In this document: positions 1-64,000 of the stretch, piece after piece | How positions within the stretch are numbered: position 1 is the first letter of the stretch | How the letters are laid out: each line of letters begins with the position of its first letter | Assembly (NCBI GenBank): GCA_946186205.1 | Contig: CAMHMH010000002.1 | Coordinates: 62,001-126,000 of the forward strand | DNA: 64,000 nucleotides | Reading direction: 5' to 3' | Source: an uncultured Fretibacterium sp. | GTDB taxonomy: Bacteria; Synergistota; Synergistia; Synergistales; Aminobacteriaceae | Translations under genes and position numbers: made by a program | Notes under the pieces: model-generated | What the model was told of the DNA's origin: nothing | The model's database searches: none | What the model saw: only the letters and a program-made list of their open reading frames with translations

Positions 1-715
1 CGTTTCTCGCGACAAGTTCGCCGTCAATGCACTCGATGATGTAAGTCTCCTTCTCGTCAGAAAGCATCCAGTGAAGCCCCCACCATGTGCCATAGCCGCC
101 GTAAATGTCCATATTCTTCAGCAGCTCCACACCATGCGCGGCGGATTTTGCGTGATCGAGAACGTAGCGTACTACTGCCATAGAATGAATGCGGGGTTTG
201 CCGTAATTGGTTGAGAGAAGAGTCGCGAAGTCCAGATCAACAGCAGGAGCAACGTTGCTGTTCATGGCCACGCCGTTTTCATTAATGCCGTCAAAAGTCA
301 TGTTTGGCAGTGCGAGCAAATCAGCTTCCGAAACTTTGTCGACCTGATTCGATTTCAGCGTGAGGATTGCGGCCATTCCTATGCTTGCGTAACGACCTTC
401 TTTTGCTGCAACCTTGATGACAAACTCAGGGACATCTGCATAATCAAGATCCAAATTGCGGCCGTAAAAATTTCCGTTGCGGACTGCCGAGCAAGCGAAG
501 CCCATTTTGACATTTTCGCCCGTCGTGAGGTCTGGCACATAGTCGGTGTATTCCATGTAGTAGAGGTAATCGGCCAGTTTTTTCGGAGCTGTGAAGGGAG
601 CTGCGCACGCCGTAACGGACAGCGCGAGAACGAGAAGCAATGCGCCCATAACGACACGTGCGCGGGATTGTGATTTTGATTTGTGCTGCATCGTACTAAC
701 TGTAGTTCCTTTCAT
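1..715 (-). CDS. Exported Ntn-type linear amide hydrolase (choloylglycine/C59-like), 3' end cut by window
   Basis: The readable part is 238 residues, and the C-terminus lies beyond base 1. A hydrophobic N-terminus ends in a lipobox-like VTAC, so the protein is probably an exported lipoprotein. After it comes FACSAVRNG followed by YGRNLDLDY, the arrangement around the nucleophile Cys in linear amide C-N hydrolases of the choloylglycine hydrolase/penicillin V acylase superfamily, which cut bile-salt, penicillin or N-acyl amides. A later stretch, MTFDGINENGVAMNSNV, also fits that family. The start is uncertain: ATG at 715 or ATG at 691, with no strong ribosome site at either. It follows the esterase at 750 on the same strand after 34 bp and so probably belongs to the exported hydrolase cluster. 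The substrate cannot be told from sequence. Confidence 0.75.
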   Translation of the reverse strand, partial: MKGTTVSTMQHKSKSQSRARVVMGALLLVLALSVTACAAPFTAPKKLADYLYYMEYTDYVPDLTTGENVKMGFACSAVRNGNFYGRNLDLDYADVPEFVIKVAAKEGRYASIGMAAILTLKSNQVDKVSEADLLALPNMTFDGINENGVAMNSNVAPAVDLDFATLLSTNYGKPRIHSMAVVRYVLDHAKSAAHGVELLKNMDIYGGYGTWWGLHWMLSDEKETYIIECIDGELVARN

Positions 716-749
716 AGTGAAATTTTTTGACATTACACGGCTGACACTG

Positions 750-2420
750 TTACAGGCAGAAATACTTTGTCAGGAAATAGCATCTGTCCCAGTCAAGAAT
801 TTTTCTCTGTGATTCTTTTTCCGGGTGAATGTTGAACTCATCGAAGACCATAATGCTCTTGTCCTTCAGGTCATACAGCGGCCATTCGTACGCTTTGCCG
901 TCGGGTGAGATGTCTGCACTGAGTGAGGGATTTCCGGTTTTCGCAAACTGAACCCACATCTTGCGCATGACCTTTGAGAATGTCTCATCGAATGCTCTTC
1001 CGGTGAACTGGGTATCTTCCGGGTGATTGAAGATTGTCGAAAGTTCTACAGCATGTCCGCTCTTCATCAATGGCACGGAGGATTCAACCGTGAAGTAATA
1101 ACTGTACGATTTTCCGCCGGCCTGAGCCTGATTCTCTGACAGTCTGAACATAGGCGCGATAAACCAGATTTGGTCGAAAAGTCGGCAGATTGGATCATAG
1201 CTCTCTCCCTTGATGTCATTGCAGAAACTCTCTACAAGTGCTTTTTCCTCATCCGTCAGCACGGTGAAATTCTTTGCTATGCGATTGTTTATCCATTTGG
1301 TGAAAGGCTCTACTCCTCCGGCTTCTACCATGAAGTAGTTCAGCTCGTCCTTGTTTACGCCCTGAAGAATTTCTATATCCTTAGCCGCTCCCTTTGCGTA
1401 ATCCTCATAAGGTGTAAGCGTCAAGTATTTTCCGTCTCTTTCAGGCCCTACGCACATTCCTCCGAGCGAGGCCATTGCTTTGACCATCTTCTTAGCGTCA
1501 ACTTTCTGAAGATCTGCGACGGTTTTGCAGCCGAGAATCTTCATCACTTCATTTGTTGTTTCGATGCATTGTTCAATTGATCTTGAGAGGACTGGTGAGC
1601 CGCTCTGAGCGATTACACGCTTGAAATACTTGTGTGAGCCTTCAATCAGCGGAAGCACTGTTACACTTTCACCGCCTGCTGACTCTCCGAAGAGTGTAAC
1701 GTTATCAGGATCTCCGCCGAATGCCGCAATATTCTCATGAATCCACTTTAACGCCATCATATGATCCATGATTGCCAAGTTCTGAGCGTCAGGATAATCC
1801 TTTCCGTCAGGAAGGTGGGACAGATGGAAGAAGCCGAATATGCCGACTCTGTACGCAATGGAAACGGCTATAATGTCGGGGTTTTCCCTGACTAAGTTGC
1901 CGCAATCGTACGTTGGATCGACAGTCCCGCCCAATTCATAACCGCCGCCGTGTATCCACACCATGACGGGCTTCTTCTCTGCAGAGGCTTCATCCGCTTT
2001 CCAGACGTTCAGATAAAGGCAGTCTTCTCCCTGGACATAAAGAGAACCGCCTTCTGAGATTGCCTCCATCTGATAGGGGCTTTTCCCGTTGTAATACGCC
2101 TCGTAGACTCCATCATCAGGAACGAAATCAACAGGAGCTTTCCAGCGGTATTCACCTACAGGCTGCTTGCCCACAAACGGAATCCCCTTATACGCTATGA
2201 CTCCGTTATCCTTCTTGCCGACGAACGTACCATTGACGCACTTAACCGCAAGCGACTTGTCATAATTCCCGTCTGTGATCTGCTTGTTCTCACCGTACTG
2301 AGACATTATGCTTGCTTTCAGTTCGCTCAGTGTTTCCTCTGCCTTTGCTGAAGTGCTGCCGTAAGTTACGAGACTGAACACCATCAGCGCGGCCAATGAG
2401 ATACTAATGACTTTCTTCAT
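750..2420 (-). CDS. Exported type-B carboxylesterase, copy 1
   Basis: This 556-residue alpha/beta hydrolase has a Sec signal peptide (cleavage after about residue 27, ...SAKA). The oxyanion-hole HGGG is at 157-160, the nucleophile elbow GESAGG at 245-250 (Ser247), the acid probably Glu359 in NKDEL, and the catalytic His probably His456 in SGHAVEL. Full catalytic residues and normal family length argue for an active esterase acting outside the cytoplasm on unknown carboxyl esters. A clear ribosome site (GGAGG, 10-base spacing) supports ATG at 2420. It lies 20 bp downstream of a second esterase and is one of four closely similar esterase domains in tandem, indicating local duplication. Confidence 0.92.
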   Translation of the reverse strand: MKKVISISLAALMVFSLVTYGSTSAKAEETLSELKASIMSQYGENKQITDGNYDKSLAVKCVNGTFVGKKDNGVIAYKGIPFVGKQPVGEYRWKAPVDFVPDDGVYEAYYNGKSPYQMEAISEGGSLYVQGEDCLYLNVWKADEASAEKKPVMVWIHGGGYELGGTVDPTYDCGNLVRENPDIIAVSIAYRVGIFGFFHLSHLPDGKDYPDAQNLAIMDHMMALKWIHENIAAFGGDPDNVTLFGESAGGESVTVLPLIEGSHKYFKRVIAQSGSPVLSRSIEQCIETTNEVMKILGCKTVADLQKVDAKKMVKAMASLGGMCVGPERDGKYLTLTPYEDYAKGAAKDIEILQGVNKDELNYFMVEAGGVEPFTKWINNRIAKNFTVLTDEEKALVESFCNDIKGESYDPICRLFDQIWFIAPMFRLSENQAQAGGKSYSYYFTVESSVPLMKSGHAVELSTIFNHPEDTQFTGRAFDETFSKVMRKMWVQFAKTGNPSLSADISPDGKAYEWPLYDLKDKSIMVFDEFNIHPEKESQRKILDWDRCYFLTKYFCL

Positions 2421-2439
2421 AATTATTTTTCCTCCGTTC

Positions 2440-4113
2440 TTAGAATATGAAATACTTTGTCAGCGGGTATGTTCTCTCCCAGTCAACAATGCCGTAATCG
2501 CCTTCAATGCCCTGATGTATATTGAACTCATCAAACACCATAATCGGTTTTGTCTCGGAGTTATACATATCCCACTGTATTGCTTTCCCCGTGGGGGATT
2601 CTTCCGCTGTCAGTGAAGGATCGCCTTTCTTGGCGAAATTCACCCACATACGCTGCATTGTGTGATTGAAAGTGTCATCATAAGCCCTTCCCGAAAAGAA
2701 TGTGTCCTGAGGATTATTGAACACAACAGAGAGTTCTGCGGCATGGCCGGAAAGGAAATACGTTCTGGGAGTCTCAACCCTGAAATAGTAATGATACGTC
2801 CTGCCTCCTGCAGCGGTATGGTTCTCAGACATACGGAACGCATGAGCAATGAAAAGCACCTGATTTCCGAACTTGAAGACTTTGCGGAACTTATTCCCTA
2901 ATGTATTGTCCATAAACGCCTTCGCTTTTGCTACATCTTCAGGAGTCATTGTCTTGAATCTCTTCTCGTAGCGGGAGTTGTAGTATTCAGTGAAATCTTC
3001 TTTGCCCATAAAGTACGCAAACTGTCCCATTTCGTCCTTTGTGCAGCCCTCAAGAAGATCAATATCTTTGGCTTCTCCTTTGAGATATGCGTCATAGGGA
3101 TCTATAGGTATGAGCTTGCCGTCCCTTTCAGGCCAGTCCCGAAGCGACAGCAAATCCCCGGCTACATCGGCAATTTTCTCTGGCGGAAGTGCGAGAAGAT
3201 CGGCTACGGTTTTGCAGTTCAGAGCCTCAAGCAGCTCATTGGTTACTGCTATAGCCTCCTCTGTAGAGTGTGTGAACGCAGGCGACCCGCTTTGAGCAAT
3301 AACGCGGTGGAAGCAGCCTCTTGCCTCAGGTATGAGCGGAAGCAGCGAGACACTTGCACCGCCCGCAGATTCTCCGAATATTGTTACGTTATTGGGATCT
3401 CCGCCAAAGCCCGCAATGTTTTCATGAACCCACTTAAGTGCCATCACCTGATCCATAATGCCAAGATTCTGCGCGTCAGGATAATCCTTCCCGTCTGGCA
3501 AATGGGACAAGTGAATAAATCCCAATCCTCCAAGACGGTAAGCTATCGTTACAAGAATGACATCGCCGTTATCTTTCACGAAATTGAAGCCGTCATATAA
3601 TGGATTGATCGTGCTGCCCTGCGTGAAACCGCCGCCATGTATCCAGACCATAACCGGCTTGTTCTCTGAAACATCTGCTGCATTCTTCCACACATTAAGA
3701 TACAGGCAATCCTCGCCGAGTACAGCAAAAGCCCCCGCATCATCGTATGTTTCAGGCTGAAGGCTGCCCTTGGCGAAATGATATGCCTCGTATATGCCAT
3801 CATTCTTTCCGAACGGGACAGGCTTCTTAAACCTGTTTTTGCCTGTAGGCTGTTCACCGACAAACGGAATGCCCTTGTATGCTATTACGTTGCCTGTCTT
3901 CGTGCCGACAAATGTACCGTTGATACACTTGACTGCAAGCGACTTATCATAATTTCCGTCTGTGATGGGTTTGTTCTCGCCGTATCTGGCTCTCACTTCT
4001 GCTTTAAGCTCATTCAGTTTTTTGTCAGCCTCGTTTGCTGAACTGTTGCCGATGAAACTGAAAAACATCAGCGCAACAAGAAAGAGACTCAGCAATTTTG
4101 TGGAAATCTTCAT
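2440..4113 (-). CDS. Exported type-B carboxylesterase, copy 2
   Basis: This 557-residue protein has a signal peptide (about residues 1-27), HGGG at 159-162, GESAGG with Ser249, a likely acid Glu361 (TKDEM) and a likely His457 (SGHAAEL). It is the most diverged of the four local esterase domains: the region around 95-130 and the loop after Glu361 differ from the others, so its substrate may differ. The ribosome site AGGAGG lies 7 bases before the ATG. A terminator-like hairpin at 4136-4169 separates it from copy 3 upstream, so it may have its own promoter, and copy 1 follows 20 bp downstream. Confidence 0.92.
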   Translation of the reverse strand: MKISTKLLSLFLVALMFFSFIGNSSANEADKKLNELKAEVRARYGENKPITDGNYDKSLAVKCINGTFVGTKTGNVIAYKGIPFVGEQPTGKNRFKKPVPFGKNDGIYEAYHFAKGSLQPETYDDAGAFAVLGEDCLYLNVWKNAADVSENKPVMVWIHGGGFTQGSTINPLYDGFNFVKDNGDVILVTIAYRLGGLGFIHLSHLPDGKDYPDAQNLGIMDQVMALKWVHENIAGFGGDPNNVTIFGESAGGASVSLLPLIPEARGCFHRVIAQSGSPAFTHSTEEAIAVTNELLEALNCKTVADLLALPPEKIADVAGDLLSLRDWPERDGKLIPIDPYDAYLKGEAKDIDLLEGCTKDEMGQFAYFMGKEDFTEYYNSRYEKRFKTMTPEDVAKAKAFMDNTLGNKFRKVFKFGNQVLFIAHAFRMSENHTAAGGRTYHYYFRVETPRTYFLSGHAAELSVVFNNPQDTFFSGRAYDDTFNHTMQRMWVNFAKKGDPSLTAEESPTGKAIQWDMYNSETKPIMVFDEFNIHQGIEGDYGIVDWERTYPLTKYFIF

Positions 4114-4135
4114 ATTTCTGCCTCCTAAAAATTGT

Positions 4136-4169
4136 AATTCCCCCCTTACATTATGAGCAGGGGGGAATC
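4136..4169 (-). terminator. Hairpin terminator after esterase copy 3
   Basis: A G/C-rich stem (TTCCCCCCT pairing with AGGGGGGAA) lies just past the stop of the esterase at 4181-5854 and is followed on the minus strand by an A/T-rich stretch with TTTTT. Confidence 0.7.
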
Positions 4170-4180
4170 TTTACTCTACA

Positions 4181-5854
4181 CTACAGGCAATAATACTTTG
4201 TCAGGAAATAGCATCTGTCCCAATCAACGAGCTTCAGTTCAGACTCCTTTGACGGATGAATATTGAACTCGTCTAAGACCATAATGCTCTTGTTCTTCGA
4301 GTCGTAAAGAGGCCACTCATGAGCCTTGCCATCAGGGGAAATCTCTGCACTGAGAGACGGATTGCCAGTTTTCGCGAACTGCACCCACATCTTGCGCATA
4401 GTCTTCGAGAATGTCTCATCGAATGCTCTTCCGGATACGTAAGTCTCTTCAGGGCGATTGAAGATTGTCGAAATCTCTATAGCATGGCCGCTCTTTATCA
4501 ATGGCACGGAAGATTCAACTGTGAAGTAATAAGCGTACGACTTTCCTCCGGCCTGAGCCTGATTCTCCAAAACCCTGAACAGCGGGGCAAAAAACCAGAT
4601 TTGATTGTACAGCTTGCAAAGCGGTTCGTAGCTCTCTCCTTTGATGTCATTATAGTAGCTATCTACGAGTGCTTTCTCCTCGTCCGTCAGCTGATTTCTA
4701 TTCTCCGCCCATCGTTTGCCTTGCATCTCAACGAAAGAGTATCCTGCTTCTTCGGCAATAAACATAAAGTAGTTCGACTCGTCTTTGTTGCAGCCCTGAA
4801 GGAACTCTATATCCTTTGCAGCACCCTTCGCATAAGCCTCATAGGGATCAAGCGGCAAATACTTTCCGTCTTTTTCCGGCCCTATGTGCATATCTCCGAG
4901 CAGCTCTACTGCTAGAAGCAGCTTCTCAACGTCAACCTTCTGAAGATCAGCGACTGTCTTGCAGCCGAGCATCTCCATAACTTTATTCGTGTCCCCTATG
5001 GCCTGTTCTGGAGTTCTTGACAGGACTGGCGTGCCGCTCTGAGCAATGACTCTCCTGAAGTACTTATGTGAGCCTTCAATCAGCGGAATAGTGGTTACGC
5101 TGTCTCCTCCGGCAGACTCTCCCCAGATCGTAACGTTATCGGGATCGCCGCCAAAGTTAGCGATGTTCTCATGAATCCATTTGAGAGCCATCATCTGATC
5201 CATGAGGCCCAAATTCTGCGCGTCCGGGTAGTCTTTGCCGTCAGGAAGGTGAGACAGGTGCCAGAAACCGAACACTCCGAGCCTGTACGCAATGGAGACT
5301 AAGATAACATCAGGATTTTCTCTGACGAAATTAGTACCCTCTTCACGAGGTTCTACTGTTCCGCCGAATTCGAAAGCTCCGCCGTGTATCCAGACCATTA
5401 CAGGCTTCTTTGTTCCGCCGTTATCAGCTCTCCAGACGTTAAGATAGAGACAGTCTTCACCACTAACATAAAGTGAAGCAACTTGCGACCTGTCGTACGG
5501 CTGGCACGGGCTTTTCCCGTTGTAATACGCCTCGTAGACTCCATCATCAGGAACAAAGTCAACGGGAGCTTTCCAGCGATATTCACCTACCGGCTGTTTG
5601 CCCACAAACGGAATACCTTTGTACGCGATTACACCATCTCTCTTTTTGCCGACAAATGTACCATTGATACACTTTATCGCGAGGGACTTGTCATATTTGC
5701 CGTCAGTGATGGGCTTGTTCTCGCCGTATAAAGCTCTCATTTCCGCTTTGATCTCGTCCAGCGTTTTGTCAGCCGCTTGTGCTGAACTGCTGAAGGCCGT
5801 CAGAGCAGAAACTATTACGCCGATTACTGCCAATACAAAAACTTTCTTCTTCAT
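4181..5854 (-). CDS. Exported type-B carboxylesterase, copy 3
   Basis: The start is placed at ATG 5854 because it gives a typical signal peptide (MKKKVFVLAVIGVIVSAL..., cleavage after ...SAQA) and is preceded by AAAGGAA at good spacing; the frame stays open upstream but that part looks unlike protein. The 557-residue product has HGGA at the oxyanion site, GESAGG with Ser247, Glu359 (NKDES) and the SGHAIEIS histidine. It resembles the fused esterase domain and copy 1 more than copy 2. It is an exported alpha/beta hydrolase with unknown ester substrate, transcribed with the genes above and below. Confidence 0.92.
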   Translation of the reverse strand: MKKKVFVLAVIGVIVSALTAFSSSAQAADKTLDEIKAEMRALYGENKPITDGKYDKSLAIKCINGTFVGKKRDGVIAYKGIPFVGKQPVGEYRWKAPVDFVPDDGVYEAYYNGKSPCQPYDRSQVASLYVSGEDCLYLNVWRADNGGTKKPVMVWIHGGAFEFGGTVEPREEGTNFVRENPDVILVSIAYRLGVFGFWHLSHLPDGKDYPDAQNLGLMDQMMALKWIHENIANFGGDPDNVTIWGESAGGDSVTTIPLIEGSHKYFRRVIAQSGTPVLSRTPEQAIGDTNKVMEMLGCKTVADLQKVDVEKLLLAVELLGDMHIGPEKDGKYLPLDPYEAYAKGAAKDIEFLQGCNKDESNYFMFIAEEAGYSFVEMQGKRWAENRNQLTDEEKALVDSYYNDIKGESYEPLCKLYNQIWFFAPLFRVLENQAQAGGKSYAYYFTVESSVPLIKSGHAIEISTIFNRPEETYVSGRAFDETFSKTMRKMWVQFAKTGNPSLSAEISPDGKAHEWPLYDSKNKSIMVLDEFNIHPSKESELKLVDWDRCYFLTKYYCL

Positions 5855-5903
5855 TTCTGTATTCCTTTCTGTGAAAAATTCAGTGCGATTATACCGCAAC
5901 TTG

Positions 5904-8900
5904 TTACAGGCAATAATACTTTGTGAGGAAATAGCATCTCTCCCAGTCAAGAATTTTTCTCTCGGCTTCCTTCTCCGGGTGAATGTTGAACTCGTCAAAG
6001 ATCATTATTTCCCTGTCCTTCAAGTTGTACAATGGCCATTCGTGTGCTTTGCCGTCTGGGGAAATTTCCGCGCTGAGTGAAGGGTTGCCGGTCTTCGCGA
6101 ACTGCACCCACATTCTGCGCATGGTCTTTGAGAAGGTCTCATCGAATGCTCTTCCCGTCTCTAAGGTTTGTTCCGGGTTATTGAGTACTGACGCAAGCTC
6201 TACAGCATGTCCGCTCTTCATCAGCGGCACGGAGGATTCAACCGTGAATAAATAAGTGTAGGATTTACCTCCGGCTTTGGCTTGGTTCTCCGACATCCTG
6301 AACAGAGGCGCAATAAACCAGATTTGATCGTACAGTCTGCAAAGCGGCTCGTAAACATCTCCCTTGATGTCCTTGCAGAAGCTATCAACAAGTGATTTCT
6401 CCTCGTCCGTAAGCTGTGTGATACTTTTAGCCCAGCGTTTACTGTAGAACTCCATGAAAGGCTTTACTCCTCCGATGCCTACCATAAAGTAATTCAGCTC
6501 GTCTTTGTTGCAGCCCTGCATAATGTCTATATCCTTTGCCGCGCCGTTTGCATACGCTTCATACGGATCTAGGGGAAAATAAATTCCATCACGTTCCGGC
6601 AATACGCGCAGTCCGAGTACCGCTGCTTCCTTCACAAACTTATGGACATCTACCTTCTGGAGATCTGCTACAGTTTTGCAGCCAAGAATCTCCATCAATT
6701 CATTCGTACACTCGATAGCCTGTTCTGTTGACCTCGAGAAAACGATTCCGCCGCTCTGGGCAATGACTCTCTTGAAATACTTGTGTGAGCCTTTGATTAA
6801 CGGAAGCTGGCTGACACTGCCGCCGCCCGCTGATTCGCCGAAGATTGTTACGTTGTCGGGGTCTCCGCCGAAACTCGCAATGTTATCGTGTACCCATTTC
6901 AACGCCATAATCTGATCCATGAGTCCGAGATTCTGCGCGTCGGGGTAGTCCTTGCCGTCAGGAAGGTGGGACAAGTGGAAGAAACCGAACACTCCGACTC
7001 TGTACGCGATACTTACAGCGATTACATCAGGATTCTCCTTGACGAAGTTATGCAGCTCATACATAGGGTCAGCCGTTCCGCCCATCTCATAAGCTCCGCC
7101 GTGTATCCATACCATTACAGGCTTTTTCTCTGAAGAGACTTCATCAGCTTTCCACACGTTAAGATACAGGCAGTCCTCGCCCTGAACGTAAAGGGAAGCA
7201 CCTTCATATAGATCTTCACCCTGTACAGGAGTTTTCCCGTTGTAATAGGCCTCGTACACACCGTCATCAGGGACAACATCAACAGGAGCTTTCCAGCGAA
7301 ATTTTCCTACAGGCTGCTCACCGACAAAAGGAATACCCTTGTACGAGATTACGCCGTCATTCTTTTTGCCGACAAACGTACCGTTCACACACTTGACTGC
7401 TAACGACTTGTCATAGTTGCCGCCGGTTATCTTCTTGTTCTCGCCATATTGCGCTCTGAGTTCCTCTTTAGCCTCTTCAAGTGTTTCCTGAGCTGTGAAG
7501 ACCTTTTCACCCTCGAAGTATGTTGCCTTGGGCCGGGCGGAATGAATCTCCATAACCGGGCAAGTCAATACGTCTTTGTTCAGCAGAAGGAAGTCCGCAT
7601 ACTTTCCGGGCTTAATGCTTCCACGCTCATCCTCGATAAACATCTGCCGGGCACAGCCGATTGTCATTGCGTTTAATGCCTGCTCACGAGTCACAAGCTC
7701 TTCAGGCCACCAAGGAGTCCCGTTCTCGGAATGAAGCACTCCCGTAACAGCAATCTCCATAATTCCGAATGGGTCATCAGGGCTTCCGCTCAACGCCGGG
7801 TAATCTGAATGTATTGACACAGGAATCCCATTGTCGAAGAATGACTTGAACGGATAAGATTTGTCCTCTTGTCCTATGGGAGTCGACTTATGCTCACGGA
7901 GATATTCAGCCATTCCGGCCGGGCCATGATGCCACGTAACGCCCGATGTAACATAAATGTTGTTGTCCTTCATGCGCTTGTAATCTTCTGGGTTTACGTT
8001 GCGGACATGTACGAGAGTGTTGCGCATCTCATCTTTTCCGCCGTTCACGTAAGCACTTACGACACAATTCACGGCCTTGTTGCCTAATGCGTGTATGTGC
8101 ATCGTCAGACCGTTCGCGTTGGCTTTGCGCGTGATCTCTGTGATTTCTTCCTCTGTCCAGTTGGGTATACCTTGATGTCCGTCGGGGTATAACGGATCTA
8201 CAAATCCCGTGCCAGTCTCTACAGTTCCATCCATGAGCAGCTTTATCCATCGCGGCATTACGTGTTTTGAGGCAAATTTCTTTGCGTCAGCTGCCCGCGC
8301 TAATCCCTCATCAATATCCATCCAGCTTTCAATCTCATACGGGAGTCCAAGAACAAAATGAAGTTTTCCGGCCTCGTCAAGCTTCTGCGCTGCCTTGTAG
8401 TAATTTGTGTTGACGAAATAATTTCCCCAGCCTTCATGGTACATCGTGTAGCCTGATGACAGCATGTGCCGCTGAATGTCAGCAAGATTCGCTTCAGCCA
8501 TGTCGAGCGTATAGAGGTTGTCATTGTCAAGGAAGGAACGCACGTAAGTCTGAGCCTGTTCCGACAAAAAGCCTGTAGGGATTCCGTTTGCGTCTGTCTG
8601 AATCTCGCCGCCCCGTATTTCTGTCTTGAGCGGTGTACCGTCCGCGCTCATTATTCCCGCATGAACAAGCATTAATGTGTTAGTCAAAGCCTTGTGGCAT
8701 TCGTCATCCAAAAAGTACATGGGAATATCACTGCATACCGCGTCTAATTCCTGTCGTGTAGGAATATGATTCCCAAAGTGCATGAGACTCCAGCCCTGAC
8801 CAAATACAGCCGTTGAGCCTGAGTCTCTTGCTTTCTTGACGGCGGCAGGGAGAATTTCTGTCATGAACTTTTTCGAGTCATCCTCATATCCTATTGTCGT

Positions 8901-9221
8901 CCCGATCGTCTTCAGCGCGTAACCAAGCATATAATGTGCATGGCCGTTGCCGCACCCGGGCATTACGAGTCCTTTGCCGGTGTAGTCAACAATTTCTGTC
9001 TTGCCTGACTCGATGAATGACTCCGCGCCTTTCTTGTCGCCGACGTAGATATACTTTCCATCTTTGACCGCAAACGCTTCAACAATCTGATTGCCTTCTG
9101 ACGCGAATATCTTGCCATAGACAACGAGGTCTGCTGACTCTTGCGCTGAAGTTAAAGCCGCTAGACTTACAACAGCAAGCACAGCCAGCAATGCACTAAA
9201 TACTTTCTTAGAGATACTCAT
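5904..9221 (-). CDS. Bifunctional exported amidohydrolase-carboxylesterase fusion
   Basis: A single 1105-residue frame joins two whole enzymes. Residues 1-26 form a signal peptide. Residues about 30-575 are a YtcJ-type metal-dependent amidohydrolase: HAH at 94-96 for metal binding, MHIHALGNK near 374-382, a VHVRN segment near 404, and SIHSDYPAL near 469. From residue 576 (AQETLEEAKEEL...) the sequence matches the mature part of the neighbouring esterases, starting exactly where their signal peptides end, with HGGA, GESAGG (Ser797), Glu908 and His1004 intact. The ribosome site AGGAGG precedes the ATG by 7 bases. The stand-alone amidohydrolase next door ends with the same residues as the first half (EGEKVF), so the fusion removed only a stop codon and a signal peptide. 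Both halves look active; substrates are unknown. Confidence 0.9.
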   Translation of the reverse strand: MSISKKVFSALLAVLAVVSLAALTSAQESADLVVYGKIFASEGNQIVEAFAVKDGKYIYVGDKKGAESFIESGKTEIVDYTGKGLVMPGCGNGHAHYMLGYALKTIGTTIGYEDDSKKFMTEILPAAVKKARDSGSTAVFGQGWSLMHFGNHIPTRQELDAVCSDIPMYFLDDECHKALTNTLMLVHAGIMSADGTPLKTEIRGGEIQTDANGIPTGFLSEQAQTYVRSFLDNDNLYTLDMAEANLADIQRHMLSSGYTMYHEGWGNYFVNTNYYKAAQKLDEAGKLHFVLGLPYEIESWMDIDEGLARAADAKKFASKHVMPRWIKLLMDGTVETGTGFVDPLYPDGHQGIPNWTEEEITEITRKANANGLTMHIHALGNKAVNCVVSAYVNGGKDEMRNTLVHVRNVNPEDYKRMKDNNIYVTSGVTWHHGPAGMAEYLREHKSTPIGQEDKSYPFKSFFDNGIPVSIHSDYPALSGSPDDPFGIMEIAVTGVLHSENGTPWWPEELVTREQALNAMTIGCARQMFIEDERGSIKPGKYADFLLLNKDVLTCPVMEIHSARPKATYFEGEKVFTAQETLEEAKEELRAQYGENKKITGGNYDKSLAVKCVNGTFVGKKNDGVISYKGIPFVGEQPVGKFRWKAPVDVVPDDGVYEAYYNGKTPVQGEDLYEGASLYVQGEDCLYLNVWKADEVSSEKKPVMVWIHGGAYEMGGTADPMYELHNFVKENPDVIAVSIAYRVGVFGFFHLSHLPDGKDYPDAQNLGLMDQIMALKWVHDNIASFGGDPDNVTIFGESAGGGSVSQLPLIKGSHKYFKRVIAQSGGIVFSRSTEQAIECTNELMEILGCKTVADLQKVDVHKFVKEAAVLGLRVLPERDGIYFPLDPYEAYANGAAKDIDIMQGCNKDELNYFMVGIGGVKPFMEFYSKRWAKSITQLTDEEKSLVDSFCKDIKGDVYEPLCRLYDQIWFIAPLFRMSENQAKAGGKSYTYLFTVESSVPLMKSGHAVELASVLNNPEQTLETGRAFDETFSKTMRRMWVQFAKTGNPSLSAEISPDGKAHEWPLYNLKDREIMIFDEFNIHPEKEAERKILDWERCYFLTKYYCL

Positions 9222-9247
9222 TCTCTATCCTCCTAAAATATATTGCA

Positions 9248-9295
9248 CAAAAATAGAGAGGGTGAAGATAATGTTGCGCCTTCTCCCCTCTCTAT
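9248..9295 (-). terminator. Hairpin terminator after stand-alone amidohydrolase
   Basis: On the minus strand a 15-bp near-perfect stem (ATAGAGAGGGGAGAAG with its complement) is followed by TTTTTG, between the amidohydrolase at 9323 and the fusion gene start at 9221. Confidence 0.75.
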
Positions 9296-9322
9296 CATGT
9301 CGCCTGAATTTTACCCGAAATC

Positions 9323-11068
9323 CTACCTTGCGAAAACCTTTTCTCCCTCAAAGTATGTCGCTTCGGGTCTTGCTGTGTGAATTTCTGTTACCGGGCAGGT
9401 GAGTACGTCTTTGTCTACAAGTATGAAGTCTGCGTACTTTCCTGCTTTGATGCTTCCTCTTTCGTCCTCAATGAACATCTGCTTTGCACAGTTGATAGTC
9501 ATGGCCGTTAATGCCTGCTCACGAGTCACAAGCTCTTCAGGCCACCAGGAAGTCCCCTTCTCAAGATGATATACACCAGTCAAAGCAATCTCCATAACGC
9601 CGAAAGGATCATCGGGGCTGTTGCTCAACGCGGGGTAGTCCGTGTGAAATGATACAGGTATCCCGTAATCAAAAAATGATTTCATGGGATAACCTTTGTC
9701 GGCCATGCTCGCAGGAAGAATAGTCTTCAGCTCCTCGGCTGTCGCGTCAGTGTTGTGATGCCAGAGCATTCCCGATGTAACGTAGATGTTGTTATCGGCC
9801 ATTCGTTTGTAGTCAGGCTCGATTACGTTGCGGATGTGCACGATCGTGTTGCGCATTTCAGGTTTGCCGCCGTTGATGTATGCGTTTACGACTCTGTTGA
9901 CTCCCTTGTTGCCGAGCGCGTGAATGTGCATGATTAATCCGTTAGCGTTGGCCTTGCGCGTTATGTCGGTGATCTCTTCTTCTGTCCAGTTGACGATTCC
10001 CTGATGCCCGTCAGGATATTCAGGCTCAATGAATCCCGTTCCGCTTTCTACAGTGCCGTCCATGAACAGCTTGATCCAGTAGGGTTTTACGTGCAGGGAA
10101 GCGAACTTCTTTGCAGCTATAGCTTTCTCAAGAACTGCGTCAAGATTCATCCAGCTGTCAATCTCGTAGCTGAAGCCCAAAATGAATTTCAGTTTGCCGG
10201 CCTTCTCCATCTGACTGGCTGCCTGATAGTAAGTATCATTGAAGAAGTATGACGAATAACCATCAAGATACATTGTGTAGCCTTCCGACAAAATAAGCTC
10301 CTGAATTTTTTCGAGGCTTGCTTTTGCCATGTCAACAGAAAAGAGAGCTTCATTGTCAAGGAATGAACGAACGTAAGTTGATGCCTGCTCCGAAAGAAAA
10401 CCTGTAGGCGTTCCGTCTGAACCCATAGCAATCTCGCCGCCGCGTATGTCATTGCCCTTTTTGAGAACAGTACCGTCCGCGCTCATTATGCCAGCATTGA
10501 CAAGCGCAATTGTGTTTACGAGACTCTTGTGATTCTCCTCGTCAGCAAAATACATAGGAATATCGCTGCAAATTTCATCAAGCTGCTGTCGTGTAGGCAT
10601 GTTGTTCTTGAAGGTCTGAAACTCCCAGCCCATTCCGTAAACGGCTTTCGCTTTTGTCTCTCTTGCCTTCCTGGCTGTTGCGGGGACGATCTCCTTCAGA
10701 AATTTTTCTACAGTATCTTCAAAGGCTATCATTGTCCCGAATGACTGAACAGCAAACGCTGAGAGATAATGCGAGTGTCCGTTGCCGCAACCGGGCATCA
10801 CGAGTCCTTTTCCCGTGTAATCGATAACTTCAGTCTTGCCTTTCTCAATGAACGATTCGACTCCCTTCTTGTCGCCCACGTAAATATATTTGCCGTCCTT
10901 CACAGCAAACGCTTCTGCAATCTCGCTGCCTTCTGACGTGAAAATTTTGCCGCAGACTACGAGGTCAGCAAATGTTTTGTCAGACTCTTGTGCCCAAGTG
11001 CAGGCGGAGAAATTCACAAGCACAAAGACAGCCACGAAGAGACTGAACGATTTCTTAAAACTCTTCAA
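9323..11068 (-). CDS. Exported YtcJ-type amidohydrolase
   Basis: This 581-residue paralogue of the first half of the fusion protein has HSH metal ligands at 98-100, MHIHALGNKG, a VHIRN segment, FHTDYPAL, and the closing amidohydrolase composite-domain motif DERGSIKAGKYADF. The family hydrolyses amide or related C-N bonds with one or two metal ions; the substrate is not known here. The N-terminus is hydrophobic with a possible lipobox (FSAC), so it may be a lipoprotein or be cleaved after TWA. The start is TTG at 11068, preceded by AGGAGG with 8-base spacing. A terminator-like hairpin follows it. Confidence 0.9.
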   Translation of the reverse strand: MKSFKKSFSLFVAVFVLVNFSACTWAQESDKTFADLVVCGKIFTSEGSEIAEAFAVKDGKYIYVGDKKGVESFIEKGKTEVIDYTGKGLVMPGCGNGHSHYLSAFAVQSFGTMIAFEDTVEKFLKEIVPATARKARETKAKAVYGMGWEFQTFKNNMPTRQQLDEICSDIPMYFADEENHKSLVNTIALVNAGIMSADGTVLKKGNDIRGGEIAMGSDGTPTGFLSEQASTYVRSFLDNEALFSVDMAKASLEKIQELILSEGYTMYLDGYSSYFFNDTYYQAASQMEKAGKLKFILGFSYEIDSWMNLDAVLEKAIAAKKFASLHVKPYWIKLFMDGTVESGTGFIEPEYPDGHQGIVNWTEEEITDITRKANANGLIMHIHALGNKGVNRVVNAYINGGKPEMRNTIVHIRNVIEPDYKRMADNNIYVTSGMLWHHNTDATAEELKTILPASMADKGYPMKSFFDYGIPVSFHTDYPALSNSPDDPFGVMEIALTGVYHLEKGTSWWPEELVTREQALTAMTINCAKQMFIEDERGSIKAGKYADFILVDKDVLTCPVTEIHTARPEATYFEGEKVFAR

Positions 11069-11697
11069 AGCTATATCCTCCTATAACGTATCTTTTTGTT
11101 TTTGGGAAAAAACGCCGCTAAGTATAGCAAACACGAAATATGCCGCGCAAGCCCAAGGGAACCAGTTGCCTGTCGCGCCGTATATTGTTTGTCTGCCTTT
11201 CTTGGGTATGTCAAGGTAAATCATCCCTGTGTGAACGTTCATTGCATTGGCCATGTGAAGAGGTCTGCCGAATACATCGTAAAGAATGAATCTTTCAGCG
11301 TAAGACTCAGAACAAGCAAATGCCTCTTCAGGAAAAACTAAACAGCGTTGACTCATTCTGCACTGCCTGCTTTGCACGCCGGGTGATTATGTCAGCGTTC
11401 GCCTGAAGCGTTTTCTCTTCATCGGAGCCGGAATATTCAGCGAGGATTGATTTGTCTTCAAGCAGAAGATTGTAATTCTCCAGGCCCGCGGCGACTCTCA
11501 CTGTCTGATCTGCCGTAACTATTCTTTCTACTCTGAACATGCCCGCGCTGGTGATTATCACTACAGCTATTCCGTACACGATGACACTTGCGGCTGTCTT
11601 TGCGCGCATTCCTTCCTCCCAGATGTAATTCACAACCGAAGCAAACAGCGTAACAACGAACGAAACACCAACGACTCCCGTAACGCTCGCAAGCTGC

Positions 11698-12063
11698 GTA
11701 AGCCACCTCACGGCTAAAGCCGGAGGCTTTCAGAGAAGTATGGTACACGGACAAATGTCTGAACACGCATGTTACCGCTTCAGAATACCCTTATTCACTG
11801 GGGCGTGCTTACTCGCCTCTATACGGTAAGACCCTAAAGCCTATCCGCTTACTTTTTACGGCTCACTCCCCCGCCTCATGTTTTGGCAATTTTTTTGCGG
11901 AAATCGCAAGGGCGACATGCCAGCCCGGAACGGCTCTAAGACCGTTGTGTATTTTTATCCGTTCCTGTTACAGAACGCCTATGTTAAACATATGTAAGAA
12001 TTTTAAGAGAGGAAAAGTAAAAAGTAAAGTAGCACACTTCCTCACCATAGCTAAAGCTAGGGG
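11698..12063 (-). mobile_element. Non-coding IS200/IS605-like element E1, inside lnt
   Basis: This ~366-bp block has no protein-coding content. It begins (minus strand) with a hairpin CCCCTAGCTTTAGCTATGG close to the left end of the tnpB element at 57675, and ends with a hairpin at 11706-11726 (CCTCCGG...CCGTGAGG) of the kind found at right ends of IS200/IS605 elements. Its whole length aligns with E2 (17068-17443) with many substitutions. Both copies are preceded by GGATA, which may be the target. No transposase is inside, so it would have to be moved in trans. The exact ends are inferred from the alignment of the two copies. Confidence 0.75.
11703..11980 (-). ncRNA. Candidate structured RNA of element E1
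   Basis: Reading the minus strand from GGCGTTCTG, the segment contains a strongly conserved GAACGG...CCGTTC pairing with the loop GGTCTTAGAG, a GGCG-AGTAAGCA-CGCC hairpin, a GAATA-AGGG-TATTC hairpin, a TGAA...TTCA stem and the terminal hairpin. The same elements are present in E2 with changes that keep pairing. This suggests a functional RNA, possibly a relative of the omega RNAs found at TnpB element ends. Transcription has not been shown. Confidence 0.55.
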
Positions 12064-12296
12064 TATCCGCGTGCGAGTTTTGATGAACCTGATGAGCGGT
12101 ATGGCAAATATCCACGCGCATATGCCTGTGTTGAAGATGCCGTAAGAAAACATCGTCAGCACCAATCCCAAAAGCAGCCAGAAATACGGATACTTCTGCT
12201 CAAATTCTTTCATGTTTCTTCCCTCTCGAAAAATTTATAGTCTATTGAGTTTGATCTTATCACAGTGATTTTACCGTCTTAATGATAACGGGACAT

Positions 12297-12331
12297 AATG
12301 TAAACTAGCTGTATAAAAAAGAGTTTACATT
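12297..12331. promoter_or_regulatory. Operator-like inverted repeat (10-bp arms, 15-bp spacer)
   Basis: AATGTAAACT and AGTTTACATT are perfect inverted arms separated by 15 bases. The half-site TGTAAAC resembles LacI/GalR-family operator halves. The same arrangement with the same spacer occurs at 16961-16995 next to the LacI-type gene. Here it lies upstream of the lnt remnant on the minus strand and just past the stop of the aldo/keto reductase. Confidence 0.5.
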
Positions 12332-12351
12332 TAGCAGGAGTGATTTTGATG

Positions 12352-13500
12352 CTACAGACCGAAAACTTTTCGCGCCTCCGTCATATTCTCACGTATCTTC
12401 ACGCCGAAAGGACAACGCTTTTCACACGCTCCGCACTTCACGCACTCGCCAGCATGATGTTCCAGCACTCTGTAATGTTCCCTCACTGTCTCAGGAATAT
12501 TTTTGCCTGACTGCGCAAGGTTGAGGAATTTTGTTACGGAAGCAATATCGATCTTCACCGGGCAGGGCTGGCAATGCGAGCAATACATGCAATGACCCTC
12601 CCAGCTTATTTTAGGGAACGACGCAAAAGCAAGCGCGTAATCTCTCTCACTCTCTGACGATGACTCGTAAGCAATTGACTCTCTCAACTGTTCGACACTG
12701 TGCGCACCGGCAAGAACACACGCGACAGCAGGACGGCTCAAGGCGTAAGATATGCACTGAGTCACGGTCAAGGCAGCTCCCGCAGGGGACATTTCCGCGC
12801 TCAAAAGATCTCCGCCCCCGAAACATTTCATGACGGTGATTCCGACTCCAAGCCTCTGGCACGTCTCGTACAGCTTCTGCCTCTCCGGGTTCATGTTCGT
12901 CAAATGAGCCTCGTAATTCTCATCCCTCCATAAGTCTTCTACGTCTTCGCTTGCGGGCTGAAGGTCATAGCACGGGTTCACGCTGAACATTAACACTTCT
13001 ATTGCGTGACTCTCGACAGCTTTCAGTGCTACTTGCGGATTGTGCGAGCTGAGTCCTATGTGATGAATTTTCCCGGCGGCTTTAAGTTCCCTCGCGTAAT
13101 CAAGAATCCCGTTGCGTAATATTTCGTCCCAGTCGCTTAAAGCATCGCAGTAGTGAATCATTCCCACGTCAACAAAATCGACTCCGAGCAATCTCAATGA
13201 CTCCTCAAAGCCCGCTTTTGTCTCAGCAAGATTGCGAGTCCTCAAATACTGTCCGTCCTTCCACAGCGAGCATATGTGAGACTGAATGATGAATTTCTCA
13301 CGCCGCCCCTTTAACGCATGGCCGACCGCCGAACGCAATGAAGGGTCCGAGGCGTAAAGGTCAAAATAATTCACGCCGGACTCCTCTGCAAGGTCGAAAA
13401 GTTTCGCGCACATGTTGTAGTTGTCCTCAGTCATTCCTTCACAGCCTAAAGCTATTTCGCTGACTCTGAGTCCTGTTGCGCCTAATTCGCGGTAATTCAT
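12352..13500 (-). CDS. Aldo/keto reductase with C-terminal 4Fe-4S ferredoxin domain
   Basis: This 382-residue protein starts like an AKR barrel (LGATGLRVSEIALG) and has the DLYASD segment with the family Asp and Tyr, MIHYCD with the family His, and GLSSHNP. The last ~100 residues contain YCSHCQPCPVKID and CVKCGACEKRCPFG, giving ferredoxin-type Cys clusters. Such AKR-ferredoxin fusions are common in anaerobes and presumably pass electrons between NAD(P)H or iron-sulphur partners and a carbonyl; the substrate is unknown. The position usually held by the catalytic Lys appears as REKFIIQSH, without Lys, so chemistry may be altered. It is divergent from serC, sharing an intergenic region of about 115 bp. 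Confidence 0.88.
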   Translation of the reverse strand: MNYRELGATGLRVSEIALGCEGMTEDNYNMCAKLFDLAEESGVNYFDLYASDPSLRSAVGHALKGRREKFIIQSHICSLWKDGQYLRTRNLAETKAGFEESLRLLGVDFVDVGMIHYCDALSDWDEILRNGILDYARELKAAGKIHHIGLSSHNPQVALKAVESHAIEVLMFSVNPCYDLQPASEDVEDLWRDENYEAHLTNMNPERQKLYETCQRLGVGITVMKCFGGGDLLSAEMSPAGAALTVTQCISYALSRPAVACVLAGAHSVEQLRESIAYESSSESERDYALAFASFPKISWEGHCMYCSHCQPCPVKIDIASVTKFLNLAQSGKNIPETVREHYRVLEHHAGECVKCGACEKRCPFGVKIRENMTEARKVFGL

Positions 13501-13574
13501 GAAATGTTTTCCCCCTCTGGAATTTTGACGGCAATTATAGCGCGTTGAAGAGAGGATTAAACAATCATTCCGGC

Positions 13575-13583
13575 TGTTATAAT
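13575..13583 (+). promoter_or_regulatory. Extended -10 promoter of serC-serA
   Basis: TGTTATAAT is a perfect extended -10 element (TGn plus TATAAT) about 35 bases before the TTG start of serC. No good -35 box is visible, as is usual for extended -10 promoters. Confidence 0.5.
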
Positions 13584-13617
13584 AATGAACATCACAACAT
13601 TCAAAGGAGATTATAAT

Positions 13618-14703
13618 TTGAGCAGAGTATTCAACTTCAGCGCAGGGCCTGCGGTTTTGCCTGAAGAAGTTTTGCGTGAAGCGCAGTCCGAAATGTTAGA
13701 GTACGGCAATTCGGGCATGTCTGTTATGGAGATGAGCCACAGGTCAAAAGACTTTGAGGAGATTTTGTTCACGGCGGAAAAAGATTTGCGGACTCTCATG
13801 AACATTCCCGACAATTATCGCGTTCTGTTCCTTCAGGGCGGAGGCTGCACACAGTTCGCGATGATTCCCATGAACCTGATGAAGCACAAATCAGCAGACT
13901 ATATTGTTACAGGGCAGTGGTCAAAGAAGGCGGCTCAGGAAGCAAAGATATTCGGAGACGTTCACATTATCGCAAGCTCAGAGGACAGAAATTTTTCGTA
14001 CGTCCCGGACTTTTCCGGCCTGAAAGTTTCAGATGACTCGGATTACGTTTACATTTGCCAGAATGAGACAGTACACGGCACAACTATACGCGCATTGCCC
14101 GACACACACGGCAGGCCTTTAGTCGCTGACATTTCGTCAATGTTCCTGAGTGAGCCTCTCGATGTTTCACGCTACGGAATAATCTGGGGAGGCGTTCAGA
14201 AGAACGTAGGCCCGGCAGGAGTAACAATCGTTATCATTCGCGATGACTTAATCACAGATGATGTTCTTCCGTTCACACCTACAATGCTGAAGTACAAGAC
14301 TCATTCCGACAATAAATCGCTGTACAACACACCGCCCTGCTACAACATATACATTTGCGGGCTTGTCTTCAAGTGGCTGTTAAAGCTCGGAGGCACTGAG
14401 GCAATGCACAAAATCAACATGGAGAAAGCAAAGCTGCTTTATGATTATCTTGACGGCTCAAAGATTTTTCACGGAACTGTCGACAAGAAAGACCGCTCAT
14501 TGATGAACGTTCCATTTGTTACGGGCGATAAGAATCTTGACGCGGAATTTGTAGCTGAAGCAGAGAAAGCCGGACTCCGTAACATTAAGGGTCATCGCTC
14601 AGTCGGAGGAATGAGAGCATCACTCTATAACGCAATGCCGCTTGAAGGGGTTAAAGCTCTCGTTAAGTTCATGGCCGCATTCGAGGAGTCTCACACATGT
14701 TAG
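13618..14703 (+). CDS. serC: Phosphoserine aminotransferase
   Basis: SerC converts 3-phosphohydroxypyruvate and glutamate to phosphoserine, the second step of serine synthesis, with PLP. The protein opens with the family N-terminus SRVFNFSAGPAVLPEEVL, and contains GGGCTQFAM, the QKNVGPAG segment with the PLP-binding Lys, and VGGMRASLYNAMP near the end. I chose TTG at 13618 rather than the upstream ATG at 13585, because it is preceded by AAAGGAG at 7 bases, matches the family start, and gives 361 residues, the usual length. The stop overlaps the serA start by 7 bases, so the two are translated together. Confidence 0.95.
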   Translation: MSRVFNFSAGPAVLPEEVLREAQSEMLEYGNSGMSVMEMSHRSKDFEEILFTAEKDLRTLMNIPDNYRVLFLQGGGCTQFAMIPMNLMKHKSADYIVTGQWSKKAAQEAKIFGDVHIIASSEDRNFSYVPDFSGLKVSDDSDYVYICQNETVHGTTIRALPDTHGRPLVADISSMFLSEPLDVSRYGIIWGGVQKNVGPAGVTIVIIRDDLITDDVLPFTPTMLKYKTHSDNKSLYNTPPCYNIYICGLVFKWLLKLGGTEAMHKINMEKAKLLYDYLDGSKIFHGTVDKKDRSLMNVPFVTGDKNLDAEFVAEAEKAGLRNIKGHRSVGGMRASLYNAMPLEGVKALVKFMAAFEESHTC

Positions 14704-15884
14704 CACCGAAAGAACGCAAAATTTTCTGCCTCAACAACATTTCACCGACAGGACTCGCGAAATTCCGCAAGGGCTATACGATTACGGAAGACATTAACGA
14801 GGCCGCCGGGATTCTTGTCCGTTCCGCTGACATGAAGAGCATGAATTTCCCTGAAGGACTCAGAGCTATAGCCCGTGCAGGGGCAGGAGTCAACAACATA
14901 CCTATAGACCGATGCTCAGAGTCAGGAGTCGTAGTCTTCAACACACCGGGGGCAAACGCAAACTCCGTGAAAGAATTGGTGATTGCCGGGCTGCTTTTAG
15001 CGTCAAGAGATATTTACGGCGGAATCTCTTGGGTGAAGGAGAACGCAAACGACTCAGACATAACGAAACTTGCGGAGAAAGCAAAGAAAAAATTTTCCGG
15101 CCATGAAATAAAAGGGAAGACACTCGGCATAATTGGACTCGGCGCAATAGGAGTCCAGGTCGCAAACGCAGCTGTGAGTCTCGGAATGAATGTGCTCGGC
15201 TATGACCCGTATTTGTCGCTCAAATCCGCGTGGATGTTAAGCCCCGCAGTGAAACACGCTGACACGCCCGAAGAAGTTTACGCGGCCTCAGACTTTATCA
15301 CGATACACGTTCCGGCAATGGACTCGACCCGCCACATGATTAACGCGGACACAATCGCAAAGATGAAACAGGGAGTCAAGATACTGAACTTTGCGCGTGA
15401 TGTTCTTGCTGACGAAAACGCCGTGAGGGACGCAATGACTTCAGGCCATGTCGAGAAATATATCTCAGATTTTCCCAACACACTTAGCGCGAATATTCCC
15501 GGCGCGATTGTCCTTCCTCATCTCGGAGCGTCAACAGAAGAAGCTGAAGAGAATTGCGCATTGATGGCGGTGCAGCAGCTTCAAGACTACCTGGACAACG
15601 GGAACATAACGAACTCGGTAAACTTCCCGGAGATTAACGCGGGGACTTGCGGAGCTGAAGCGAGAGTCGCGATACTTCACAGGAATATACCGGCTATGCT
15701 TTCGGGGATAACGTCATTCTTCGGGACTAACGGACTAAACATCGAGAACCTCATCAACAAAGCACGAGGGCAATACGCATATACGCTCGTCGACATATCG
15801 CACAAGATGCCCGATGACACGACAGATAGACTGCGAGAGATTAACGGAGTCTTACGAGTGAGAAGAGTCAAAGAGAGAAGCTGA
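14697..15884 (+). CDS. serA: D-3-phosphoglycerate dehydrogenase
   Basis: SerA oxidises 3-phosphoglycerate to 3-phosphohydroxypyruvate with NAD, the first step of serine synthesis. The 395-residue protein has the Rossmann motif GLGAIGVQVA at about 144-153, the D-hydroxyacid dehydrogenase substrate-side segments RAGAGVNNI and LPHLGASTEEAEENC (active-site His in PHLGAS), and a C-terminal ACT domain (AILHRNIPAMLSGITSFFG...) that commonly mediates serine feedback. It starts inside the last codons of serC, giving a two-gene serine operon. Confidence 0.95.
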   Translation: MLAPKERKIFCLNNISPTGLAKFRKGYTITEDINEAAGILVRSADMKSMNFPEGLRAIARAGAGVNNIPIDRCSESGVVVFNTPGANANSVKELVIAGLLLASRDIYGGISWVKENANDSDITKLAEKAKKKFSGHEIKGKTLGIIGLGAIGVQVANAAVSLGMNVLGYDPYLSLKSAWMLSPAVKHADTPEEVYAASDFITIHVPAMDSTRHMINADTIAKMKQGVKILNFARDVLADENAVRDAMTSGHVEKYISDFPNTLSANIPGAIVLPHLGASTEEAEENCALMAVQQLQDYLDNGNITNSVNFPEINAGTCGAEARVAILHRNIPAMLSGITSFFGTNGLNIENLINKARGQYAYTLVDISHKMPDDTTDRLREINGVLRVRRVKERS

Positions 15885-15889
15885 ATATT

Positions 15890-15925
15890 TTCCCCCCTGA
15901 TGATGAGTCAGAGGGGAATTTTTTT
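15890..15925 (+). terminator. Terminator of serC-serA
   Basis: The stem TTCCCCCCTGA/TCAGAGGGGAA with a short loop is followed by seven T's, right after the serA stop. Confidence 0.85.
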
Positions 15926-15931
15926 GACGGC

Positions 15932-16939
15932 CTATGAGCTTTCGCGTTCTGAAAGTGTTGCTGCAAGAGTCAAATGCTTAATGCCCGGCTTGTTACCTGC
16001 TGGCGACTCTATTTCCTCAATCACCATTCTTGCGGCGTTGACTCCGATCTCGACGGCGGGAAGCTCAAACGATGTCAATGATTTCTCAAGAAGATTCCCG
16101 ACGCTGTAACCCGTAAGGCTCACTATCCTGACCTGCTCAGGGACTCTTATTCCGCGCTTCCTCAATGCACGAAGAGCTGCCATGCCGTGAATGTCTACTG
16201 CTGTCATTATTGCGTCAAGCCCGGGATTGTTGTCTATGATTCTCTCTATGCATTGCCGCCCCGATTCGTAGCTGTTGATTATCCCGTCGGTGAACTCGCA
16301 GATCTCCGGCAGGTTTAATTCTGAGACTGCGCGCTTGTACCCCTCGTAGCGAGTCTTGTACGGCCTCAGCGCATATCGTCCCATTGAAGGCCCGTTGACC
16401 AATGCAATGTTCCGGCAGCCCTTAGCGTGAAGATAGTACACTGCGTTGTAGCTTCCTCCCTCGTAATCGCTGACTATGCTCGGCAATGTCTCATCCTGCC
16501 TGCGTATGATCTGAACGACAGCGAGTCCCTGATTGTGTATGTCCCTTATCACGCTGTTGTTTCGTCCTGTTGACGCGATAATGAGTCCGTCAATGAACCC
16601 GTAGCGCAATCGGTCAAGATATTCACGCTCAATTTTGGGATCGTCATTAGTGTGGCAGAAGAGAATCGAATATCCCGCATTCCTCGCTTCTGTGTCAATG
16701 CTCTGCGCTATGTCGTCAAAAACAGTTAAGTGCACGTTCGGAACAATCACGCCGATTGTATGACGCTTTCCTTTGCGCAAGCTCCTCGCGATTATGTCCG
16801 GGTGATAGTCAAGCTCTTCAACAGCGGCCATGATTCTCGCTCTCGTTTCGGGATGAACGTATGAGACATTGTTCAAAGCTCTTGAGACTGTAGCGGGATG
16901 ACATTGCGCGAGCCTCGCGACATCTTTAAGGGTACTCAG
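15932..16939 (-). CDS. LacI-family transcriptional regulator, probable CTG start
   Basis: The sequence has a LacI helix-turn-helix STLKDVARLAQCHPATVSRALNNVSYVHPETR, then a periplasmic-binding-like effector domain (IGVIVPNVHLTVFDDIAQ...), 335 residues in all. The first ATG in frame (16876) would cut away the DNA-binding helices. CTG at 16939 lies 9 bases after a perfect AGGAGG and gives a normal N-terminus, so I place the start there; no ATG, GTG or TTG exists in frame between the two. A 13-bp perfect palindrome overlaps that start. The gene is divergent from the dapA-like gene and Nramp-like transporter and probably regulates them. Confidence 0.85.
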   Translation of the reverse strand: MSTLKDVARLAQCHPATVSRALNNVSYVHPETRARIMAAVEELDYHPDIIARSLRKGKRHTIGVIVPNVHLTVFDDIAQSIDTEARNAGYSILFCHTNDDPKIEREYLDRLRYGFIDGLIIASTGRNNSVIRDIHNQGLAVVQIIRRQDETLPSIVSDYEGGSYNAVYYLHAKGCRNIALVNGPSMGRYALRPYKTRYEGYKRAVSELNLPEICEFTDGIINSYESGRQCIERIIDNNPGLDAIMTAVDIHGMAALRALRKRGIRVPEQVRIVSLTGYSVGNLLEKSLTSFELPAVEIGVNAARMVIEEIESPAGNKPGIKHLTLAATLSERESS

Positions 16940-16944
16940 AGTAC
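16932..16944. promoter_or_regulatory. 13-bp palindrome over the lacI-type start codon
   Basis: GTACTC-A-GAGTAC is a perfect palindrome, and the proposed CTG start codon is at its centre. It could be a DNA operator for autoregulation or a small RNA hairpin acting on initiation. Confidence 0.35.
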
Positions 16945-16960
16945 AAATCCTCCTGTAAAA

Positions 16961-16995
16961 TTTGTAAACTTCTTTTGATGAGACAAGTATACATT
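16961..16995. promoter_or_regulatory. Operator-like repeat in the lacI/dapA-like divergent region
   Basis: TTTGTAAACT and AGTATACATT are separated by exactly 15 bases. Seven of ten arm positions pair as an inverted repeat, and the layout matches the site at 12297-12331. It lies 20-55 bases upstream of the proposed LacI start and overlaps a TATACT sequence that could be its -10 box. Confidence 0.5.
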
Positions 16996-17067
16996 ACATG
17001 AAAAAAATTATAGAATGATAACACGCGCTTGACGATAAAGCAAGTCATCAAAAATACTGCACGGATA

Positions 17068-17443
17068 CCCCTGACTCTAGCTATGGGAAGGAAGCGCACT
17101 AACTTACTTTACTTTTACCCTTTTGTTTCTTAAAATACAAATACATAAACAAATGGGCGTTCTGTAACAAGAACGGATAAACACACAACGGTCTTAGAGC
17201 CGTTCTAGGCTGGCATATAGCCTTTGCGAAAATAGCATAAAAATTGCCAAACAAGAAGTAGCACAGGTGCGGGAGGCAAGCAAAGTAAGCGGATAAGGTG
17301 TAAAAGCCTTTACCAGATAGAAGCTGAAGTAAGCCAGCTCCGGCGAATAAGAGTATTCTGAGGTGGAAGTATCATGCTCAGACGTTAGGCCGTGTACCAA
17401 TCTTCACCGAAAGCCCCCGGTTTTAGGCGTGGGGTCGCTTACC
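17068..17443 (+). mobile_element. Non-coding IS200/IS605-like element E2, at broken dapA-like gene
   Basis: This second ~376-bp copy of the E1 element is in the opposite window orientation. The left hairpin is CCCCTGACTCTAGCTATGGG at 17068, and the right hairpin is CCCCCGGTTTTAGGCGTGGGG at 17414-17434, the classic right-end pattern of IS200/IS605 elements. As in E1 the left flank is GGATA and the right end reads GCTTAC. No coding sequence is recognisable inside. It directly abuts the dapA-like coding sequence, whose first ~70 codons are missing, so the locus was rearranged as well as inserted into. Confidence 0.75.
17155..17434 (+). ncRNA. Candidate structured RNA of element E2
   Basis: It has the same order of elements as the E1 RNA: GAACGG (17171) with CCGTTC (17200), the conserved GTAAGC loop now on an AGCTG/CAGCT stem (17322-17339) instead of GGCG/CGCC, the GAATA-AGAG-TATTC hairpin (17345-17358), and TGAG/CTCA (17359-17380) instead of TGAA/TTCA. 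Both sides of the stems change together, which is what RNA selection predicts. Transcription is not shown. Confidence 0.55.
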
Positions 17444-18169
17444 TCCGGCGTAAACTGCGAGAACACACAGGAGTCAATCGAGATGGCTCGCGAGGCAAAA
17501 GAAGCCGGCGCAGATGGTATCCTCCTCATGCCCCCGCATATGTGGCTTCGTTTCGGAATGAATCCCAACGCTCCTTTTGAGTACATCAAAGACGTAGCAG
17601 AAGGCGCGGACATCGACATCATCATTCACCTTTACCCCGCGACAAGCAAAGCATTCTACCCCGTCGAGACTCTCATCAAGATGTGCAAGGAGATTCCTCA
17701 CGTCAAATGCATCAAAGTCGGCACAAGAGTCACGGCTATCTATGAGCATGACGTACGCGAGCTCCGCAAGCACTGCCCGGATATTTCACTCATCACATGC
17801 CACGATGAGACACTCTGCGTAACATGGTTCACAGGCATGGACGGAGCACTGATCGGTTTCGCAGGCTGCGTGCCCGAACTCATCACAGGCGCATGGGAAG
17901 TCTTCTCACATCCCGAAAAGCACACACTCAAAGAGGCTCAGGACTGGTCGAACAAGATCTACCCGATCTCACAGGCCATTTACGGCGGCGGTCAGCCCTC
18001 AGGTGAAGCACACGCGAGACTCAAAGAGACACTCGCTCAGCGCGGAATCTTCAAGAGCGCATTAATGAGGAAGCCCGTACTCCCGTTAGACCAGGAAGAG
18101 AAAGACTGGGTTGCAGAGGGAATCAAACTCAGCGGACTCGGCAAAGTCGACATGAGCAAGTACGCATAA
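17441..18169 (+). pseudogene. DapA/NanA-family aldolase lacking its N-terminus
   Basis: The 243 codons downstream of E2 encode most of a dihydrodipicolinate synthase/N-acetylneuraminate lyase family barrel: SIEMAREAKEAGADGILLMPP, the Schiff-base Lys in CIKVGTR, and SLITCHDETL. Family members begin with about 70 more residues including the GTTGE active-site loop; that part is absent here and is not found upstream. A GTG at 17363 inside E2 could start a hybrid 268-residue protein, and by chance the E2 end reads PVLGVGS in frame, but the missing loop makes normal aldolase activity unlikely. The original partner reaction is unknown. An Nramp-like transporter follows after 100 bp. Confidence 0.75.
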
Positions 18170-18269
18170 CATATAAACATCACGCAAAGGATAAAAATTT
18201 CGGAGCGGTCAAGGAGATTCACAAAAAATTCTCTGAGGCCGCTTCTCTTGTAGAAGGAGGAAATAATAA

Positions 18270-19511
18270 ATGGACGTTTCAAAAGTAAATCGCGCGTCAT
18301 TCCTCGAAATCTTGAAGCGCATCGGGCCGGGATTGATTCTCGCGGGCGTTGTGATAGGGCCGGGAAATATTACGACATCGGCCATGATGGGAGCGAATTA
18401 CGGCTACACAATGATATGGCTGATTATCCCGATAATAATCATGGGTATAACATTCATGCTCACGTGCTACCGTATCTCAATGCTTACGGGAATGCCTACG
18501 ATACACGCGATAAGGCACTATTACGGCACGCCTGCCGCAATGATTACGGGGATTGCCACCTTCATGTCATGCTTCTTCTTCACGATGGGAAATATTACAG
18601 GGTCAGGCACAGGGCTTAACCTCATAACGGGCATAAACTGGAAAATAGGTTCTATCTTCATGATAGTGATCACTCTTGCATGTTACTTTGCGAAGGGTGT
18701 TTACTCAAAAGTTGAGAAGATAATAACGCTCTGCATTGTCGGTATGATCATATGCTTCTTCGCGACTCTCGTTGCTACTGGCGGGCCTGACTGGGCGTTG
18801 TTCGGTCATTCATTGACTCACTGGACTGTTGCTGAAGGGAGTCTTGCTACGTCTCTTGCTTACGTCAGCACGAACGCGGCAATAACAGCGGGCATTTACG
18901 GGACATATCTCGGACTCGAAAAGAAATGGAAGCAGGAAGACTTGTTCAACGGAATCATGTTCGCGGATGCAATAGCGCACGTCGTGGCTGTCGTGTTAAT
19001 CTCCGGGGCAATATTTCTCGTCGGAGCGATTGTCCTTCATCCTACAGGGCAGGGCATAAAGACTCCCGCGCAGTTAGGGCAGCTCTTAGTTCCGTTCTTG
19101 GGAAGCGCGGCGCCGGTCATAATGGGAGTTGCATTGCTTGCGGCGGCGTTCTCGTCATTGCTCGGAAACACTCAAAGGGGAATGGTATTGCTTGCGGCAG
19201 GAATCGACAAACCCACGCGGCTTGAGTCGAACTTCATCAAATGGGGAAGCCTCGTCTGCATTGTGATAACGACAGCGATATGCTTCATGTACAACGGGAG
19301 TCCCACGCAGCTGATATTGATCGCAAATATTTCGACGGCAATCGCGACACCGTTCGGAGGATTTTTTGTTACGCGGTTAATATTCAGGAAGGACATCAAC
19401 GAGCAGAACGGACTCCCACAGCCGAGAATGTTACAGTTCTTCATGCTGGTTAGCTACTTGTTCGCATTGGTCATGACAGGCTCATCAATTCTGAGAATGT
19501 TAGGGAAGTAA
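18270..19511 (+). CDS. Nramp-fold membrane transporter without canonical metal ligands
   Basis: This 413-residue protein with about 11 membrane segments aligns with Nramp divalent-metal transporters: ILKRIGPGLILAGVVIGPGNITTSAMMGANYGY corresponds to TM1 and its DPGN motif, and GNTQRGMVLLAAG to the later conserved region. Here DPGN has become GPGN, losing the metal-binding Asp, and TM6 reads STNAAITAGIYGTYLG where metal transporters have MPHNLYLHS, losing the Met and His. It therefore probably carries something other than Mn or Fe. The ribosome site is GAAGGAGG before ATG 18270. Context with an aldolase-family gene and a LacI regulator hints at an organic substrate, which is inference. Confidence 0.8.
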   Translation: MDVSKVNRASFLEILKRIGPGLILAGVVIGPGNITTSAMMGANYGYTMIWLIIPIIIMGITFMLTCYRISMLTGMPTIHAIRHYYGTPAAMITGIATFMSCFFFTMGNITGSGTGLNLITGINWKIGSIFMIVITLACYFAKGVYSKVEKIITLCIVGMIICFFATLVATGGPDWALFGHSLTHWTVAEGSLATSLAYVSTNAAITAGIYGTYLGLEKKWKQEDLFNGIMFADAIAHVVAVVLISGAIFLVGAIVLHPTGQGIKTPAQLGQLLVPFLGSAAPVIMGVALLAAAFSSLLGNTQRGMVLLAAGIDKPTRLESNFIKWGSLVCIVITTAICFMYNGSPTQLILIANISTAIATPFGGFFVTRLIFRKDINEQNGLPQPRMLQFFMLVSYLFALVMTGSSILRMLGK

Positions 19512-19529
19512 CAAGAGGATAAAAATATT

Positions 19530-19562
19530 CCCCCCGGTTTTGTGCCGAGGGGATTTTTTTTG
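19530..19562 (+). terminator. Terminator after the Nramp-like gene
   Basis: The stem CCCCCCGG/CCGAGGGG with a 7-base loop is followed by a run of T's. Confidence 0.85.
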
Positions 19563-19574
19563 TGTGTCAGTATC

Positions 19575-20171
19575 TTACGCCTGACGCATATTCATGGCAA
19601 AGCTCATCGCGTTGAAGCTGTTCATTCCGTTCATGCCGCTGAAACTTCCGCCGGGTCTCTGCATACCACTCATGCCGCTGAATCCTCCGGGCATACCTGA
19701 AGGGGGCATATTCATTCTGCCGTCTGACTCATCAGGCTTTGCGGGAGGCTCTTCACCTGCGGGGATTTCGGGCAAATCGTCCGGCCTCTGCATTCCCATT
19801 CCTCCGTCAATTTCTTCTTCACCTTCGGGCTTTGCGGGGGGTTCTTCACCTTCAGGGATTTCCGGCATTGCGGGGGGCATTTCACCGCCGGGCATCTCGG
19901 GCATTTCGGGCATCTCTCCGCCGGGCATGCTGGGCATGTTGATTACGCCGCTGAATCCGCTGAATCCTTCCGGGGCTGCTGGCTGAATGTTATTCTGCTG
20001 GCCTGCGATCTGCTGAGGCTGATTGTTCCCTGCCTGCATTCCATGTATTGCCTGTGAATTGTTCTGAAGTGATGTCTTGAAGCTCTGATTTGCCGCGCGG
20101 TTATTTCCCTGCATATGTGCGGTCTGAGTCTGGAACATTGAAGCATTGCTGAACTGATTAATACGCATCAT
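19575..20171 (-). CDS. Pro/Met/Gly-rich low-complexity protein
   Basis: This 198-residue protein has no recognised domain. The first ~70 residues are Asn/Gln-rich (QQIAGQQNNIQPA), and the rest is built from repeats such as MPGGEMPEMP, EIPEGEEPPAKP and GMQRPGGSFSGM. There is no signal peptide or membrane segment. The start may be ATG 20171 or the next ATG at 20168; the ribosome site is weak. It stands alone between the Nramp-like terminator and divergent rlmN. Composition suggests a disordered protein; function is unknown. The opposite strand is also open here because of the repeats, but it has no ribosome site or family motif. Confidence 0.55.
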   Translation of the reverse strand: MMRINQFSNASMFQTQTAHMQGNNRAANQSFKTSLQNNSQAIHGMQAGNNQPQQIAGQQNNIQPAAPEGFSGFSGVINMPSMPGGEMPEMPEMPGGEMPPAMPEIPEGEEPPAKPEGEEEIDGGMGMQRPDDLPEIPAGEEPPAKPDESDGRMNMPPSGMPGGFSGMSGMQRPGGSFSGMNGMNSFNAMSFAMNMRQA

Positions 20172-20276
20172 GATAACACGTCAACTCCGTGTAGCGTACA
20201 TCCTTAAACGTTCATGCAAGCACCTGAAAATTTTTGAGTGTCTGCTATTATAGCGGCAAAAGGAGGGCGTTGCTTG

Positions 20277-21308
20277 ATGGAAAATGTTTATGACGCTTTG
20301 GAGATGACGTTAAACGACTGGCAGATTCTTTTCGGGAATTGGGGGGAACAGAAATTCCGAGCCTCTCAGGTCTGCCAGTGGATATACGCAAAGAAAGAAT
20401 TAACTTACGACGGAATGACCAACCTTAGCAAAACACTCCGCGAAAAACTTTATGACAATGTAACGATCAATTTGCCCGTTATGATTCGTCAGCAGGTTTC
20501 ACGAGACGGAACGCGAAAATATTTGTGGCATTTGAACGACGGCGCGAAAATTGAGTCCGTTCTCCTGAATCACGGAGGACACAAGACAGCTTGCATATCA
20601 TCGCAGGCAGGCTGCCCGTTAAAGTGTGCGTTCTGTGAGACGGGCGCGAATGGATTCACACGGAACTTAACGCGCGGTGAAATACTCGGTCAGTTCCTCA
20701 TGATGGAGAAGATTAACGGAGGGAACATCAACAACATTGTCTTTATGGGAATGGGTGAGCCTCTGCTGAATGAAGACAATGTACTCTCAGCAATACGCTC
20801 GCTCAACGACAAGAACATGCGCAGCTTAGGCGCGAGGCACATAACAATATCGACATCGGGAATCGCTCCGGGCATTGAAGACCTTTCTGACTTTGAGATA
20901 CCCATAAGATTATCTCTCTCACTTCATGCCCCGAATGATTCATTACGATCGAAAATTATGCCGGTCAACAAGCAGTACCCGCTTCAAAAGTTAATTGCCT
21001 CATTGAGAAGATACCGTGAAAGAACAGGGGAACGAATCACGATCGAATATGCGTTAATCGACGGCGTGAATGATTCCCCCGAATGCGCCTACGAAACAGC
21101 AGCTTTGCTTGACGGACTCGAACCGTACATCAACATAATACCGTTCAATCCGATTCCCTCGCGGCCTGACCTAAGAAGATCATCGCAGGGAAGAATAAAA
21201 GCCTTCTGCGCTGTGCTTGGTGAAATGAAAATAGAGTACGAGTTACGCAAAGAACGCGGCACAGATATTATGGCGGCGTGCGGTCAGCTTGCAGGGGCTA
21301 GGGATTAG
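20277..21308 (+). CDS. rlmN: Dual-specificity 23S rRNA/tRNA m2A methyltransferase
   Basis: RlmN is a radical SAM enzyme that methylates C2 of A2503 in 23S rRNA and A37 in some tRNAs. The protein has the radical SAM cluster CPLKCAFCETG, the GMGEPLLN motif and the late Cys of AACGQL that forms the methyl-carrying pair with a second Cys. I place the start at ATG 20277 (343 residues), 10 bases after AGGAGG; the TTG just before it is also possible. The final codons (ARD stop) fall inside a palindromic repeat that continues toward fcl. Confidence 0.95.
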   Translation: MENVYDALEMTLNDWQILFGNWGEQKFRASQVCQWIYAKKELTYDGMTNLSKTLREKLYDNVTINLPVMIRQQVSRDGTRKYLWHLNDGAKIESVLLNHGGHKTACISSQAGCPLKCAFCETGANGFTRNLTRGEILGQFLMMEKINGGNINNIVFMGMGEPLLNEDNVLSAIRSLNDKNMRSLGARHITISTSGIAPGIEDLSDFEIPIRLSLSLHAPNDSLRSKIMPVNKQYPLQKLIASLRRYRERTGERITIEYALIDGVNDSPECAYETAALLDGLEPYINIIPFNPIPSRPDLRRSSQGRIKAFCAVLGEMKIEYELRKERGTDIMAACGQLAGARD

Positions 21309-21372
21309 GGAGCAGCGTACAGGGGGTTATGCGGCCGGGCTGTTCCCTGTTTCCTGTATCCTATGCCCTGTG
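21296..21372. repeat. Palindromic intergenic repeat, copy 1
   Basis: GGGATTAGGGAGCAG on the left is an imperfect inverse of CTGTTCCCTGTTTCC on the right, with a 25-base loop. The right arm (CTGTTCCCTG..TCCTGTATCC) closely matches 34571-34596. The repeat overlaps the last codons of both convergent genes rlmN and fcl. Confidence 0.6.
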
Positions 21373-22293
21373 CTTTAGGAAGTCTTCATATGCGAGTCTG
21401 ATTCCGTCCCTGAGACTCGTGCGTGCTTTCCAGCCCAATGAAGCGGCCTTGCTTACGTCCATAATCTTGCGGGGCGTTCCGTTGGGCTTTGACTTGTCCC
21501 ACAAAATTTTCCCCGAATAACCGACAATCTCAGCGACAAGTGCCGTCAAGTCTTTGATGGTTATCTCCTTGCCTGATCCCGCGTTTACTGTCTCATTGCC
21601 GGAATAATTGTTCATGAGAAACACGCAAAGCTCCGCGAGGTCATCAACGTAAAGAAATTCGCGCAAAGGGCTTCCGTCTCCCCAGCAAGTAACAGAGTCT
21701 GCGCCTGAGATTTTCGCCTCGTGGAATCTCCGAATCAATGCGGGCATTACGTGAGAATATTCGGGGTGATAGTTGTCGTTCGGTCCGTAAAGGTTGCAGG
21801 GCATCACGGAAATATAGTCGGTGCCGTACTGTGTGTTAAGGTACTCGCAGTATTTGAGGCCGGAAATTTTTGCGAGGGCGTATGCTTCGTTTGTCTTTTC
21901 GAGGTAGCCGGACAACAAGTATTCTTCCTTGATGGGCTGAGGGCACATGCGGGGATAAATGCACGATGAGCCGAGGAACTCCAGCTTTTTGCAGCCGTTC
22001 GAGAATGCAGAGTGTATGACGTTCATCTCTATCATCATGTTGTAGTACATGAAGTCAGCGAGTGCCGCCGAATTTGCCGCAATGCCTCCGACTTTCGCCG
22101 CCGCCAAGAAAACGTATTCGGGCTTCTCCTCCGCAAAGAATGACTCAACTTCAGACTGCCGAGTCAAATCAAGCTCCGAATGAGTCCGGGTTATTATGTT
22201 CGTGTAGCCGTTGCGTGAAAGCTCCCGGAAAATTGCAGAGCCTACCATGCCTTTGTGTCCTGCCACGAAAATTTTTGAGTCTTTGTTCATCAT
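21361..22293 (-). CDS. fcl: GDP-L-fucose synthase
   Basis: This 310-residue SDR-type epimerase/reductase converts GDP-4-keto-6-deoxymannose to GDP-L-fucose for surface polysaccharide. The motifs are GHKGMVGSA for NADP binding, YALAK for the catalytic Tyr/Lys, CNLYGPNDNYHPEYSHVMPALIRRF and WGDGSPLREFLYVDD, all characteristic of Fcl/WcaG. The start overlaps the stop of an epimerase fragment by four bases, so it was once part of a sugar-nucleotide operon. No gmd gene is in the window. The C-terminal KHRA is encoded by the intergenic repeat. Confidence 0.93.
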   Translation of the reverse strand: MMNKDSKIFVAGHKGMVGSAIFRELSRNGYTNIITRTHSELDLTRQSEVESFFAEEKPEYVFLAAAKVGGIAANSAALADFMYYNMMIEMNVIHSAFSNGCKKLEFLGSSCIYPRMCPQPIKEEYLLSGYLEKTNEAYALAKISGLKYCEYLNTQYGTDYISVMPCNLYGPNDNYHPEYSHVMPALIRRFHEAKISGADSVTCWGDGSPLREFLYVDDLAELCVFLMNNYSGNETVNAGSGKEITIKDLTALVAEIVGYSGKILWDKSKPNGTPRKIMDVSKAASLGWKARTSLRDGIRLAYEDFLKHRA

Positions 22294-22652
22294 GATAATT
22301 TCTCGCGCTCCTTGTATCTTTCTTCGTACCGCCTGTACATCTCCGGCAGTGCTTCTTGAGGCGTAATTTCAGCCTTGAACCCGGCAAGCTCATATAACTT
22401 TCTTGTGTCAGGGCATCGTCTCATCACACAGCCTTCGGGCGCAGAAAGTATTTTTATTTCAGGATTATACCCCGCAATCTTAAGCACAAGTTTCAAGAGG
22501 TCAATGATTTTCATCTCCTGCGACGAGTTTCCGATATGCACGATTTCGCCCGCGCATTTCTCACTGAGCATCACAGCTTCTGTTGCTCTCACAGCGTCTT
22601 CAACTTTGTCGGAATATACATGCCGGGATTCTGCGTGATCCTCCCTGCGCAA
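22290..22652 (-). pseudogene. C-terminal remnant of an NAD-dependent sugar epimerase
   Basis: About 110 residues (VYSDKVEDAVRATEAVML...IVHIGNSSQEMKIIDLLK...CVMRRCPDTRKLYELAGF) match the last third of nucleotide-sugar epimerases/dehydratases. The Rossmann half (GxxGxxG, YxxxK) is absent, and upstream reading runs into stops and frame changes. It overlaps fcl by four bases, evidence of the ancestral operon. Confidence 0.65.
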
Positions 22653-22754
22653 GCCTCGCTAGAACTCGTGAATGAGTCAGGTTCTCCGTGCTCGTGGCTG
22701 TCGATTATAGCTACTTCGCAATGTTGACTGAAACAGAATCTTCCGCGAGACGTA

Positions 22755-22958
22755 TTACGCTGTTCTTTCAGGACACATTGACACGAGGACTTCTGACTTC
22801 CCGCACATGTCCTGCAAGAACGGCACAATGACATTGCGGGTCGTTCCTGCTGAGACTGTCGAACGGAGGATAACGAGCTGGCTTCCGTCGTAAACATCCC
22901 GTATGCTCTGGACTGCCTGACGTATATAGGTGAAGTAAGGCTCATGAGTCCCGGACAT
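22755..22958 (-). pseudogene. Internal fragment of a nucleotide-sugar dehydrogenase
   Basis: About 65 residues (YIRQAVQSIRDVYDG, LVILRSTVSAGTTRNVIVP, EVLVSMCPERTA) match the part of UDP-glucose/GDP-mannose/UDP-ManNAc dehydrogenases around the conserved RSTV and CPERTA motifs. Neither the N-terminal NAD-binding part nor the catalytic Cys domain is present. Between it and the epimerase remnant (22653-22754) only broken frames are seen. Confidence 0.65.
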
Positions 22959-23018
22959 TAACTGAGTGCCTGCCGTAATACTGGTACAATCTGAAAATAT
23001 TATTTGAGAGGTGATATT

Positions 23019-23852
23019 TTGAGCATGGATTTCAAACGGGAATGGCTCAGTCTGACTCTTGCGGATGATTTTATGTTCGGGAAAGTTTTTCAGGACGCGG
23101 GACTTTGCCTTGAGCTGATACGGATCATACTGCCTGAACTGGATATTGAGCGCGTTGAATTTCCTGAACGCCAGAAATCATTGACTGAAGGAATCTTTAT
23201 GCACGGCGTGAGGTTTGATGTTTACACGCGGACGGACAAAGGTGAAATTATTGATGTTGAAATTCAGACGGCGGACACTGGCAATCTTCCCAAACGCATA
23301 CGGGCTTATCACTCGATGATTACCCGCAGTGAAATGGACATCAGGAAGATGAAAAATTATAATGACATTCATCAAGCCTACGTAATATTCATCTGCCTGT
23401 TTGATCTTTTTGGGAAGGGAAGACATATCTACACGTTCAGGAATATTTGCAGGGAAGACACGAGCATAGAGCTTAACGACGGAGCAACTACAGTATTCCT
23501 TAACGCTAAGGGGGTTGCTGATGATGTCAGCCCGCGAATGAAAGCATTTCTGAATCTCATACTCGGAATAAAGTCTGATGATTCGTTTGTGAAAAGACTG
23601 GAGGCAAAAATGGAAGAAGTGTTAATGACTCCTGAAATGGAGTGGGAGTACTGGGCACAGCGCACACGGGAACAGGATTATTTTGACAGGGGAAAGGATG
23701 AAGGCTTCAGCTTGGGACAGCGCGAAGGACTCAGCTTGGGACGGCTTGAAGGACAGTACGAGACAGCAAAGCGTATGCGTGATGCAGGCTTCAGCGATGA
23801 GCAGATATGCAGCCTCACAGGTTTATCCCCTGATGACCTCAAGAACATTTAG
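23019..23852 (+). CDS. Rpn-family PD-(D/E)XK nuclease (recombination-promoting)
   Basis: This 277-residue protein resembles the Rpn/PDDEXK-transposase-like family. The nuclease core is visible as GVRFDVYTRTDKGEIIDVEIQ, i.e. the Asp and the (D/E)xQ of the active site, after the usual opening LTLADDFMFGKVF. The C-terminus has GFSLGQREGLSLGRLEG repeats and a short helix AKRMRDAGFSDEQICSLTGLS, typical of the family. TTG at 23019 has the best ribosome-site spacing (AGAGGTGAT); ATG at 23025 is the alternative. It sits beside decayed genes and may be mobile. Family members nick or cut DNA and increase RecA-independent recombination. Confidence 0.88.
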   Translation: MSMDFKREWLSLTLADDFMFGKVFQDAGLCLELIRIILPELDIERVEFPERQKSLTEGIFMHGVRFDVYTRTDKGEIIDVEIQTADTGNLPKRIRAYHSMITRSEMDIRKMKNYNDIHQAYVIFICLFDLFGKGRHIYTFRNICREDTSIELNDGATTVFLNAKGVADDVSPRMKAFLNLILGIKSDDSFVKRLEAKMEEVLMTPEMEWEYWAQRTREQDYFDRGKDEGFSLGQREGLSLGRLEGQYETAKRMRDAGFSDEQICSLTGLSPDDLKNI

Positions 23853-23864
23853 CGCAAAAATTTA

Positions 23865-23893
23865 CCCCCGGCGGAAATTCCGGGGGATTTTGT
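23865..23893 (+). terminator. Terminator after the Rpn-family gene
   Basis: The stem CCCCCGG/CCGGGGG with an 8-base loop is followed by ATTTTGTT. Confidence 0.75.
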
Positions 23894-24855
23894 TATCTCT
23901 GTCCCTTGTCGTAAATTTGTCCCAATGCACGCGGGCTTCTGTTGCTCCTTCCGAAGAACACAAGCAATAACAGCGTAAGCACATAAGGCAGAGTCCTCAC
24001 AAGATCGTTATAGCTTGATGGGAGTCCAAGCTGATGAATCGCAGCAGCTCCCATGCTCCTCGCAAATCCGAACATCAAGCACGCAAACAGCGCAGGAAGT
24101 ATTGACCAGTTCCCGAAAATTAACGCAGCAATCGACAAGTAGCCATAGCCCAAATATATATCAGGCGAGAAATTTGCTGACACCGAGTAAGCGAAGCTCA
24201 TTCCCGCTATACCCGACAAGCACCCCGATACTAACACCGCGACCGTTCGCACTGCATACACGTTAATCCCGGCCGCGTCCGCTGAGTGCGGATTGTCCCC
24301 GCAGGCCCGGAGTCTCATTCCGTATACCGTCCTGTACATCACGTACCACATCACAATCGCCACAACAAGAATCATTATCTCGAACGGGTATATGTCCCTG
24401 AACGCCGCGCCTATTATAGGAATGTCGCAGAGTCCCGGCACTGTTATCCTTGCGCTCGCACTCAGCATGAATTTGTTTGCGTTGTTCCCGAAGAATGACT
24501 CATTGATTCGTTTCGTCAGGAAGCTCGTTAATGCCATCGCCAAAATGTTCATGACGACTCCGCTTATTACCTGGTCGGCTTTGAACTTCACGCACAATAA
24601 CGCATGGAGAAGCGCGAATATTCCCCCGCCTATCACAGCGCAGACAAACCCGGCGTAATATGGCACCTGCGACTCAGCTCCGAATATCCCATAAAGATAC
24701 ACCGTAGCAAATGCTCCCGTGAACGCTCCGAATCCCTGGAAGCCTTCAAGCGCAAGATTAGTTATTCCGCTCTTCTCGCTGTAGATTCCTCCGATCGCCA
24801 TTATGAACAGCGGAAGCGAAAAGCTAAGGCCGTCAATTATTATCATCTCAAGCAT
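23893..24855 (-). CDS. Nucleoside-type ABC transporter permease 2
   Basis: This 320-residue membrane protein belongs to the branched-chain/ribose-type permease family (BPD_transp_2) in its nucleoside subset: IGGIYSEKSGITNLALEGFQGFGAF at the start and LRACGDNPHSADAAGINV in the cytoplasmic loop. ATG at 24855 overlaps the stop of permease 1 by one base (TAATG) and is preceded by GGAGG, so I use it rather than upstream codons. It is the last gene of the four-gene operon encoding substrate-binding protein, ATPase and two permeases, likely importing nucleosides. Confidence 0.92.
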   Translation of the reverse strand: MLEMIIIDGLSFSLPLFIMAIGGIYSEKSGITNLALEGFQGFGAFTGAFATVYLYGIFGAESQVPYYAGFVCAVIGGGIFALLHALLCVKFKADQVISGVVMNILAMALTSFLTKRINESFFGNNANKFMLSASARITVPGLCDIPIIGAAFRDIYPFEIMILVVAIVMWYVMYRTVYGMRLRACGDNPHSADAAGINVYAVRTVAVLVSGCLSGIAGMSFAYSVSANFSPDIYLGYGYLSIAALIFGNWSILPALFACLMFGFARSMGAAAIHQLGLPSSYNDLVRTLPYVLTLLLLVFFGRSNRSPRALGQIYDKGQR

Positions 24856-25883
24856 TATTTCCGCCTCCTTCCCAAGAATGACGAGCACGCCGCAAACGTC
24901 AATATGAACGCAGTAACAAGGCTCGCTATCTCCATGTCTATATTCTGGCGCGAGCTCATATACACCGAGCCTTTCGAGATTACCGTGATAAGGAATGACG
25001 CAAGCACACAGCCTACAGGGTTATTGCCGCCGAGCAGCGAGACAGCTATAGCGTCGAATCCCATCGACGGAACAACACCGGGCTGAATCGCAGCAAGGTA
25101 GCCGCAGAAGTACGACACTCCAGCAAGCCCCGCCAATGCTCCCGAAAGAGTCATCGTCATTAGTGCAGTCCTGTTTACGTTCATTCCCGCGTAATATGCC
25201 GCGTTCGGTGAAAGCCCTGACGCTTTAATCTCGTAGCCGTATGTCGTCCGCTCAATGAACCAGTGAAGGAACAACGCCGTTACAACCGCAAGAGGAAACG
25301 CAATCGCAATATCAACCTTCAAGCCTTCCCATCTGAAGCCAGAAAGAGTCAGCCTCGCTCCGCTGATGATTGATTTGCTTTGTCTCGATACCGGGTTAAT
25401 GTAGAACGTGTTTATGTAGAACGTTATCAGGTACATCAAGATCGAGTTCAGCATGATGGAGCTTACTACCTCGTTCACGTTGAAGCGGTATTTGAGCCAG
25501 CCGATTAACGCGCCAATCAACGCGCCCGCAATGAAGCCCACAATCACGACAGCAATTTTTGACGGAAGAATCATCGCGGCCATGTGAGCGCAGAATCCCG
25601 CAAAGAGCATTTGACCCGATACGCCTATGTTGAAGAAGCCTCCCTTTAACGCGAGAGCTACAGCAAGAGACGCGAAAATCATCGGAGTCATAGCGTCAAT
25701 GAAGCTCATGAAGTCCGTGAACATGTTCTGACGGCCCGAATATTTCACCTTCTCCATCAGTCCCGAACCTCTCAGCAAGTCCATATATGCCGAAACGGGA
25801 TCTTTTCCCATGAGCCACAAGATTAACGCGCCGAATATGAGACTTATTATGATTGCGATTAATGACTGTGTGAATTTCCTCAT
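24855..25883 (-). CDS. Nucleoside-type ABC transporter permease 1
   Basis: This 342-residue inner-membrane permease has family features including MIFASLAVALALKGGFFNIGVSGQMLFAGF and the EIKASGLSPNAAYYAGMNV loop that contacts the ATPase. It overlaps the ATPase gene by four bases (ATGA) upstream and permease 2 by one base downstream. It pairs with permease 2 to form the membrane channel of the BMP-type importer. Confidence 0.93.
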   Translation of the reverse strand: MRKFTQSLIAIIISLIFGALILWLMGKDPVSAYMDLLRGSGLMEKVKYSGRQNMFTDFMSFIDAMTPMIFASLAVALALKGGFFNIGVSGQMLFAGFCAHMAAMILPSKIAVVIVGFIAGALIGALIGWLKYRFNVNEVVSSIMLNSILMYLITFYINTFYINPVSRQSKSIISGARLTLSGFRWEGLKVDIAIAFPLAVVTALFLHWFIERTTYGYEIKASGLSPNAAYYAGMNVNRTALMTMTLSGALAGLAGVSYFCGYLAAIQPGVVPSMGFDAIAVSLLGGNNPVGCVLASFLITVISKGSVYMSSRQNIDMEIASLVTAFILTFAACSSFLGRRRK

Positions 25884-27412
25884 GCCGTCTTCACTCCCAT
25901 CATGTACAGGCCGATCTCGTCAGTCGTAATTTCTGACGCAGGGGAAATTTTGTTGAGACTCCCGCCGTAAATGACTCCGATTGTGTCAGCGCAGTCCAGA
26001 ATCTCGTCAAGGTCAAGCGAAATCAACAGAACAGCCGCGCCCCTGTCTCTTTCGTCAACAATATGGCGGTGAATGTTCATCACGGCTCCCGCGTCAAGCC
26101 CTCTCGTAGGCTGCATGAATATGATTAACGGTGTCTTCATGTCAAGCTCGCGCGCAATTATGGCCTTCTGCTGATTCCCCCCGGACATCTCGCGCGTAAT
26201 CGTTGCGCCTCCCTGGCCGCTGCGAATGTCGTACGCTTCCTCTAACTTTTCGCCGTAAGTCTCGAACTCCGACTCGCTGATTACTCCCTTGTGCGAAAAT
26301 TTTGGCGTGTAATACTGCCTCAGCGGAAAATTGTCCCTCAATGTGAAGTCAAGAACGAGTCCGACATTGTGCCGGTCTTCAGGGATATACGCGACTCCTT
26401 CTGTGATATGCTCGCGGACTGTAGCATTTGTTATGTCATGGCCGGAAAGTGTTACAGTGCCTCCTGAGACTTTCACGAGTCCCGCGATTGAGTCGGCTAA
26501 TTCGTTCTGACCATTCCCGGAGACGCCCGCAACCGCAAAAACTTCACCGGCGTGAATCTTGAACGATACATTTTTCACAGCGTCGAGTCCCGCAGCATTC
26601 TTAACCGTCAAATTCTTCACGTCAAGAACAACATCTCCGAATCTCGCGGGCTTCCTCTCTGTCGTGAATGAAATATCATGTCCGACCATCATACGCGCCA
26701 TGTCATCAGTTGATGAGGTCTTAACGTCAAGGACATCAACCAGTTTCCCCCGGTTCATGATCGCGCACCTGTCAGCAACGGATTTGATCTCGTTCAGCTT
26801 GTGAGTGATGAGAATGATTGTTTTTCCCTGTTCGCGCAGTCCCCTCACTATATCGATGAATGATGCTATCTCCTGAGGAGTCAATACTGCTGTAGGCTCA
26901 TCGAATATCAGTATATCGGCCTCGCGGTATAACATCTTCAGGATTTCGACTCGCTGTCTTGTCGCGACGTTGAGATTCTCTATTACGTCTGTCGGATTCA
27001 CTTTCAGGCCGTAACGCTCTGACAATTCCGCGATGTCATGATTCGCTTTCTTCATGTCGACAAAAGGAATGACTCCGAAAATTTTTCTCACAGGCTCAAG
27101 ACCAAGCACAATATTTTCTGCGACTGTGTAATTCGATACGAGTCTGAAATGCTGATGTACCATTCCGATACCGAGCGAACCTGCGTAACGCGGCGAGTTT
27201 ATACGCTCCAATTTCCCGCGCACGTAAATTTCTCCCTCGTCAGGCTCATACATTCCGAACAACATGCTTACGAGAGTCGATTTCCCCGCGCCGTTCTCGC
27301 CCAATACAGCAAAAATCTCACCCTCCTTAACAGAGAGTGAGACATCATCATTTGCGACTATTCCGGGAAAACGTTTCGTGATGTGCCGGAACTCTACAAT
27401 GTTATCTGCCAT
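25880..27412 (-). CDS. Nucleoside-type ABC transporter ATPase (two ABC domains)
   Basis: This 510-residue protein has two ABC cassettes. The first carries Walker A GENGAGKST and a Walker B-like ILIFDEPTA but a degenerate signature (VATRQRVEI). The second has GVSGNGQNEL in place of a true Walker A and an intact signature MSGGNQQK. This pattern is usual for RbsA/NupO-type ATPases. The gene starts within the stop codon of the BMP-family binding protein. It energises import by the two downstream permeases. Confidence 0.94.
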   Translation of the reverse strand: MADNIVEFRHITKRFPGIVANDDVSLSVKEGEIFAVLGENGAGKSTLVSMLFGMYEPDEGEIYVRGKLERINSPRYAGSLGIGMVHQHFRLVSNYTVAENIVLGLEPVRKIFGVIPFVDMKKANHDIAELSERYGLKVNPTDVIENLNVATRQRVEILKMLYREADILIFDEPTAVLTPQEIASFIDIVRGLREQGKTIILITHKLNEIKSVADRCAIMNRGKLVDVLDVKTSSTDDMARMMVGHDISFTTERKPARFGDVVLDVKNLTVKNAAGLDAVKNVSFKIHAGEVFAVAGVSGNGQNELADSIAGLVKVSGGTVTLSGHDITNATVREHITEGVAYIPEDRHNVGLVLDFTLRDNFPLRQYYTPKFSHKGVISESEFETYGEKLEEAYDIRSGQGGATITREMSGGNQQKAIIARELDMKTPLIIFMQPTRGLDAGAVMNIHRHIVDERDRGAAVLLISLDLDEILDCADTIGVIYGGSLNKISPASEITTDEIGLYMMGVKTA

Positions 27413-28524
27413 TATTCCGCGTCAATCCCCTCGAACTTGTCCGGCATTGTCCCGCTTGTGAATGAGGCAGGCTTTATCTTCCCGGCCTTGAGGAGAGCGA
27501 GTGCCGAGTCAATTTTTGCGATTGCGTCATCGGTGAGCTGATTGCGCCCGGGTGTCTTCACGTAATCTATTGACCCGCTTTCAGCACCGAGAAGGAAATT
27601 GCCGCCCTTGAATTTTCCGTCAGCAATATCTTTAAGGACTCTCTTGTCGTTCATGCCCATGACCTTTAGCGAGCTTGTGAGAATGATATTCGAGTCTCCG
27701 TTCTTGCCGTCGTTGTACTGGTCAGCGTCGCAGCCGATAACGTAAACGCCTTTTGACTCTTTCGCGGCCGTGAAGACTCCCATTCCCGCGCCGCCAGCAG
27801 CAACAAACATAACGTCGCAGCCCTCGCGGATTAATGCCTGCCCTACGATTTTTCCGTTCGCCTGGTCAATGAATGAGCCGATGTAATTCCCGCCGATGTT
27901 CTTTCCTGTTACATCAGTCCCGGCATATGACGAAAGCTCTACGATTTGAGCCTTTGTCCCGTAATGCTTGTTCGCGTAATTCACGCCAGACATGAAGCCG
28001 TACTGATAGTTGACGTTCGTCGGGAATGCGATTCCGTTTACGACAGCTACCTTGTTTGACTTTGTGCTTAACGCCGCCGCTATTCCTGCGAGGAATCCGC
28101 CCTCCTCTTCTTTGAACCTCATCGCGTAAATGTTATCAGCTGCAACGTCATTCCCGTTTTCATCCGCCGGCCATGTGTCAACAAGAATGAATTTCACATC
28201 AGGGTTATCCTCCGCAATGTCAGGTATTCCCGAAAACTGAAAGCCAACGCACACAACAGCGTCATAATCAGCGGCGATATTCTCAACAGACTTAACGCAC
28301 GATGCAGGGTCGCCGGTCTTGTCCTGAATTACCGTAACTTTTGCGCCGGGATTCTCCTTCTCGAACGCTACAACACCGTTATAGTTGTCCTCGTTGAAGC
28401 CTCCGTCGTGAACGTCATTCGGTGATGTGATGATTGCGACTTTGAGTCCGTCAGCAAAAGACGTGCCCGCTAAGAACGCAAGCAGCATTAAAACCGTGAG
28501 CGCAAAAACAAAATGCTTTCTCAT
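27412..28524 (-). CDS. BMP/PnrA-family substrate-binding protein
   Basis: This 370-residue secreted protein starts at ATG 28524 with AGAGGTG eight bases before and a Sec signal peptide (cleavage after ...GTSFA). Family motifs are GGFNEDNYNGV, VCVGFQFSGIPDIAEDNPDVKFILVD, and GAGMGVFTAAKE with YVIGCDADQY. PnrA-type proteins bind purine nucleosides. Unlike most, it lacks a lipobox Cys, so it is probably periplasmic rather than membrane-tethered. It is the first gene of the transporter operon and is divergent from an NCS2 nucleobase permease, a purine-uptake grouping. Confidence 0.93.
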   Translation of the reverse strand: MRKHFVFALTVLMLLAFLAGTSFADGLKVAIITSPNDVHDGGFNEDNYNGVVAFEKENPGAKVTVIQDKTGDPASCVKSVENIAADYDAVVCVGFQFSGIPDIAEDNPDVKFILVDTWPADENGNDVAADNIYAMRFKEEEGGFLAGIAAALSTKSNKVAVVNGIAFPTNVNYQYGFMSGVNYANKHYGTKAQIVELSSYAGTDVTGKNIGGNYIGSFIDQANGKIVGQALIREGCDVMFVAAGGAGMGVFTAAKESKGVYVIGCDADQYNDGKNGDSNIILTSSLKVMGMNDKRVLKDIADGKFKGGNFLLGAESGSIDYVKTPGRNQLTDDAIAKIDSALALLKAGKIKPASFTSGTMPDKFEGIDAE

Positions 28525-28605
28525 AGAATAAACACCTCTTTGTGAAATGGATATGATAATTATACACATGATTCAATGAGTCCGATTCTGAGTCAGCAGC
28601 CAGAA

Positions 28606-28796
28606 ATCAATCACATCAAAAACGAACCGACAAATCAAAAACGAATCGGCAAAACTAAATCAGCCACATCAAAAGCAAATCGGCAAAATGAAATCAGCCA
28701 CATCAAAAGCAAATCGACAAGTCAAAACCGAATCGGCAAAACTAAATCAGCCACATCAAAACCGAATCGACAAATCGAAACCGAATCGGCAAATCA
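28606..28796. repeat. Degenerate ~19-bp repeat cluster (TCAAAACCGAATCGG family)
   Basis: The 347-bp gap between the BMP gene and the NCS2 permease is largely filled with about ten degenerate units of the form (A)TCAAAACCGAATCGGC interleaved with ACTAAATCAGCC. No gene is seen. The inverse of the unit recurs at 60680-60834. Confidence 0.7.
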
Positions 28797-28803
28797 TTAT
28801 TGC

Positions 28804-28832
28804 TTGACAAAAATTTTTATGCCCTGTAAAAT
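28804..28832 (+). promoter_or_regulatory. Near-consensus sigma-70 promoter of the NCS2 permease
   Basis: TTGACA at 28804-28809 and TAAAAT at 28827-28832 are separated by exactly 17 bases, giving a predicted start near 28839. Confidence 0.75.
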
Positions 28833-28838
28833 TTCACG

Positions 28839-28864
28839 CCTGAAAAAACTAACTTTTCAGGAGG
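28839..28864 (+). promoter_or_regulatory. Leader hairpin overlapping the ribosome site of the NCS2 permease
   Basis: CCTGAAAA and TTTTCAGG form a perfect 8-bp stem with a 7-base loop at the predicted 5' end of the mRNA. The 3' arm shares bases with the Shine-Dalgarno AGGAGG (28859-28864), so folding would partly hide it. Confidence 0.5.
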
Positions 28865-28871
28865 TTTCTAC

Positions 28872-30278
28872 ATGGCCAGAAAAATGGTTTACGGCATCAA
28901 TGACACGCCCCCCTTCTTCATAACGCTTCTATCAGGAGCACAGCACGTATTAACCCTCTTCGGAGCAACAACACTAGTTCCCTTGATATTCGGTCCGGCG
29001 ATGGGGATGGACGCGCTGCAAATAGCCTCGTTAATCTCCTGCGTTTATTTCGGAATGGGAGTAGCGACATTAATACAGACAAGCAAAAAGCTCGGTTCAG
29101 GATTGCCAATCGTCCAGGGATCGAGCTTTTCTTTTATCCCTTCAGTTATGACCGTTATAGCACTCTACAAAGCGGGAGGCCCTGAGCAGGTCATGCAGTA
29201 CATGGGCGGAGGACTCATAGCCGGAGGAATAATCCTCTCAATAATCGGTTACTCAAGAATCGCCGGGGTCATTCGCAGAGTCATTACCCCTGTCGTAATC
29301 GGCCCGGTAATTATGGCAATAGGCTTCTCACTTGCAGGAACAGCAATACAGGGCAACGCCGCAAATTACTGGCCCGCCTCGCTGGGAGTTGTAGTATTAA
29401 TTTTCGTGTTCAGCCTCGTGTTGAAGAACAAGTACATTAACATCTTTGCGATATTGCTTGCGATTGTGATTACGTACTGCGTATGCTTGTGGCTTTCAGT
29501 GAACGGAACATTTGCCCCGGATCACCCTGCGTATATCAGCCTCGCAAGTGTTGAAGAAGCAAAATGGATTCGCGACTTCAGGACAGTGATATTCCCTTGG
29601 GGCATGCCTAAGTTCAGCTTGATGGCAATTGCTGCGATGCTTGCGGGATTCTTTGCGACGATGATTGAGTCGATCGGTGATTATCATTCTGTGTCGTATG
29701 CTTCCGGCGTTGAAGACCCTGACTCCGAGACGATAAGCAGGGGACTCGGTGCTGAAGGAATGTGCTGCGCTCTGTCGGGCGTATTCGGCTCAGTCGGAAC
29801 AACTTCATACACTGAGAATATCGGGTTAATCGGCTTGACGGGAGTCGCTTCAAGAGTCGTAGTGAGAACTGGAGCGGTGATATTAATCCTTATGAGCTTT
29901 GTCGGAAAGTTAAGCGCGTTAATTGCAACGATGCCCTCGCCCATAATCGGAGGAGCATACATAGCTTTGTTCGGGACAATCGGCGCAATGGGTATTCAGG
30001 TCTTAATGCGCGCGGACATGTCGAGCCAGAGAAATATATTGATTGTAGGCTTTGCGTTCCTGATGGCACTGGGCTTGCCGGGATGGGTTGAAGCTAATCA
30101 GGCGTTGTTCATGAATGACGCACAGGGACAATTAGCTCACACGCTCGGCGGAATGTGCTGGGCGGTGCTGAAGACTCCTATGGCTGTTGCTGGAATTTGC
30201 GCGGCCATATGCGACTCACTGATACCCGGGACGGACAAAGAGCGCGGAATTAACGTCAAGCCCTCTGAGAATGAATAG
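28872..30278 (+). CDS. NCS2 uracil/xanthine permease
   Basis: This 468-residue membrane protein is of the nucleobase:cation symporter 2 family. The start (PPFFITLLSGAQHVLTLFGATTLVPLIFG) contains the family QH motif, followed by QTSKKLGSGLPIVQGSSFSF and the core MIESIGDYHSVSYASG and SVGTTSYTENIGLIGLTGVASR, which holds the substrate-site Glu and the N-E-G type signature. About 12-14 membrane segments. It imports xanthine, uracil or a related base with a cation. A strong promoter and leader hairpin precede it; a terminator follows. Confidence 0.93.
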   Translation: MARKMVYGINDTPPFFITLLSGAQHVLTLFGATTLVPLIFGPAMGMDALQIASLISCVYFGMGVATLIQTSKKLGSGLPIVQGSSFSFIPSVMTVIALYKAGGPEQVMQYMGGGLIAGGIILSIIGYSRIAGVIRRVITPVVIGPVIMAIGFSLAGTAIQGNAANYWPASLGVVVLIFVFSLVLKNKYINIFAILLAIVITYCVCLWLSVNGTFAPDHPAYISLASVEEAKWIRDFRTVIFPWGMPKFSLMAIAAMLAGFFATMIESIGDYHSVSYASGVEDPDSETISRGLGAEGMCCALSGVFGSVGTTSYTENIGLIGLTGVASRVVVRTGAVILILMSFVGKLSALIATMPSPIIGGAYIALFGTIGAMGIQVLMRADMSSQRNILIVGFAFLMALGLPGWVEANQALFMNDAQGQLAHTLGGMCWAVLKTPMAVAGICAAICDSLIPGTDKERGINVKPSENE

Positions 30279-30292
30279 AGAGTAAGAAATGA

Positions 30293-30324
30293 ATCCCCCG
30301 GTGAAAGAGCCGGGGATTTTTTTT
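30293..30324 (+). terminator. Terminator of the NCS2 permease
   Basis: The stem TCCCCCGG/CCGGGGA is followed by eight T's. Confidence 0.85.
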
Positions 30325-30332
30325 GCGCTGAA

Positions 30333-31244
30333 TTAATTTGCGAGCTTGCGATATGTACCCTTCAGCACAAAGTCAGGGGATATAGCCTCGTTCCAGTCGT
30401 CAGTCTCTGTAATCTCAACTTTCACAGAACCGCGCGAAAATTTCAGTGTTGCTTGGCAGTTGCTGTAATTATTATCTGAAAGCTCAAGCGTGTTATTGTC
30501 GAGCCATCCTTTTGCTGTCCAGTGAACTCCGTCCTTGAACCTGCTGAACGTAACTTCCATCTCGTCAGTGTTGATGTCAGTGAGTCGCACCGAAACGAAT
30601 CCCGAATCATTCTGGTACTCGCCTTCAATGTCGGAAGCTCTGAGTGTTACGGACTCTTCTGGTTCTTGTTCAGGCTCCGGGGCTGGCTCAGTCTCTTTAG
30701 TTTTTGCGGGCTGAATTTCGGGTTCTTGTTCCGGCTCTGGTTCAGGCTCTTCAGTTCTGACTCGCTGAGTCCTTCTCACGGGTTCTGACTCTGAGTCGTC
30801 ATCCTGAGATCTGCGGGTGCGCTTTCTTCGCGGCGGTTCTGGTTCGTCATCGTCATTGCGTGATTGAGTCCTTCGTGAAGGAGTCCGGGTTGGTTCACGG
30901 GTTTGTGATTCGCGGAGCTCCTTTGCGATTTTCGGGAGAGAGTCTGCGCGGTCATTCGTTGCTATCGTATAAGCCTCTGCGCGTGAGTAGCCTTCATCCA
31001 TTAACGCGGCAGCATCTTCATCACGCCCGGACTTTATCCACTCGCGCTGCAGCTTGTCGAGCTGAGCAAAAATTTTCTTGGGCAGAGTCCTCCTAAGGTG
31101 ATTCCATGTGTTATTGAGCCGTTTGTCTGCGCGTGAAAAATCCGTGTTGCCCTTCCTCATTCGCAGGTACTCCGAGTCGCTGAGTGCGAACGCGGGAGAA
31201 ATCATCAGCATCATTAACAGCAACGCCGAAAAAAAACGCTTCAT
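30333..31244 (-). CDS. Secreted LprI-like protein with charged linker
   Basis: This 303-residue protein has a signal peptide (cleavage after ...SPAFA) and an N-terminal domain of about 75 residues resembling DUF1311/LprI (RLNNTWNHLRRTL...LDKLQREWIKSGRDEDA). Residues 115-205 form a highly charged linker with alternating Arg-rich and Glu/Pro-rich tracts (EPEPEQEPE). A C-terminal beta-rich domain (IEGEYQNDSGFVSVRLTDI...) follows, of unknown family. LprI proteins inhibit lysozyme in mycobacteria; whether that applies here is not known. It is a single gene facing the NCS2 permease terminator. Confidence 0.7.
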   Translation of the reverse strand: MKRFFSALLLMMLMISPAFALSDSEYLRMRKGNTDFSRADKRLNNTWNHLRRTLPKKIFAQLDKLQREWIKSGRDEDAAALMDEGYSRAEAYTIATNDRADSLPKIAKELRESQTREPTRTPSRRTQSRNDDDEPEPPRRKRTRRSQDDDSESEPVRRTQRVRTEEPEPEPEQEPEIQPAKTKETEPAPEPEQEPEESVTLRASDIEGEYQNDSGFVSVRLTDINTDEMEVTFSRFKDGVHWTAKGWLDNNTLELSDNNYSNCQATLKFSRGSVKVEITETDDWNEAISPDFVLKGTYRKLAN

Positions 31245-31329
31245 GTTAAAGCCTCCTTGAAAATTTTATTGAGATGAAAATATTATACATTTGAAAAGAA
31301 ATGATGAGACGAGAAGCACAACTCACTAA

Positions 31330-31362
31330 AATAAATCCCCCGTCAACAAAAAGCGCGGGGGA
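31330..31362 (-). terminator. Terminator of the glycerol operon
   Basis: The minus-strand stem TTCCCCCGCG.../ACGGGGGAT with an A/U-rich tail follows the DUF1667 stop. Confidence 0.7.
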
Positions 31363-31368
31363 AAATCT

Positions 31369-31743
31369 TCACACGGCCTCCAAGTCCCGGCTCGCTACAA
31401 TATCAGTGTCAGTTCCGCAGACGTTGTGAATTAATACCTGCCCGATCTTTATGGGAGCTTCAACTTCAAGGCTTGCTACAGCTCTCGTGATGTCGAAAAG
31501 TTTTCCTTTCGGAGCGGGAGTCTTGCTTCTCACCGGGCATACTGGGAGCTTCCCGCCTCTGACTCTCACTGTCGACGCAAAGACACGCCGGGGATCTTTC
31601 ACTTCTGACCTCGCGTAGCTCTCACCCCTCGCGCATGTATTGCCCTCAACTTTCGTTACCTCGCCTGAGTCATCAAGCGTTACTGTCAATCCGCAGCCTA
31701 AAGGGCACGAAACGCAGATAAACTTTCTCTCACTCGTCATCAT
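31369..31743 (-). CDS. DUF1667 Cys-rich protein of the glycerol operon
   Basis: This 124-residue protein starts with TSERKFICVSCPLGCGLTV, has GNTCARGESYA, and then CPVRSKTPAPKGKLFDI, the DUF1667 pattern. The four or five Cys suggest a metal or iron-sulphur site. The start at ATG 31743 overlaps the oxidoreductase stop (ATGA) and has AGGAGG before it; the frame further upstream is out-of-frame reading of the neighbour. DUF1667 genes are regularly the last gene after FAD-oxidoreductase pairs, where they may complete an electron-transfer complex. Confidence 0.88.
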   Translation of the reverse strand: MMTSERKFICVSCPLGCGLTVTLDDSGEVTKVEGNTCARGESYARSEVKDPRRVFASTVRVRGGKLPVCPVRSKTPAPKGKLFDITRAVASLEVEAPIKIGQVLIHNVCGTDTDIVASRDLEAV

Positions 31744-33005
31744 TTCACCTCCTGAATGTCTATCGTGATATTGCTGACGTTCCCGGACTCTTTGAGCTTT
31801 ACGGAATTGATGCGCACCTCGTTCATTTCGCCGGGCCGGGCATATCTGAGTCGCTGAGTGTATAGCTCTGTCCCGTTGTCCGTAACAGCAAACACTCTGC
31901 ACGCTTTCTCGATGGGATGAGTCACGCGCATGAAGATTGTTGAGTCAGTCTCGCCCGTAACAATCTGCGGAGAATAGAGCCTGACATTTTCACCGCCCTT
32001 GACCGGGATTCTTTTTGCTGACGAAATTTTACCGGCTGCGAATCTTGCGGCGTTCGTTCCTGCTATGAGTCCCTCGTCGCTGACATTGTCAACAAGATCA
32101 TAAACGATTACGACATTTCCGGCCGCGAATATTCCGGGGTTGCTCGTCTGAAGCAAGTCATCCACAACTGGGCCGCCTGTAACGGGGTGAATGTCGACTC
32201 CGGCCATGCGTGAGAGTTCGTTCTCAGGTATAAGCCCGATAGCAAGCAGTAACGTATCACACTCAACGAATCGTTCAGTGCCTTTGACGGGTGTCATATG
32301 ATCGTCAACCTCTGCGACCGTAACGCCCTTGAGTCTGTCTTGTCCGTGAATGCGTGTTACAGTTGTGCGAAGGTGAAAAGGAATCCCGTAATCGTCGAGG
32401 CACTGCGCAATGTTACGCCTGAGTCCGCCCGGCCATGACATTACCTCGTAGACTCCTTCAACCGTCGCGCCCTCCCAGATCATTCGGCGAGCCATGATTA
32501 GCCCGATGTCGCCCGAACCGAGAATCACAGCGCGTTTTCCCGGCATGTAGCCTTCCATGTTTACGAATCGTTGCGCCGTTCCTGCTGTGTAGATTCCTGA
32601 AGGCCGTGTGCCTGGTATGCGTATTGCGCCTAAAGGACGTTCACGGCAGCCCATAGTGAGGACGATTGCTGACGGGTTAAGCGACTCGATTCCGCGCTCC
32701 TTGTTCATCGTCCACACGGTATTATTCTCGCGGTCAATCTGGAACACCATCGTGTTTGTGCGAAATTCGACTCCCGCTTCATGTGCCTGCTGAATGAATC
32801 TGTGCATATACTCCGGCCCGGTCAATTCCTCTTTGAACGTACGAAGCCCGAATCCCGGGTGAATGCACTGCTGCAATATTCCGCCCAAGTCCCAATCACG
32901 CTCAATCACAACGACTCTCTCTGCGCCTTCACGCTTTGCGCCGATTCCCGCTGCGACTCCTGCCGGCCCTGCACCGATGATTAATACGTCAATTCGTTCG
33001 CTCAT
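31740..33005 (-). CDS. FAD/NAD(P)-dependent oxidoreductase of the glycerol operon
   Basis: This 421-residue pyridine nucleotide-disulphide type flavoprotein has FAD site DVLIIGAGPAGVAAGIGA, a QQCIHPGFGLRTFKEELTGPEYM segment typical of this operon subtype, an NAD(P) site AVILGSGDIGLIMARRM, and the second FAD motif GIFAAGNVVIVYDLVDNVSDEG. It lies between the GlpA-like dehydrogenase (4-base overlap) and DUF1667 (4-base overlap). It probably passes electrons from glycerol-3-phosphate oxidation to NAD or another carrier; this role is inferred from the operon. Confidence 0.9.
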   Translation of the reverse strand: MSERIDVLIIGAGPAGVAAGIGAKREGAERVVVIERDWDLGGILQQCIHPGFGLRTFKEELTGPEYMHRFIQQAHEAGVEFRTNTMVFQIDRENNTVWTMNKERGIESLNPSAIVLTMGCRERPLGAIRIPGTRPSGIYTAGTAQRFVNMEGYMPGKRAVILGSGDIGLIMARRMIWEGATVEGVYEVMSWPGGLRRNIAQCLDDYGIPFHLRTTVTRIHGQDRLKGVTVAEVDDHMTPVKGTERFVECDTLLLAIGLIPENELSRMAGVDIHPVTGGPVVDDLLQTSNPGIFAAGNVVIVYDLVDNVSDEGLIAGTNAARFAAGKISSAKRIPVKGGENVRLYSPQIVTGETDSTIFMRVTHPIEKACRVFAVTDNGTELYTQRLRYARPGEMNEVRINSVKLKESGNVSNITIDIQEVK

Positions 33006-34471
33006 TCAGACACAGCCCCTTTCAGCAGAAATTCTTTTGTTTTTCCGACAAGAAGTTTTGAGTCCCCGCCGTGCCTCGTGATTTCGTCAAGAGGAATCCC
33101 AAGCTCACGCGACAAGATTTCGGCGACTCTCGGACAGCAGAAGCCCCCCTGACAGCGTCCAGTTCCTGCGCGTGTTATCATCTTCACGGCTGAAACTGTG
33201 CGCGCTCCTCTGCGTATTGCCTCTAACACTTGCCCTTCTGTTACTGTCTCACACCTGCAAACTATTTGTGCGTAAGATGAGTCTTTTTCCGCGAGTGCTT
33301 TACGCCCGGCCATGTCCATATACAGGAAGCGGGGAATGTTGCGGCGTTCAGGGATAAATTTTTCGTTCGGCGCGAATGTAACGAGGTCAGAAAATTCTTC
33401 CTTCAGCAAGTCTGCTATGTACTCTGCTATTGCGGGTGCTGATGTGAATCCTGGGGACTTAATCCCGGCAACGTTCACGAATCCGTGCGGATGTTTCAAC
33501 GCTGAGATCTCGAAATCTCCCGACTCTGTATTAGCCCGGACTCCTGCGAATGTCGTAATGTTCATGTTGACGGGGAAATTCGGAACGAGTCTTCTTGCAC
33601 CCTTCAGCACTTCCGCGAGTCCTTCGGGAGTCGTTGACCTGTCTTCGGGGTCAAGCTGTTCTGTTGCTGTTGGGCCTGACATGAGGTTTCCTTCTGCTGT
33701 CTGCAAAACTGTTATTCCCTTCCCTGCTTTTGACGGGCAGGAGAAAAGAAAGCTGTGAATGAATCCTTTTGTCGCACGGTCAAGCAAAAAATATTCTCCC
33801 TTTGTCGGAATGATTCGGAATGAATTATCGCCCGCCCATGAAGCAATCTCGCCCGAATGGACTCCGCCGGCGTTAATCACAATTTTTGCGGTGAAGTCGC
33901 CTTTGTTTGTTGAGATTCCTCGAATGTTGCCAGAGTCATCAAGAAGGAGTCCCGTTGCTACGGTCTCAAGGAACAATTCAGCACCGTTGATTCTCGCGCT
34001 CTCGATCATTGCGTTTACGGCCTCAAAGTTATTGATGATTCCCGCTTCAGGAGACCACAACGCCGCGACAATGTCGGGTGAAACATTCGGTTCTTTCTTG
34101 CGCAGCTCATCGCCGGAAATTATTTCGACTCCCGCAGAGCCGTTAGCTTTTCCCTGCTGCAATAATTCCTCAAGGTGCTTTGTCTCGTCATCATTGAAAG
34201 CGCAGACGTAAGATCCGCATTCGTCCAAATGAACGTCAAGAATATCTTTGAGCTTGTGCCACAACTTATTACCCGGCACGCAGAATTTTGCCTTGACTGT
34301 TCCGGGCTTGTCGTCAAATCCTCCGTGTATCATTGAGCTGTTTGCGCGTGAAGCTCCTGCGGGAAGTTCTGACGCTTTGTCGATTACCGCAATTTTCACG
34401 TGATACTTTGACAGCTCGCGTGCTATTGATGAGCCTGTTATACCTGCGCCGATTATCACAATGTCATACAA
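33002..34471 (-). CDS. GlpA-like FAD dehydrogenase with BFD [2Fe-2S] domain
   Basis: This 489-residue protein is a DAO-type flavoprotein (DIVIIGAGITGSSIARELSKY; RANSSMIHGGFDDKPG) followed by a C-terminal bacterioferritin-ferredoxin-like domain with IVCRCETVTEG and GRCQGGFCCP, giving four Cys for a [2Fe-2S] cluster. The layout is that of anaerobic glycerol-3-phosphate dehydrogenase subunit A. With glpF and glpK upstream, oxidation of glycerol-3-phosphate to dihydroxyacetone phosphate is the likely reaction; an L-2-hydroxyglutarate-oxidase-like role is less likely here. Confidence 0.88.
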   Translation of the reverse strand: MYDIVIIGAGITGSSIARELSKYHVKIAVIDKASELPAGASRANSSMIHGGFDDKPGTVKAKFCVPGNKLWHKLKDILDVHLDECGSYVCAFNDDETKHLEELLQQGKANGSAGVEIISGDELRKKEPNVSPDIVAALWSPEAGIINNFEAVNAMIESARINGAELFLETVATGLLLDDSGNIRGISTNKGDFTAKIVINAGGVHSGEIASWAGDNSFRIIPTKGEYFLLDRATKGFIHSFLFSCPSKAGKGITVLQTAEGNLMSGPTATEQLDPEDRSTTPEGLAEVLKGARRLVPNFPVNMNITTFAGVRANTESGDFEISALKHPHGFVNVAGIKSPGFTSAPAIAEYIADLLKEEFSDLVTFAPNEKFIPERRNIPRFLYMDMAGRKALAEKDSSYAQIVCRCETVTEGQVLEAIRRGARTVSAVKMITRAGTGRCQGGFCCPRVAEILSRELGIPLDEITRHGGDSKLLVGKTKEFLLKGAVSE

Positions 34472-34524
34472 AAATTTTCCCTCCTCATAAAATAACAGCC
34501 CCGCTTTTCACGAGGCCGCCTTCT

Positions 34525-34597
34525 TAGGGGTAAGGGATTAGGGACAAGGGACTATAGAACCCCTAACCCCTGCTCCCTGACTCCTGTATCCTGTCTG
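34525..34597. repeat. Palindromic intergenic repeat, copy 2
   Basis: TAGGGGTAAGGGATTAGGGA on the left and CCCTAACCCCTGCTCCCTGA on the right form an imperfect inverted repeat, directly abutting the glpK stop codon. Its right arm matches copy 1 at 21340-21366 at about 22 of 26 positions. Confidence 0.6.
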
Positions 34598-36217
34598 TTA
34601 ATCCGTCCACGCTCTTGACTTCTCTATAGCTTTCTTCCATCCTGCATAAGCCTTTTCGCGTTCGGAGGCTTCAAGCTCAGGCGTAAACTTGTGATCCTGC
34701 GCCCAATTCGCGCGGATGTCGCCTTCATCTTTCCAGAAACCGACAGCGAGTCCCGCAGCATATGCCGCGCCGAGTGCTGTTGTCTCATTCACGACAGGAC
34801 GAACTACATCAGCTCCGAGAATATCCGCCTGCAACTGCATGAGCAAATTATTCACGACCGCGCCACCGTCAACCTTCAGGGCTGTGAGCTTTTTGCAGGA
34901 GTCTTTCTCCATCGCCTCAATGACATCACGAGTCTGATAGCAGAGACTCTCAAGTGTAGCGCGGATTATGTGTTCTTTCCTGACGTAGCGAGTCAGTCCC
35001 ACGATTGCCCCTCTTGCTGTCATGTCCCAGTAAGGAGCGAAGAGTCCCGAAAATGCCGGCACGAAATATATTCCGGCGGAGTCTTTCACTTTGCCCGCGT
35101 AATATTCCGTTACAGGCGCGTCATCTACCATCTTGAGATTGTCCCGTAACCACTGAATCGCAGCACCGGCAATCGCTATTGATCCTTCGAGGGCGTAATA
35201 GCATTTCCCCTTCTCGCGTGAATAGAACGCTGTCGTGAGGAGTCCATTCTTTGACGGTATCGGTTTGTCGCCAATGTTCATGAGCATGAAGCAGCCTGTT
35301 CCGTAAGTGTTCTTTGCTTCTCCCTCGCTCAAACATGCCTGGCCGAACAAAGCCGCCTGCTGATCTCCCAAATCGCCCGCAACAGGTATCTTTGCCCCGA
35401 AAGGCCCGGACTCTGTCGTGTAACCGTATACCGAGCTTGACGGCATAATCTTGGGAAGCATTGACGCGGGAACTTTCAGCTCGTCCATCATCGTCTTGTC
35501 CCATTCGCAAGTCTCAATGTTCATCAGAAGGGTACGCGAGGCATTCGACACGTCAGTAACATGAACACCGCCGTTGACTCCGCCCGTAAGATTCCAGATC
35601 AGCCACGTGTCTGTGTTGCCGAAAAGAAGCTCGCCTTTCTCTGCTTTCTCACGCGCTCCGGGTACGTTGTCGAGTATCCAGCGGATCTTTGTCCCGGAGA
35701 AATACGGGTTAATCAACAGCCCGGTGATGTCCTTGACTTTGCCCTCGCCTTTCTCGTTCTGACCCCAGCCGGGTTTCTTGAGCCATTCCGCGCAGAAGTC
35801 CTGAGTCCTCGTACACTGCCACACAATAGCGTTGTATATCGGCTTGCCTGTCGATTTCTCCCATACAACTGTAGTCTCGCGCTGGTTCGTGATTCCTACG
35901 GCGGCTATTTCATCGGGCGATGCGTTTACGGCTGCTAATGCTCCGCGTATAACGTCCTGAGTCCTGCTCCATATCTCCATCGCGTTATGTTCTACCCAGC
36001 CGGGATGAGGGAAAATCTGTTCGTGCTCCATCTGATATGATCCGGCGGGCTTTCCGTCTTTCGTGAAAAGCATACAGCGAGTGCTTGTCGTCCCCTGGTC
36101 AATCGCTGCTACATATTTTTTGCCTGACATTGATATTGTTGCCTCCTCTTTCATTTCCTGTGATGATGATTCTGAAGGTACGCTTTCTTTCTTTTTTCCG
36201 AACAGCTTGAATATCAT
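34598..36217 (-). CDS. glpK: Glycerol kinase with N-terminal extension
   Basis: GlpK phosphorylates glycerol to glycerol-3-phosphate. The protein has [17 protein letters not shown] at the phosphate-binding start, the substrate region [26 protein letters not shown], and [15 protein letters not shown]. The family usually begins about three residues before [10 protein letters not shown], but here ATG 36217 has a good ribosome site (CAGGAG, 8 bases) and adds 29 residues ([13 protein letters not shown]...). The inner ATG at 36130 also has GGAGG nearby, so two starts are possible. It lies 47 bp after glpF and 126 bp before the dehydrogenase. Confidence 0.94.
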
Positions 36218-36264
36218 TGTTTGACTCCTGTGTGAAAATTGCGGGGGCTTAGTGAAAATTTACG

Positions 36265-37020
36265 CTACATTATCCCGCAGGCGTGGCAGAAGAAGTATGC
36301 TACAACCGCTCCCACTAACGGCCCGACTACAGGCACCCATGAATACGCCCAGTCCGAGTCCCTCTTTCCGGGTATAGGCAGCACAAAGTGAGCGATTCTC
36401 GGTGAAAGGTCTCTTGCGGGGTTCAGCGCGTAACCTGTAGGCCCTCCCAAAGCCGCGCCGAGTCCGTAAATGATTCCTGCTACGAGGAAAGTACCAACTC
36501 CGGGCGTGAATCCTGCCTTTGTCGCTACTCCCTCTGAGAACACGCACATAATCAGCGTAACAAGGAAGAATGTCGCGATCGCCTCTGTCAGGAAACAGCA
36601 AGGAAGGCTTCTGTCTTTCTCGCTCTTGTTGGGTGCTGTGCAGAATACACCAAGCTGCGCGCTGGGGTCTGAACCCTTCCAGTGATCGAGGTACGCAAGC
36701 CACACTACAACAGCTCCGCAGAACCCTCCGCACATCTGAGCGATGATTATCCCGAAAGCCTCGCCCCATGAGCCATATGTGCCCGCGAGAGTCTTTGCGA
36801 CTGTAACAACGGGATTCAAATCACCCTGAGCAGAGCCGAGACCATTGGCCGCGAAAACTCCGAGTCCTACTGCCCATGCCCAGCCCCAGCAGATATGCAC
36901 CCAGTTCGAGCCGTTAGCCTTTGAGTCTTTGAGTACGAGGTTTGCTACGTTGCCGTCTCCAAACACAACAAGGACGAGCGTTCCGAAAAACTCGCCTAAT
37001 ATCGGTCCAGGTGTAAACAT
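36265..37020 (-). CDS. glpF: Glycerol uptake facilitator (aquaglyceroporin)
   Basis: This 251-residue MIP-family channel is the first gene of the glycerol operon. The second pore motif NPARDLSP is intact, and the first is NPVVTV instead of NPAVT, a small change in the selectivity half-helix. GEFFGTLVLVVFGDGNVAN and GPTGYALNPARD match GlpF. ATG 37020 is chosen because GGAGG lies 11 bases upstream and the protein starts at the usual position; the frame stays open a further 16 codons. Confidence 0.92.
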   Translation of the reverse strand: MFTPGPILGEFFGTLVLVVFGDGNVANLVLKDSKANGSNWVHICWGWAWAVGLGVFAANGLGSAQGDLNPVVTVAKTLAGTYGSWGEAFGIIIAQMCGGFCGAVVVWLAYLDHWKGSDPSAQLGVFCTAPNKSEKDRSLPCCFLTEAIATFFLVTLIMCVFSEGVATKAGFTPGVGTFLVAGIIYGLGAALGGPTGYALNPARDLSPRIAHFVLPIPGKRDSDWAYSWVPVVGPLVGAVVAYFFCHACGIM

Positions 37021-37248
37021 GTCAAATGATTCCTCCTGTGAAAGTTTTTGTTGTTGACTCTTCTGCAAACATGGCCGGAATTTTCCCGCAGCTTAAGCCC
37101 CCGCTGAGAGTCTCACGGAAAAATTGCCGCGTCAAAATTTGCAATGTGATTTTGTGATTGATGGTTGTATTTTAGTGCATTAAATCGGCGAGTGAATGAG
37201 AAATTTTGCGGGATTAAAAGTGTTGCTGACGTTTGAAAATTTTCCTTT
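37021..37248. other. Intergenic stretch upstream of glpF, no gene seen
   Basis: This is the gene-free part between glpF and the tandem repeats. It presumably holds the glpF promoter, but I could not pick out convincing -35/-10 boxes, and no coding frame has a ribosome site. Confidence 0.4.
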
Positions 37249-37406
37249 AAGTATGTTGCTTGCCTGTTAAGTATGTTCCTTGCCTGCTAGTATGTTCCTT
37301 GTCTGCTAAGTATGTTGCTTGCCTGCTAAGTATGTTCTTGTCTGTGAAGTATGCTCTTTGTCTGTGAAGTATGCTCTTTGTCTGTGAAGTATGCTCCTTG
37401 TCTGAC
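37249..37406. repeat. Eight-unit ~20-bp tandem repeat
   Basis: Eight head-to-tail units of the form AAGTATGTTCCTTGTCTGCT, 19-20 bp each, fill 158 bp. The last three units share AAGTATGCTC and are nearly identical, showing recent expansion at that end. The 20-base period is about two DNA turns. Confidence 0.85.
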
Positions 37407-37440
37407 AGAAATTTTTTGCCGGTTCATTCTTGAGCGTCTG

Positions 37441-37476
37441 AAAAACAAATCCCCCCTGCGCTTTCACAGAGGGGAA
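37441..37476 (-). terminator. Terminator of the amino-acid ABC gene pair
   Basis: On the minus strand the stem TTTCCCCTCTG.../CAGGGGGGAT is followed by TTGTTTTT, just past the ATPase stop. Confidence 0.75.
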
Positions 37477-37492
37477 ACCTTACCGCCTGTCC

Positions 37493-38599
37493 TTAAAGTA
37501 TAACGCTGATTCTGTTCACGCCTTCCGAATAATTATGCGTGATTTTTCCTTCAGCTATCCTCTTCAGCATCGTAACTCCCAAATGAACGTCATCATCTTC
37601 AGGAACATCGAACGGGTTGAACTTCCTGCCCTTGTAGACAATCTCAATCACCGTTGAGCCGTCAGCCTCTGAATACGAGATACCGAAATCAATATCAACA
37701 TTTCTCCCGTCAGAATAGCACCCGGAAATTATTTCGTTGAGTAATTCCTCGCCGCTCAATTCGAGTCTGTATGCGAGGCGTGAAGAGAGTCCGTATTTCT
37801 CTGAGAAGGCATGAATTTTCCCCTGCATTTCGAGAAGGTCAAAATCTCTGCGGTTTATCTCGTAGCTGAAATACTTTAGCTTGCGAATGAATGCGATCGT
37901 CTTTTCACGTTTGGGAGAGTCAAAAATTTCTGACGGAGTCCCCTGCTCATATATCCCCCTGTCAGCAAAAAACAATACACGGTCAGCAACTTCACGCGCA
38001 AAATTCATCTCATGCGTAACGATAAGCATTGTCATATTGTGCTTGGTCAGCATACGAATCATCGCTAACACCTCGCCGACCATTGTAGGATCTAACGCGC
38101 TCGTAGGCTCATCGAAAAACAGCACTTTGGGATTCATCATGAGGCTTCTGCATATTGCAATTCTCTGCTGCTGACCTCCTGAAAGATTTTCGGGCATTGC
38201 GTGAGCTTTTGACGTTAGACCGACTTTCGACAGCCAGTCCATAGCGTGCGACTCTGCTTCATTCCGGGACATTCCTGCGAGTCTCACGGGAGCGAGGCAT
38301 AAATTATCCATCACGTTCATGTGCGAGAAGAGATAAAATTTCTGGTAAACCATTCCCATTTTCCGCCGGATTCTGTTCACGTCAGCACCTCTTGCGGTAA
38401 TCTCCTCGCCGTCAATGAATATCTGCCCGCTGTCGGGACGTTCGAGAAGCTCAAGCGAACGGAGGAACACGCTTTTTCCGCACCCTGAGCCGCCGATTAT
38501 CGCGATGCGTTCACCCTCTTCAACCGTCAAATTAACATCATGAAGTACGCTTAGACTCCCGAAAGATTTGCAGAGATTCCTAACTTCAATAAGGCTCAT
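37493..38599 (-). CDS. Amino-acid-type ABC ATPase fused to an RsbW-like ATP-binding domain
   Basis: Residues 1-243 are a GlnQ/HisP-type ABC cassette: Walker A GGSGCGKS (36-43), signature LSGGQ (139-143), Walker B VLFFDEP (159-165) and switch THE (195-197). Normal members end there. Here about 125 residues follow with the features of a GHKL/HATPase_c_2 domain as in anti-sigma kinases: an N-box-like EELLNEII (284-291), IEIVYKGRKFNPFD in the G1 position (318-331), and LGVTMLKRIAEGK...SEGVNRISVIL (340-368). The gene overlaps the permease gene by four bases. The extra domain could make transport responsive to ATP or to a partner, or signal transport state; this is inference. Confidence 0.88.
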   Translation of the reverse strand: MSLIEVRNLCKSFGSLSVLHDVNLTVEEGERIAIIGGSGCGKSVFLRSLELLERPDSGQIFIDGEEITARGADVNRIRRKMGMVYQKFYLFSHMNVMDNLCLAPVRLAGMSRNEAESHAMDWLSKVGLTSKAHAMPENLSGGQQQRIAICRSLMMNPKVLFFDEPTSALDPTMVGEVLAMIRMLTKHNMTMLIVTHEMNFAREVADRVLFFADRGIYEQGTPSEIFDSPKREKTIAFIRKLKYFSYEINRRDFDLLEMQGKIHAFSEKYGLSSRLAYRLELSGEELLNEIISGCYSDGRNVDIDFGISYSEADGSTVIEIVYKGRKFNPFDVPEDDDVHLGVTMLKRIAEGKITHNYSEGVNRISVIL

Positions 38600-39273
38600 G
38601 ATAATTGCTCCTTCCTGTGCTGGCAGTAATCAGACAGCGCGAAAAGTCCGTGAACTATGTACGCAAGCGCAAGGTATATCAGCATTCCGATTATGATCGT
38701 TATCATCGGCTGCATTGTCCTTGAAGCTATGTTGTTGATGACTCTCGTAAGGTCTGTGATTGACACGTAGCCCACGACGCTTGTCCACTGAATGAGATTT
38801 ACGACTGTTGACTGGTACACTGGCTTTGCGATTCGAATCACCTGCGGCAATGTTATGAGCCTGAAAGCCTGCCACGCTGAGAGACCGAGAGTCCTCGCCG
38901 CCTCTACCTGTCCTTTGTCCGTCGCGCTCACTGAAGCCCGCAACAATTCCGCAACATGCGCCGCAACGTTTAATGAGAATGTTATGACGGCGATTGTGTT
39001 TGCGTCGAGGGGACTGCGCGCGAATATTCCGTAGTACATCAGCATTAAGAGCATGAGAACGGGCGAGCCTCTGAGGACGATGATATAGATTTTTGCGGGA
39101 ACGTTTAAGATTTTGAGGTGGGACATTCTGAGAAGGCATATAAACGCACCGAGAAGAGTCCCGAACAGCATGGAGAAGAACGAAATATAGATTGTCGCGT
39201 TGAGACCTTTAAGAATGGTCATGTATGAGCCGCCCTGAATCAGAATCCTGTAAAGAATTTCGCTTAACGGCAT
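38596..39273 (-). CDS. Amino-acid-type ABC transporter permease
   Basis: This 225-residue inner-membrane permease of the HisM/GlnP family has the EAA-loop VEAARTLGLSAWQAFRLITLPQVIRIAKP and about five membrane segments (LNATIYISFFSMLFGTLLGAFICLL, IIVLRGSPVLMLLMLMYYG). It overlaps the fused ATPase gene. No substrate-binding protein is encoded in this neighbourhood, so it must come from elsewhere or the transporter has another mode. Confidence 0.92.
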   Translation of the reverse strand: MPLSEILYRILIQGGSYMTILKGLNATIYISFFSMLFGTLLGAFICLLRMSHLKILNVPAKIYIIVLRGSPVLMLLMLMYYGIFARSPLDANTIAVITFSLNVAAHVAELLRASVSATDKGQVEAARTLGLSAWQAFRLITLPQVIRIAKPVYQSTVVNLIQWTSVVGYVSITDLTRVINNIASRTMQPMITIIIGMLIYLALAYIVHGLFALSDYCQHRKEQLS

Positions 39274-39350
39274 AAAAGTTTTGACTCCTTCCGTGAAATA
39301 TTGAGTATATTATAATGAACACTCAAAAATTTTCAGGAGGGATAAACATC

Positions 39351-39755
39351 ATGAGAAAAATTTTCATGCTCATAATGTCTGCGTTACTCCTCGCGCTTTT
39401 CACAGCCCCTGCATTTTCTGATCTTAATTTTAAGACTCACACAAAGTATACGCTGTACATCGGAATGAATGACGGCAAAACGGGAAAGCCTACATATGAC
39501 TTGCAGAGCGCGCGAAAGATTTTCATGAACATAGCGGGGAAATATGTTGACGGTTACACGGTATATGATGCTGAAGGATTCTGGCGTGAAGGTGAGAAGA
39601 TGTTCAGAGAGAAGACTCTTGTATGCGTTATCGTTGATGCGTCAGAAGAATCTGTGCAGAAGATAATGAACGAGGCACTGAAAATTTTCCGTCAGAACTC
39701 TATATTGATTGAGAGGTCAAAAACTGAGAGTGAATTTTACGATGGCAATAATTAA
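39351..39755 (+). CDS. Small secreted DUF3574-like protein
   Basis: This 134-residue protein has a signal peptide (MRKIFMLIMSALLLALFTAPAFS). The mature part YTLYIGMNDGKTGKPTYDL..., VDGYTVYDAEGFWREGEKM, REKTLVCVIVD resembles DUF3574 in the order of its motifs (LYxG, DG-TV-DA-G-W, E.....V.V). ATG 39351 is preceded by AGGAGG at 10 bases; the ATG at 39315 is without a site. Function is unknown. It is divergent from the ABC pair and converges on phosphofructokinase. Confidence 0.7.
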   Translation: MRKIFMLIMSALLLALFTAPAFSDLNFKTHTKYTLYIGMNDGKTGKPTYDLQSARKIFMNIAGKYVDGYTVYDAEGFWREGEKMFREKTLVCVIVDASEESVQKIMNEALKIFRQNSILIERSKTESEFYDGNN

Positions 39756-39831
39756 TTGAGTCCATCAAAAAGTTTTTGCAAAGTCGATTCGGGTCTCTCA
39801 AAACGCACCTGACGATTCAAATTCGAGACAT

Positions 39832-39866
39832 AAAAAAAATCCCCGGCCATGTGAAACCGGGGGATC
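39832..39866 (-). terminator. Terminator of phosphofructokinase
   Basis: On the minus strand the stem ATCCCCCGG/CCGGGGAT is followed by eight T's. Confidence 0.85.
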
Positions 39867-39876
39867 TTTGTATCTT

Positions 39877-41103
39877 CTAGCTGTACTGACGCTCTACAGC
39901 ACCGTGAACTTCTTTGAGCTGCGGTATATATTCCTGCCTGTAACGGCCGAAGCAAACATCCATCTGCTCATAGAATGAAACGCTCTCAAGCCCTACGAAT
40001 CTTTGCGCGATTGCTTCCGATGTGGGCATGTAACGAATCTCTCCGTCGAACATTTTCACGACAGTAACGCCGCTGACTCCCTGCTCAAGGAGAATGACAG
40101 CCGCCGCGCCGATCTGCTTTCCGAAGTTGACATCATAAGCTGACGTTGAGCCGCTTCGGACGATATGACTCGGAATGACTTCTCTTATTTCGGGGATCTC
40201 AAAGACACCGGGCACATACATCTCTGAAGTCTTCATGAACTGCTTGATTTCTGGGTCCTGCCTCATCATGTCTTCAAGGGTATCTTTGACGAAACGCCCC
40301 GCGCCCGCGAGCTTGGGATGGCCGAATGAGTCAGTTTTCGCTCCGCCGCCGTCAGAGAATAAATTTCCGTCCTGGCCTCTTACGCCTTCAGCAACAACAA
40401 TCGTGTATGTTCCCGCGTGAACGTCAGAGTTGAGGATGCGCCGTATATAGTAGTGCTTCAGGTGAGCGTACACGGCGTTGAAATCAACGGGGACTTCAGG
40501 AATCAATATGCAGTCAGCATCAGCGGCAATTCCGCCCCTGAAAGCCGTATGACCCGCGTAACGTCCGAAAACTTCAATGACCATAATACGGTTGTGAGTC
40601 GTTCCTGTAGTCTTGAGGTCGTCAACGATATTAGCGATTTTGTTGATGGCTGAGTCTCCTCCGACTGAGTAAGTCTGAAGGTCCAAGTCCATAGTCTTTG
40701 GAGCATGTACGCAGGGTATTCCGTGCTCTGCGAGGTCAACAACAACGCTCCCGGTGTCATCACCGCCGGAGATAACGAGTCCGTCAATGTTGTGCTTTCG
40801 GAGTCCCATCATGATTCTGTCGTATTTGTCCGGGTCGTTGATCTTTGAGATTTTCACGCGGCTGTGTCCTGCGTCGCTTCCTGCGAACTGTGAAGTTATG
40901 TGATCTGTTCTCTCTTCGTCAAGCTCCACAAGGTGATCGAAATTCACGAGGTTGTAGAGTCCCGCGTAGCCGTTGGGAATCGTGTACGTTCTCATTCCGC
41001 GCATGAGTGCCGTGCGTGCTGCGCCTCTGATTACGGCGTTAAGTCCTCCGCAGTCGCCCCCGGATGTAATAATGCCGATGTTCTTTATCTGCTTGTCGCC
41101 CAA
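39877..41103 (-). CDS. pfkA: 6-phosphofructokinase, possibly PPi-dependent
   Basis: PFK makes fructose-1,6-bisphosphate in glycolysis. The motifs are NIGIITSGGDCGGLNAVIRG at the nucleotide/PPi site, VISGGDDTGS, PKTMDLDLQTYSVGGDSA with the catalytic Asp region, and VIEVFGRYAGH. The Asp in GGDD and the Lys in PKT are the residues that distinguish PPi-linked from ATP-linked enzymes (GGDG and PGT in the E. coli ATP enzyme), so pyrophosphate is a plausible donor. TTG 41103 is chosen because AAGGAGAG lies 8 bases upstream and it gives a normal N-terminus (408 residues). Confidence 0.88.
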   Translation of the reverse strand: MGDKQIKNIGIITSGGDCGGLNAVIRGAARTALMRGMRTYTIPNGYAGLYNLVNFDHLVELDEERTDHITSQFAGSDAGHSRVKISKINDPDKYDRIMMGLRKHNIDGLVISGGDDTGSVVVDLAEHGIPCVHAPKTMDLDLQTYSVGGDSAINKIANIVDDLKTTGTTHNRIMVIEVFGRYAGHTAFRGGIAADADCILIPEVPVDFNAVYAHLKHYYIRRILNSDVHAGTYTIVVAEGVRGQDGNLFSDGGGAKTDSFGHPKLAGAGRFVKDTLEDMMRQDPEIKQFMKTSEMYVPGVFEIPEIREVIPSHIVRSGSTSAYDVNFGKQIGAAAVILLEQGVSGVTVVKMFDGEIRYMPTSEAIAQRFVGLESVSFYEQMDVCFGRYRQEYIPQLKEVHGAVERQYS

Positions 41104-41258
41104 AATTGAATCTCTCCTTTTGAGTCTGAAAAAAAATTTTTGGATGTGAATAATTATACAGTGAATTGAATTTTTTGGCCTGAATGTGTGAACGTGATAA
41201 AATTCCCGCAATCCCAAAAAAGAATCCAGAGTCAAAAATTGAAGAAGGAGATGTGAAT

Positions 41259-44200
41259 ATGCACAGGAAGATTTGTACCTTCATTGCTGTGATGGCGTTC
41301 GTGATTCTGAGTGCGGGCTGTGCGTTTGGAGTGGAAATAAACGAGGAGAATTTTCCGGATCCTGCATTGCGAGAATTTGTCAAGCAGTATGACATAGGAG
41401 AACGGCGCGTAGAAGGTTCACCGCTTAGGCTAGGAGAGAAAGACGGCATATTGAGTAGCGTAGAATTATCATGGGTTACAGGTATGAATGCTCCCGGAAC
41501 AAATCTGAAAGGTATAGAGCACTTCACGGCTCTGGATACCTTTGGCTGTCGCAACAATGGGGTTACAGAACTTGATGTAAGCTCTTTTAGCCGTCTAGGG
41601 CTGTTAAACTGCGACTTCAATAAACTCAAAAAATTAAATGTGAGCAATAATCCTGCCTTATATCATCTTCACTGCCTCGACAATCAAATTGAAGCATTGG
41701 ATGTGAGTCATAATCCTGAATTAATTGAGCTGATGTGCAACAACAACCCTATTGGCAAACTTGACGTGAGCAATAATCTCAAGTTAGAGATTCTTGTCTG
41801 TGGCAGTACTGATCTTAGGGAGCTTGATGTTACTAACAATCTTTATTTAACCAGGCTTGACTGCTATAACAACCACCTGACCGAATTAGACCTCAGCAAG
41901 AACACCGCCCTTACTGAAGTGCTTCTCGGAGTTCAGGAAGCTGACGGCCTCAAAGTCAAAGCAGTCCCGGAAGGCTATGAAGTCTGCCTGAATGATTATG
42001 TGTCGGACGTAAACAACATAGACATATTCAGGGTAGGAGCAAACGATTATTCCATGAGGTTCACAAAGTACAGCAATGAAAACGGAAAAGCCACAGTGAT
42101 TTTCCCTGAGCCTCCCAAGACCTTGCATTACTTCTACGATACCCGCTCCCCGAACAATGACCAGCTTTATGTTGTCATTAAGCGTTCACTCAACGTTGAC
42201 GTTATCGAGCGCGGAGGCCCTAAAGACAACATCATATTCGGAGTAAAAGATAACTGCTATCTTGATGAGAACGATAAAGCCATTACTGAAAAATCAATCG
42301 CGGATCTATCAGCAAAAATATACGGCAAGAAGGGATTTGTTGCTGACGGAAATTCACGGCTCATCGTCAGGGTGAAAACTGAAAGGCCGGGAAATGTCGA
42401 GTTTTCGGTGAAGGAGAATATCGGCGTTGAAATCGAAAGGCTTTCAGACCGCGCAAAAGTTTCCAGCATTCACACGACAGACATCGGCGGAGAAGAGCAT
42501 CAGGCTTCAGCGGTTCTCGTTGCTCCTGAGATGTACCCTGTAGGAATATTTCCGTCTCAGGATTTTACGGTTCATGTGAAATTTACAGCAGATGAAACAG
42601 AAGAAGAGACACCTGAAGATGAAAAGGTCGCGGAGAACGATATAGAGCTTGAGATTCATGCCGCACCTGTTGTGCTGTTGCATGGCTTCTCAGGTGGCGC
42701 GAACGCTGAAAGCACATTCGGAATCAACGAGAACATAGGAGTTTACCGCAAGCTGAAGGACGCGAAATTCAACGTGTCATGGTGGAATTATGACGGCACA
42801 AAAGGCCCCTCCGTGTTGCTCAGAAATGACTACAACGGGCTGTTCTCAACACTCGTGCTTGCCTTCGAGGAGTACAGGAAAAAGGGAATAGTATGCACAA
42901 AGGCTGATATTGTCGGTTACAGCATGGGCGGACTTGTGGCGCGTTATTTCTGTCTTCCGCAGCAGGCTTCGTTTGACGGTAACTATTACACGTTCAGATC
43001 CTACAAACAAGGAATGGTCAGGAGAATTATTGATATTGCCGTGCCGAATAAGGGCAGCCCTTGGGCAAGCTATTTCTGCAAAGATTTCAGTGTAATCAAC
43101 ACTAACATAAACTTTCTGGCCATGTCCGTATCAGGGTGGTTAATGATTGCCGAGCCTGTAATCAAAAAGGCTGTCGAGCAATTCATGAACGGCGGAAGGA
43201 ACTCTGACTCAGCGTGGGAGGATATGGCTATCAACAGTGCTGTTACTGGCGGCGCATATCCTGTGAATGTGCCTATGTATTCTATATATGGGCAGATTAA
43301 GCAGGACATTGACAAATTCATGAAGACGTATGACTATATCACATTCCTAAATACTGCCGGTAAATACGCTGTAAAATATTCAAAGACAGATGAGTACATA
43401 GACTATCTCGACAAATTCAAGGACAACCTTGACCTTTCTGACAAAAGCCTTGCTTTGTTCTCCGACATCGCGCCGGTTCACCCCCTGTTTACGTCAGTTC
43501 TTCAGGCAGTGCAGCTTGCGCTTTCGACATCTCCGGCCGGGATCGTGAAGAGCATAGCCGAACAGCTTCCCACTGTCATCAATGAAGCATTTTTCGCGAA
43601 TGATGAACATGATTTGTGCGTCTCCCAAAACAGCGCGGCCGGTGATTTTTCAGGTGCGTCATCAGCCAAGACAGGATTATTCCAGTACAACCACCTCGCA
43701 ATATGCAAACAAAATGACATAGGCAATGACATTGTATCAAAGCTGAAAGGCTCTAAAAGCGCGTTCAAAGTTTTCGGCAAATTGTCATCATCAAGCCCCA
43801 CCCTGCCGTTAGCAAAATCTCCTATTCCTTCTGATACGGGTAATGACGGAGAATATGACCCTGATACAACTTACGCGGAAAATTTCAAGATTCAGCTTGA
43901 GCCGGCGACGTTGAATGTGAAGGCCGGAAATGCAACACTCAAGATAAAGGCCACGTCCAGCAAAAAAATAATCGATGGCGCGAATGTCTATATAGTCATT
44001 CAGAAAGACGGCCTTGACAGGATTTTGACAGCTTACGGCACAGACGGAAAGAACTTCACTAAATCGATTGAGTTCACTTCCGCTGATGCTGGTTCGGCAA
44101 AAGTTTACTGTTTCAGTTACGGTGAAGGGCAACAGCTTTACATCTCCAACAAAGTACAACTCGCCATAAAAGCCAACGCTAACGATTCAGACATTGAGGA

Positions 44201-47200
44201 GCTTTATTTTGCCGGGGACAGCGGGGTCATGTTTGCGGAATCAGGCTCAGATATACCAGCCGGGCTTTATGCACGCACAAAAGACGGCTTTGCGTTCGAC
44301 GTATCATCGCCCCTCATGGGCACATCTTGGACATCAAGCAACCCTTCAGTAGCTTACGTGAGCAGCGACGGAATGATTCACTCTCTTGCGGACGGAAGCG
44401 CAACACTCACAGCCTCATACGCAGGACTCACCGCAAGCATCATCGTCAACGTCGGCAACAATTTCTCAGCACCCGAAATCACCTCGCAGGCTCTTGACGG
44501 AGGCAATGTCGGCAAGAATTACACAGCACAGCTTCAAGCATCAGGCACTCCGTTAATCTCATGGCGAATCATTGAAGGCCGACTCCCCTTCGACCTGACA
44601 CTCAGCGACTCAGGCATGATTTCAGGATACCCATCTGAGGAAGGCACCTTCACTTTCACCGCTGAAGCCTCGAACATTTTCGGAACAGACTCGAAAGACT
44701 TCACGATCACTGTCGGCAATGCAGCAGGAGCAGCTGTCACGATTGACGCAAATAATTTCCCAGATGACAGCTTCAGGGCTTTCATCTCGGACAATCTCGA
44801 CTGGAATCATGACGGCTTGCTCACCGAGCAGGAAATCATCGGTGTTACTGCTATCGATGTCAGCAATATGGGCATTAAGAGTCTCAAAGGCATTGAGTAC
44901 TTCACAGCCCTCGTATATCTCACATGCACTAACAACGAGCTTGCAGAGTTAGACCTCTCGAAGAACGTGAACATTTACGGAGTCGCAAGCCAGAACAACA
45001 AGCTCGAAAGCATTAACCTCGCTAACTGCTTGAAGCTCTTCCAGATTTGGCTCGACAACAACAAGCTGTCTTCCCTCGACTTTGCAGACTGCCACGCGCT
45101 TAACATACTAAGCTGCAAGAATAATCTGATAACGACTCTCGACCTCAGAAGGCAGGCAAATATTACTGACCTTCAATGCGATGAAGGAGTCGAGATTCGT
45201 TACAGCGATACGCCGGGAGGCTCTGAGATTCTCATTGACGCAAACAATTTCCCGGATGATGCTTTCAGGAAGTTCATTGTTGACAATTTCGACTGGGACA
45301 AAAGCTCAAGCCTCAGCGATTCAGAGATTGCCGCGATAACAGGTATTAAGGCCGTCAATATGGGCATCAAGAGTCTTAAGGGCATTGAACATTTCACGGC
45401 TCTTGAGTATCTTACGTGCGCTGATAACGAGTTGGAAGAAATAGACCTCAGCGGGAATCCGAATTTTATCGGGCTCGCAGCAAACAATAACAAGCTCAAA
45501 CGAGTCAACGTCAGCAATAATCCGAAACTCTATCAAATCTGGGTCAACAACAACAAACTAACCGCGCTGGATTTCTCTCATAATCCCGAACTCGCAATAA
45601 TCGACTGCAGCAAGAACTTTCTGACGGAGCTTGATATTTCGGAAAACGCCAACCTCCGCGAGCTTTATTTCGTGAATTACCCGGATGAAGGCTCAGAAGA
45701 TGTTGACTATCATACGCTTCAGGGCAACGCAATTCGCAATATCGACTTGAGCGGCGCGACTCTTCTTACTCATATTGCCTGCTCAGCAAACGGAATCGAA
45801 ACGCTCGACTTGTCAAACAATCCTCTGCTCGAACATATCGAATGCCACAATAATTATCTGACGCAGATTGACACATCTATTTTCACGGAGCTGAAGTATC
45901 TTCATGTCGGCGGGAACAAGCTCAGCACACTTAATGTGAGTCAGAATCTGAAACTTCAGGAGCTTTTCTGCGGTGATAATCTTCTTGAGACTCTCACTCT
46001 CGGAGACAAGCCGGAAATGTTCAGGCTTCATTGCTGGGGGAATAATCTTCAGTCATTGAATCTCACGGAATGCACCGCGCTTCAGGAACTTCATTTCAGC
46101 TCAAACAAAATAAGCGCGGCTGATCTCACGAACTGCAAAGAACTTGTTTCACTCGACTGCGGGAACAATCTTCTTGAGACTCTGACACTTGGCGACAAAC
46201 CCGGGCTGCTCAAGCTCTACTGTTACCGCAACAATCTCAAAGAATTAAATCTCAAAGGATGCCCGGCCCTTAAGGAGCTTAGTTTCGGCGCAAACAAAAT
46301 CAGCGCGGTTGATATTACACACTGCAAGGAACTTGAGTCGCTCGCTTTCTGGGACAATCTCGTTACGGAGCTGGACATTTCAGAGCACGTCAAACTAAAG
46401 GATTGTATTTTCGGCAACAACAGGGTAAAGACTCTCAATGTCGGAAACAAGCCCGAACTGCTCAGGCTTCATTGTTACAGCAATGACCTTTCAGCTATAG
46501 ATGTAACAGGATGCCCGGTGCTTCAGGATTTCAGCTGCGAAGGGAACAAAATCAGCGTCCTTGACGTAACAAAATGCAAAGAACTTGAGTCGCTGTACTG
46601 CAAAGATAACCTTCTCAAAGTGTTAGACCTCAGCGAATGCCCGAAAATTACGACGCTGACTGTTGACGAGGGTGTCAAGCTCATCTACACTCACGAAGAA
46701 ACGCCGCCTGAAATTTTGACCGAGACTCTCACGAACGCCGCAACGAATCAGCCCTACTCATTACAGCTCACAGCTTCAGGGGCGAATCCGCTCACTTGGA
46801 CTCTCAGCGGAAAACTGCCAGCAGGACTCTCACTCAGCGAGGCAGGACTCATCTCAGGAACTCCCACCAAAGCCGGCAAATATTCTTTCACCGTTACTGC
46901 TGAAAACTCTTACGGCAAAACCTCAAAGCCTTTCACGCTTGAAGCATTTGACCCCGTCAGCATAACTACAGCAAGCCTTAAGGCAGGGACAATCACAAAG
47001 TCTTACAGCGTAACAATGAGGGCGAAAGGCACTAAGGCTATTACATGGTCAGCAGAAGGACTCCCGAACGGACTCACTATTAACGCAAACGGGAAAATTT
47101 CAGGCAAGCCGTCAGAGTATGGAGTGTTCGATGTGAAACTCAAAGCTGAAAACGGAGCAGGCATCACCGAGAAAACATTACAGCTTGAGATAAAAGCAAT

Positions 47201-48110
47201 TCCGCCGACACTTTCAGGGACTCTCGCGAAACCGACTCTTAACGTTCCTTACTCTTCAGGGCTTAAGCTCTCAAAAGGAAGCACGCCGGTAACATGGAGC
47301 GTTGAAGGAAATTTGCCCGGCGGACTCTCTCTCGACCCTAACACGGGAATCATCAGCGGGACTCCAACGTCATACGATAAATCAGGCTACAAGGTAACAA
47401 TAACGGCCTCTAATGACGCGGGTATAAAGTCAAAGAAAATCACCCTCAAAGTCAAAGGCACTGCACCCAAAATCACAGCGAAATTGCCGCAAGCTACAGC
47501 GGGTGAAACTTACAGCGCGGAACTTTCAGCAACAGGAAGCGAGCCTATTACTTTTAACGCTGAACTTCCTGAATATCTCACACTTGACGGCAGCACTATA
47601 AGCGGCGCTGTTCCCGATTCGGTCAGGAGCTTCAAGATAAAAGCATACGCATCGAACCCGGTCAAAAAGAACGTCAAGAAGAGCTACACAATCAGAGTCA
47701 GCGCAAAGAAATCTCTTCCGCAAAATCAAAACGCTGATAACGGCACGGACATCACAGAAGTCAGCAAGGGAGTCGATTCTGAAGTCATCGTTAACGTTCC
47801 AGACCCCACAGAAAACATAGTGCACTTATATTCCGAAAGCTATGTGATAGTCGCGGAGCTTGGTGAGATTTCCTGCGACATGGCCGGGATTTATGACTTT
47901 GAGATTGAAATACCTGATTGTCAACTTGAAGGATCAGAATTAGTTTACATTGCAAATTCTGACTCACCTTCTGAAGATGACGAGATCGCAGAATTTTATG
48001 ATGATGAATGGAACGAGATCTCAGAAATTCCTGAGAGTCGCAAAATTACCGTGTCAATCTGGCTCAATCCCGGAAGAATCTACATGCCGGTTATAGCAGT
48101 GAAGCATTAA
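41259..48110 (+). CDS. Giant secreted LRR / lipase-like / Ig-repeat surface protein
   Basis: This protein of about 2283 residues starts at ATG 41259 after AAGGAGATG, with a lipoprotein-type signal (LSAGC). Residues 24-240 are leucine-rich repeats (ELDVSNN-type, 21-22 residues) capped by NFPDPALREFV. Residues 465-870 form an alpha/beta hydrolase with VVLLHGFSGG, nucleophile GYSMGG near 551 and a late His region. A BIG2-like domain (about 1000-1064) and a putative-Ig (He_PIG) domain (1070-1157) follow, then two LRR blocks whose caps contain EF-hand-like Ca sites (DWNHDGLLTEQE, DWDKSSSLSDSE), then three or four more He_PIG repeats (about 1813-2150) and an acidic C-terminus. No membrane anchor or Synerg-CTERM is seen. 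An exported esterase/lipase held on a binding scaffold is likely. Confidence 0.88.
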   Translation: MHRKICTFIAVMAFVILSAGCAFGVEINEENFPDPALREFVKQYDIGERRVEGSPLRLGEKDGILSSVELSWVTGMNAPGTNLKGIEHFTALDTFGCRNNGVTELDVSSFSRLGLLNCDFNKLKKLNVSNNPALYHLHCLDNQIEALDVSHNPELIELMCNNNPIGKLDVSNNLKLEILVCGSTDLRELDVTNNLYLTRLDCYNNHLTELDLSKNTALTEVLLGVQEADGLKVKAVPEGYEVCLNDYVSDVNNIDIFRVGANDYSMRFTKYSNENGKATVIFPEPPKTLHYFYDTRSPNNDQLYVVIKRSLNVDVIERGGPKDNIIFGVKDNCYLDENDKAITEKSIADLSAKIYGKKGFVADGNSRLIVRVKTERPGNVEFSVKENIGVEIERLSDRAKVSSIHTTDIGGEEHQASAVLVAPEMYPVGIFPSQDFTVHVKFTADETEEETPEDEKVAENDIELEIHAAPVVLLHGFSGGANAESTFGINENIGVYRKLKDAKFNVSWWNYDGTKGPSVLLRNDYNGLFSTLVLAFEEYRKKGIVCTKADIVGYSMGGLVARYFCLPQQASFDGNYYTFRSYKQGMVRRIIDIAVPNKGSPWASYFCKDFSVINTNINFLAMSVSGWLMIAEPVIKKAVEQFMNGGRNSDSAWEDMAINSAVTGGAYPVNVPMYSIYGQIKQDIDKFMKTYDYITFLNTAGKYAVKYSKTDEYIDYLDKFKDNLDLSDKSLALFSDIAPVHPLFTSVLQAVQLALSTSPAGIVKSIAEQLPTVINEAFFANDEHDLCVSQNSAAGDFSGASSAKTGLFQYNHLAICKQNDIGNDIVSKLKGSKSAFKVFGKLSSSSPTLPLAKSPIPSDTGNDGEYDPDTTYAENFKIQLEPATLNVKAGNATLKIKATSSKKIIDGANVYIVIQKDGLDRILTAYGTDGKNFTKSIEFTSADAGSAKVYCFSYGEGQQLYISNKVQLAIKANANDSDIEELYFAGDSGVMFAESGSDIPAGLYARTKDGFAFDVSSPLMGTSWTSSNPSVAYVSSDGMIHSLADGSATLTASYAGLTASIIVNVGNNFSAPEITSQALDGGNVGKNYTAQLQASGTPLISWRIIEGRLPFDLTLSDSGMISGYPSEEGTFTFTAEASNIFGTDSKDFTITVGNAAGAAVTIDANNFPDDSFRAFISDNLDWNHDGLLTEQEIIGVTAIDVSNMGIKSLKGIEYFTALVYLTCTNNELAELDLSKNVNIYGVASQNNKLESINLANCLKLFQIWLDNNKLSSLDFADCHALNILSCKNNLITTLDLRRQANITDLQCDEGVEIRYSDTPGGSEILIDANNFPDDAFRKFIVDNFDWDKSSSLSDSEIAAITGIKAVNMGIKSLKGIEHFTALEYLTCADNELEEIDLSGNPNFIGLAANNNKLKRVNVSNNPKLYQIWVNNNKLTALDFSHNPELAIIDCSKNFLTELDISENANLRELYFVNYPDEGSEDVDYHTLQGNAIRNIDLSGATLLTHIACSANGIETLDLSNNPLLEHIECHNNYLTQIDTSIFTELKYLHVGGNKLSTLNVSQNLKLQELFCGDNLLETLTLGDKPEMFRLHCWGNNLQSLNLTECTALQELHFSSNKISAADLTNCKELVSLDCGNNLLETLTLGDKPGLLKLYCYRNNLKELNLKGCPALKELSFGANKISAVDITHCKELESLAFWDNLVTELDISEHVKLKDCIFGNNRVKTLNVGNKPELLRLHCYSNDLSAIDVTGCPVLQDFSCEGNKISVLDVTKCKELESLYCKDNLLKVLDLSECPKITTLTVDEGVKLIYTHEETPPEILTETLTNAATNQPYSLQLTASGANPLTWTLSGKLPAGLSLSEAGLISGTPTKAGKYSFTVTAENSYGKTSKPFTLEAFDPVSITTASLKAGTITKSYSVTMRAKGTKAITWSAEGLPNGLTINANGKISGKPSEYGVFDVKLKAENGAGITEKTLQLEIKAIPPTLSGTLAKPTLNVPYSSGLKLSKGSTPVTWSVEGNLPGGLSLDPNTGIISGTPTSYDKSGYKVTITASNDAGIKSKKITLKVKGTAPKITAKLPQATAGETYSAELSATGSEPITFNAELPEYLTLDGSTISGAVPDSVRSFKIKAYASNPVKKNVKKSYTIRVSAKKSLPQNQNADNGTDITEVSKGVDSEVIVNVPDPTENIVHLYSESYVIVAELGEISCDMAGIYDFEIEIPDCQLEGSELVYIANSDSPSEDDEIAEFYDDEWNEISEIPESRKITVSIWLNPGRIYMPVIAVKH

Positions 48111-48148
48111 GCGTGAAAATCTCCCTGAAAATCTCAGCGACAAAAAAA

Positions 48149-48184
48149 GACCTCCCGCCGTAAAAAGCAGGGGGTCTCGTTTTT
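48149..48184. terminator. Bidirectional terminator between LRR protein and flavodoxin
   Basis: The stem GACCTCCCGC/GCAGGGGGTC is flanked by A's on the left and T's on the right, so it can serve both convergent genes. Confidence 0.8.
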
Positions 48185-48196
48185 ACTTAGTGTGAA

Positions 48197-48616
48197 TTAT
48201 GCGAGCTTTGCTCCGAACTCTTTGCACTCTGCTGCTGCGTCTTCATCGGGTTCAAGGTGCGCTTTCACTGTTGCGATTACGTTTGCGCCTGCTGCCTTGC
48301 ATCTTTCTTCCCACGTTCTGAGCCATTCACCGTCGCCCCAGTCGTATGACCCGAAGAGCGCGACTTTCTTCCCTGAGAGTTTGCCCTCTGCTTCCGTGAA
48401 GAACGGTTCCATCTCTGCTTCTTCGAGGACTTCTGCGCCCATTGCCGGCGATCCGAACGCTACAACGTCATACCCGGCAAGCTCGTCGACTGATGACTCG
48501 CCGACTGTCTTGCATGTTACGTCAGCTCCTGCTGCTTTTGCTGACTCTGCGATGATGCCTGCCATTTTCTCGGTGTTGCCTGTTGTTGTTACGTAGACGA
48601 TTAAAGCCTTTGCCAT
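48197..48616 (-). CDS. Flavodoxin
   Basis: This 139-residue FMN electron carrier has the phosphate-binding loop YVTTTGNTEKMA, the AFGSPAMGAEVLEE loop and a second FMN-loop segment LFGSYDWGDGEW. It presumably replaces or supplements ferredoxin. ATG 48616 follows GGAGGAAAAAGCAA; the upstream extension is dropped because of this site and the family length. It converges on the LRR gene. Confidence 0.94.
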   Translation of the reverse strand: MAKALIVYVTTTGNTEKMAGIIAESAKAAGADVTCKTVGESSVDELAGYDVVAFGSPAMGAEVLEEAEMEPFFTEAEGKLSGKKVALFGSYDWGDGEWLRTWEERCKAAGANVIATVKAHLEPDEDAAAECKEFGAKLA

Positions 48617-48845
48617 TTGCTTTTTCCTCCAGAATTTTTTGCTGACAAAATTTTTCAGTGCCAAATTTTTTTATGCCTGCGCTTTTATCTGCAATTATAT
48701 TTTTGACGCAAGTATATTTTTGTTTGACTGTACAAAATTATAATACCTTTCTTTTTTTGTCAAGAAAAATCTGCTGCACTGGATTATTTTGCGCCGGGGC
48801 TGTTAATATTCGCTCGTTGAGATTTTGCTGAATAAGGAGGTGTGA

Positions 48846-49028
48846 ATGATGAAAATATTATTGCTGCTTCTGCTGATGCTTCTCGTGATTTCCGGCGTTG
48901 CGTTTGCGGCGGGCCATTTCTGGAGATGCCGTTTCTGCGGAAGGGGAGTCAACTCCGACAACTGCCCCCCTGCAGGGAAATGCGACAAAAGCCCATGGGG
49001 GACTCACGACTGGGAAATGACACGCTGA
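48846..49028 (+). CDS. 60-residue secreted Cys-rich peptide
   Basis: A strong ribosome site (AAGGAGGTG) precedes two adjacent ATGs (48846, 48849). The protein has a leucine-rich signal peptide (KILLLLLLMLLVISGVAFA) and a mature part of about 40 residues with WRCRFCG and NCPPAGKCDKSPWGTHDW. Four Cys in CxxC...C...C spacing suggest a small zinc knuckle or disulphide fold. I know no function. It is a separate transcription unit after the flavodoxin promoter region. Confidence 0.7.
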   Translation: MMKILLLLLLMLLVISGVAFAAGHFWRCRFCGRGVNSDNCPPAGKCDKSPWGTHDWEMTR

Positions 49029-49219
49029 TTTATGCGCTGTGAAAGAAAGATTGCCTTCTCGGAATCGGGAGGGTAATTTTTTTCGTGCGTCTGAAAATCT
49101 AATGCACTAGATAGAATTAATGTCTGGCTGTTATCATTAAGTATCAAATCTCAATATCTCATCTTAATGTCATACAGGGGGAATCTATCACGCCTTCTTT
49201 CACTCTCACAGAAGACACA

Positions 49220-50407
49220 ATGCACAGGCTCCGCGAAAAATTTTCAGAGTTCCACAGAAACCGCGAAATTCTCAGCGGGATTCTTGGCGACTATACAGCA
49301 GATTACAGGCAGTCCGGCGGGAATCTTCTTGAGCGTCAGGAATTTTTGCGTGAGAAATACTCAAAGCGCGTCCCGAAATTCAATCACTTAGTCTGGAATG
49401 ATGACGATGATTCTGAATTGTGGACAGCCGCGGACATTGCTATAGTTCTTGGGCGTGAAAGGTCTTCTGTAACGCGCACTCTCGCAAAGATTGAACGTTC
49501 AGAGGGATGGCGGTCAAAGCTCCTCGCTATAAGGCACTTGTCAAAATCTGAAAACGGACTCACTATATACTCATACACGCGGGAAATTTTCACTCTCATC
49601 ATTGACCGTTACGAGGAAGAATATTTAGAGAGGTTCGCGAATCCACGTCACGGAAAATCGCAGGACATCAACGAGATCAAACGCTTCTGGGAATATCTCA
49701 GGCAGTCAGCAGAAAGTGAGAAGCTCAGACTCACAGCGGAAATTTCCCCGGAGATTCACGAGCTTCCAGACATACCCCCGATGACATGGAACGATATTAT
49801 GTCGCTGATTTGGCGCAAAGTTTTCACGGTGAGGACTGGCACATTCTTTACGGTAATATTCGCGTTCAGCTTTGAGATTGCCCGGCGTTACTCATTCACA
49901 AAGCCTTACTTCACAGCAGGGGCGGTAATCATTCTCACACTTTCAGCCTTGATGATTCGGTTCAGGAAATGGCGCGTTGATGTTCTGTCTGACGTTGGAG
50001 CGGGGGCGTTGTTGTTCGCGATCTTGTGGACTGTGGGAATAAGCTCGCAGGGACTTTACGCGGCACCGGTGAAAAATTCGCGGCGTGATTTCCTCATGAA
50101 TGAGTCTTCCGGCTGGGTTGAAGCATACCGAATCAATGATGAGATTTTTGTTACGGTTATTCCTATCATGTATTCTGATCTTGCTGCTGATGTGAAAGAA
50201 CTGGTTTACGGGATTAACTCACAGCCCGACAAAGTTATACGCAAAGAGAATCTCCGGGACTATTACGAGAAAATCACAAGCACAAAGAGCAATGATATAA
50301 AGTATGTTACTTCACGATTGAGATTCATTGACGGAACAGAGTCGGAAGTGAGACAGAATAACCTGACGCAGCCCGGCAACCTGAAAGCACCGGGCATTGA
50401 GGATTAA
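49220..50407 (+). CDS. Membrane protein with N-terminal helix-turn-helix
   Basis: This 395-residue protein is of unknown family. Residues about 70-105 (TAADIAIVLGRERSSVTRTLAKIERSEGW) look like a winged-helix/HTH. Around 190-280 there are three or four hydrophobic segments (TGTFFTVIFAFSFEIARRY, AGAVIILTLSALMI, VGAGALLFAILWTVGIS). A soluble C-terminal domain of about 110 residues follows. ATG 49220 lacks a good ribosome site; the frame is open upstream to a GGGGGAAT sequence but no standard start codon occurs there, so the true start is uncertain. The stop codon overlaps that of the convergent MATE gene. Confidence 0.65.
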   Translation: MHRLREKFSEFHRNREILSGILGDYTADYRQSGGNLLERQEFLREKYSKRVPKFNHLVWNDDDDSELWTAADIAIVLGRERSSVTRTLAKIERSEGWRSKLLAIRHLSKSENGLTIYSYTREIFTLIIDRYEEEYLERFANPRHGKSQDINEIKRFWEYLRQSAESEKLRLTAEISPEIHELPDIPPMTWNDIMSLIWRKVFTVRTGTFFTVIFAFSFEIARRYSFTKPYFTAGAVIILTLSALMIRFRKWRVDVLSDVGAGALLFAILWTVGISSQGLYAAPVKNSRRDFLMNESSGWVEAYRINDEIFVTVIPIMYSDLAADVKELVYGINSQPDKVIRKENLRDYYEKITSTKSNDIKYVTSRLRFIDGTESEVRQNNLTQPGNLKAPGIED

Positions 50408-51807
50408 TTTTTAGACTGTGCGCTTAACTCGCGGTATATCATCACGATAACGCAGACTGAAATAACGAACGTCAAAGCATCACTCGCAGGCATTGACCAC
50501 AAAACACCGTCGAGTCCCATGAACATCGGCATGATTATTGTCAGTCCCGCACCGAAAATCACCTCGCGGATTATCGACAAGCCAGCGGAAATATACGGCC
50601 TGCCCATAGCCTGAATGAATATGAACGCGGCCTTGTTTATGCACGCAAGAACTATGAGGCATAAATACGTCCTGAAGCACTTCACCGTGAAATCAGCATA
50701 GTAAACGCTCTCACCTGACGCGCCGAACAGCGCAGCTATATCCGCCGGGAAAATCTCAACAATCACAAACGCAATTACCCCTAATACAGCCTCGCACTTT
50801 AACAGCAATGTGAACAATGACTTCACACGGTCAGGCCGACCCGCTCCGACATTGTAGCCCGCAATAGGAGTACAGCTTGCGGAGAGTCCAACAACAACCG
50901 AGATTACAATCTGAAAGAATTTCATCACGATACCGATTACAGCCATCGGGATTTGTGAATACTCAGGCTTTCCGAATATAGGATCTAACGCGCCGTATTT
51001 GTGAATCATCATGTTCACGCTCGCAACGCTTATCACTAATGCAACCTGTGAAAGGAAACTGCACATCCCCAAAGGCAAATAACGCCTCATTAACGCCGGG
51101 TAAAAGTGAAGATTGTTGCGCGAAAAATTTATTGCCCTCATCTTGAATGCTATGTAACGGAATGACATGAACGCCGTGAAGATTTGTCCCATTATCGTAG
51201 CAACTGCCGCGCCGGTCATGCCCCAATGAAAGCCGAATATGAATACAGGATCAAGGACGATATTTATCCCCGCGCCCATTAGAGTCGAAAACATTACGTA
51301 GTTCGGACTCCCGTCAGCAGAAATTACCGGGTTCATGGCCTGCCCGAAAACATAGAACGGTATACCCGGAATTATCCACGAGAAATACTCAACAGCAAGC
51401 CGGAATGTCTCATCATTGACACGCCCGCCGAAAATTGTTACAAGCTCTTCACGGAATACCCAGTACATTAACGCGATAATGACTCCGACACTTGATGACA
51501 ACAACGCCGCACTTCCTACAGAGTCGCCGGCCTGTTTGGGATTCCTCGCGCCTAGACTCATGCTTACGAACGCGCATACACCGTCGCCAATCATCAGCGT
51601 GAATGCGAGGGCTATAACTGTCATAGGGAACACGACATTGTTCGCTGCGTTACCGTTTGAGCCGAGATACGATGCGTTTGCGATAAATATCTGGTCGACG
51701 ATGTTATATAGTGCTGCAACCAAGAGTGAGACTATCAAGGGGACTGAATAACGAATCATAAGAGAGCTGATTTTTTCACGCTCAAGAAAAGAATTTGTGT
51801 CCAACAT
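50404..51807 (-). CDS. MATE-family multidrug/Na+ antiporter
   Basis: This 467-residue exporter with 12 predicted membrane segments has a start (REKISSLMIRYSVPLIVSLLVAALYNIVDQIFI) characteristic of MatE proteins, as is the second half repeat (LSASCTPIAGYNVGAGRPDRVKSL). It exports cationic drugs or metabolites against Na+ or H+. ATG 51807 has AGAAGGTGA before it and gives the family length. It is convergent with the HTH-membrane gene. Confidence 0.93.
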   Translation of the reverse strand: MLDTNSFLEREKISSLMIRYSVPLIVSLLVAALYNIVDQIFIANASYLGSNGNAANNVVFPMTVIALAFTLMIGDGVCAFVSMSLGARNPKQAGDSVGSAALLSSSVGVIIALMYWVFREELVTIFGGRVNDETFRLAVEYFSWIIPGIPFYVFGQAMNPVISADGSPNYVMFSTLMGAGINIVLDPVFIFGFHWGMTGAAVATIMGQIFTAFMSFRYIAFKMRAINFSRNNLHFYPALMRRYLPLGMCSFLSQVALVISVASVNMMIHKYGALDPIFGKPEYSQIPMAVIGIVMKFFQIVISVVVGLSASCTPIAGYNVGAGRPDRVKSLFTLLLKCEAVLGVIAFVIVEIFPADIAALFGASGESVYYADFTVKCFRTYLCLIVLACINKAAFIFIQAMGRPYISAGLSIIREVIFGAGLTIIMPMFMGLDGVLWSMPASDALTFVISVCVIVMIYRELSAQSKN

Positions 51808-51981
51808 TTTCACCTTCTGAAAAATTTTCGGGCAAAAAAAATACGTATGCCCGTCTTGCCCGGACTTACGCATTTGAATGCTGCACAGCGGAGTCATTAT
51901 AACACTCTTCACTTTAATGACTTCATAAATAACTTACTGTATAATATGCGAAATTACTTATCACAAAGGGGCGATTCAAAA

Positions 51982-53943
51982 ATGAAGAAGTATCTCTCAC
52001 TCCTCGCAGCAATATTCTTTTTCTCATCTGTTCAGCCTGCTTCAGCGTCATATCTCTACACGTTCTCTTCCGGTGATATTCTTGACCCGAACGCAGCGGA
52101 TGCCTATTACGGGCTCGGGCGAATCGATTTCGACTCGTCTGGCGTGCCTTATCCGACAGTGATCGAGTCAGAAGAGCCGCGCGCACTCGGTGCAGGAAAA
52201 TTCACAATGAACGGCAGAGAATACATCTACGTAACAAAGACTAAGAAGCACGATGCCTCAGCAACACACCTTGAGACCTGGTACTCGTTCTAAAATCCTT
52301 CAGTCAGCGTTTCAAAGCCGCTCAACACGCAAGAACGTCTTCTGAGTCTTCCCTATAACACCGTCGCAAGCCCGGACATTCTTCTTCCTCCTGATGAGGC
52401 AAACGGATTAATTTATGCGATTGACGGAAATACTTTGAGGGCGGTTAATCCGCTCACATGGTCAGACCAGGCAACAGCGAGTCTCAGCACAGAGTATCAG
52501 GTTCATCAGCTCGTCAGCTTGTGGCCGGACTCACATAACTATTTGTACGTCTGGAGCTCAAAGCGCACGAACATCACAGCCAGCGGGGACTATACACCCG
52601 TCAGCAGCGACATTCACGTTTATGACCGTGAGACTCTTGAAGAGCTTGCAGTGTTCCATTATGTCAGAACGGGCTTTGACACGACGATAAAGAAATCAGA
52701 TGACGAAGCGCAAGCCGAAATGGGACGCGGACTCGTTTTCATTGCTGACAAACTGGTCGCTTATGTCGCTTATGATTCGCCGGATTCAGTAAACGCTCAC
52801 GCTTCAATCTGGTGCATTGATGAGTCCGGGCTTGTTCCTGAATCAACCCGCACAATCACAAGCAGCGATATTGAGGGCTTCGATGTCGATATCGAGTCGC
52901 CTATGCATGACTCACTCGGAGGATTCTATTTCGTCGCAGAGTCAGGAGACCTTAACGCTAGTCTTTCGTCAACGGACATTCTCGCAAGGGTCTATCATTA
53001 TTCGTCTGAAGGCAAACTCGAATATTCACCGTCAATAAACGTTATGTCAAATGCCGAGCTTGTCATGACACAAGAAGGACGCTACAAAGGCAGCATTTTC
53101 ATGTATAACATTCTCGGAGAGCAGTGGATGAGCGGCTACGAAAAGAAAATGGAAGTCTTCTTATGGAACGGCGGCAACACGAACGGAGTCAGATGGCCGC
53201 TTGCTGACGGCACATATGTCAATCAGGTGAATATGCTGCTGTGGGAAGAGGGCGTTGAAATTGAGAAGCCTTTCACAGCAGGAACAGGAATCTATTACTC
53301 AATTGAGAGCGTCAACCAGTCAATACGCGATGAGAAAGACGCGGTTTATTACTGGGACGGAGAAAGGGGAAGCAGATCCCGACTCGTATGGTCATCAGAC
53401 AATGAGCTTGAGATTGAGAACCCTCCGCTTGACGGCAATAACGGATTCTATTTCGTCAACGTTGATTTGATGAGTCCCGACGCAAATACACTCATAAGCA
53501 CAATGACTCTAATGCACGGAAGGACAACGGGAGCTACGAGAGTCAGCGATTTAGGCTCATTCCTTGCGCCCCCCTCAACATTCATAAAGAATCCGAAAGA
53601 TACTCAGGCGATTCCCGCTGAACAGTTCCAGAATGAATTTGCGCTTGTTGAAGTTCCTGAACATAATCAGCTCTTTGTTGGCGCAGGGCCTGTAGGAGGA
53701 AAATTCCGTCTGACAGTGTTCGACTGGACGCAGAAAGCCGCGCTTGAGTCTGGCGACAATGTGATAATCACTTACGATGACAAAGACATGGGCGGCAATG
53801 CGAATATCGGCGGAATGGTACAGTTCACAGAAGCAAGAAGAGTCACGGGCACTGGCAGTTCAGGCGGGTGCGGGATGGGCTTCGGGCTTTGGGCAATCGG
53901 GATAATCGGTGCTGTAATTTTCTCACGCAAGCGGGGCATTTAG
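51982..53943 (+). pseudogene. Secreted Synerg-CTERM protein interrupted by one in-frame TAA
   Basis: From ATG 51982 a signal peptide (KKYLSLLAAIFFFSSVQPASA) and 103 residues run to TAA at 52291-52293. The same frame then stays open to 53943 without further stop (HLETWYSF, stop, NPSVSVSKPL...), and the two parts together make a 653-codon gene. The second part has PQQ/Kelch-like strand repeats without a recognised domain. The C-terminus GSSGGCGMGFGLWAIGIIGAV...SRKRGI matches the Synergistetes sorting signal (Gly/Cys, membrane helix, basic tail). The stop truncates the protein before sorting; a restart at ATG 52435 would lack a signal peptide. Sequencing error, recent mutation or readthrough are possible. 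Confidence 0.8.
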
Positions 53944-53982
53944 TGTACAATTAATGCATTCACCAGCGAAGGAGGAGTCATC

Positions 53983-54174
53983 ATGCAGGTAGTACAGACG
54001 AGCATAATCACAAACACAGCAGGGAATGCAACACGTCTCGAACGCGGGCAGACAATACGCAGGACTGACACGCAGTATGTGCACGTCAGAGAGCCGATAT
54101 TAGTACAGCGTCCCAGAGTCGAGGACTTCAACAATTTGGTAGTAGTTCATGATCAAGTAGAGCAGTACATATAA
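53983..54174 (+). CDS. 63-residue hypothetical protein
   Basis: ATG 53983 follows a very good ribosome site (AAGGAGGAG) and the frame is closed by a terminator, so this small gene is likely real. The product (QVVQTSIITNTAGNATRLERGQTI...) has no signal peptide, membrane segment or known motif; it is soluble with several Arg and Val-rich strands. It may be co-transcribed with the interrupted Synerg-CTERM gene 40 bp upstream. Confidence 0.6.
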   Translation: MQVVQTSIITNTAGNATRLERGQTIRRTDTQYVHVREPILVQRPRVEDFNNLVVVHDQVEQYI

Positions 54175-54180
54175 CAATAA

Positions 54181-54217
54181 GCCCTTCCGTAATGACTCAA
54201 AGTTGCGGGAGGGTTTT
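54181..54217 (+). terminator. Terminator after the 63-residue protein
   Basis: The stem GCCCTTCCG/CGGGAGGGT is followed by TTTTATTTT. Confidence 0.75.
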
Positions 54218-54242
54218 TATTTTGAGCGCGTGAAAAATTTTT

Positions 54243-54276
54243 GCCCTTCTTAATATCAAGGAGGGTATTTTTTTTT
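54243..54276 (+). terminator. Second terminator-like hairpin before the beta-propeller gene
   Basis: The stem CCCTTCTT/AAGGAGGG with a short A/T loop is followed by nine T's, 25 bases after the first. Confidence 0.65.
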
Positions 54277-54345
54277 GTGTGTGCTAAAATCTTTTTGCCT
54301 TCTGAGATTTTCGGGAGGAATTATTTTTAGGGAGGTATTCTTTTC

Positions 54346-55398
54346 ATGAAACGCAAACTTTTCACAGCATTACTTCTTGTTCTCGTCATGGCCGTATCGG
54401 CTTCAGCGTTCGGAGGCCGCGAAAAATGGTCGTTCAAGCCCGACAACCCCGTAACAAGCGGAGTCGCAGTGTCAGGAAACAGAGTCTTCTTTGGGACTGA
54501 GACAGGAAAAATTTACGCGCTCGACAAGAACACAGGCCGCTTAATCTGGGACTACAAAGTCGAGAACACAATATACGGAGTTCCTTCAGTCGTGGGCGAC
54601 AATGTAGTCTTTGCGACAGGAAGCGGGGAAATTATCTGCCTCGCGATGTCTGACGGCTCATATAAGTGGTCAGCGGGCGGAATCGGAGGGCAAAACACGC
54701 AGGGCAAAGCTGTCAATGACGGACTCAGCGACGGCACAGCGACAGGCGGCGGACTCGTTTACGTCTCAAAGGATGACAGGAAGGTACACGCATTCAGCGC
54801 AAAAGACGGGCGCACAGCATGGACATACATGACAGGCGATCAGGGAGTCAGGGCTGCTCCGACATATGCGGAAGGCTTTGTGTTTGTCGGCGAGTATGAC
54901 GGGATATTCAGCATCCTTGACGCGAAATCAGGCAAGAGAGTCAACGGCGGCGGTGCTGGCGGTGCTGTAAACACTCCTACAGTGAGCGGAGGAAATGTAT
55001 ACTTCTCAGCTTGGGACGGCTCAGTGAATGCTGTACAGATTAAGGGAGTCGAGCCTCTGTGGAATGTCAACGCAGGCGATGTAGTAACGACTCAGCCTGA
55101 AGTAGCAGACGGAAAAGTTATTGTAGGCACCGGGCGCGGATCAGTCGTAGCACTTGACGCGAAAAACGGCGGCATGTTATGGAAATTCGAAACAAACAGC
55201 GGAAGCATTTCGGCGAAACCAGTTCTTGCTGACGGAGTCGTTTTTGTCGGAGGAGAGGCCGGGCCTATGATCGTTCTTGACGCTAGGACAGGGAAACAGG
55301 TCGGCACAATTGGCGGCGGAAACGGAATCGGCGGAAATCCTGCATATTCTGAGGGCGTTCTTTACTTCAGCAACGGTGATTTTTATGCTTACGAGTAG
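54346..55398 (+). CDS. Secreted PQQ-type beta-propeller protein
   Basis: This 350-residue protein has a signal peptide (cleavage after ...SASA) and about seven repeats of the kind NRVFFGTETGKIYALDKNTGRLIWDYK, the PQQ-enzyme/BamB propeller blade. It lacks the catalytic signatures of PQQ dehydrogenases, so a scaffold role such as BamB or a ligand-binding protein is more likely. Ribosome site GGGAGG before ATG 54346. Its end overlaps the start of the M13 peptidase by 14 bases. Confidence 0.85.
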   Translation: MKRKLFTALLLVLVMAVSASAFGGREKWSFKPDNPVTSGVAVSGNRVFFGTETGKIYALDKNTGRLIWDYKVENTIYGVPSVVGDNVVFATGSGEIICLAMSDGSYKWSAGGIGGQNTQGKAVNDGLSDGTATGGGLVYVSKDDRKVHAFSAKDGRTAWTYMTGDQGVRAAPTYAEGFVFVGEYDGIFSILDAKSGKRVNGGGAGGAVNTPTVSGGNVYFSAWDGSVNAVQIKGVEPLWNVNAGDVVTTQPEVADGKVIVGTGRGSVVALDAKNGGMLWKFETNSGSISAKPVLADGVVFVGGEAGPMIVLDARTGKQVGTIGGGNGIGGNPAYSEGVLYFSNGDFYAYE

Positions 55399-57397
55399 GA
55401 TTGTCATTGCGCTTGCGGTTGTTGCTGCTTTATGCGGCACGGCATTTGCAGGACAGATGACTCCTTGGTTCAACTCAAACATTTACGGCACTTTAGGGAA
55501 ATACAATCCGGCAATGAAGGATGACTTTTACGGTGCTGTAAATATTGACTGGCTGAGAAACGCAAAGTTAAAGCCCGGCTATGTCAGCTCAGGGGCATTC
55601 ACGGAGCTTCAAGATACGATTGACGCGAGACTCAAAAGTTTGATGACTGACGTGCTAATTTCCGGCCATGATTCAGACCTTGTGAGGAAACTTTATGCCC
55701 TGTGGCTAGACTGGGACTCGCGTAACGGTGAAGGGCTCGCGGATCTAGGAACTCAGGCGGACAAAATCACAGCAATAAAATCAATCGCTGAACTCAATGA
55801 ATACTTCAAGACTGAAGACAGCTTTTACTGCGGAACGGTCATTGCGGATTTCGGATTAGGGCGCGACAACAAGGACTCCGAATCCTACAACCTTGAATTG
55901 TCGTCAACACCTTTGTTTCTCGGAGACTCAGCAGAGTACAGCAACAGGACAGCGAACGGCGACCGCACAAAGAAAATGCATGATGCTGTTGTTACGTACA
56001 TGCTTCAGCGTCTAGGCTACACGCGGGAATTTGCAGCGGGCATCCTTGAGAGCTCGTACAGATTCGAGGAGAAAATAGCGGCTCATGAGATGACACTTCA
56101 AGAGTGCTACGATCCTTCAGCAATCGACAAAATGTATAACCCTCTCACGCTTGATGAGCTTCGGAAGAAATCGCCCGTTTTCCCGTTTGCTGACATAATC
56201 ACGGCTCATAATGCTGTCTCGAATCTCATGAATCTTCAGGAACCCGAATGGCTGAAGGCACTCAATGAGCTTTACAACGAGTCAAACCTTGAGGACATAA
56301 AAGCATATCTCCTCGCAAAACTCGTGAAAGGCTATATCACCCTCACAGATGAAGCGGCTTACCGTCAGTATCAGAAACTGTCACGCGAACGATACGGAAT
56401 AAATGAGAGCAAGCCCGACTCAGAATTAGCGGTTGATTTCGTTCACGGCAATCTCCCTGTGCCTGTCTCAAGAATGTACGTGAAACGCTACGTCCCCGAG
56501 ATCGCAAAGCAGGAAGTAGAACAGATTATCCGCCAGACCGTGAAATATTACAGGTCAATGCTTGAGCAGGAAGAATGGCTTTCAGAGTCGACTCGCAGGA
56601 AGGCCATCGAGAAACTTGACGCAATGAGGCTTAATTCAGCGTACCCGGACAAATGGGTGGACTTCTCAGAATTTAATTTCCCTGAAGAGTGCAGCTTCTA
56701 TGAGGCTGTGAAGGCTCTGCGAAAATTCAAGGTGCAGAAATATTTTTATGACCGTCTGAATCAAAAAGTTGACCATGATTTATGGATTCAAGATGTTGTT
56801 GTCGTCAACGCATATTATCAGCCGTCGGAAAACTCGATAAACATAATCGCGGGGATAATCGGCGGAGATTTCTACAACCCCGATATGAGCTACGAGGAAA
56901 AACTCGGTGGCATCGGCGCGGTTATCGGTCATGAAATTTCGCACGCATTCGACACAAACGGCGCACAGTTCGGCAAAACGGGAAATGTTGAGTCTTGGTG
57001 GACTGAGGAAGACAAAGCGCACTTTAAGAAACGAGCGGACAATCTCATAAAGTATTTTGACACTTTCAGGGTTGATGACACCGGCGAGAAATACAACGGC
57101 TCACTTGTTCACACAGAAGTAATTGCTGACATGGCCGGAGTGAAAGCTATGCTCGGTATTGCGGAAGGCGTTGAAGGATTCCAGTACGATAAATTCTTCA
57201 GGCAGTACGCTAAAATCTGGAAGATGACAATGACACGCGAAGTCAGCGACATGAGAGTCAAAACTGACGTTCACGCATTGCCGTATCTCAGAGTGAATGC
57301 GATCGTTCAGCAGTATGAAGAGTTCTACAGCACTTACGGAATCAACGAAGGGGATAAAATGTATCTCGCTCCTGAGAAAAGAGTCGCTGTGTGGTAA
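55385..57397 (+). CDS. Secreted M13-family zinc metallopeptidase
   Basis: This 670-residue neprilysin-type endopeptidase has a signal peptide (LTSRIVIALAVVAALCGTAFA), then KYNPAMKDDFYGAVNIDWL as in M13 N-domains, the zinc motif VIGHEISHAF near residue 520, the third ligand in EVIADMAG, and VNAYYQPSENSINIIAGI just before. The family's final CxxW signature is replaced by the C-terminus APEKRVAVW. ATG 55385 lies inside the last codons of the propeller gene, with GGTGA before it, so expression is coupled. It degrades peptides outside the cytoplasm. Confidence 0.92.
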   Translation: MLTSRIVIALAVVAALCGTAFAGQMTPWFNSNIYGTLGKYNPAMKDDFYGAVNIDWLRNAKLKPGYVSSGAFTELQDTIDARLKSLMTDVLISGHDSDLVRKLYALWLDWDSRNGEGLADLGTQADKITAIKSIAELNEYFKTEDSFYCGTVIADFGLGRDNKDSESYNLELSSTPLFLGDSAEYSNRTANGDRTKKMHDAVVTYMLQRLGYTREFAAGILESSYRFEEKIAAHEMTLQECYDPSAIDKMYNPLTLDELRKKSPVFPFADIITAHNAVSNLMNLQEPEWLKALNELYNESNLEDIKAYLLAKLVKGYITLTDEAAYRQYQKLSRERYGINESKPDSELAVDFVHGNLPVPVSRMYVKRYVPEIAKQEVEQIIRQTVKYYRSMLEQEEWLSESTRRKAIEKLDAMRLNSAYPDKWVDFSEFNFPEECSFYEAVKALRKFKVQKYFYDRLNQKVDHDLWIQDVVVVNAYYQPSENSINIIAGIIGGDFYNPDMSYEEKLGGIGAVIGHEISHAFDTNGAQFGKTGNVESWWTEEDKAHFKKRADNLIKYFDTFRVDDTGEKYNGSLVHTEVIADMAGVKAMLGIAEGVEGFQYDKFFRQYAKIWKMTMTREVSDMRVKTDVHALPYLRVNAIVQQYEEFYSTYGINEGDKMYLAPEKRVAVW

Positions 57398-57416
57398 AAA
57401 CGCTTTAAGGTTTAGG

Positions 57417-57449
57417 GACTCCCTGTGAAAACGCAGGGGGTCTTTTTTT
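57417..57449 (+). terminator. Terminator of the M13 peptidase
   Basis: The stem GACTCCCTG/CAGGGGGTC with loop TGAAAACG is followed by seven T's. Confidence 0.85.
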
Positions 57450-57485
57450 GTGCGCATAAATAAAGACTGCTCCCCTTGAGGAACA

Positions 57486-57641
57486 GCCTTAATCCCTTAT
57501 AGGAAGGTTCGTAATGGAAGAGCTCGTCAGTGAAATCGGCATTGTAAGGTTTCAATCCCTTATAGGAAGGTTTCACAACTTTTTGAGGGAAAATACCACG
57601 AAACGCAATTAGTTTCAATCTCTCGCAGGAAGATTCATTTT
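57486..57641. CRISPR. Degenerate three-repeat CRISPR-like relic
   Basis: Three ~30-bp units start at 57486, 57549 and 57612, exactly 63 bp apart. The middle unit is GTTTCAATCCCTTATAGG-AAGGTTTCACAA; unit 1 shares 19 identical core bases with it, and unit 3 shares the GTTTCAATC start and AGGAAG core. GTTTCAATCCCTTATAGG is a common start of type I/III repeats. The two ~33-bp intervals are unrelated to each other. No cas gene is in the window, and repeat ends are degenerate, so this looks like the decaying edge of an array. The stretch 57398-57726 holds this relic, a terminator and the left end of the tnpB element. Confidence 0.6.
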
Positions 57642-57726
57642 GACGCGAAAATTTTATCGAAACTCGCCGTAAAACCCTTAGCTTTAGCTATGGGGATATA
57701 AGGAGTAATATAATATAATTTCAAAT

Positions 57727-58799
57727 ATGAAAACGTTTTGCTTCAAACTCTATCATTCCGACTATAATAATGCCTTAATGAGCCTAATTAATATAGCTGG
57801 CCTCATCTACAATCATTGCATAGCCTTGCATAAACGCTATTACAGATTGTACAAAAAATCTCTCAATGCCAACCGTCTGAAAAATCATCTTGCGAAATTG
57901 AAGCACACAAAAAATTTTCTTACATGAGCAAGCTAGGTTCGCAGGCAGTTCAGGACATCGCCGAGCGAATAGACCGTGCATATAATCTATTTTGGAGCAA
58001 CCTGAAGCGCAAGAAGAAATGTTCACCGCCAAAATTCCGTAAGGTACGCAGATATAAATCATTCACGCTGAAACAAGCGGGCTGGAAGCTGGACGAATTT
58101 AACGGCAAAATCCGCATAGGCAAAAAGTGGTACGGGTACTTCAAGTCGCGAAAGACAGAGGGGAAAATAAAAACAGTAACAATAAAGCGTAATGCAGTCG
58201 GTGATATATACGTCTATCTAGTGTGTGATACTTAGTGCGATACAGTCAAGCCGCGAACGGGTAAAAGCGTCGGGTTAGACTTCGGACTGAAACAATTTCT
58301 CACAGCGAGTGATGGACATAACATTAAGTCTCCGTATTTCTTCATGCTGAACATAAAGAATATCCGTAAGAAGTGCCGCAATTTATCCCGAAAAAAGGAA
58401 GGCTCGCGCAACCGTAACCGGGCAAGAAAAGAATTAGCACGCGCATATAGGAAAACGAATAACCAGCGCAAAGATTTCCACTTCAAGACAGCAAGAAGGC
58501 TATGTGAAGAATATGCAGTGATATGCCTTGAGACGCTGAACATGAAAGGAATGGCGCGCAGATGGGGGCGAAAAGTTCACAGCTTAGGCTTCTATAGTTT
58601 TGTAGAAATCTTGAAATATGAAGCAATGAAGCTGGGAACGCAGATAATCTTTGTGGACAGGTATTTTCCGTCAAGCCAGCTTTGCAGTGTATGCGGTTAC
58701 AAAAATCCGGCAGTGAAGGACTTGAAGATACGAGAATGGGAATGCCCCAACTGCCACACTAGACATGACAGGGATAAGAATGCGGCAAAAAACATTTGA
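57727..58799 (+). pseudogene. tnpB: TnpB RNA-guided nuclease, frameshift plus in-frame stop
   Basis: Three consecutive pieces rebuild one ~355-residue TnpB. The first (MKTFCFKLYHS..., to 57927) breaks at a frameshift by LAKLKHTKNF. The second and third lie in one frame separated only by TAG at 58233-58235 in a duplicated TGTGATACT/TGCGATAC stretch. The RuvC residues remain: Asp in VGLDFGLK, Glu in CLETLNM, and Asp in RHDRDKNAA, with the zinc ribbon CSVCGYKN...CPNCHT. Two lesions make it inactive as read. TnpB proteins cut DNA guided by an RNA from the element's right end. Confidence 0.88.
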
Positions 58800-58960
58800 T
58801 GGCTGGGACATACTTGCTTGCGCTTACGCAGCCAGCCAGTGGAGGAGAACCCGTGCCTTACGGCATGCAAGCACAAGACGCTCTTCGGAGTGCAAGGTTT
58901 GAAGATACCAGAATCACCCGCCTTTACTTACGTGCGCTGCGCTACAGGCGTGGGGAGTAT
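58800..58960 (+). ncRNA. Probable omega RNA region of the tnpB element
   Basis: The stretch after the tnpB stop is non-coding and rich in hairpins (GCAGCCAGCC, GTGCC-TTAC-GGCAT, CTC-TTCG-GAG, and the right-end hairpin). In TnpB elements the guide RNA is made from this place, and the guide would be read from the flank after about 58960. The call rests on position and structure only. Confidence 0.5.
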
Positions 58961-59034
58961 GTCAAAAGAAATACAAGGACGAATTAATACTGATTCCCGC
59001 TCACACAGGAACGCACAGCGATTTGTTCTGAGAA

Positions 59035-59066
59035 AAATTAATCCCCCGCTTTTATCGGCAGGGGGA
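59035..59066 (-). terminator. Terminator of guaB
   Basis: On the minus strand the stem TCCCCCTGC.../GCGGGGGAT is followed by TAATTTTTC. Confidence 0.75.
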
Positions 59067-59080
59067 CTTTTCATCATCTA

Positions 59081-60592
59081 TTATTTCGAGCGTCTTACTG
59101 CTTCTTTCATCATTACGTCATGCGCTCCTCCCTCTACAAGTGTTACTGGTGATACGAGAGTCAACCGTGCTTTCTCTCTCATTTCAGGAAGGCTCAATGC
59201 TCCGCAGTTGCAGAACGTTGATTTTATCTTGCTGAGAGTCTCCGCAACATTATCGCGCAGGCTTCCCGCGTATGGCACGTAACTGTCGACTCCTTCCTCA
59301 AATGACAATTTCGCCTGTGATGCATCCCCTGAGTCATATCTCTGCCAGTTCCTAGCGCGTGATGATCCTTCGCCCCAGTATTCTTTGACGTAGTTCCCGT
59401 TGAGGAAGACTCTGTTTGTCGGACTCTCGTCGAACCTCGCAAAGTATCTCCCCAGCATGCAGAAATCCGCGCCCATCGCAAGCGCAAGTGTTACGTGATA
59501 ATCCATCACTATACCGCCGTCCGAGCATATTGGCACGTAGACTCCTGTCTCAGAAAAATATTCATCCCTCGCCTTCGCAACTTCTATCACCGCTGTAGCC
59601 TGTCCGCGCCCGATCCCTTTTGCTTCTCGCGTAATGCAGATTGAGCCGCCCCCGATTCCTATCTTCACGAAATCCGCTCCAGCGTCAGCAAGAAATCTGA
59701 ACCCGTCAGCATCTACTACATTCCCTCCGCCTACCTTAACCGAGTCCCCGTAATTCTCCCGAATCCATCTGAGAGTCCTCCTCTGCCATTCCGTGAATCC
59801 CTCTGATGAGTCTATGCATAACACATCAGCCCCGGCATTCACAAGCGCAGGGACTCTTTCTGCATAATCCCTCGTGTTTATTCCCGCTCCCGTCATGTAA
59901 CGCTTCTGACTGTCGAGCAATTCCAGCGGGTTCTCTTTGTGCATGTCGTAATCTTTCCTGAACACGAACGCTACCATGTTCCCTTCATCATCAACTATAG
60001 GCAGCGAGTTCAATTTATGCTCCCATATTATGTCGTTGGCTTCAGTGAGGCTCAGTCCGTCGTGAGCTGAGATCACTTTGTCGATCGGTGTCATGAAGTC
60101 CCTTACCTTTGTGTCAGCAGGAGTCCTCGTTACCCGGTAATCACGGCTCGTAATGATTCCCAAAAGTTTGCCCGTTAAGCTCCCGTCATGAGTAACTGCT
60201 ACCGTTGTGTGTCCTGTCTGTTCTTTCAGCTTGAGGATGTCCGCTAATGTCTGGTCAGGGCCGATTGCTGAATCATTCGCGACAAATCCGGCCTTGTACC
60301 GTTTCACACGGGCGACCATTTCGGCTTGGTCTTCTACGGACTGCGAGCAGTATATGAATGATATTCCGCCCTCGCGAGCTAATGCCACTGCCATTTTGTC
60401 GTCTGATACTGACTGCATACACGCCGACACTAACGGAATGTTTATCGACAGCGGGGACTCTTCACCATTCCTGAACTTGCACAGAGGAGTCCTCAGTGTT
60501 ACGTTTGAGGGCACGCAATTTTCTGATGAGTACGACGGCACAAGAAGGTACTCGGAGAACGTGTGAGAAGGTTCACTGTAGTAATACGCCAT
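59081..60592 (-). CDS. guaB: Inosine-5'-monophosphate dehydrogenase
   Basis: GuaB oxidises IMP to XMP, the branch step to GMP. The 503-residue protein has [20 protein letters not shown] at the barrel start, two CBS domains (about 115-235) with [18 protein letters not shown], the active-site loop [22 protein letters not shown] with the catalytic Cys, [24 protein letters not shown], and the flap [16 protein letters not shown] 60592 follows GAAGGGAGAAA. It fits the purine-uptake genes elsewhere in the window. Confidence 0.95.
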
Positions 60593-60679
60593 GAAGTAAA
60601 TTTCTCCCTTCAAAAAATTTTGCCGCTTATCATAGCACAGTCAGCAGAGTCAAAAATTTTCTGACTAGTTGCGCTCCGA

Positions 60680-60834
60680 GCGATTCGATTTTGAGTCGGC
60701 GGTTCGGTCTTAAGCAGGCTGGTCGGTTTTGAGAGATTCGATTTTGGGCAGGCGATTCGGTTTTGACGATTCAATTTTTGACGGGCGATTCGATTCCGTG
60801 ACTCTCAGAGCAGAGCGGGCGATTCATTTTCGGG
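60680..60834. repeat. Degenerate repeat cluster (GGCGATTCGGTTTTGA family)
   Basis: The 309-bp gap between guaB and tadA contains about eight degenerate copies of GGCGATTCGGTTTTGA, the reverse complement of the unit at 28606-28796. No gene is seen; the remaining sequence is A/T-rich with the likely promoters of the two divergent genes. Confidence 0.7.
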
Positions 60835-60901
60835 CTTTCACGGCGTGTATAATTACTGACAAATTTATTATCCCTATTGAATTGGAGATGGCGAAAATTA
60901 C

Positions 60902-61351
60902 ATGACAGACGACAATTATTACATGCGGCGGGCATTTGATGAGGCAAAATCGGCATACTCTCGCGGTGATGTCCCTGTCGGTGCGTTGATTGTGAAAGAC
61001 GGCCAAATAATAGCATCAGGAAGCGACATGAAGAACTCTGACCCAACAGAACACGCTGAGATTGTCGCGATTCGTTCGTCAGCAAAAAAATTAGCTCACT
61101 GGAATCTCTCGGGCTGCACTCTGTATGTTACGCTTGAACCCTGCCCGATGTGCGCGGGGGCTTGCGTCAATGCGAGAGTCTCACGTGTAGTTTACGGAGC
61201 GACGAATTACCGTTCAGGCTCGGGCGGTACACTGTATAACATTCTCAGCGACTCAAGGCTGAATCACGTCTGCAAAGTTACGGCGGGAGTCATGGAGAAT
61301 GAATGCGTGAAAATTCTACAGGATTACTTCATGAGGAGGCGCAAATCATGA
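60902..61351 (+). CDS. tadA: tRNA(Arg) adenosine-34 deaminase
   Basis: TadA converts A34 to inosine in tRNA-Arg(ACG). The 149-residue zinc deaminase has the catalytic HAE (TEHAEIVAI) and zinc ligands PCPMCAGAC, with GDVPVGALIV and YGATNYRSGSGGTLYN matching the family. The recJ start overlaps its stop (ATGA). Confidence 0.95.
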   Translation: MTDDNYYMRRAFDEAKSAYSRGDVPVGALIVKDGQIIASGSDMKNSDPTEHAEIVAIRSSAKKLAHWNLSGCTLYVTLEPCPMCAGACVNARVSRVVYGATNYRSGSGGTLYNILSDSRLNHVCKVTAGVMENECVKILQDYFMRRRKS

Positions 61352-63036
61352 TACCGACTCGACACATTTCAACCCTGAAAATTTTCCGGCCAAACAATGA
61401 CACATTAACCCTCGCAGGAAAATTGTCATGCCCTCCGTTAGCTGCGGGAGTCCTTGAGATGCTCAAAGGCTCAGAAAGCATTGACACTTTGCGCGAATGG
61501 ATACACCCTGACTTCACGAAACTGATTAACAGTCTTGACTTAGGGGAAGCAAGCAAGGCCGCAAAATCTTTGTGGGAGTCAAGAAGCTCATTCGGAAATG
61601 TTTTAGTTTACGGAGATTATGACACTGACGGGATATGCTCAACAGTTCTTGCGATGGAAATCTTCAGGAACAGGGCAGCTCAGGTAAGATACTTCATCCC
61701 GCGAAGAGACGTTGACGGCTATGGTCTTAACGCTGAGATTTTAGACCAGGTTTACGGCTGGGGTTGCAACACTCTCGTTGTAACAGACTGCGGAACGAAT
61801 GACTCGGCCATGCTTCAGAAGCTCGCGGACAAGGGCATAAATATTTTCGTTTTCGATCATCATTCACTCTCCGCCCCGATAACGATTCCGACAATCGTCA
61901 ATCCCTGCATCAACATGGAGGCCGGAGACCATCAGAAGATTTGCGCGACCGCTGTATTATGGTGCTGGGCGTGGAAAGAAAACATTGTGTCAAAAAATTT
62001 CCTTCAGTATGAGATTGATCTTGTTACTCTTGCTACTATTGCTGACTGTATGCCCCTTCATAACCTTAACCGCTCGTTAGTCCGTTACGGAATGAGATTA
62101 ATGAGGACGAATCCTCGCCGGGGACTCGCTGCTTTGTTTGACTGTTTGAGTCTCAAGAAATCACAGCTTACTGAAGAGCATTTGTCGATGAGAGTCATAC
62201 CCTGCCTCAATGCCCCCGGAAGAATCGCAACGGCTGATACAGGAGTGCGCGCTTTGCTCGGAGCTGGCAGCAATGAGTCTGTGTATTCGTGCGTGAATGA
62301 CTTGATGAGGATCAACAGAAGACGGCAGACCTTGACCGAGAATATAGCAACGGACATCGACAGCGGGATAATATCAGGCTCAATCACACAAAACGTACTC
62401 TACAATGAGGAATGGCCCATAGGAGTCTTGAGCGGAGTCGCAAGCAGGGTATGCGCTCAGTACAACAGGCCGATAGTCTTGGCTGCTCCGACTGAGAAGA
62501 AGCTCATCCGGGGCACATTGAGAGTCCCTGAGGGAGGAGATGCGGTCGGAATCTTGCGCGTAATTTCCCACAAGTTAGACGCATGGGGAGGACACAAATA
62601 CGCGGCGGGGTTCTCTGTTACCGCTGAAAACTGGCAGGAAGTCCGCGACGATTTAGAGAGGATGCTCACGGATATAGAGATTGTGCCTGAAGGTGTTACG
62701 CCTGTCATTAACGTACTGCCCTCGGATATAACTATTTCAGACTGGCGCGCTGTCTCTGACTTGGGGCCTTTCGGGAACAATAACCCATCACCGAAATTCT
62801 TCACCTTCAACGATCCCATGAGACTCGAAATAAACATGTTAGGCAAAGACGGGAAGCACAGCTATATTCGCGTCAACAATGCAAAACTTTTAGCCTTCAA
62901 CACGCCGCCTTATGATGTCGCGGAATTGTCGCCGAAAGTCAAAGGATGGATATATCACCCCCGCTTAGACTACTGGAGAAATGAAGAGCAGCTGCAATTT
63001 ATTCTTGACTGCGCTGTAACGGAAGGAGTGAATTAG
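61348..63036 (+). CDS. recJ: Single-strand-specific exonuclease RecJ
   Basis: RecJ is a 5'-3' ssDNA exonuclease of repair and recombination. The 562-residue protein has the DHH-family motifs VYGDYDTDGICST, VVTDCGTND, FDHHSL, and the DHHA1-like late part KYAAGFSVTAEN (GGHKYAAG motif). ATG 61348 has AGGAGG 8 bases upstream and overlaps the tadA stop by four bases. Confidence 0.94.
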   Translation: MIPTRHISTLKIFRPNNDTLTLAGKLSCPPLAAGVLEMLKGSESIDTLREWIHPDFTKLINSLDLGEASKAAKSLWESRSSFGNVLVYGDYDTDGICSTVLAMEIFRNRAAQVRYFIPRRDVDGYGLNAEILDQVYGWGCNTLVVTDCGTNDSAMLQKLADKGINIFVFDHHSLSAPITIPTIVNPCINMEAGDHQKICATAVLWCWAWKENIVSKNFLQYEIDLVTLATIADCMPLHNLNRSLVRYGMRLMRTNPRRGLAALFDCLSLKKSQLTEEHLSMRVIPCLNAPGRIATADTGVRALLGAGSNESVYSCVNDLMRINRRRQTLTENIATDIDSGIISGSITQNVLYNEEWPIGVLSGVASRVCAQYNRPIVLAAPTEKKLIRGTLRVPEGGDAVGILRVISHKLDAWGGHKYAAGFSVTAENWQEVRDDLERMLTDIEIVPEGVTPVINVLPSDITISDWRAVSDLGPFGNNNPSPKFFTFNDPMRLEINMLGKDGKHSYIRVNNAKLLAFNTPPYDVAELSPKVKGWIYHPRLDYWRNEEQLQFILDCAVTEGVN

Positions 63037-63039
63037 AAC

Positions 63040-64000
63040 ATGGCAAAACCCCTTAAACCTATAGCCGACAAACTTGACAATATATCGTCAATCGGCTCTT
63101 CTATACCTACGATAGAAGATACGTCATCAAACTATATACATGACATGCACGAGCTGAGGGATGAAATTTTCGCGAAGATTCCCAAACATTTACAGGTTGA
63201 AATTGTCTATGCTGTGTGGCGGGATTTATGGGGTAAAGCCATGCTTGCACTGAATCCCGTACAGCTTCAGAGACTGGGAGACGCTTTTATTTTCGCGGCT
63301 GTTGCCCACCAAGACCAGAAGAGGAAATCAGGCGAGCCGTATATCATTCACACATTGAGCGCGGCATTGATACTTGCAGAGATGAGGCTTGACCTTGCTA
63401 CACTTCAGGCGGCATTGCTTCATGATGTTCTTGAAGACACTGACGTAACAGCAGAGGAAATGACAGAGAAATTCGGCCATGATGTAGAGATGCTTGTTGA
63501 CGGAGTAACGAAGCTCGCGCAGGATGACGTGAAAGAATTTATGTCGCGTGAAGATCTGACCGCTGAGAGTTTGCGCCATATGTTTATCGTGATGGCTAAA
63601 GACATTCGCGTAGTCCTCATAAAACTTGCTGACCGACTCCACAACATGAGGACACTTCAAATCATGAAGCCCGAAAAGCAGAAGAGAATAGCACGTGAGA
63701 CGATGGAAATTTACGCGCCGTTAGCTCACAGGCTCGGAATATATCAGATTAAACGTGAGCTTGAAGATTTGTCGTTCATGTATCTTCAGCCGGATATTTA
63801 CGCGGAAGTTCAGCGGCGAGTCAAAATCCGTATGCCTCAGATGGAAGAAATTATCGAGCACGCAAAGTCAGTGCTTGAAGAGAGATTGCAGAAGAATAAT
63901 ATCCCATGCCGCATAAAAGGACGGGCGAAGCATATCTACAGTATCTACGAGAAAATGCAGCGCAAGAAAATATCATTTGAGGAAATGTACGACATATTAG
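63040..64000 (+). CDS. rsh: RelA/SpoT-family (p)ppGpp synthetase/hydrolase, 3' end cut by window
   Basis: The first 320 residues are visible. An HD hydrolase domain has KSGEPYIIHTLSAALILAEMRLD, LLHDVLEDT and LADRLHNMRTL, the residues for Mn-dependent ppGpp hydrolysis. The synthetase domain begins near residue 245 (LQPDIYAEVQRRV, KGRAKHIYSIYEKMQRK). The intact HD motif suggests a bifunctional stringent-response enzyme. GGAAGGAG before ATG 63040, only 3 bp after the recJ stop, indicates the tadA-recJ-rsh operon. Confidence 0.93.
   Translation, partial: MAKPLKPIADKLDNISSIGSSIPTIEDTSSNYIHDMHELRDEIFAKIPKHLQVEIVYAVWRDLWGKAMLALNPVQLQRLGDAFIFAAVAHQDQKRKSGEPYIIHTLSAALILAEMRLDLATLQAALLHDVLEDTDVTAEEMTEKFGHDVEMLVDGVTKLAQDDVKEFMSREDLTAESLRHMFIVMAKDIRVVLIKLADRLHNMRTLQIMKPEKQKRIARETMEIYAPLAHRLGIYQIKRELEDLSFMYLQPDIYAEVQRRVKIRMPQMEEIIEHAKSVLEERLQKNNIPCRIKGRAKHIYSIYEKMQRKKISFEEMYDIL

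Follow-up and report, generated by a model that had tools for sequence, protein, structure and literature searches.

The locus studied here raises the question of whether two exported hydrolases of different families are truly carried on one protein chain and, if so, how such a chain arose and what it might do. The window (the whole stretch of 64,000 nucleotides analysed, part of contig C2) contains a frame of 1105 codons without internal stop, opened by an ATG with AGGAGG ahead of it (Table 1). Pfam profiles placed Amidohydro_3 (PF07969) at residues 79-575 (profile positions 4-472 of 472; 190.9 bits against a cut-off of 29.7) and COesterase (PF00135) at residues 609-1076 (302.4 bits, far over the cut-off). 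The initial annotation had described an in-frame fusion of two complete enzymes, and this description is borne out by the single stop-free frame, the whole-domain Pfam matches and the conservation of the chain in seven species. The joint, which had been placed near window position 7496 with the mature N-terminus of an esterase at the end of the amidohydrolase (AH), was indeed located at residue 575/576: the stand-alone AH neighbour ends in ...YFEGEKVFAR, the fused chain reads ...YFEGEKVF/TAQETLEEAKEELRAQYGEN, and a neighbouring esterase (CE) shows AEETLSELKASIMSQYGEN immediately past its signal peptide. The signal peptide of the fused protein has no lipobox cysteine in the window copy.

Table 1. 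Positions of the fused gene, its parts and the neighbouring hydrolase genes (window numbering unless stated otherwise; a slash marks the cleavage site)
Feature	Position	Strand	Length	Basis
Fused gene: signal peptide, Amidohydro_3, linker, COesterase	5904..9221	minus	1105 aa	
Sec-type signal peptide, residues 1-26 (MSISKKVFSALLAVLAVVSLAALTSA/QES)	9144..9221	minus		sequence; cleavage site by eye
Amidohydrolase (AH) half, residues 27-575	7497..9143	minus		Pfam, invariant columns
Joint/linker, residues 576-604, 29 residues, equal to the CE mature N-terminus	7410..7496	minus		
Carboxylesterase (CE) half, residues 605-1105	5907..7409	minus		Pfam, triad
Stand-alone exported amidohydrolase, AH clade different from that of the fused AH	9323..11068	minus		
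Stand-alone exported carboxylesterase, ATG at 5854	4181..5854	minus		
Stand-alone exported carboxylesterase, divergent clade	2440..4113	minus		
Stand-alone exported carboxylesterase	750..2420	minus		
CBAH/linear amide C-N hydrolase, lipobox-like N-terminus, extends past the window edge	1..691	minus		
DUF3089 esterase after CBAH, outside the window	genome C2:60669-61271			

The joint might be thought to result from an error in the reads or in the assembly, since the named fusion-carrying relatives derive from metagenome assemblies, in which tandem CEs that are 65-80% identical are prone to be mis-assembled. A further contig (C10) is a reverse repeat of C2:1-68872 (100% identical over the last 18.9 kb and 99.9% over the first 12 kb, the parts that were compared) and begins inside the fused gene, at about window position 6872. 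We took C10 as assembly redundancy and not as a second genomic copy, given this identity, and its start within the fused gene as a sign of a region that is hard to assemble; other species nevertheless bear out the joint itself. The genus, a member of the Synergistaceae, accounts for 43 of the 188 Synergistota genomes searched; seven of these 43 carry the AH-CE chain, and none of the 145 others does. The six further species are G010, G011, G032, G017, G004 and G027 (identities to the window protein of 95, 89, 81, 80, 73 and 72%); the named records among them stem from different projects, and several are metagenomes of the goat or sheep forestomach. When the window was compared with its two nearest relatives, dN/dS was 0.04-0.07 for the AH half, 0.03-0.15 for the linker and 0.10-0.12 for the CE half, far below 1 across the joint, which indicates strong purifying selection on all three parts and, with the recurrence in seven species and the open frame, rules out a missed stop or frameshift at the joint. 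Because AH and CE are not homologous, a chimera driven by homology would not be expected to join them. An assembly artefact, i.e., chimeric contigs joined across similar tandem genes, is therefore very improbable.

Two other long frames were considered as AH-CE fusions and rejected: for the 1218-aa frame (G131) AH and CE proved to be separate frames, and for the 1128-aa frame (G045) only a 558-aa AH was seen. Among 72,556 plasmids no match to the architecture covered 80% of the query, and no relative was found in viral contigs. In the fused frame, ATG is missing from the codons between residues 557 and 703, and no GTG or TTG at the joint follows a Shine-Dalgarno sequence, so that an esterase made separately from an internal start appears unlikely. 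A promoter and terminator scan gave results at chance level.

The fused gene is part of a same-strand array in the order AH, AH-CE, CE, CE, CE, CBAH and DUF3089, whose hydrolases open with signal peptides, with lipobox-like ends in some relatives. Further downstream, past a large frame without assigned function, a partial AcrB-type efflux gene follows on the same strand. Transporters and regulators neighbour the array in part of the loci only and are too scattered to name a substrate. Elsewhere in the window (41184-48110) a 2308-aa protein was noted that combines leucine-rich repeats with four putative Ig domains and matches class-2 lipase weakly.

With regard to the origin of the chain, the initial annotation held that only a stop codon and a second signal peptide had been removed. 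The layout agrees with this, but the implied parentage does not, since the CE half falls into a paralog clade different from that of the other CEs of the window and the AH half is no recent copy of the AH neighbour; the CE paralog clades and the AH tree rule out recently duplicated copies of the window's own AH and CE as the parents. The AH tree unites the seven AH-CE proteins and an eighth fused AH (G009) in a single ortholog group, which also takes in the unfused AHs from G026 and G019 and a Prevotella sequence; a single clade of the eight fused AHs is compatible with the data (AU p=0.117), and one of the seven AH-CE proteins without G009 is rejected (AU p=0.0009). The CE halves, however, split into four clades: clade a contains those of the window, G010 and G011 plus one unfused CE (G026); clade b that of G032 plus unfused CEs from G026 and G032; clade c that of G017 plus unfused CEs from G032, G019, G027, G004 and G001; and clade d those of G027 and G004 plus the CE of a CBAH-CE fusion (G014) and one unfused CE (G019). 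A single origin of the seven CE halves is rejected (AU p=0.003), as are the pairwise joins a+b (3e-5), a+c (5e-52) and b+c (8e-7), although the p-values of these clade tests are somewhat optimistic because the groups were named after a first tree had been seen.

The joints differ in sequence (KVF/TAQETLEEAK, KVF/TAPDSDKTLNEAK, KVF/EAARSAQTLDEIK, KVF/EAPSTDKTMSELK, KVF/SSEEQGGNDALAKAK and KVF/EVENRKITG), and all of them set the CE mature N-terminus directly at the AH end. The one event joining one gene pair that had been proposed is contradicted by these findings, as the partner of the same AH differs between species, being DUF3089 or a CE from one of four paralog clades. The changing CE clades and differing joints suggest instead that the AH underwent several separate fusions, or that it was fused once at an early stage and its CE was later exchanged with tandem CEs lying downstream, and the trees are compatible with both. 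CE identity follows the assigned clade over most of the length, with patches that resemble gene conversion. Synonymous divergence from the window was lower in CE than in AH (0.21 vs 0.43 for G010; 0.45 vs 1.55 for G011), a two- to three-fold difference of the kind expected from gene conversion between CE copies. In G032, broken AH pieces in several frames lie immediately upstream of the fused gene (L040:9974-11259), a decaying AH copy.

A survey of the relatives with profiles for AH, CE, DUF3089 and CBAH revealed that the same modules are joined in several other ways. Besides AH-CE (six species, including the window), it recovered DUF3089-AH-CE (1405 aa, G004), DUF3089-AH (906 aa, G001; joint as in G004), AH-DUF3089-DUF3089 (1209 aa, G009, the eighth species, whose AH has two DUF3089 esterases as partner), CE-DUF3089 (885 aa, G011), CBAH-CE (915 aa, G014), double DUF3089 (G017 and G034), triple DUF3089 (G027) and, in another family of the order, AH-DUF3089 (875 aa, G109); most of the architectures other than AH-CE were seen in a single assembly, and DUF3089-AH in two. 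The more distant esterases and DUF3089 proteins included LRR-CE chains (G005 and G022). Some further chains were noted among them: CE-DctP (G030, L249:2719-5772), in which an enzyme and a transporter-binding part (the TRAP solute-binding domain) share one chain; FMN_bind-CE-DctP with an additional N-terminal FMN_bind (G019, L250:3025-6249); DUF3089 in one frame with alpha-acetolactate decarboxylase, in a single assembly (G038, L245:1288-3021); and CBAH-DUF3089 in another genus of the family (G049, L257:1291-3291), with a candidate frame of similar length in G137 (L258).

Counting neighbouring same-strand genes less than 500 bp apart, we obtained 17 fused joints vs 47 unfused adjacent pairs in the Synergistota loci, and 0 fused vs 124 unfused pairs in 70 loci of other taxa (Prevotella, Selenomonadales, Lachnospiraceae, Oribacterium isolates and others), a comparison that is descriptive, with no formal test, because the loci were picked by similarity to the fused protein. 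This ranking would, however, have favoured any close AH-CE fusion outside the Synergistota. The many kinds of fusion within one genus are the outcome expected from a high rate of deletion or recombination, and fusions might then be neutral by-products of deletion between crowded same-strand neighbours, persisting without any gain from the joining. We regard this as unlikely, for dN/dS is low at the joint and linker, which are preserved among proteins of 72-95% identity, both domains remain complete at the joints, and the 124 neighbouring pairs of the other taxa have remained without fusion.

Both active sites retain all the expected catalytic residues. In the AH half, the predicted metal ligands H94, H96, K327, H377, H405 and D473, and likewise E174 and E335, are invariant in all 34 aligned rows, and an auxiliary H176 is also present. 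In the CE half, which carries a GESAG elbow and an HGG oxyanion hole at 707-709, S797, E908, H1005, G708 and G709 are invariant in 29 of 29 aligned rows; of the triad given in the initial annotation, Ser797 and Glu908 are thus correct, but the histidine is residue 1005 and not 1004. Sequence identifies the AH half as a YtcJ-type amidohydrolase whose predicted ligands are those of a binuclear metal site containing a carboxylated lysine, and the CE half as a type-B serine carboxylesterase. An AlphaFold model built from 57 window and locus sequences contained folded material in both halves (overall pLDDT 74, pTM 0.50), with no confident structure in the joint region (564-617, pLDDT below 50); the model is shallow and the mutual orientation of the halves in it unreliable. 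The esterase half resembled type-B carboxylesterases (Foldseek E 1e-30; structure alignment Z 34, rmsd 3.1-3.5 A across about 450 residues), the aligned structures being esterase chains only, so that these values concern the CE half alone. The nearest solved AH-type relatives, found by a sequence search with the stand-alone neighbour AH as query, are the uncharacterised 3icj and 3igh.

Taken together, the chain is probably a bifunctional amidase/esterase of the periplasm and one of the products to which hydrolase arrays have given rise through repeated fusion or partner exchange, by removal of stop and signal peptide. The modules of the array have been fused repeatedly within the genus, C-terminus to mature N-terminus and separated by 0 to about 30 residues, a geometry in which the inner signal peptide is lost and the outer one kept, and a single Sec signal would then export both enzymes together. 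Judging from the signal peptides, they act more probably in the periplasm of a diderm than outside the cell. The AH half would cut amide bonds by means of two metal ions and a carboxylated lysine, and the CE half ester bonds by its serine triad; targets may be small acyl or aryl conjugates derived from plants or the diet. Rumen Synergistota are amino-acid fermenters and known plant-toxin degraders (PMC12366334), and enzymes that free acids, amines or amino acids from amide- and ester-linked conjugates would be in keeping with this. Changes of the CE partner may arise from the tandem homologous CE genes that adjoin the fused gene, by fresh fusions or by partner exchange.

The initial annotation had suggested a dedicated bifunctional enzyme, for which one substrate would carry an amide and an ester and be processed by the two halves in sequence. 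The intact active sites and the occurrence of the fusion in seven species are in line with such an enzyme, as is the adjacency of AH and CE genes in other rumen phyla (20 AH-then-CE and 23 CE-then-AH pairs). However, the CE partner was drawn from four paralog clades, DUF3089 took its place once, and the AH is unfused in G026 and G019; this turnover of partners weakens the idea that one dedicated substrate is processed in order, an idea we consider improbable. Since AH orthologs occur with several types of CE, with DUF3089, or alone, the benefit of the proposed amidase/esterase would more likely lie in keeping the two activities close together, in equal amounts and exported in one step, than in the channelling of one dedicated intermediate. 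As relatives have joined the same AH to several partner enzymes, these chains appear to reflect a repeated mixing of enzyme parts and no one-off accident. More tentatively, rumen Synergistaceae might possess a combinatorial 'plug-in' scheme, in which exported modules (AH, CE, DUF3089 and CBAH, and the TRAP solute-binding domain in more distant esterases) stand in tandem arrays and are repeatedly fused and re-partnered into species-specific multi-hydrolases for amide and ester conjugates of the feed; this is possible, if somewhat less likely than not to hold in full.

Large tandem AH/CE arrays were also observed in Prevotella, Selenomonadales, Lachnospiraceae and others (L044-L116), their nearest members being 63-79% identical to those of the window. 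The AH and CE trees mix phyla, which suggests gene transfer of these families in the rumen. The findings also point to a hydrolase repertoire common to Synergistota, Bacteroidota and Bacillota, with plant conjugates or toxins perhaps as substrates. Close species provide a natural series, in which one enzyme stands alone, is fused to four esterase paralogs, or is fused to another hydrolase family, and the value of fusion and of partner choice can therefore be tested directly on matched natural constructs.

Among known systems, the AH half is most readily compared with the secreted YtcJ-type Amidohydro_3 of Bilophila (metalloBSH), which hydrolyses bile salts as amide conjugates (PMC13081902); it belongs to the same Pfam family, has the same six metal ligands and is likewise exported. 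MetalloBSHs can also stand in tandem and bear an extra C-terminal domain (PMC13081902), but the C-terminal part of the fused protein is a second enzyme. Furthermore, of the residues named as binding the taurine sulfonate (Ser194, Gln381, Asn443 and His544), the first three correspond by motif alignment to E174, E335 and L379 in the AH half; the glutamates E174 and E335 at these positions speak against taurine conjugates and would favour an amide substrate that is uncharged or cationic. The CE half shares its fold, its Ser-Glu-His triad and about 30% identity with type-B carboxylesterases (p-nitrobenzyl esterase, Est55 and the PU-degrading esterase 8wdm), but unlike these it sits behind an amidohydrolase and belongs to a rumen clade found as tandem arrays. 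COesterase and DUF3089 (family XV) genes occur together on bovine rumen fosmids (lip1-lip6; also Est10), and DUF3089 enzymes and a COesterase from such tandem genes are active esterases (PMC4464377, PMC4431682). The two esterase families are thus the same as here, but they are encoded there by separate genes and with no reported amidohydrolase fusion. Several catalytic domains per exported chain are likewise present in the multi-catalytic-domain hydrolases of rumen bacteria, e.g., xylanase-feruloyl esterases, whose targets are polysaccharides. We found no description of Amidohydro_3 and COesterase in one chain in the open-access literature, and we know of none for the combination of AH, CE, DUF3089 and CBAH with changing partners. 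Multi-domain hydrolase fusions are a known kind of protein, and what the present locus adds to them is the Amidohydro_3 plus COesterase architecture and its repeated re-partnering.

Follow-up and report, generated by a model that had tools for sequence, protein, structure and literature searches.

Can the guide RNA of a transposon part from the gene of its nuclease? The question is raised by two short elements, E1 and E2, in a 64,000-nucleotide stretch of DNA from an uncultured Fretibacterium sp. (contig CAMHMH010000002.1, positions 62,001 to 126,000; here called the window, to which all coordinates refer unless stated otherwise). The original prediction, made from the letters alone, took them for IS200/IS605-like elements carrying a conserved structured RNA and no protein, possibly a guide scaffold of the omegaRNA kind. 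Guide RNAs without a nuclease gene are familiar from standalone IscB omegaRNAs and ORF-less HEARO RNAs, which are presumed to act in trans. The omegaRNAs of TnpB are encoded together with tnpB and overlap it; E1 and E2 do not show this arrangement and represent omegaRNA homologs in a tnpB-less setting. That both are protein-free, tnpB-less omegaRNA elements of the IS200/IS605 type is, in our judgement, nearly certain.

Results and Discussion

E1 extends over 11698-12082 on the minus strand (385 bp) and E2 over 17049-17442 on the plus strand (394 bp). Inspection of both elements gave no plausible gene inside either. The proposed end-to-end alignment of the two holds, with about 73% identity, but the ends assigned to it had to be moved slightly outwards. 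Three things set the new ends: a second copy of E1, the motif TCAT, which precedes the left end in 21 of 22 related elements, and seven relatives of the host gene that carry no insertion. The left-end hairpin of E1 (12043-12063, minus strand) reads CCCC TAGC TTTA GCTA T GG(T)G with an extra T, and its diverged counterpart in E2, CCCCTGACTCTAGCTATGGG (17068-17089, plus strand), was assigned by alignment with E1. As predicted, comparison finds the E1 hairpin also at the tnpB element at 57675, and it is present at other IS605 elements of the window's genome as well. In both elements the hairpins are subterminal and a fixed short target lies 5′ of the left end; inverted ends and target duplication are absent.

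The genome of the window yielded seven BLAST matches to the element. Among them, the second E1 copy differs in 1 of 385 bases and lies at an unrelated site on another contig, so E1 must have moved recently. About 20 further copies occur in sister species. Some copies of the family are internally deleted or fragmentary (L006, L007). The second E1 copy (L008 3694-4078, G000:C3) lies inside an open reading frame that joins an HTH domain to a type II/IV secretion ATPase, which by eye we take to be TrbB-like. This reading frame looks like part of a conjugative element, by which E1 might spread.

The terminal part of tnpB loci in sister species is homologous to the terminal part of E1 and E2. A covariance model of 125 positions (R2), built from ten tnpB-adjacent omegaRNA sequences alone, matches E1 at 11698-11821 (minus strand, E=8.2e-27) and E2 at 17318-17442 (plus strand, E=4.4e-26) over its full length, in each case up to the terminal base of the element. 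Both scaffolds include the right-end hairpin and the pseudoknot end GCTTAC. In an alignment of 36 omegaRNA sequences 95.9% of the cells are paired, and double changes affect 19 pairs in 138 cells, compared to 12 pairs and 47.5 cells in shuffled controls and at most 6 pairs and 15 cells in slid structures. The compensatory changes that had been noted between E1 and E2 are real and general: stem 1 alternates between GGCG/CGCC and GGCTG/CAGCC around the loop GTAAGC, and a further stem between TGAA/TTCA and TGAG/CTCA. The stem-1 loop (GTAAGC or GTAAAC) forms a pseudoknot with the six terminal bases, which read GCTTAC or GTTTAC; its variable pair is AU in 21, GC in 10 and GU in 5 sequences, without a single broken pair at that position. 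Stems 1 to 4 and a UUUA tetraloop in the terminal hairpin are present, the terminal hairpin of E2 being mismatched beside the loop. For the hairpin GAATA..TATTC, which had been described as constant, no support was obtained; because its GAA pairs with a downstream TTC, it was replaced by stem 2. Since the pseudoknot strand reaches the very end of the element, the flanking DNA comes to stand at the guide position. An additional weak omegaRNA match (1.7e-7) was noticed at G000:C1:457223-457310.

The view of E1 and E2 as a mobile non-coding RNA family of the omegaRNA type is thus strengthened by homology to the omegaRNA of tnpB elements, by covariation, by further copies and by the right flank at the guide position. 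On the three points that might have spoken against it, we found many copies, clear covariation and an interior without alignment to tnpB.

Upstream of the scaffold, the 5′ half contains a sigma-70-like promoter sequence, TTTACT-17-TAAAAT, at 12000-12028 in E1 (minus strand; one match, chance mean 0.6) and at the same place in E2 (17108-17136, plus strand). The pattern occurs near chance frequency, but its position is conserved, and the alignment makes it visible in other class A copies too. Behind it comes an RNA domain that has four hairpins in about 100 nt and that we call class A (E1: 11881-11982, minus strand; E2: 17153-17252, plus strand). Among 21 model-aligned sequences, double changes were counted in 8 pairs and 23 cells (shuffles: 3 pairs, 6 cells; slid structures: 2 and 2); this model-fitted alignment is biased towards the structure, and a MAFFT alignment points the same way, with weaker support. 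The mean pairwise identity is 0.78 in the 5′ domain and 0.81 in the omegaRNA, with 0.37 in the linker between them. A relic of tnpB was considered for this half and rejected: tblastn with four TnpBs matched nothing but the frame of the final ~20-40 codons, which overlaps the omegaRNA, and this in some copies. Judged by these comparisons, E1 and E2 are not internally deleted tnpB elements; their upstream part is a different, conserved structured RNA domain, a family that Rfam does not match.

Class A is not the only such arrangement. A second class (L004, L005, L058, L079, L046) shares the ends but carries another 5′ domain; the number of unrelated 5′ domains linked to omegaRNAs is therefore two or more. 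In the omegaRNA tree, whose bootstrap had not converged, tnpB-less and tnpB-bearing elements are mixed within groups supported with 99/99 and 98/97, and the group of E1 itself (100/100) consists of tnpB-less copies only. From this mixing and the different 5′ domains we conclude that 5′ domains were joined to omegaRNAs repeatedly or that the right part was exchanged. The pairing of tnpB-less with tnpB omegaRNAs by shared genome is weak (permutation 0.035) and no weight is placed on it. A separate tnpB-less element of ~345 bp, L132 (G000:C3:178216-178567), has yet another 5′ region and is flanked by TTATC; its omegaRNA belongs to another, sister TnpB subfamily (L150 type, TnpB 53% identical).

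When related elements with and without tnpB, 22 in all, were compared in their left flanks, T was found at position -4 in 21 and C-A-T in every one; further out, at -5 to -8, the bases are mixed. The target TCAT is identical for both kinds of element. It lies at 12083-12086 (minus strand) next to the left end of E1 and at 17045-17048 (plus strand) next to that of E2, and is also the predicted TAM. The predicted guides are the right flanks, 11678-11697 (minus strand) for E1 and, placed by homology, 17443-17462 (plus strand) for E2; their length of ~16-20 nt is taken from work on ISDra2 (PMC8612924). E1 interrupts, in sense direction, a gene that sister species carry intact and that is the only one of its family found in the window's genome. 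In seven uninterrupted relatives the right-flank sequence of E1 follows directly 3′ of TCAT (TAAT in two). By this arrangement, the right flank of E1 corresponds to the sequence behind the target motif, as a guide requires, and the predicted role of this flank therefore agrees with its position.

The left flank of E1 likewise ends in TCAT (TTAT in two relatives), which in the relatives lies 312 bp further upstream. Compared to them, 312 bp are missing at E1 from motif to motif, a deletion-coupled insertion; the idea that the rejoined flanks restore the original gene is ruled out by this loss. A 7-bp repeat, TCATCAA, is present at both deletion points and would allow a simple repeat-mediated deletion of the 312 bp. 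The rejoined gene fragment has no Pfam match; by eye we take the gene to be Lnt-like. To the right of E2, a gene of the DHDPS family (17443-18169) is truncated at its N-terminus and lacks the first ~75 profile positions. In view of this truncation E2 may be deletion-coupled too.

Candidates for the protein partners come from sister species. In one of these, left and right ends of the E1/E2 type flank a TnpB of 425 aa (Pfam OrfB_IS605 and Cas12f1-like_TNB; NCBIfam guided_TnpB, NF040570) in an intact element of 1.4 kb, left end-tnpB-right end. One genome, G010, encodes four close TnpBs (82-84% identical, two of them without internal stop) and one more at 53%, and also holds eight copies of the 5′ domain. 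In the genome of the window (G000), other TnpB families are present but none of the cognate subfamily was found; the RNA is therefore probably orphaned there at present. The subfamily was not found either in G032, G094 and G005, all of which carry these omegaRNAs. The single TnpA of the window's genome has a left-end sequence unlike that of E1 and E2; in the sampled members of the genus, too, none was seen whose ends are of the matching TCAT type.

The omegaRNA model matches 17 of the 188 genomes searched in the phylum and the 5′-domain model 10, all within one genus of the Synergistaceae, mostly from the rumen. Where carriers of the 5′ domain have a name, they are MAGs of Synergistaceae from the gut of goat and reindeer or an uncultured Fretibacterium. 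When 84,980 genomes and viral contigs were searched for the class A pattern, the matches outside the Synergistaceae failed the covariance model, and plasmid and phage collections contained no similar DNA.

Taken together, E1 and E2 are probably non-autonomous transposons that have an independent guide-RNA unit instead of tnpB and use TnpB in trans. A TnpA made elsewhere would peel the element out and paste it into TCAT sites, and the element would transcribe its own omegaRNA. The TnpB of a tnpB-bearing relative, which shares the TCAT target and has a homologous omegaRNA, could then trim the 5′ part and bind the scaffold; purified TnpB does trim the 5′ side of RNA supplied in vitro (PMC10278001). 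By cutting the empty site, TCAT plus guide, on the sister chromosome, TnpB would let repair copy the RNA-only element back. The model applied here is that proposed for ISDra2, in which TnpB protects its own element (PMC8612924), and E1 and E2 would be parasites of this homing mechanism. Use of their RNA in trans, with binding, processing and cleavage by TnpB, is inferred. A more far-reaching version, which we put forward tentatively and would not favour in full, regards them as RNA-only transposons whose new, covarying 5′ module, repeatedly joined to omegaRNAs, frees the guide RNA from the tnpB mRNA, so that a TnpB acting in trans is used or subverted for homing.

The main rival explanation is that the elements are passive derivatives formed by deletion or recombination, whose right end is kept for TnpA and whose omegaRNA is a functionless, fading fossil. 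Palindrome-associated transposable elements (PATEs) of haloarchaea are known IS605 derivatives without a transposase (PMC3119063); internally deleted or fragmentary copies and the four genomes in which copies, but no cognate TnpB, were found would fit as well. For TnpA, however, the hairpins and cleavage sites should suffice, and what has been kept here, partly via compensatory change, includes stems 1 to 3, the pseudoknot, the promoter-like site and a 5′ domain that is not a remnant of tnpB. We consider purely passive elements rather unlikely. Improbable, in our estimate, is a role as decoy or regulator, in which TnpB (or TnpA) is titrated or redirected by the elements and does not serve their own retention, the 5′ domain modulating the complex. 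A separate conserved RNA domain at the place of the tnpB mRNA would suit such a role, as would the finding that the mRNA region of TnpB can inhibit cleavage (PMC10278001), but the pseudoknot end and the flank are placed exactly as for a normal guide.

That the RNA belongs to another class altogether (IscB/HEARO omegaRNA, group I intron of an IStron, riboswitch) might be suggested by a structured RNA within a transposon and by the sense orientation of E1 in its gene. Against this stands the strong homology to an omegaRNA that overlaps tnpB. Moreover, E1 and E2 matched no Rfam family, HEARO included, at the gathering cut-off or at E values up to 5, and no RRXRR (IscB) protein was found in the window's genome, in a search whose control was equally silent. 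We rejected an identity as HEARO/IscB omegaRNA and regard this whole group of explanations as highly improbable.

E1 and E2 can be compared with known systems. The omegaRNA of ISDra2 comprises stem 1, a pseudoknot, four stems in all and a UUUA tetraloop (PMC10097598). Like this omegaRNA/reRNA, the RNA of E1 and E2 lies at the right end and has a scaffold of ~116-125 nt with stem 1, a 3′-end pseudoknot, stems 2-4 and the UUUA tetraloop (PMC8612924, PMC10097598). The flank-derived position of the guide and a TAM equal to the insertion target, both predicted for E1 and E2, are further parallels. Unlike ISDra2, they have no tnpB, its 3′ end being replaced by the promoter-like sequence and the conserved 5′ RNA domain, and their target is TCAT instead of TTGAT. 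With PATEs they share the absence of a transposase, near-terminal palindromes of the IS605 type, the lack of target duplication and, for E1 and E2 presumably, a spread by something supplied in trans (PMC3119063). They differ in having kept a complete omegaRNA, whose pseudoknot is supported, along with another structured RNA domain; in the passages on PATEs consulted in that source no omegaRNA was seen. From standalone IscB omegaRNAs and HEARO RNAs they differ in nuclease family and RNA fold.

PATEs and omegaRNAs are each known; the combination of a tnpB-less element, a TnpB omegaRNA with covariation support and an own 5′ domain had no report in the openly searchable literature, and we claim its novelty provisionally. 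TnpB is thought to retain its own element by cutting empty sites, and guide-only elements without a gene would parasitise this. If true, they would illustrate how a guide RNA separates from the nuclease gene, a step that was also needed by the guide RNAs of CRISPR-Cas12.

Some neighbouring features of the same genome may be mentioned. The tnpB element at 57675-58964 is a pseudogene, and its close relatives on C5 and C14 are broken too; it carries the left-end hairpin of E1, yet the left flanks differ (TTATC/TTTAC type). Directly beside it lie three repeats of CRISPR-like appearance, GTTTCAATCCCTTATAGGAAGGTT with its variants, at 57490-57660. The open reading frame next to the only TnpA (L045 589-1632, G000:C9) consists of two similar halves that resemble TIR domains (FLSYPSSR...LSKFLESKGF).

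What the first reader, a model, noticed from the sequence alone, without database searches (positions are those of the whole stretch)
57486..57641. Orphan CRISPR-like relic with exact 63-bp period
Seen: three units at 57486, 57549 and 57612; two share a 19-base core, and the third shares the GTTTCAATC start. The intervals are unrelated. No cas gene is in 64 kb. A tnpB element begins about 33 bp after the last unit, at the point where a fourth repeat would start (57675), suggesting insertion into the array or its replacement.
Basis: partly seen in the sequence, partly recalled or inferred. Interest (0 to 1): 0.55.

Follow-up and report, generated by a model that had tools for sequence, protein, structure and literature searches.

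The report
Small CRISPR array, promoter split
A rumen bacterium carries a real two-spacer piece of CRISPR immune memory far from its Cas genes, and a jumping element has cut through its start signal, so it is a fading part of a known defence system rather than something new.

Summary
The units are real: three repeats at 63-bp steps with two unrelated 33-nt spacers. It is a genuine small CRISPR array, read on the minus strand. It is not an orphan at genome level: four more small arrays with the same repeat lie elsewhere, and a type III-B locus (cas6, CARF, cmr1, cas10, cmr3-6) lies on another contig. Cas1 is absent and the adjacent RT looks decayed, so new spacers probably cannot be added. The array keeps an intrinsic terminator and a first repeat trimmed mainly on the side the crRNA does not use. 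The tnpB element did not enter the array. It sits in the promoter, between the -35 and -10 boxes; the -35 half lies on contig C5 beside another copy of the element. Beyond 58965 there is no more array but the end of a yafQ toxin gene. The same repeat occurs in 12 of 37 genus genomes searched, in small dispersed arrays, some at shared sites. No protospacer was found. Known kind; modest interest for its 'leaderless crRNA gene' layout.

The parts
57455..57490 (-). intrinsic terminator of the array (12-bp stem at 57463-57490, then a T-rich run); overlaps the end of the last repeat
   Evidence: fold -19.8 kcal/mol, z -2.43; similar hairpins end most congener arrays
57486..57515 (-). last repeat (crRNA sense ATTACGAACCTTCCTATAAGGGATTAAGGC); 5' part intact, handle altered
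57516..57548 (-). spacer 2 (33 nt)
   Evidence: no match elsewhere
57549..57578 (-). middle repeat, handle ATTGAAAC intact; Rfam CRISPR-DR2-like
57579..57611 (-). spacer 1 (33 nt, promoter-proximal)
   Evidence: no match elsewhere
57612..57641 (-). first (promoter-proximal) repeat, degenerate in its 5' and middle parts, handle ATTGAAAC intact
57651..57656 (-). -10 box TAAAAT; its -35 box TTGCGG and the TG of the extended -10 now lie on contig C5 beyond another IS copy
57658..58965 (+). IS200/IS605-type tnpB element inserted after TTTTAT in the array promoter; tnpB interrupted by an in-frame TAG at 58233-58235
   Evidence: ends defined by aligning other copies; PF07282 and PF01385; ORFs
58966..59031 (+). 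C-terminal fragment of a yafQ-type toxin gene, showing that the right flank comes from another locus

Best explanation
A genuine, small, probably silenced CRISPR array of a type III-B (Cmr) system that acts in trans. Intended mechanism (inferred): RNA polymerase starts at a promoter next to the first repeat, transcribes two repeat-spacer units on the minus strand and stops at the terminator built onto the last repeat. Cas6 from the C1 locus cuts 8 nt upstream of each spacer (handle ATTGAAAC), and the crRNAs load into the Cmr1-6/Cas10 complex. Shown from sequence: repeat identity with the cas-linked array, terminator hairpin, intact handles, absence of Cas1, absence of the long leader, and the split promoter. 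Inferred: the array can no longer gain spacers, and it is weakly or not transcribed since an IS200/IS605-type element entered between -35 and -10, followed by recombination between IS copies that moved the -35 half to C5.
For: Same 19-mer in five small arrays of the genome, one inside the cas operon. Complete cmr1-6/cas10/cas6/CARF set. Ninety-three spacers read from 27 loci of this and congener genomes, with no pair alike beyond weak local similarity. First repeats of leaderless arrays (22) differ from consensus at 0.38 per nt in the 5' part but 0.05 in the handle; last repeats (30) do the reverse, 0.06 and 0.47, as expected if only the parts needed for crRNA are kept. Promoter motif TTG[CT]NN-N14-TGNTA[ATG][AG]AT: 21 hits in 99,783 bases of array loci, all directly upstream of arrays, 0 on the other strand, 0.06 in shuffles; joining the window's array side to the C5 flank recreates this motif. 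Congeners G010 and G004 show M13 peptidase followed by the cytidylate-kinase-like gene, and G010 shows yafQ beside IMPDH, the arrangement expected before the exchange.
Against: No protospacer was found for any spacer tested. The Rfam match is below its curated threshold. No transcript data. The IS-IS exchange could be an assembly error in a 19-contig genome; the promoter insertion itself would still stand, because halves of the array promoter border IS copies on both contigs. yafQ beside IMPDH was seen in only 1 of 29 congener IMPDH loci. As they stand only 2 of the 5 own arrays show the strict promoter motif (C1:302 kb and C9; the window array only after joining). Arrays are not independent (several per genome), so its p-values are optimistic.
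Confidence: 0.82

Rival explanations
1. The array is still active: the IS end or read-through supplies a promoter, so both crRNAs are made and used by the C1 Cmr complex.
For: -10 box, both handles, terminator and Cas6/Cmr genes are intact.
Against: Both the -35 and the TG of the extended -10 are gone from the promoter; no good replacement -35 was seen by eye in the IS end.
Confidence: 0.13
2. A host-gene regulator or CreTA-like guard RNA (degenerate first repeat plus guide) rather than immune memory.
For: Degenerate first repeat, few spacers, a toxin-gene fragment nearby; CreTA is recalled, not read here.
Against: No own-genome match for the 13 own spacers except themselves; the yafQ fragment was brought in by rearrangement; spacers differ at every array, including orthologous sites. 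Short partial complementarity was not tested.
Confidence: 0.04
3. An ordinary interspersed repeat family that looks like CRISPR by chance.
For: The unit occurs at several genomic loci.
Against: It occurs in register with 23-38-nt unrelated spacers, lies in the cas operon, and is followed by terminators and preceded by a specific promoter.
Confidence: 0.01

Closest known systems
Type III-B (Cmr) CRISPR-Cas with an RT-Cas1-Cas2 adaptation module
   Same: Full cmr/cas10/cas6 set with an adjacent RT; congeners hold RT and Cas1 (and a Cas2-like gene) in a row. Silas et al. 2017 (PMC5513706, passages seen) describe RT fused or adjacent to cas1, and RT-linked III-B spacers that could hardly be traced to any source, as here.
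   Different: This genome has lost cas1 and cas2, its RT has CADD for YADD, and its CARF effector lacks the C-terminal part that G004 has (279 against 374 aa).
Leaderless, acquisition-inactive CRISPR loci (e.g. locus F of S. solfataricus)
   Same: No leader and fixed content; PMC4390879 (passages seen) describes such a locus.
   Different: Locus F has 88 spacers; here there are 1-6 spacers, with a promoter against the first repeat and a terminator on the last.
Dispersed short arrays far from cas
   Same: PMC12814883 (passages seen) says arrays may be dispersed through the genome and cites leaderless arrays as shorter.
   Different: Here several sites are shared between species with spacers fully replaced, and two congener loci hold leader plus one repeat plus terminator with no spacer.

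Membership tests
CRISPR array | near-identical direct repeats of about 30 nt separated by unique spacers of similar length | tested here: met
   three repeats, two unrelated 33-nt spacers
CRISPR array | match to a curated CRISPR repeat model at its threshold | tested here: inconclusive
   RF01315 at 31.1 bits against a gathering score of 37, E 0.0037
CRISPR array | cas genes in the genome using the same repeat | tested here: met
   same repeat in the cas operon at C1:302537-302929
CRISPR array | leader next to the first repeat (present in active arrays; leaderless arrays are known) | tested here: not met
   no leader similarity upstream of the window array (0 bits); its promoter is split by an IS
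CRISPR array | capacity for spacer acquisition (Cas1-Cas2; not required of inactive arrays) | tested here: not met
   no Cas1 in the genome; the control search rang in 9 of 14 genomes
CRISPR array | spacers match mobile elements | tested here: inconclusive
   no match in phages, plasmids, 43 genus genomes or eight exact scans of viral contigs
Type III-B CRISPR-Cas system (C1 locus) | cas10/cmr2, cmr1, cmr3, cmr4, cmr5, cmr6 | tested here: met
   PADLOC and Pfam hits
IS200/IS605-type tnpB element | OrfB/TnpB with TNB domain; insertion after a short target sequence | tested here: met
   PF01385 and PF07282; copies begin next to TTAT or TTAC
CreTA guard RNA | toxin RNA gene next to a degenerate repeat-spacer unit with partial complementarity to its promoter (recalled) | not tested
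   only longer spacer matches were searched

The most novel reading that the evidence does not exclude
In this rumen Synergistaceae genus the CRISPR memory is split into many free-standing 'crRNA genes' (own promoter against a trimmed first repeat, one to a few guides, own terminator). They duplicate in tandem and settle at new sites as compact cassettes: G031 and G003 each have three tandem units, and own arrays occupy the M13-kinase gap and the tRNA-Asn 3' end, both without an array in the congeners checked (2 and 6). The spread would not need cas genes nearby and would let guides persist after cas1 is lost. A 5-bp repeat (TGTGC) on both sides of the cassette at the M13-kinase site would fit a true insertion.
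Probability: 0.2. Interest if true: 0.6.

Novelty: new member of a known kind. Interest (0 to 1): 0.33.

Why it matters
It shows, within one genus, stages of CRISPR decay: leader arrays that look active, empty leader-repeat-terminator cassettes, leaderless arrays trimmed to what crRNA production needs, and one array cut from its promoter by a transposable element. The two-sided trimming of terminal repeats gives a simple sequence test for arrays kept for interference but not for acquisition. [quoted passage not shown]

Tried and rejected
Rejected: chance repeat; fourth repeat or array beyond the tnpB element; ordinary interspersed repeat. Protospacer searches gave nothing: 13 own spacers against phages, plasmids and 43 genus genomes; 43 of the other 80 spacers against phages and the same genomes (37 were left out, including those of G024 and the ten read by hand); eight exact 20-22-mers against viral contigs, five from own spacers and three from congeners. 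The one partial repeat seen was 22 nt shared by two arrays of G010. A fuzzy-regex repeat finder missed most units and was replaced by a substitution scan. In one search, six clusters with under 150 bases upstream (G031_C1, G001_C94, the first G003_C84 cluster, G004_C26, G004_C79, G033_C142) were dropped from the leader comparison. G003_C202 (17.7 bits) and G013_C152 (0 bits, though its promoter region resembles the leader type by eye) were counted as leaderless; the latter works against the trend. The own tRNA-Asn array shows no clear -10 box and the own C1:50 kb array fits the promoter motif only loosely. Literature: listings (open PMC papers only) showed no paper on dispersed arrays in Synergistaceae; of papers I saw those listings and passages of four. 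CreTA and the general role of the ATTGAAAC handle are recalled.

Full report
Observation. Three units at 57486, 57549 and 57612 step by exactly 63 bp; two share a 19-mer, and the third keeps GTTTCAATC. The 19-mer with up to three mismatches is expected 0.02 times in the window and occurs twice. Read on the minus strand the 30-nt repeat is ATTACGAACCTTCCTATAAGGGATTGAAAC, whose last eight bases are an ATTGAAAC-type handle (its role is recalled). Rfam's CRISPR-DR2 matches the middle unit below its curated score. No cas-like sequence was found in the window.

The rest of the genome. The genome (2,754,062 bases, 19 contigs, 99.68% complete) holds four more small arrays with this repeat: C1:302537-302929 (six spacers), near C1:613422-613503 (two), C9:64332-64483 (two) and C1:50294-50376 (one). 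The first lies inside a type III-B locus: cas6, a CARF protein, the array, cmr1, cas10, cmr3, cmr4, cmr5, cmr6 and a reverse transcriptase, C1:295052-304526. Cas1 is absent from the genome (the control search found it in 9 of 14 genomes), and G004 Cas1 and Cas2 have no hit in C1:286-320 kb. Congeners G004, G010 and G032 have RT followed by Cas1, with a Cas2-like gene (named by eye) in G004 and G032. The own RT is 61% identical to that of G004 but reads CADD for YADD and GGSLWP for GGPLSP. The CARF protein ends before the C-terminal part present in G004 (279 against 374 aa), which would be the RelE-like part of this CARF-RelE family (family name). Adaptation is therefore probably dead and signalling blunted, while the Cmr genes are open. 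These last points are inferences from sequence.

Congeners. The 19-mer with up to two mismatches occurs in 13 of 61 genomes searched: 12 of 37 in the genus (own included) and 1 of 24 others. Cas1 was found in 9 of 43 genus genomes, 8 above the cut-off, and Cas10 in 9 of 43. Named matches are goat and red deer Synergistaceae or Synergistales metagenome genomes (16 stretches). Two layouts exist. Some arrays have a leader of roughly 280 bases conserved between species. Others have the -10 box about 10-18 bases before the first repeat's stem and no leader. The C9 site is shared with G010, and the C1:50 kb site with G010, G003 and G004, by flanking identity; all spacers differ. G011_C29 and G023_C70 hold leader, one repeat and terminator with no spacer. 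G031_C39 and G003_C84 hold three tandem units, each with promoter, guide(s) and terminator.

What is kept and what is lost. Against the consensus, first repeats of leaderless arrays (22) differ at 0.38 per nt in the 5' part, 0.19 in the middle and 0.05 in the handle; last repeats (30) at 0.06, 0.08 and 0.47; internal repeats (53) at 0.12, 0.09 and 0.05; first repeats of leader arrays (9) at 0.03, 0.03 and 0.07. The difference between leader and leaderless first repeats in the 5' part has p = 0.0007 (Mann-Whitney), with the caveat that arrays within a genome are related. Terminal-repeat change at the 3' end is known (PMC8047081, passages). The mirror-image change at the first repeat fits arrays kept for crRNA production but no longer copied by acquisition.

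The tnpB element. Aligned with other copies, it runs from about 57658 to 58965 and follows TTTTAT. Its right flank is the last 21 codons of a yafQ-type toxin gene plus stop. In G010 and G004 the M13 peptidase gene is followed by a cytidylate-kinase-like gene without an array, and in G010 a yafQ gene lies beside IMPDH; yafQ was found at 1 of 29 congener IMPDH loci. On own contig C5 a second copy lies between the front part of a yafQ gene and the start of the same kinase gene. Joining the C5 flank to the window's array side gives TTGCGG-N14-TGATAAAAT, which fits the promoter motif found 21 times in 99,783 bases of array loci, always directly upstream of an array, never on the other strand, and 0.06 times in shuffles. 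So the element entered the array's promoter, and an exchange between two copies moved the upstream half away. A misassembly at the IS copies could mimic the exchange but not the insertion.

Function. Most likely (0.82) this is immune memory of the C1 type III-B system, now frozen and probably silent. The spacers could not be traced: 13 own spacers gave nothing in phages, plasmids or 43 genus genomes beyond the arrays themselves and weak short matches, and exact pieces of five own and three congener spacers gave nothing in viral contigs. Forty-three of 80 congener spacers likewise gave only their own arrays, apart from a 22-nt piece shared by two G010 arrays. Hardly traceable RT-linked III-B spacers have been reported before (PMC5513706, passages), and rumen phages are probably thin in these collections (inference).

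Verdict. The finding is a real CRISPR array, a new member of a known kind. The unusual part is the genus-wide layout of small, self-contained, often leaderless crRNA cassettes at dispersed sites; how they spread is open.

Noticed in passing
G000:C1:302959-303798 (locus L021): The CARF protein of the own type III-B locus stops where G004 continues for about 95 residues, so the signalling effector seems to have lost its RelE-like part.
   Followed up: partly
G000:C1:295052-296077 (locus L021): CRISPR-linked reverse transcriptase with CADD in place of YADD and no cas1 or cas2 beside it.
   Followed up: partly
L017, about 1308-1560 (G000:C1:613 kb): One array sits directly behind a tRNA-Asn gene, where congeners have a terminator; tRNA read-through may drive it. 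Sites in G065, G010, G003, G004, G029 and G011 are empty.
   Followed up: partly
window 57449-57453 and L166 right flank: TGTGC stands on both sides of the array cassette when the M13 and kinase flanks are compared with G010, perhaps a 5-bp target-site duplication or microhomology.
   Followed up: partly
window 58233-58235 and L166: The tnpB copies in the window and on C5 share the same in-frame TAG, so this interruption probably predates their separation.
   Followed up: no
G010:C3 (L073) and G010:C14 (L179): Two arrays of G010 carry nearly the same spacer, differing by a short piece.
   Followed up: no
L053 (G031:C39) and L058 (G003:C84): Tandem promoter-repeat-spacer-repeat-terminator units with very similar frames but unrelated spacers.
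   Followed up: partly
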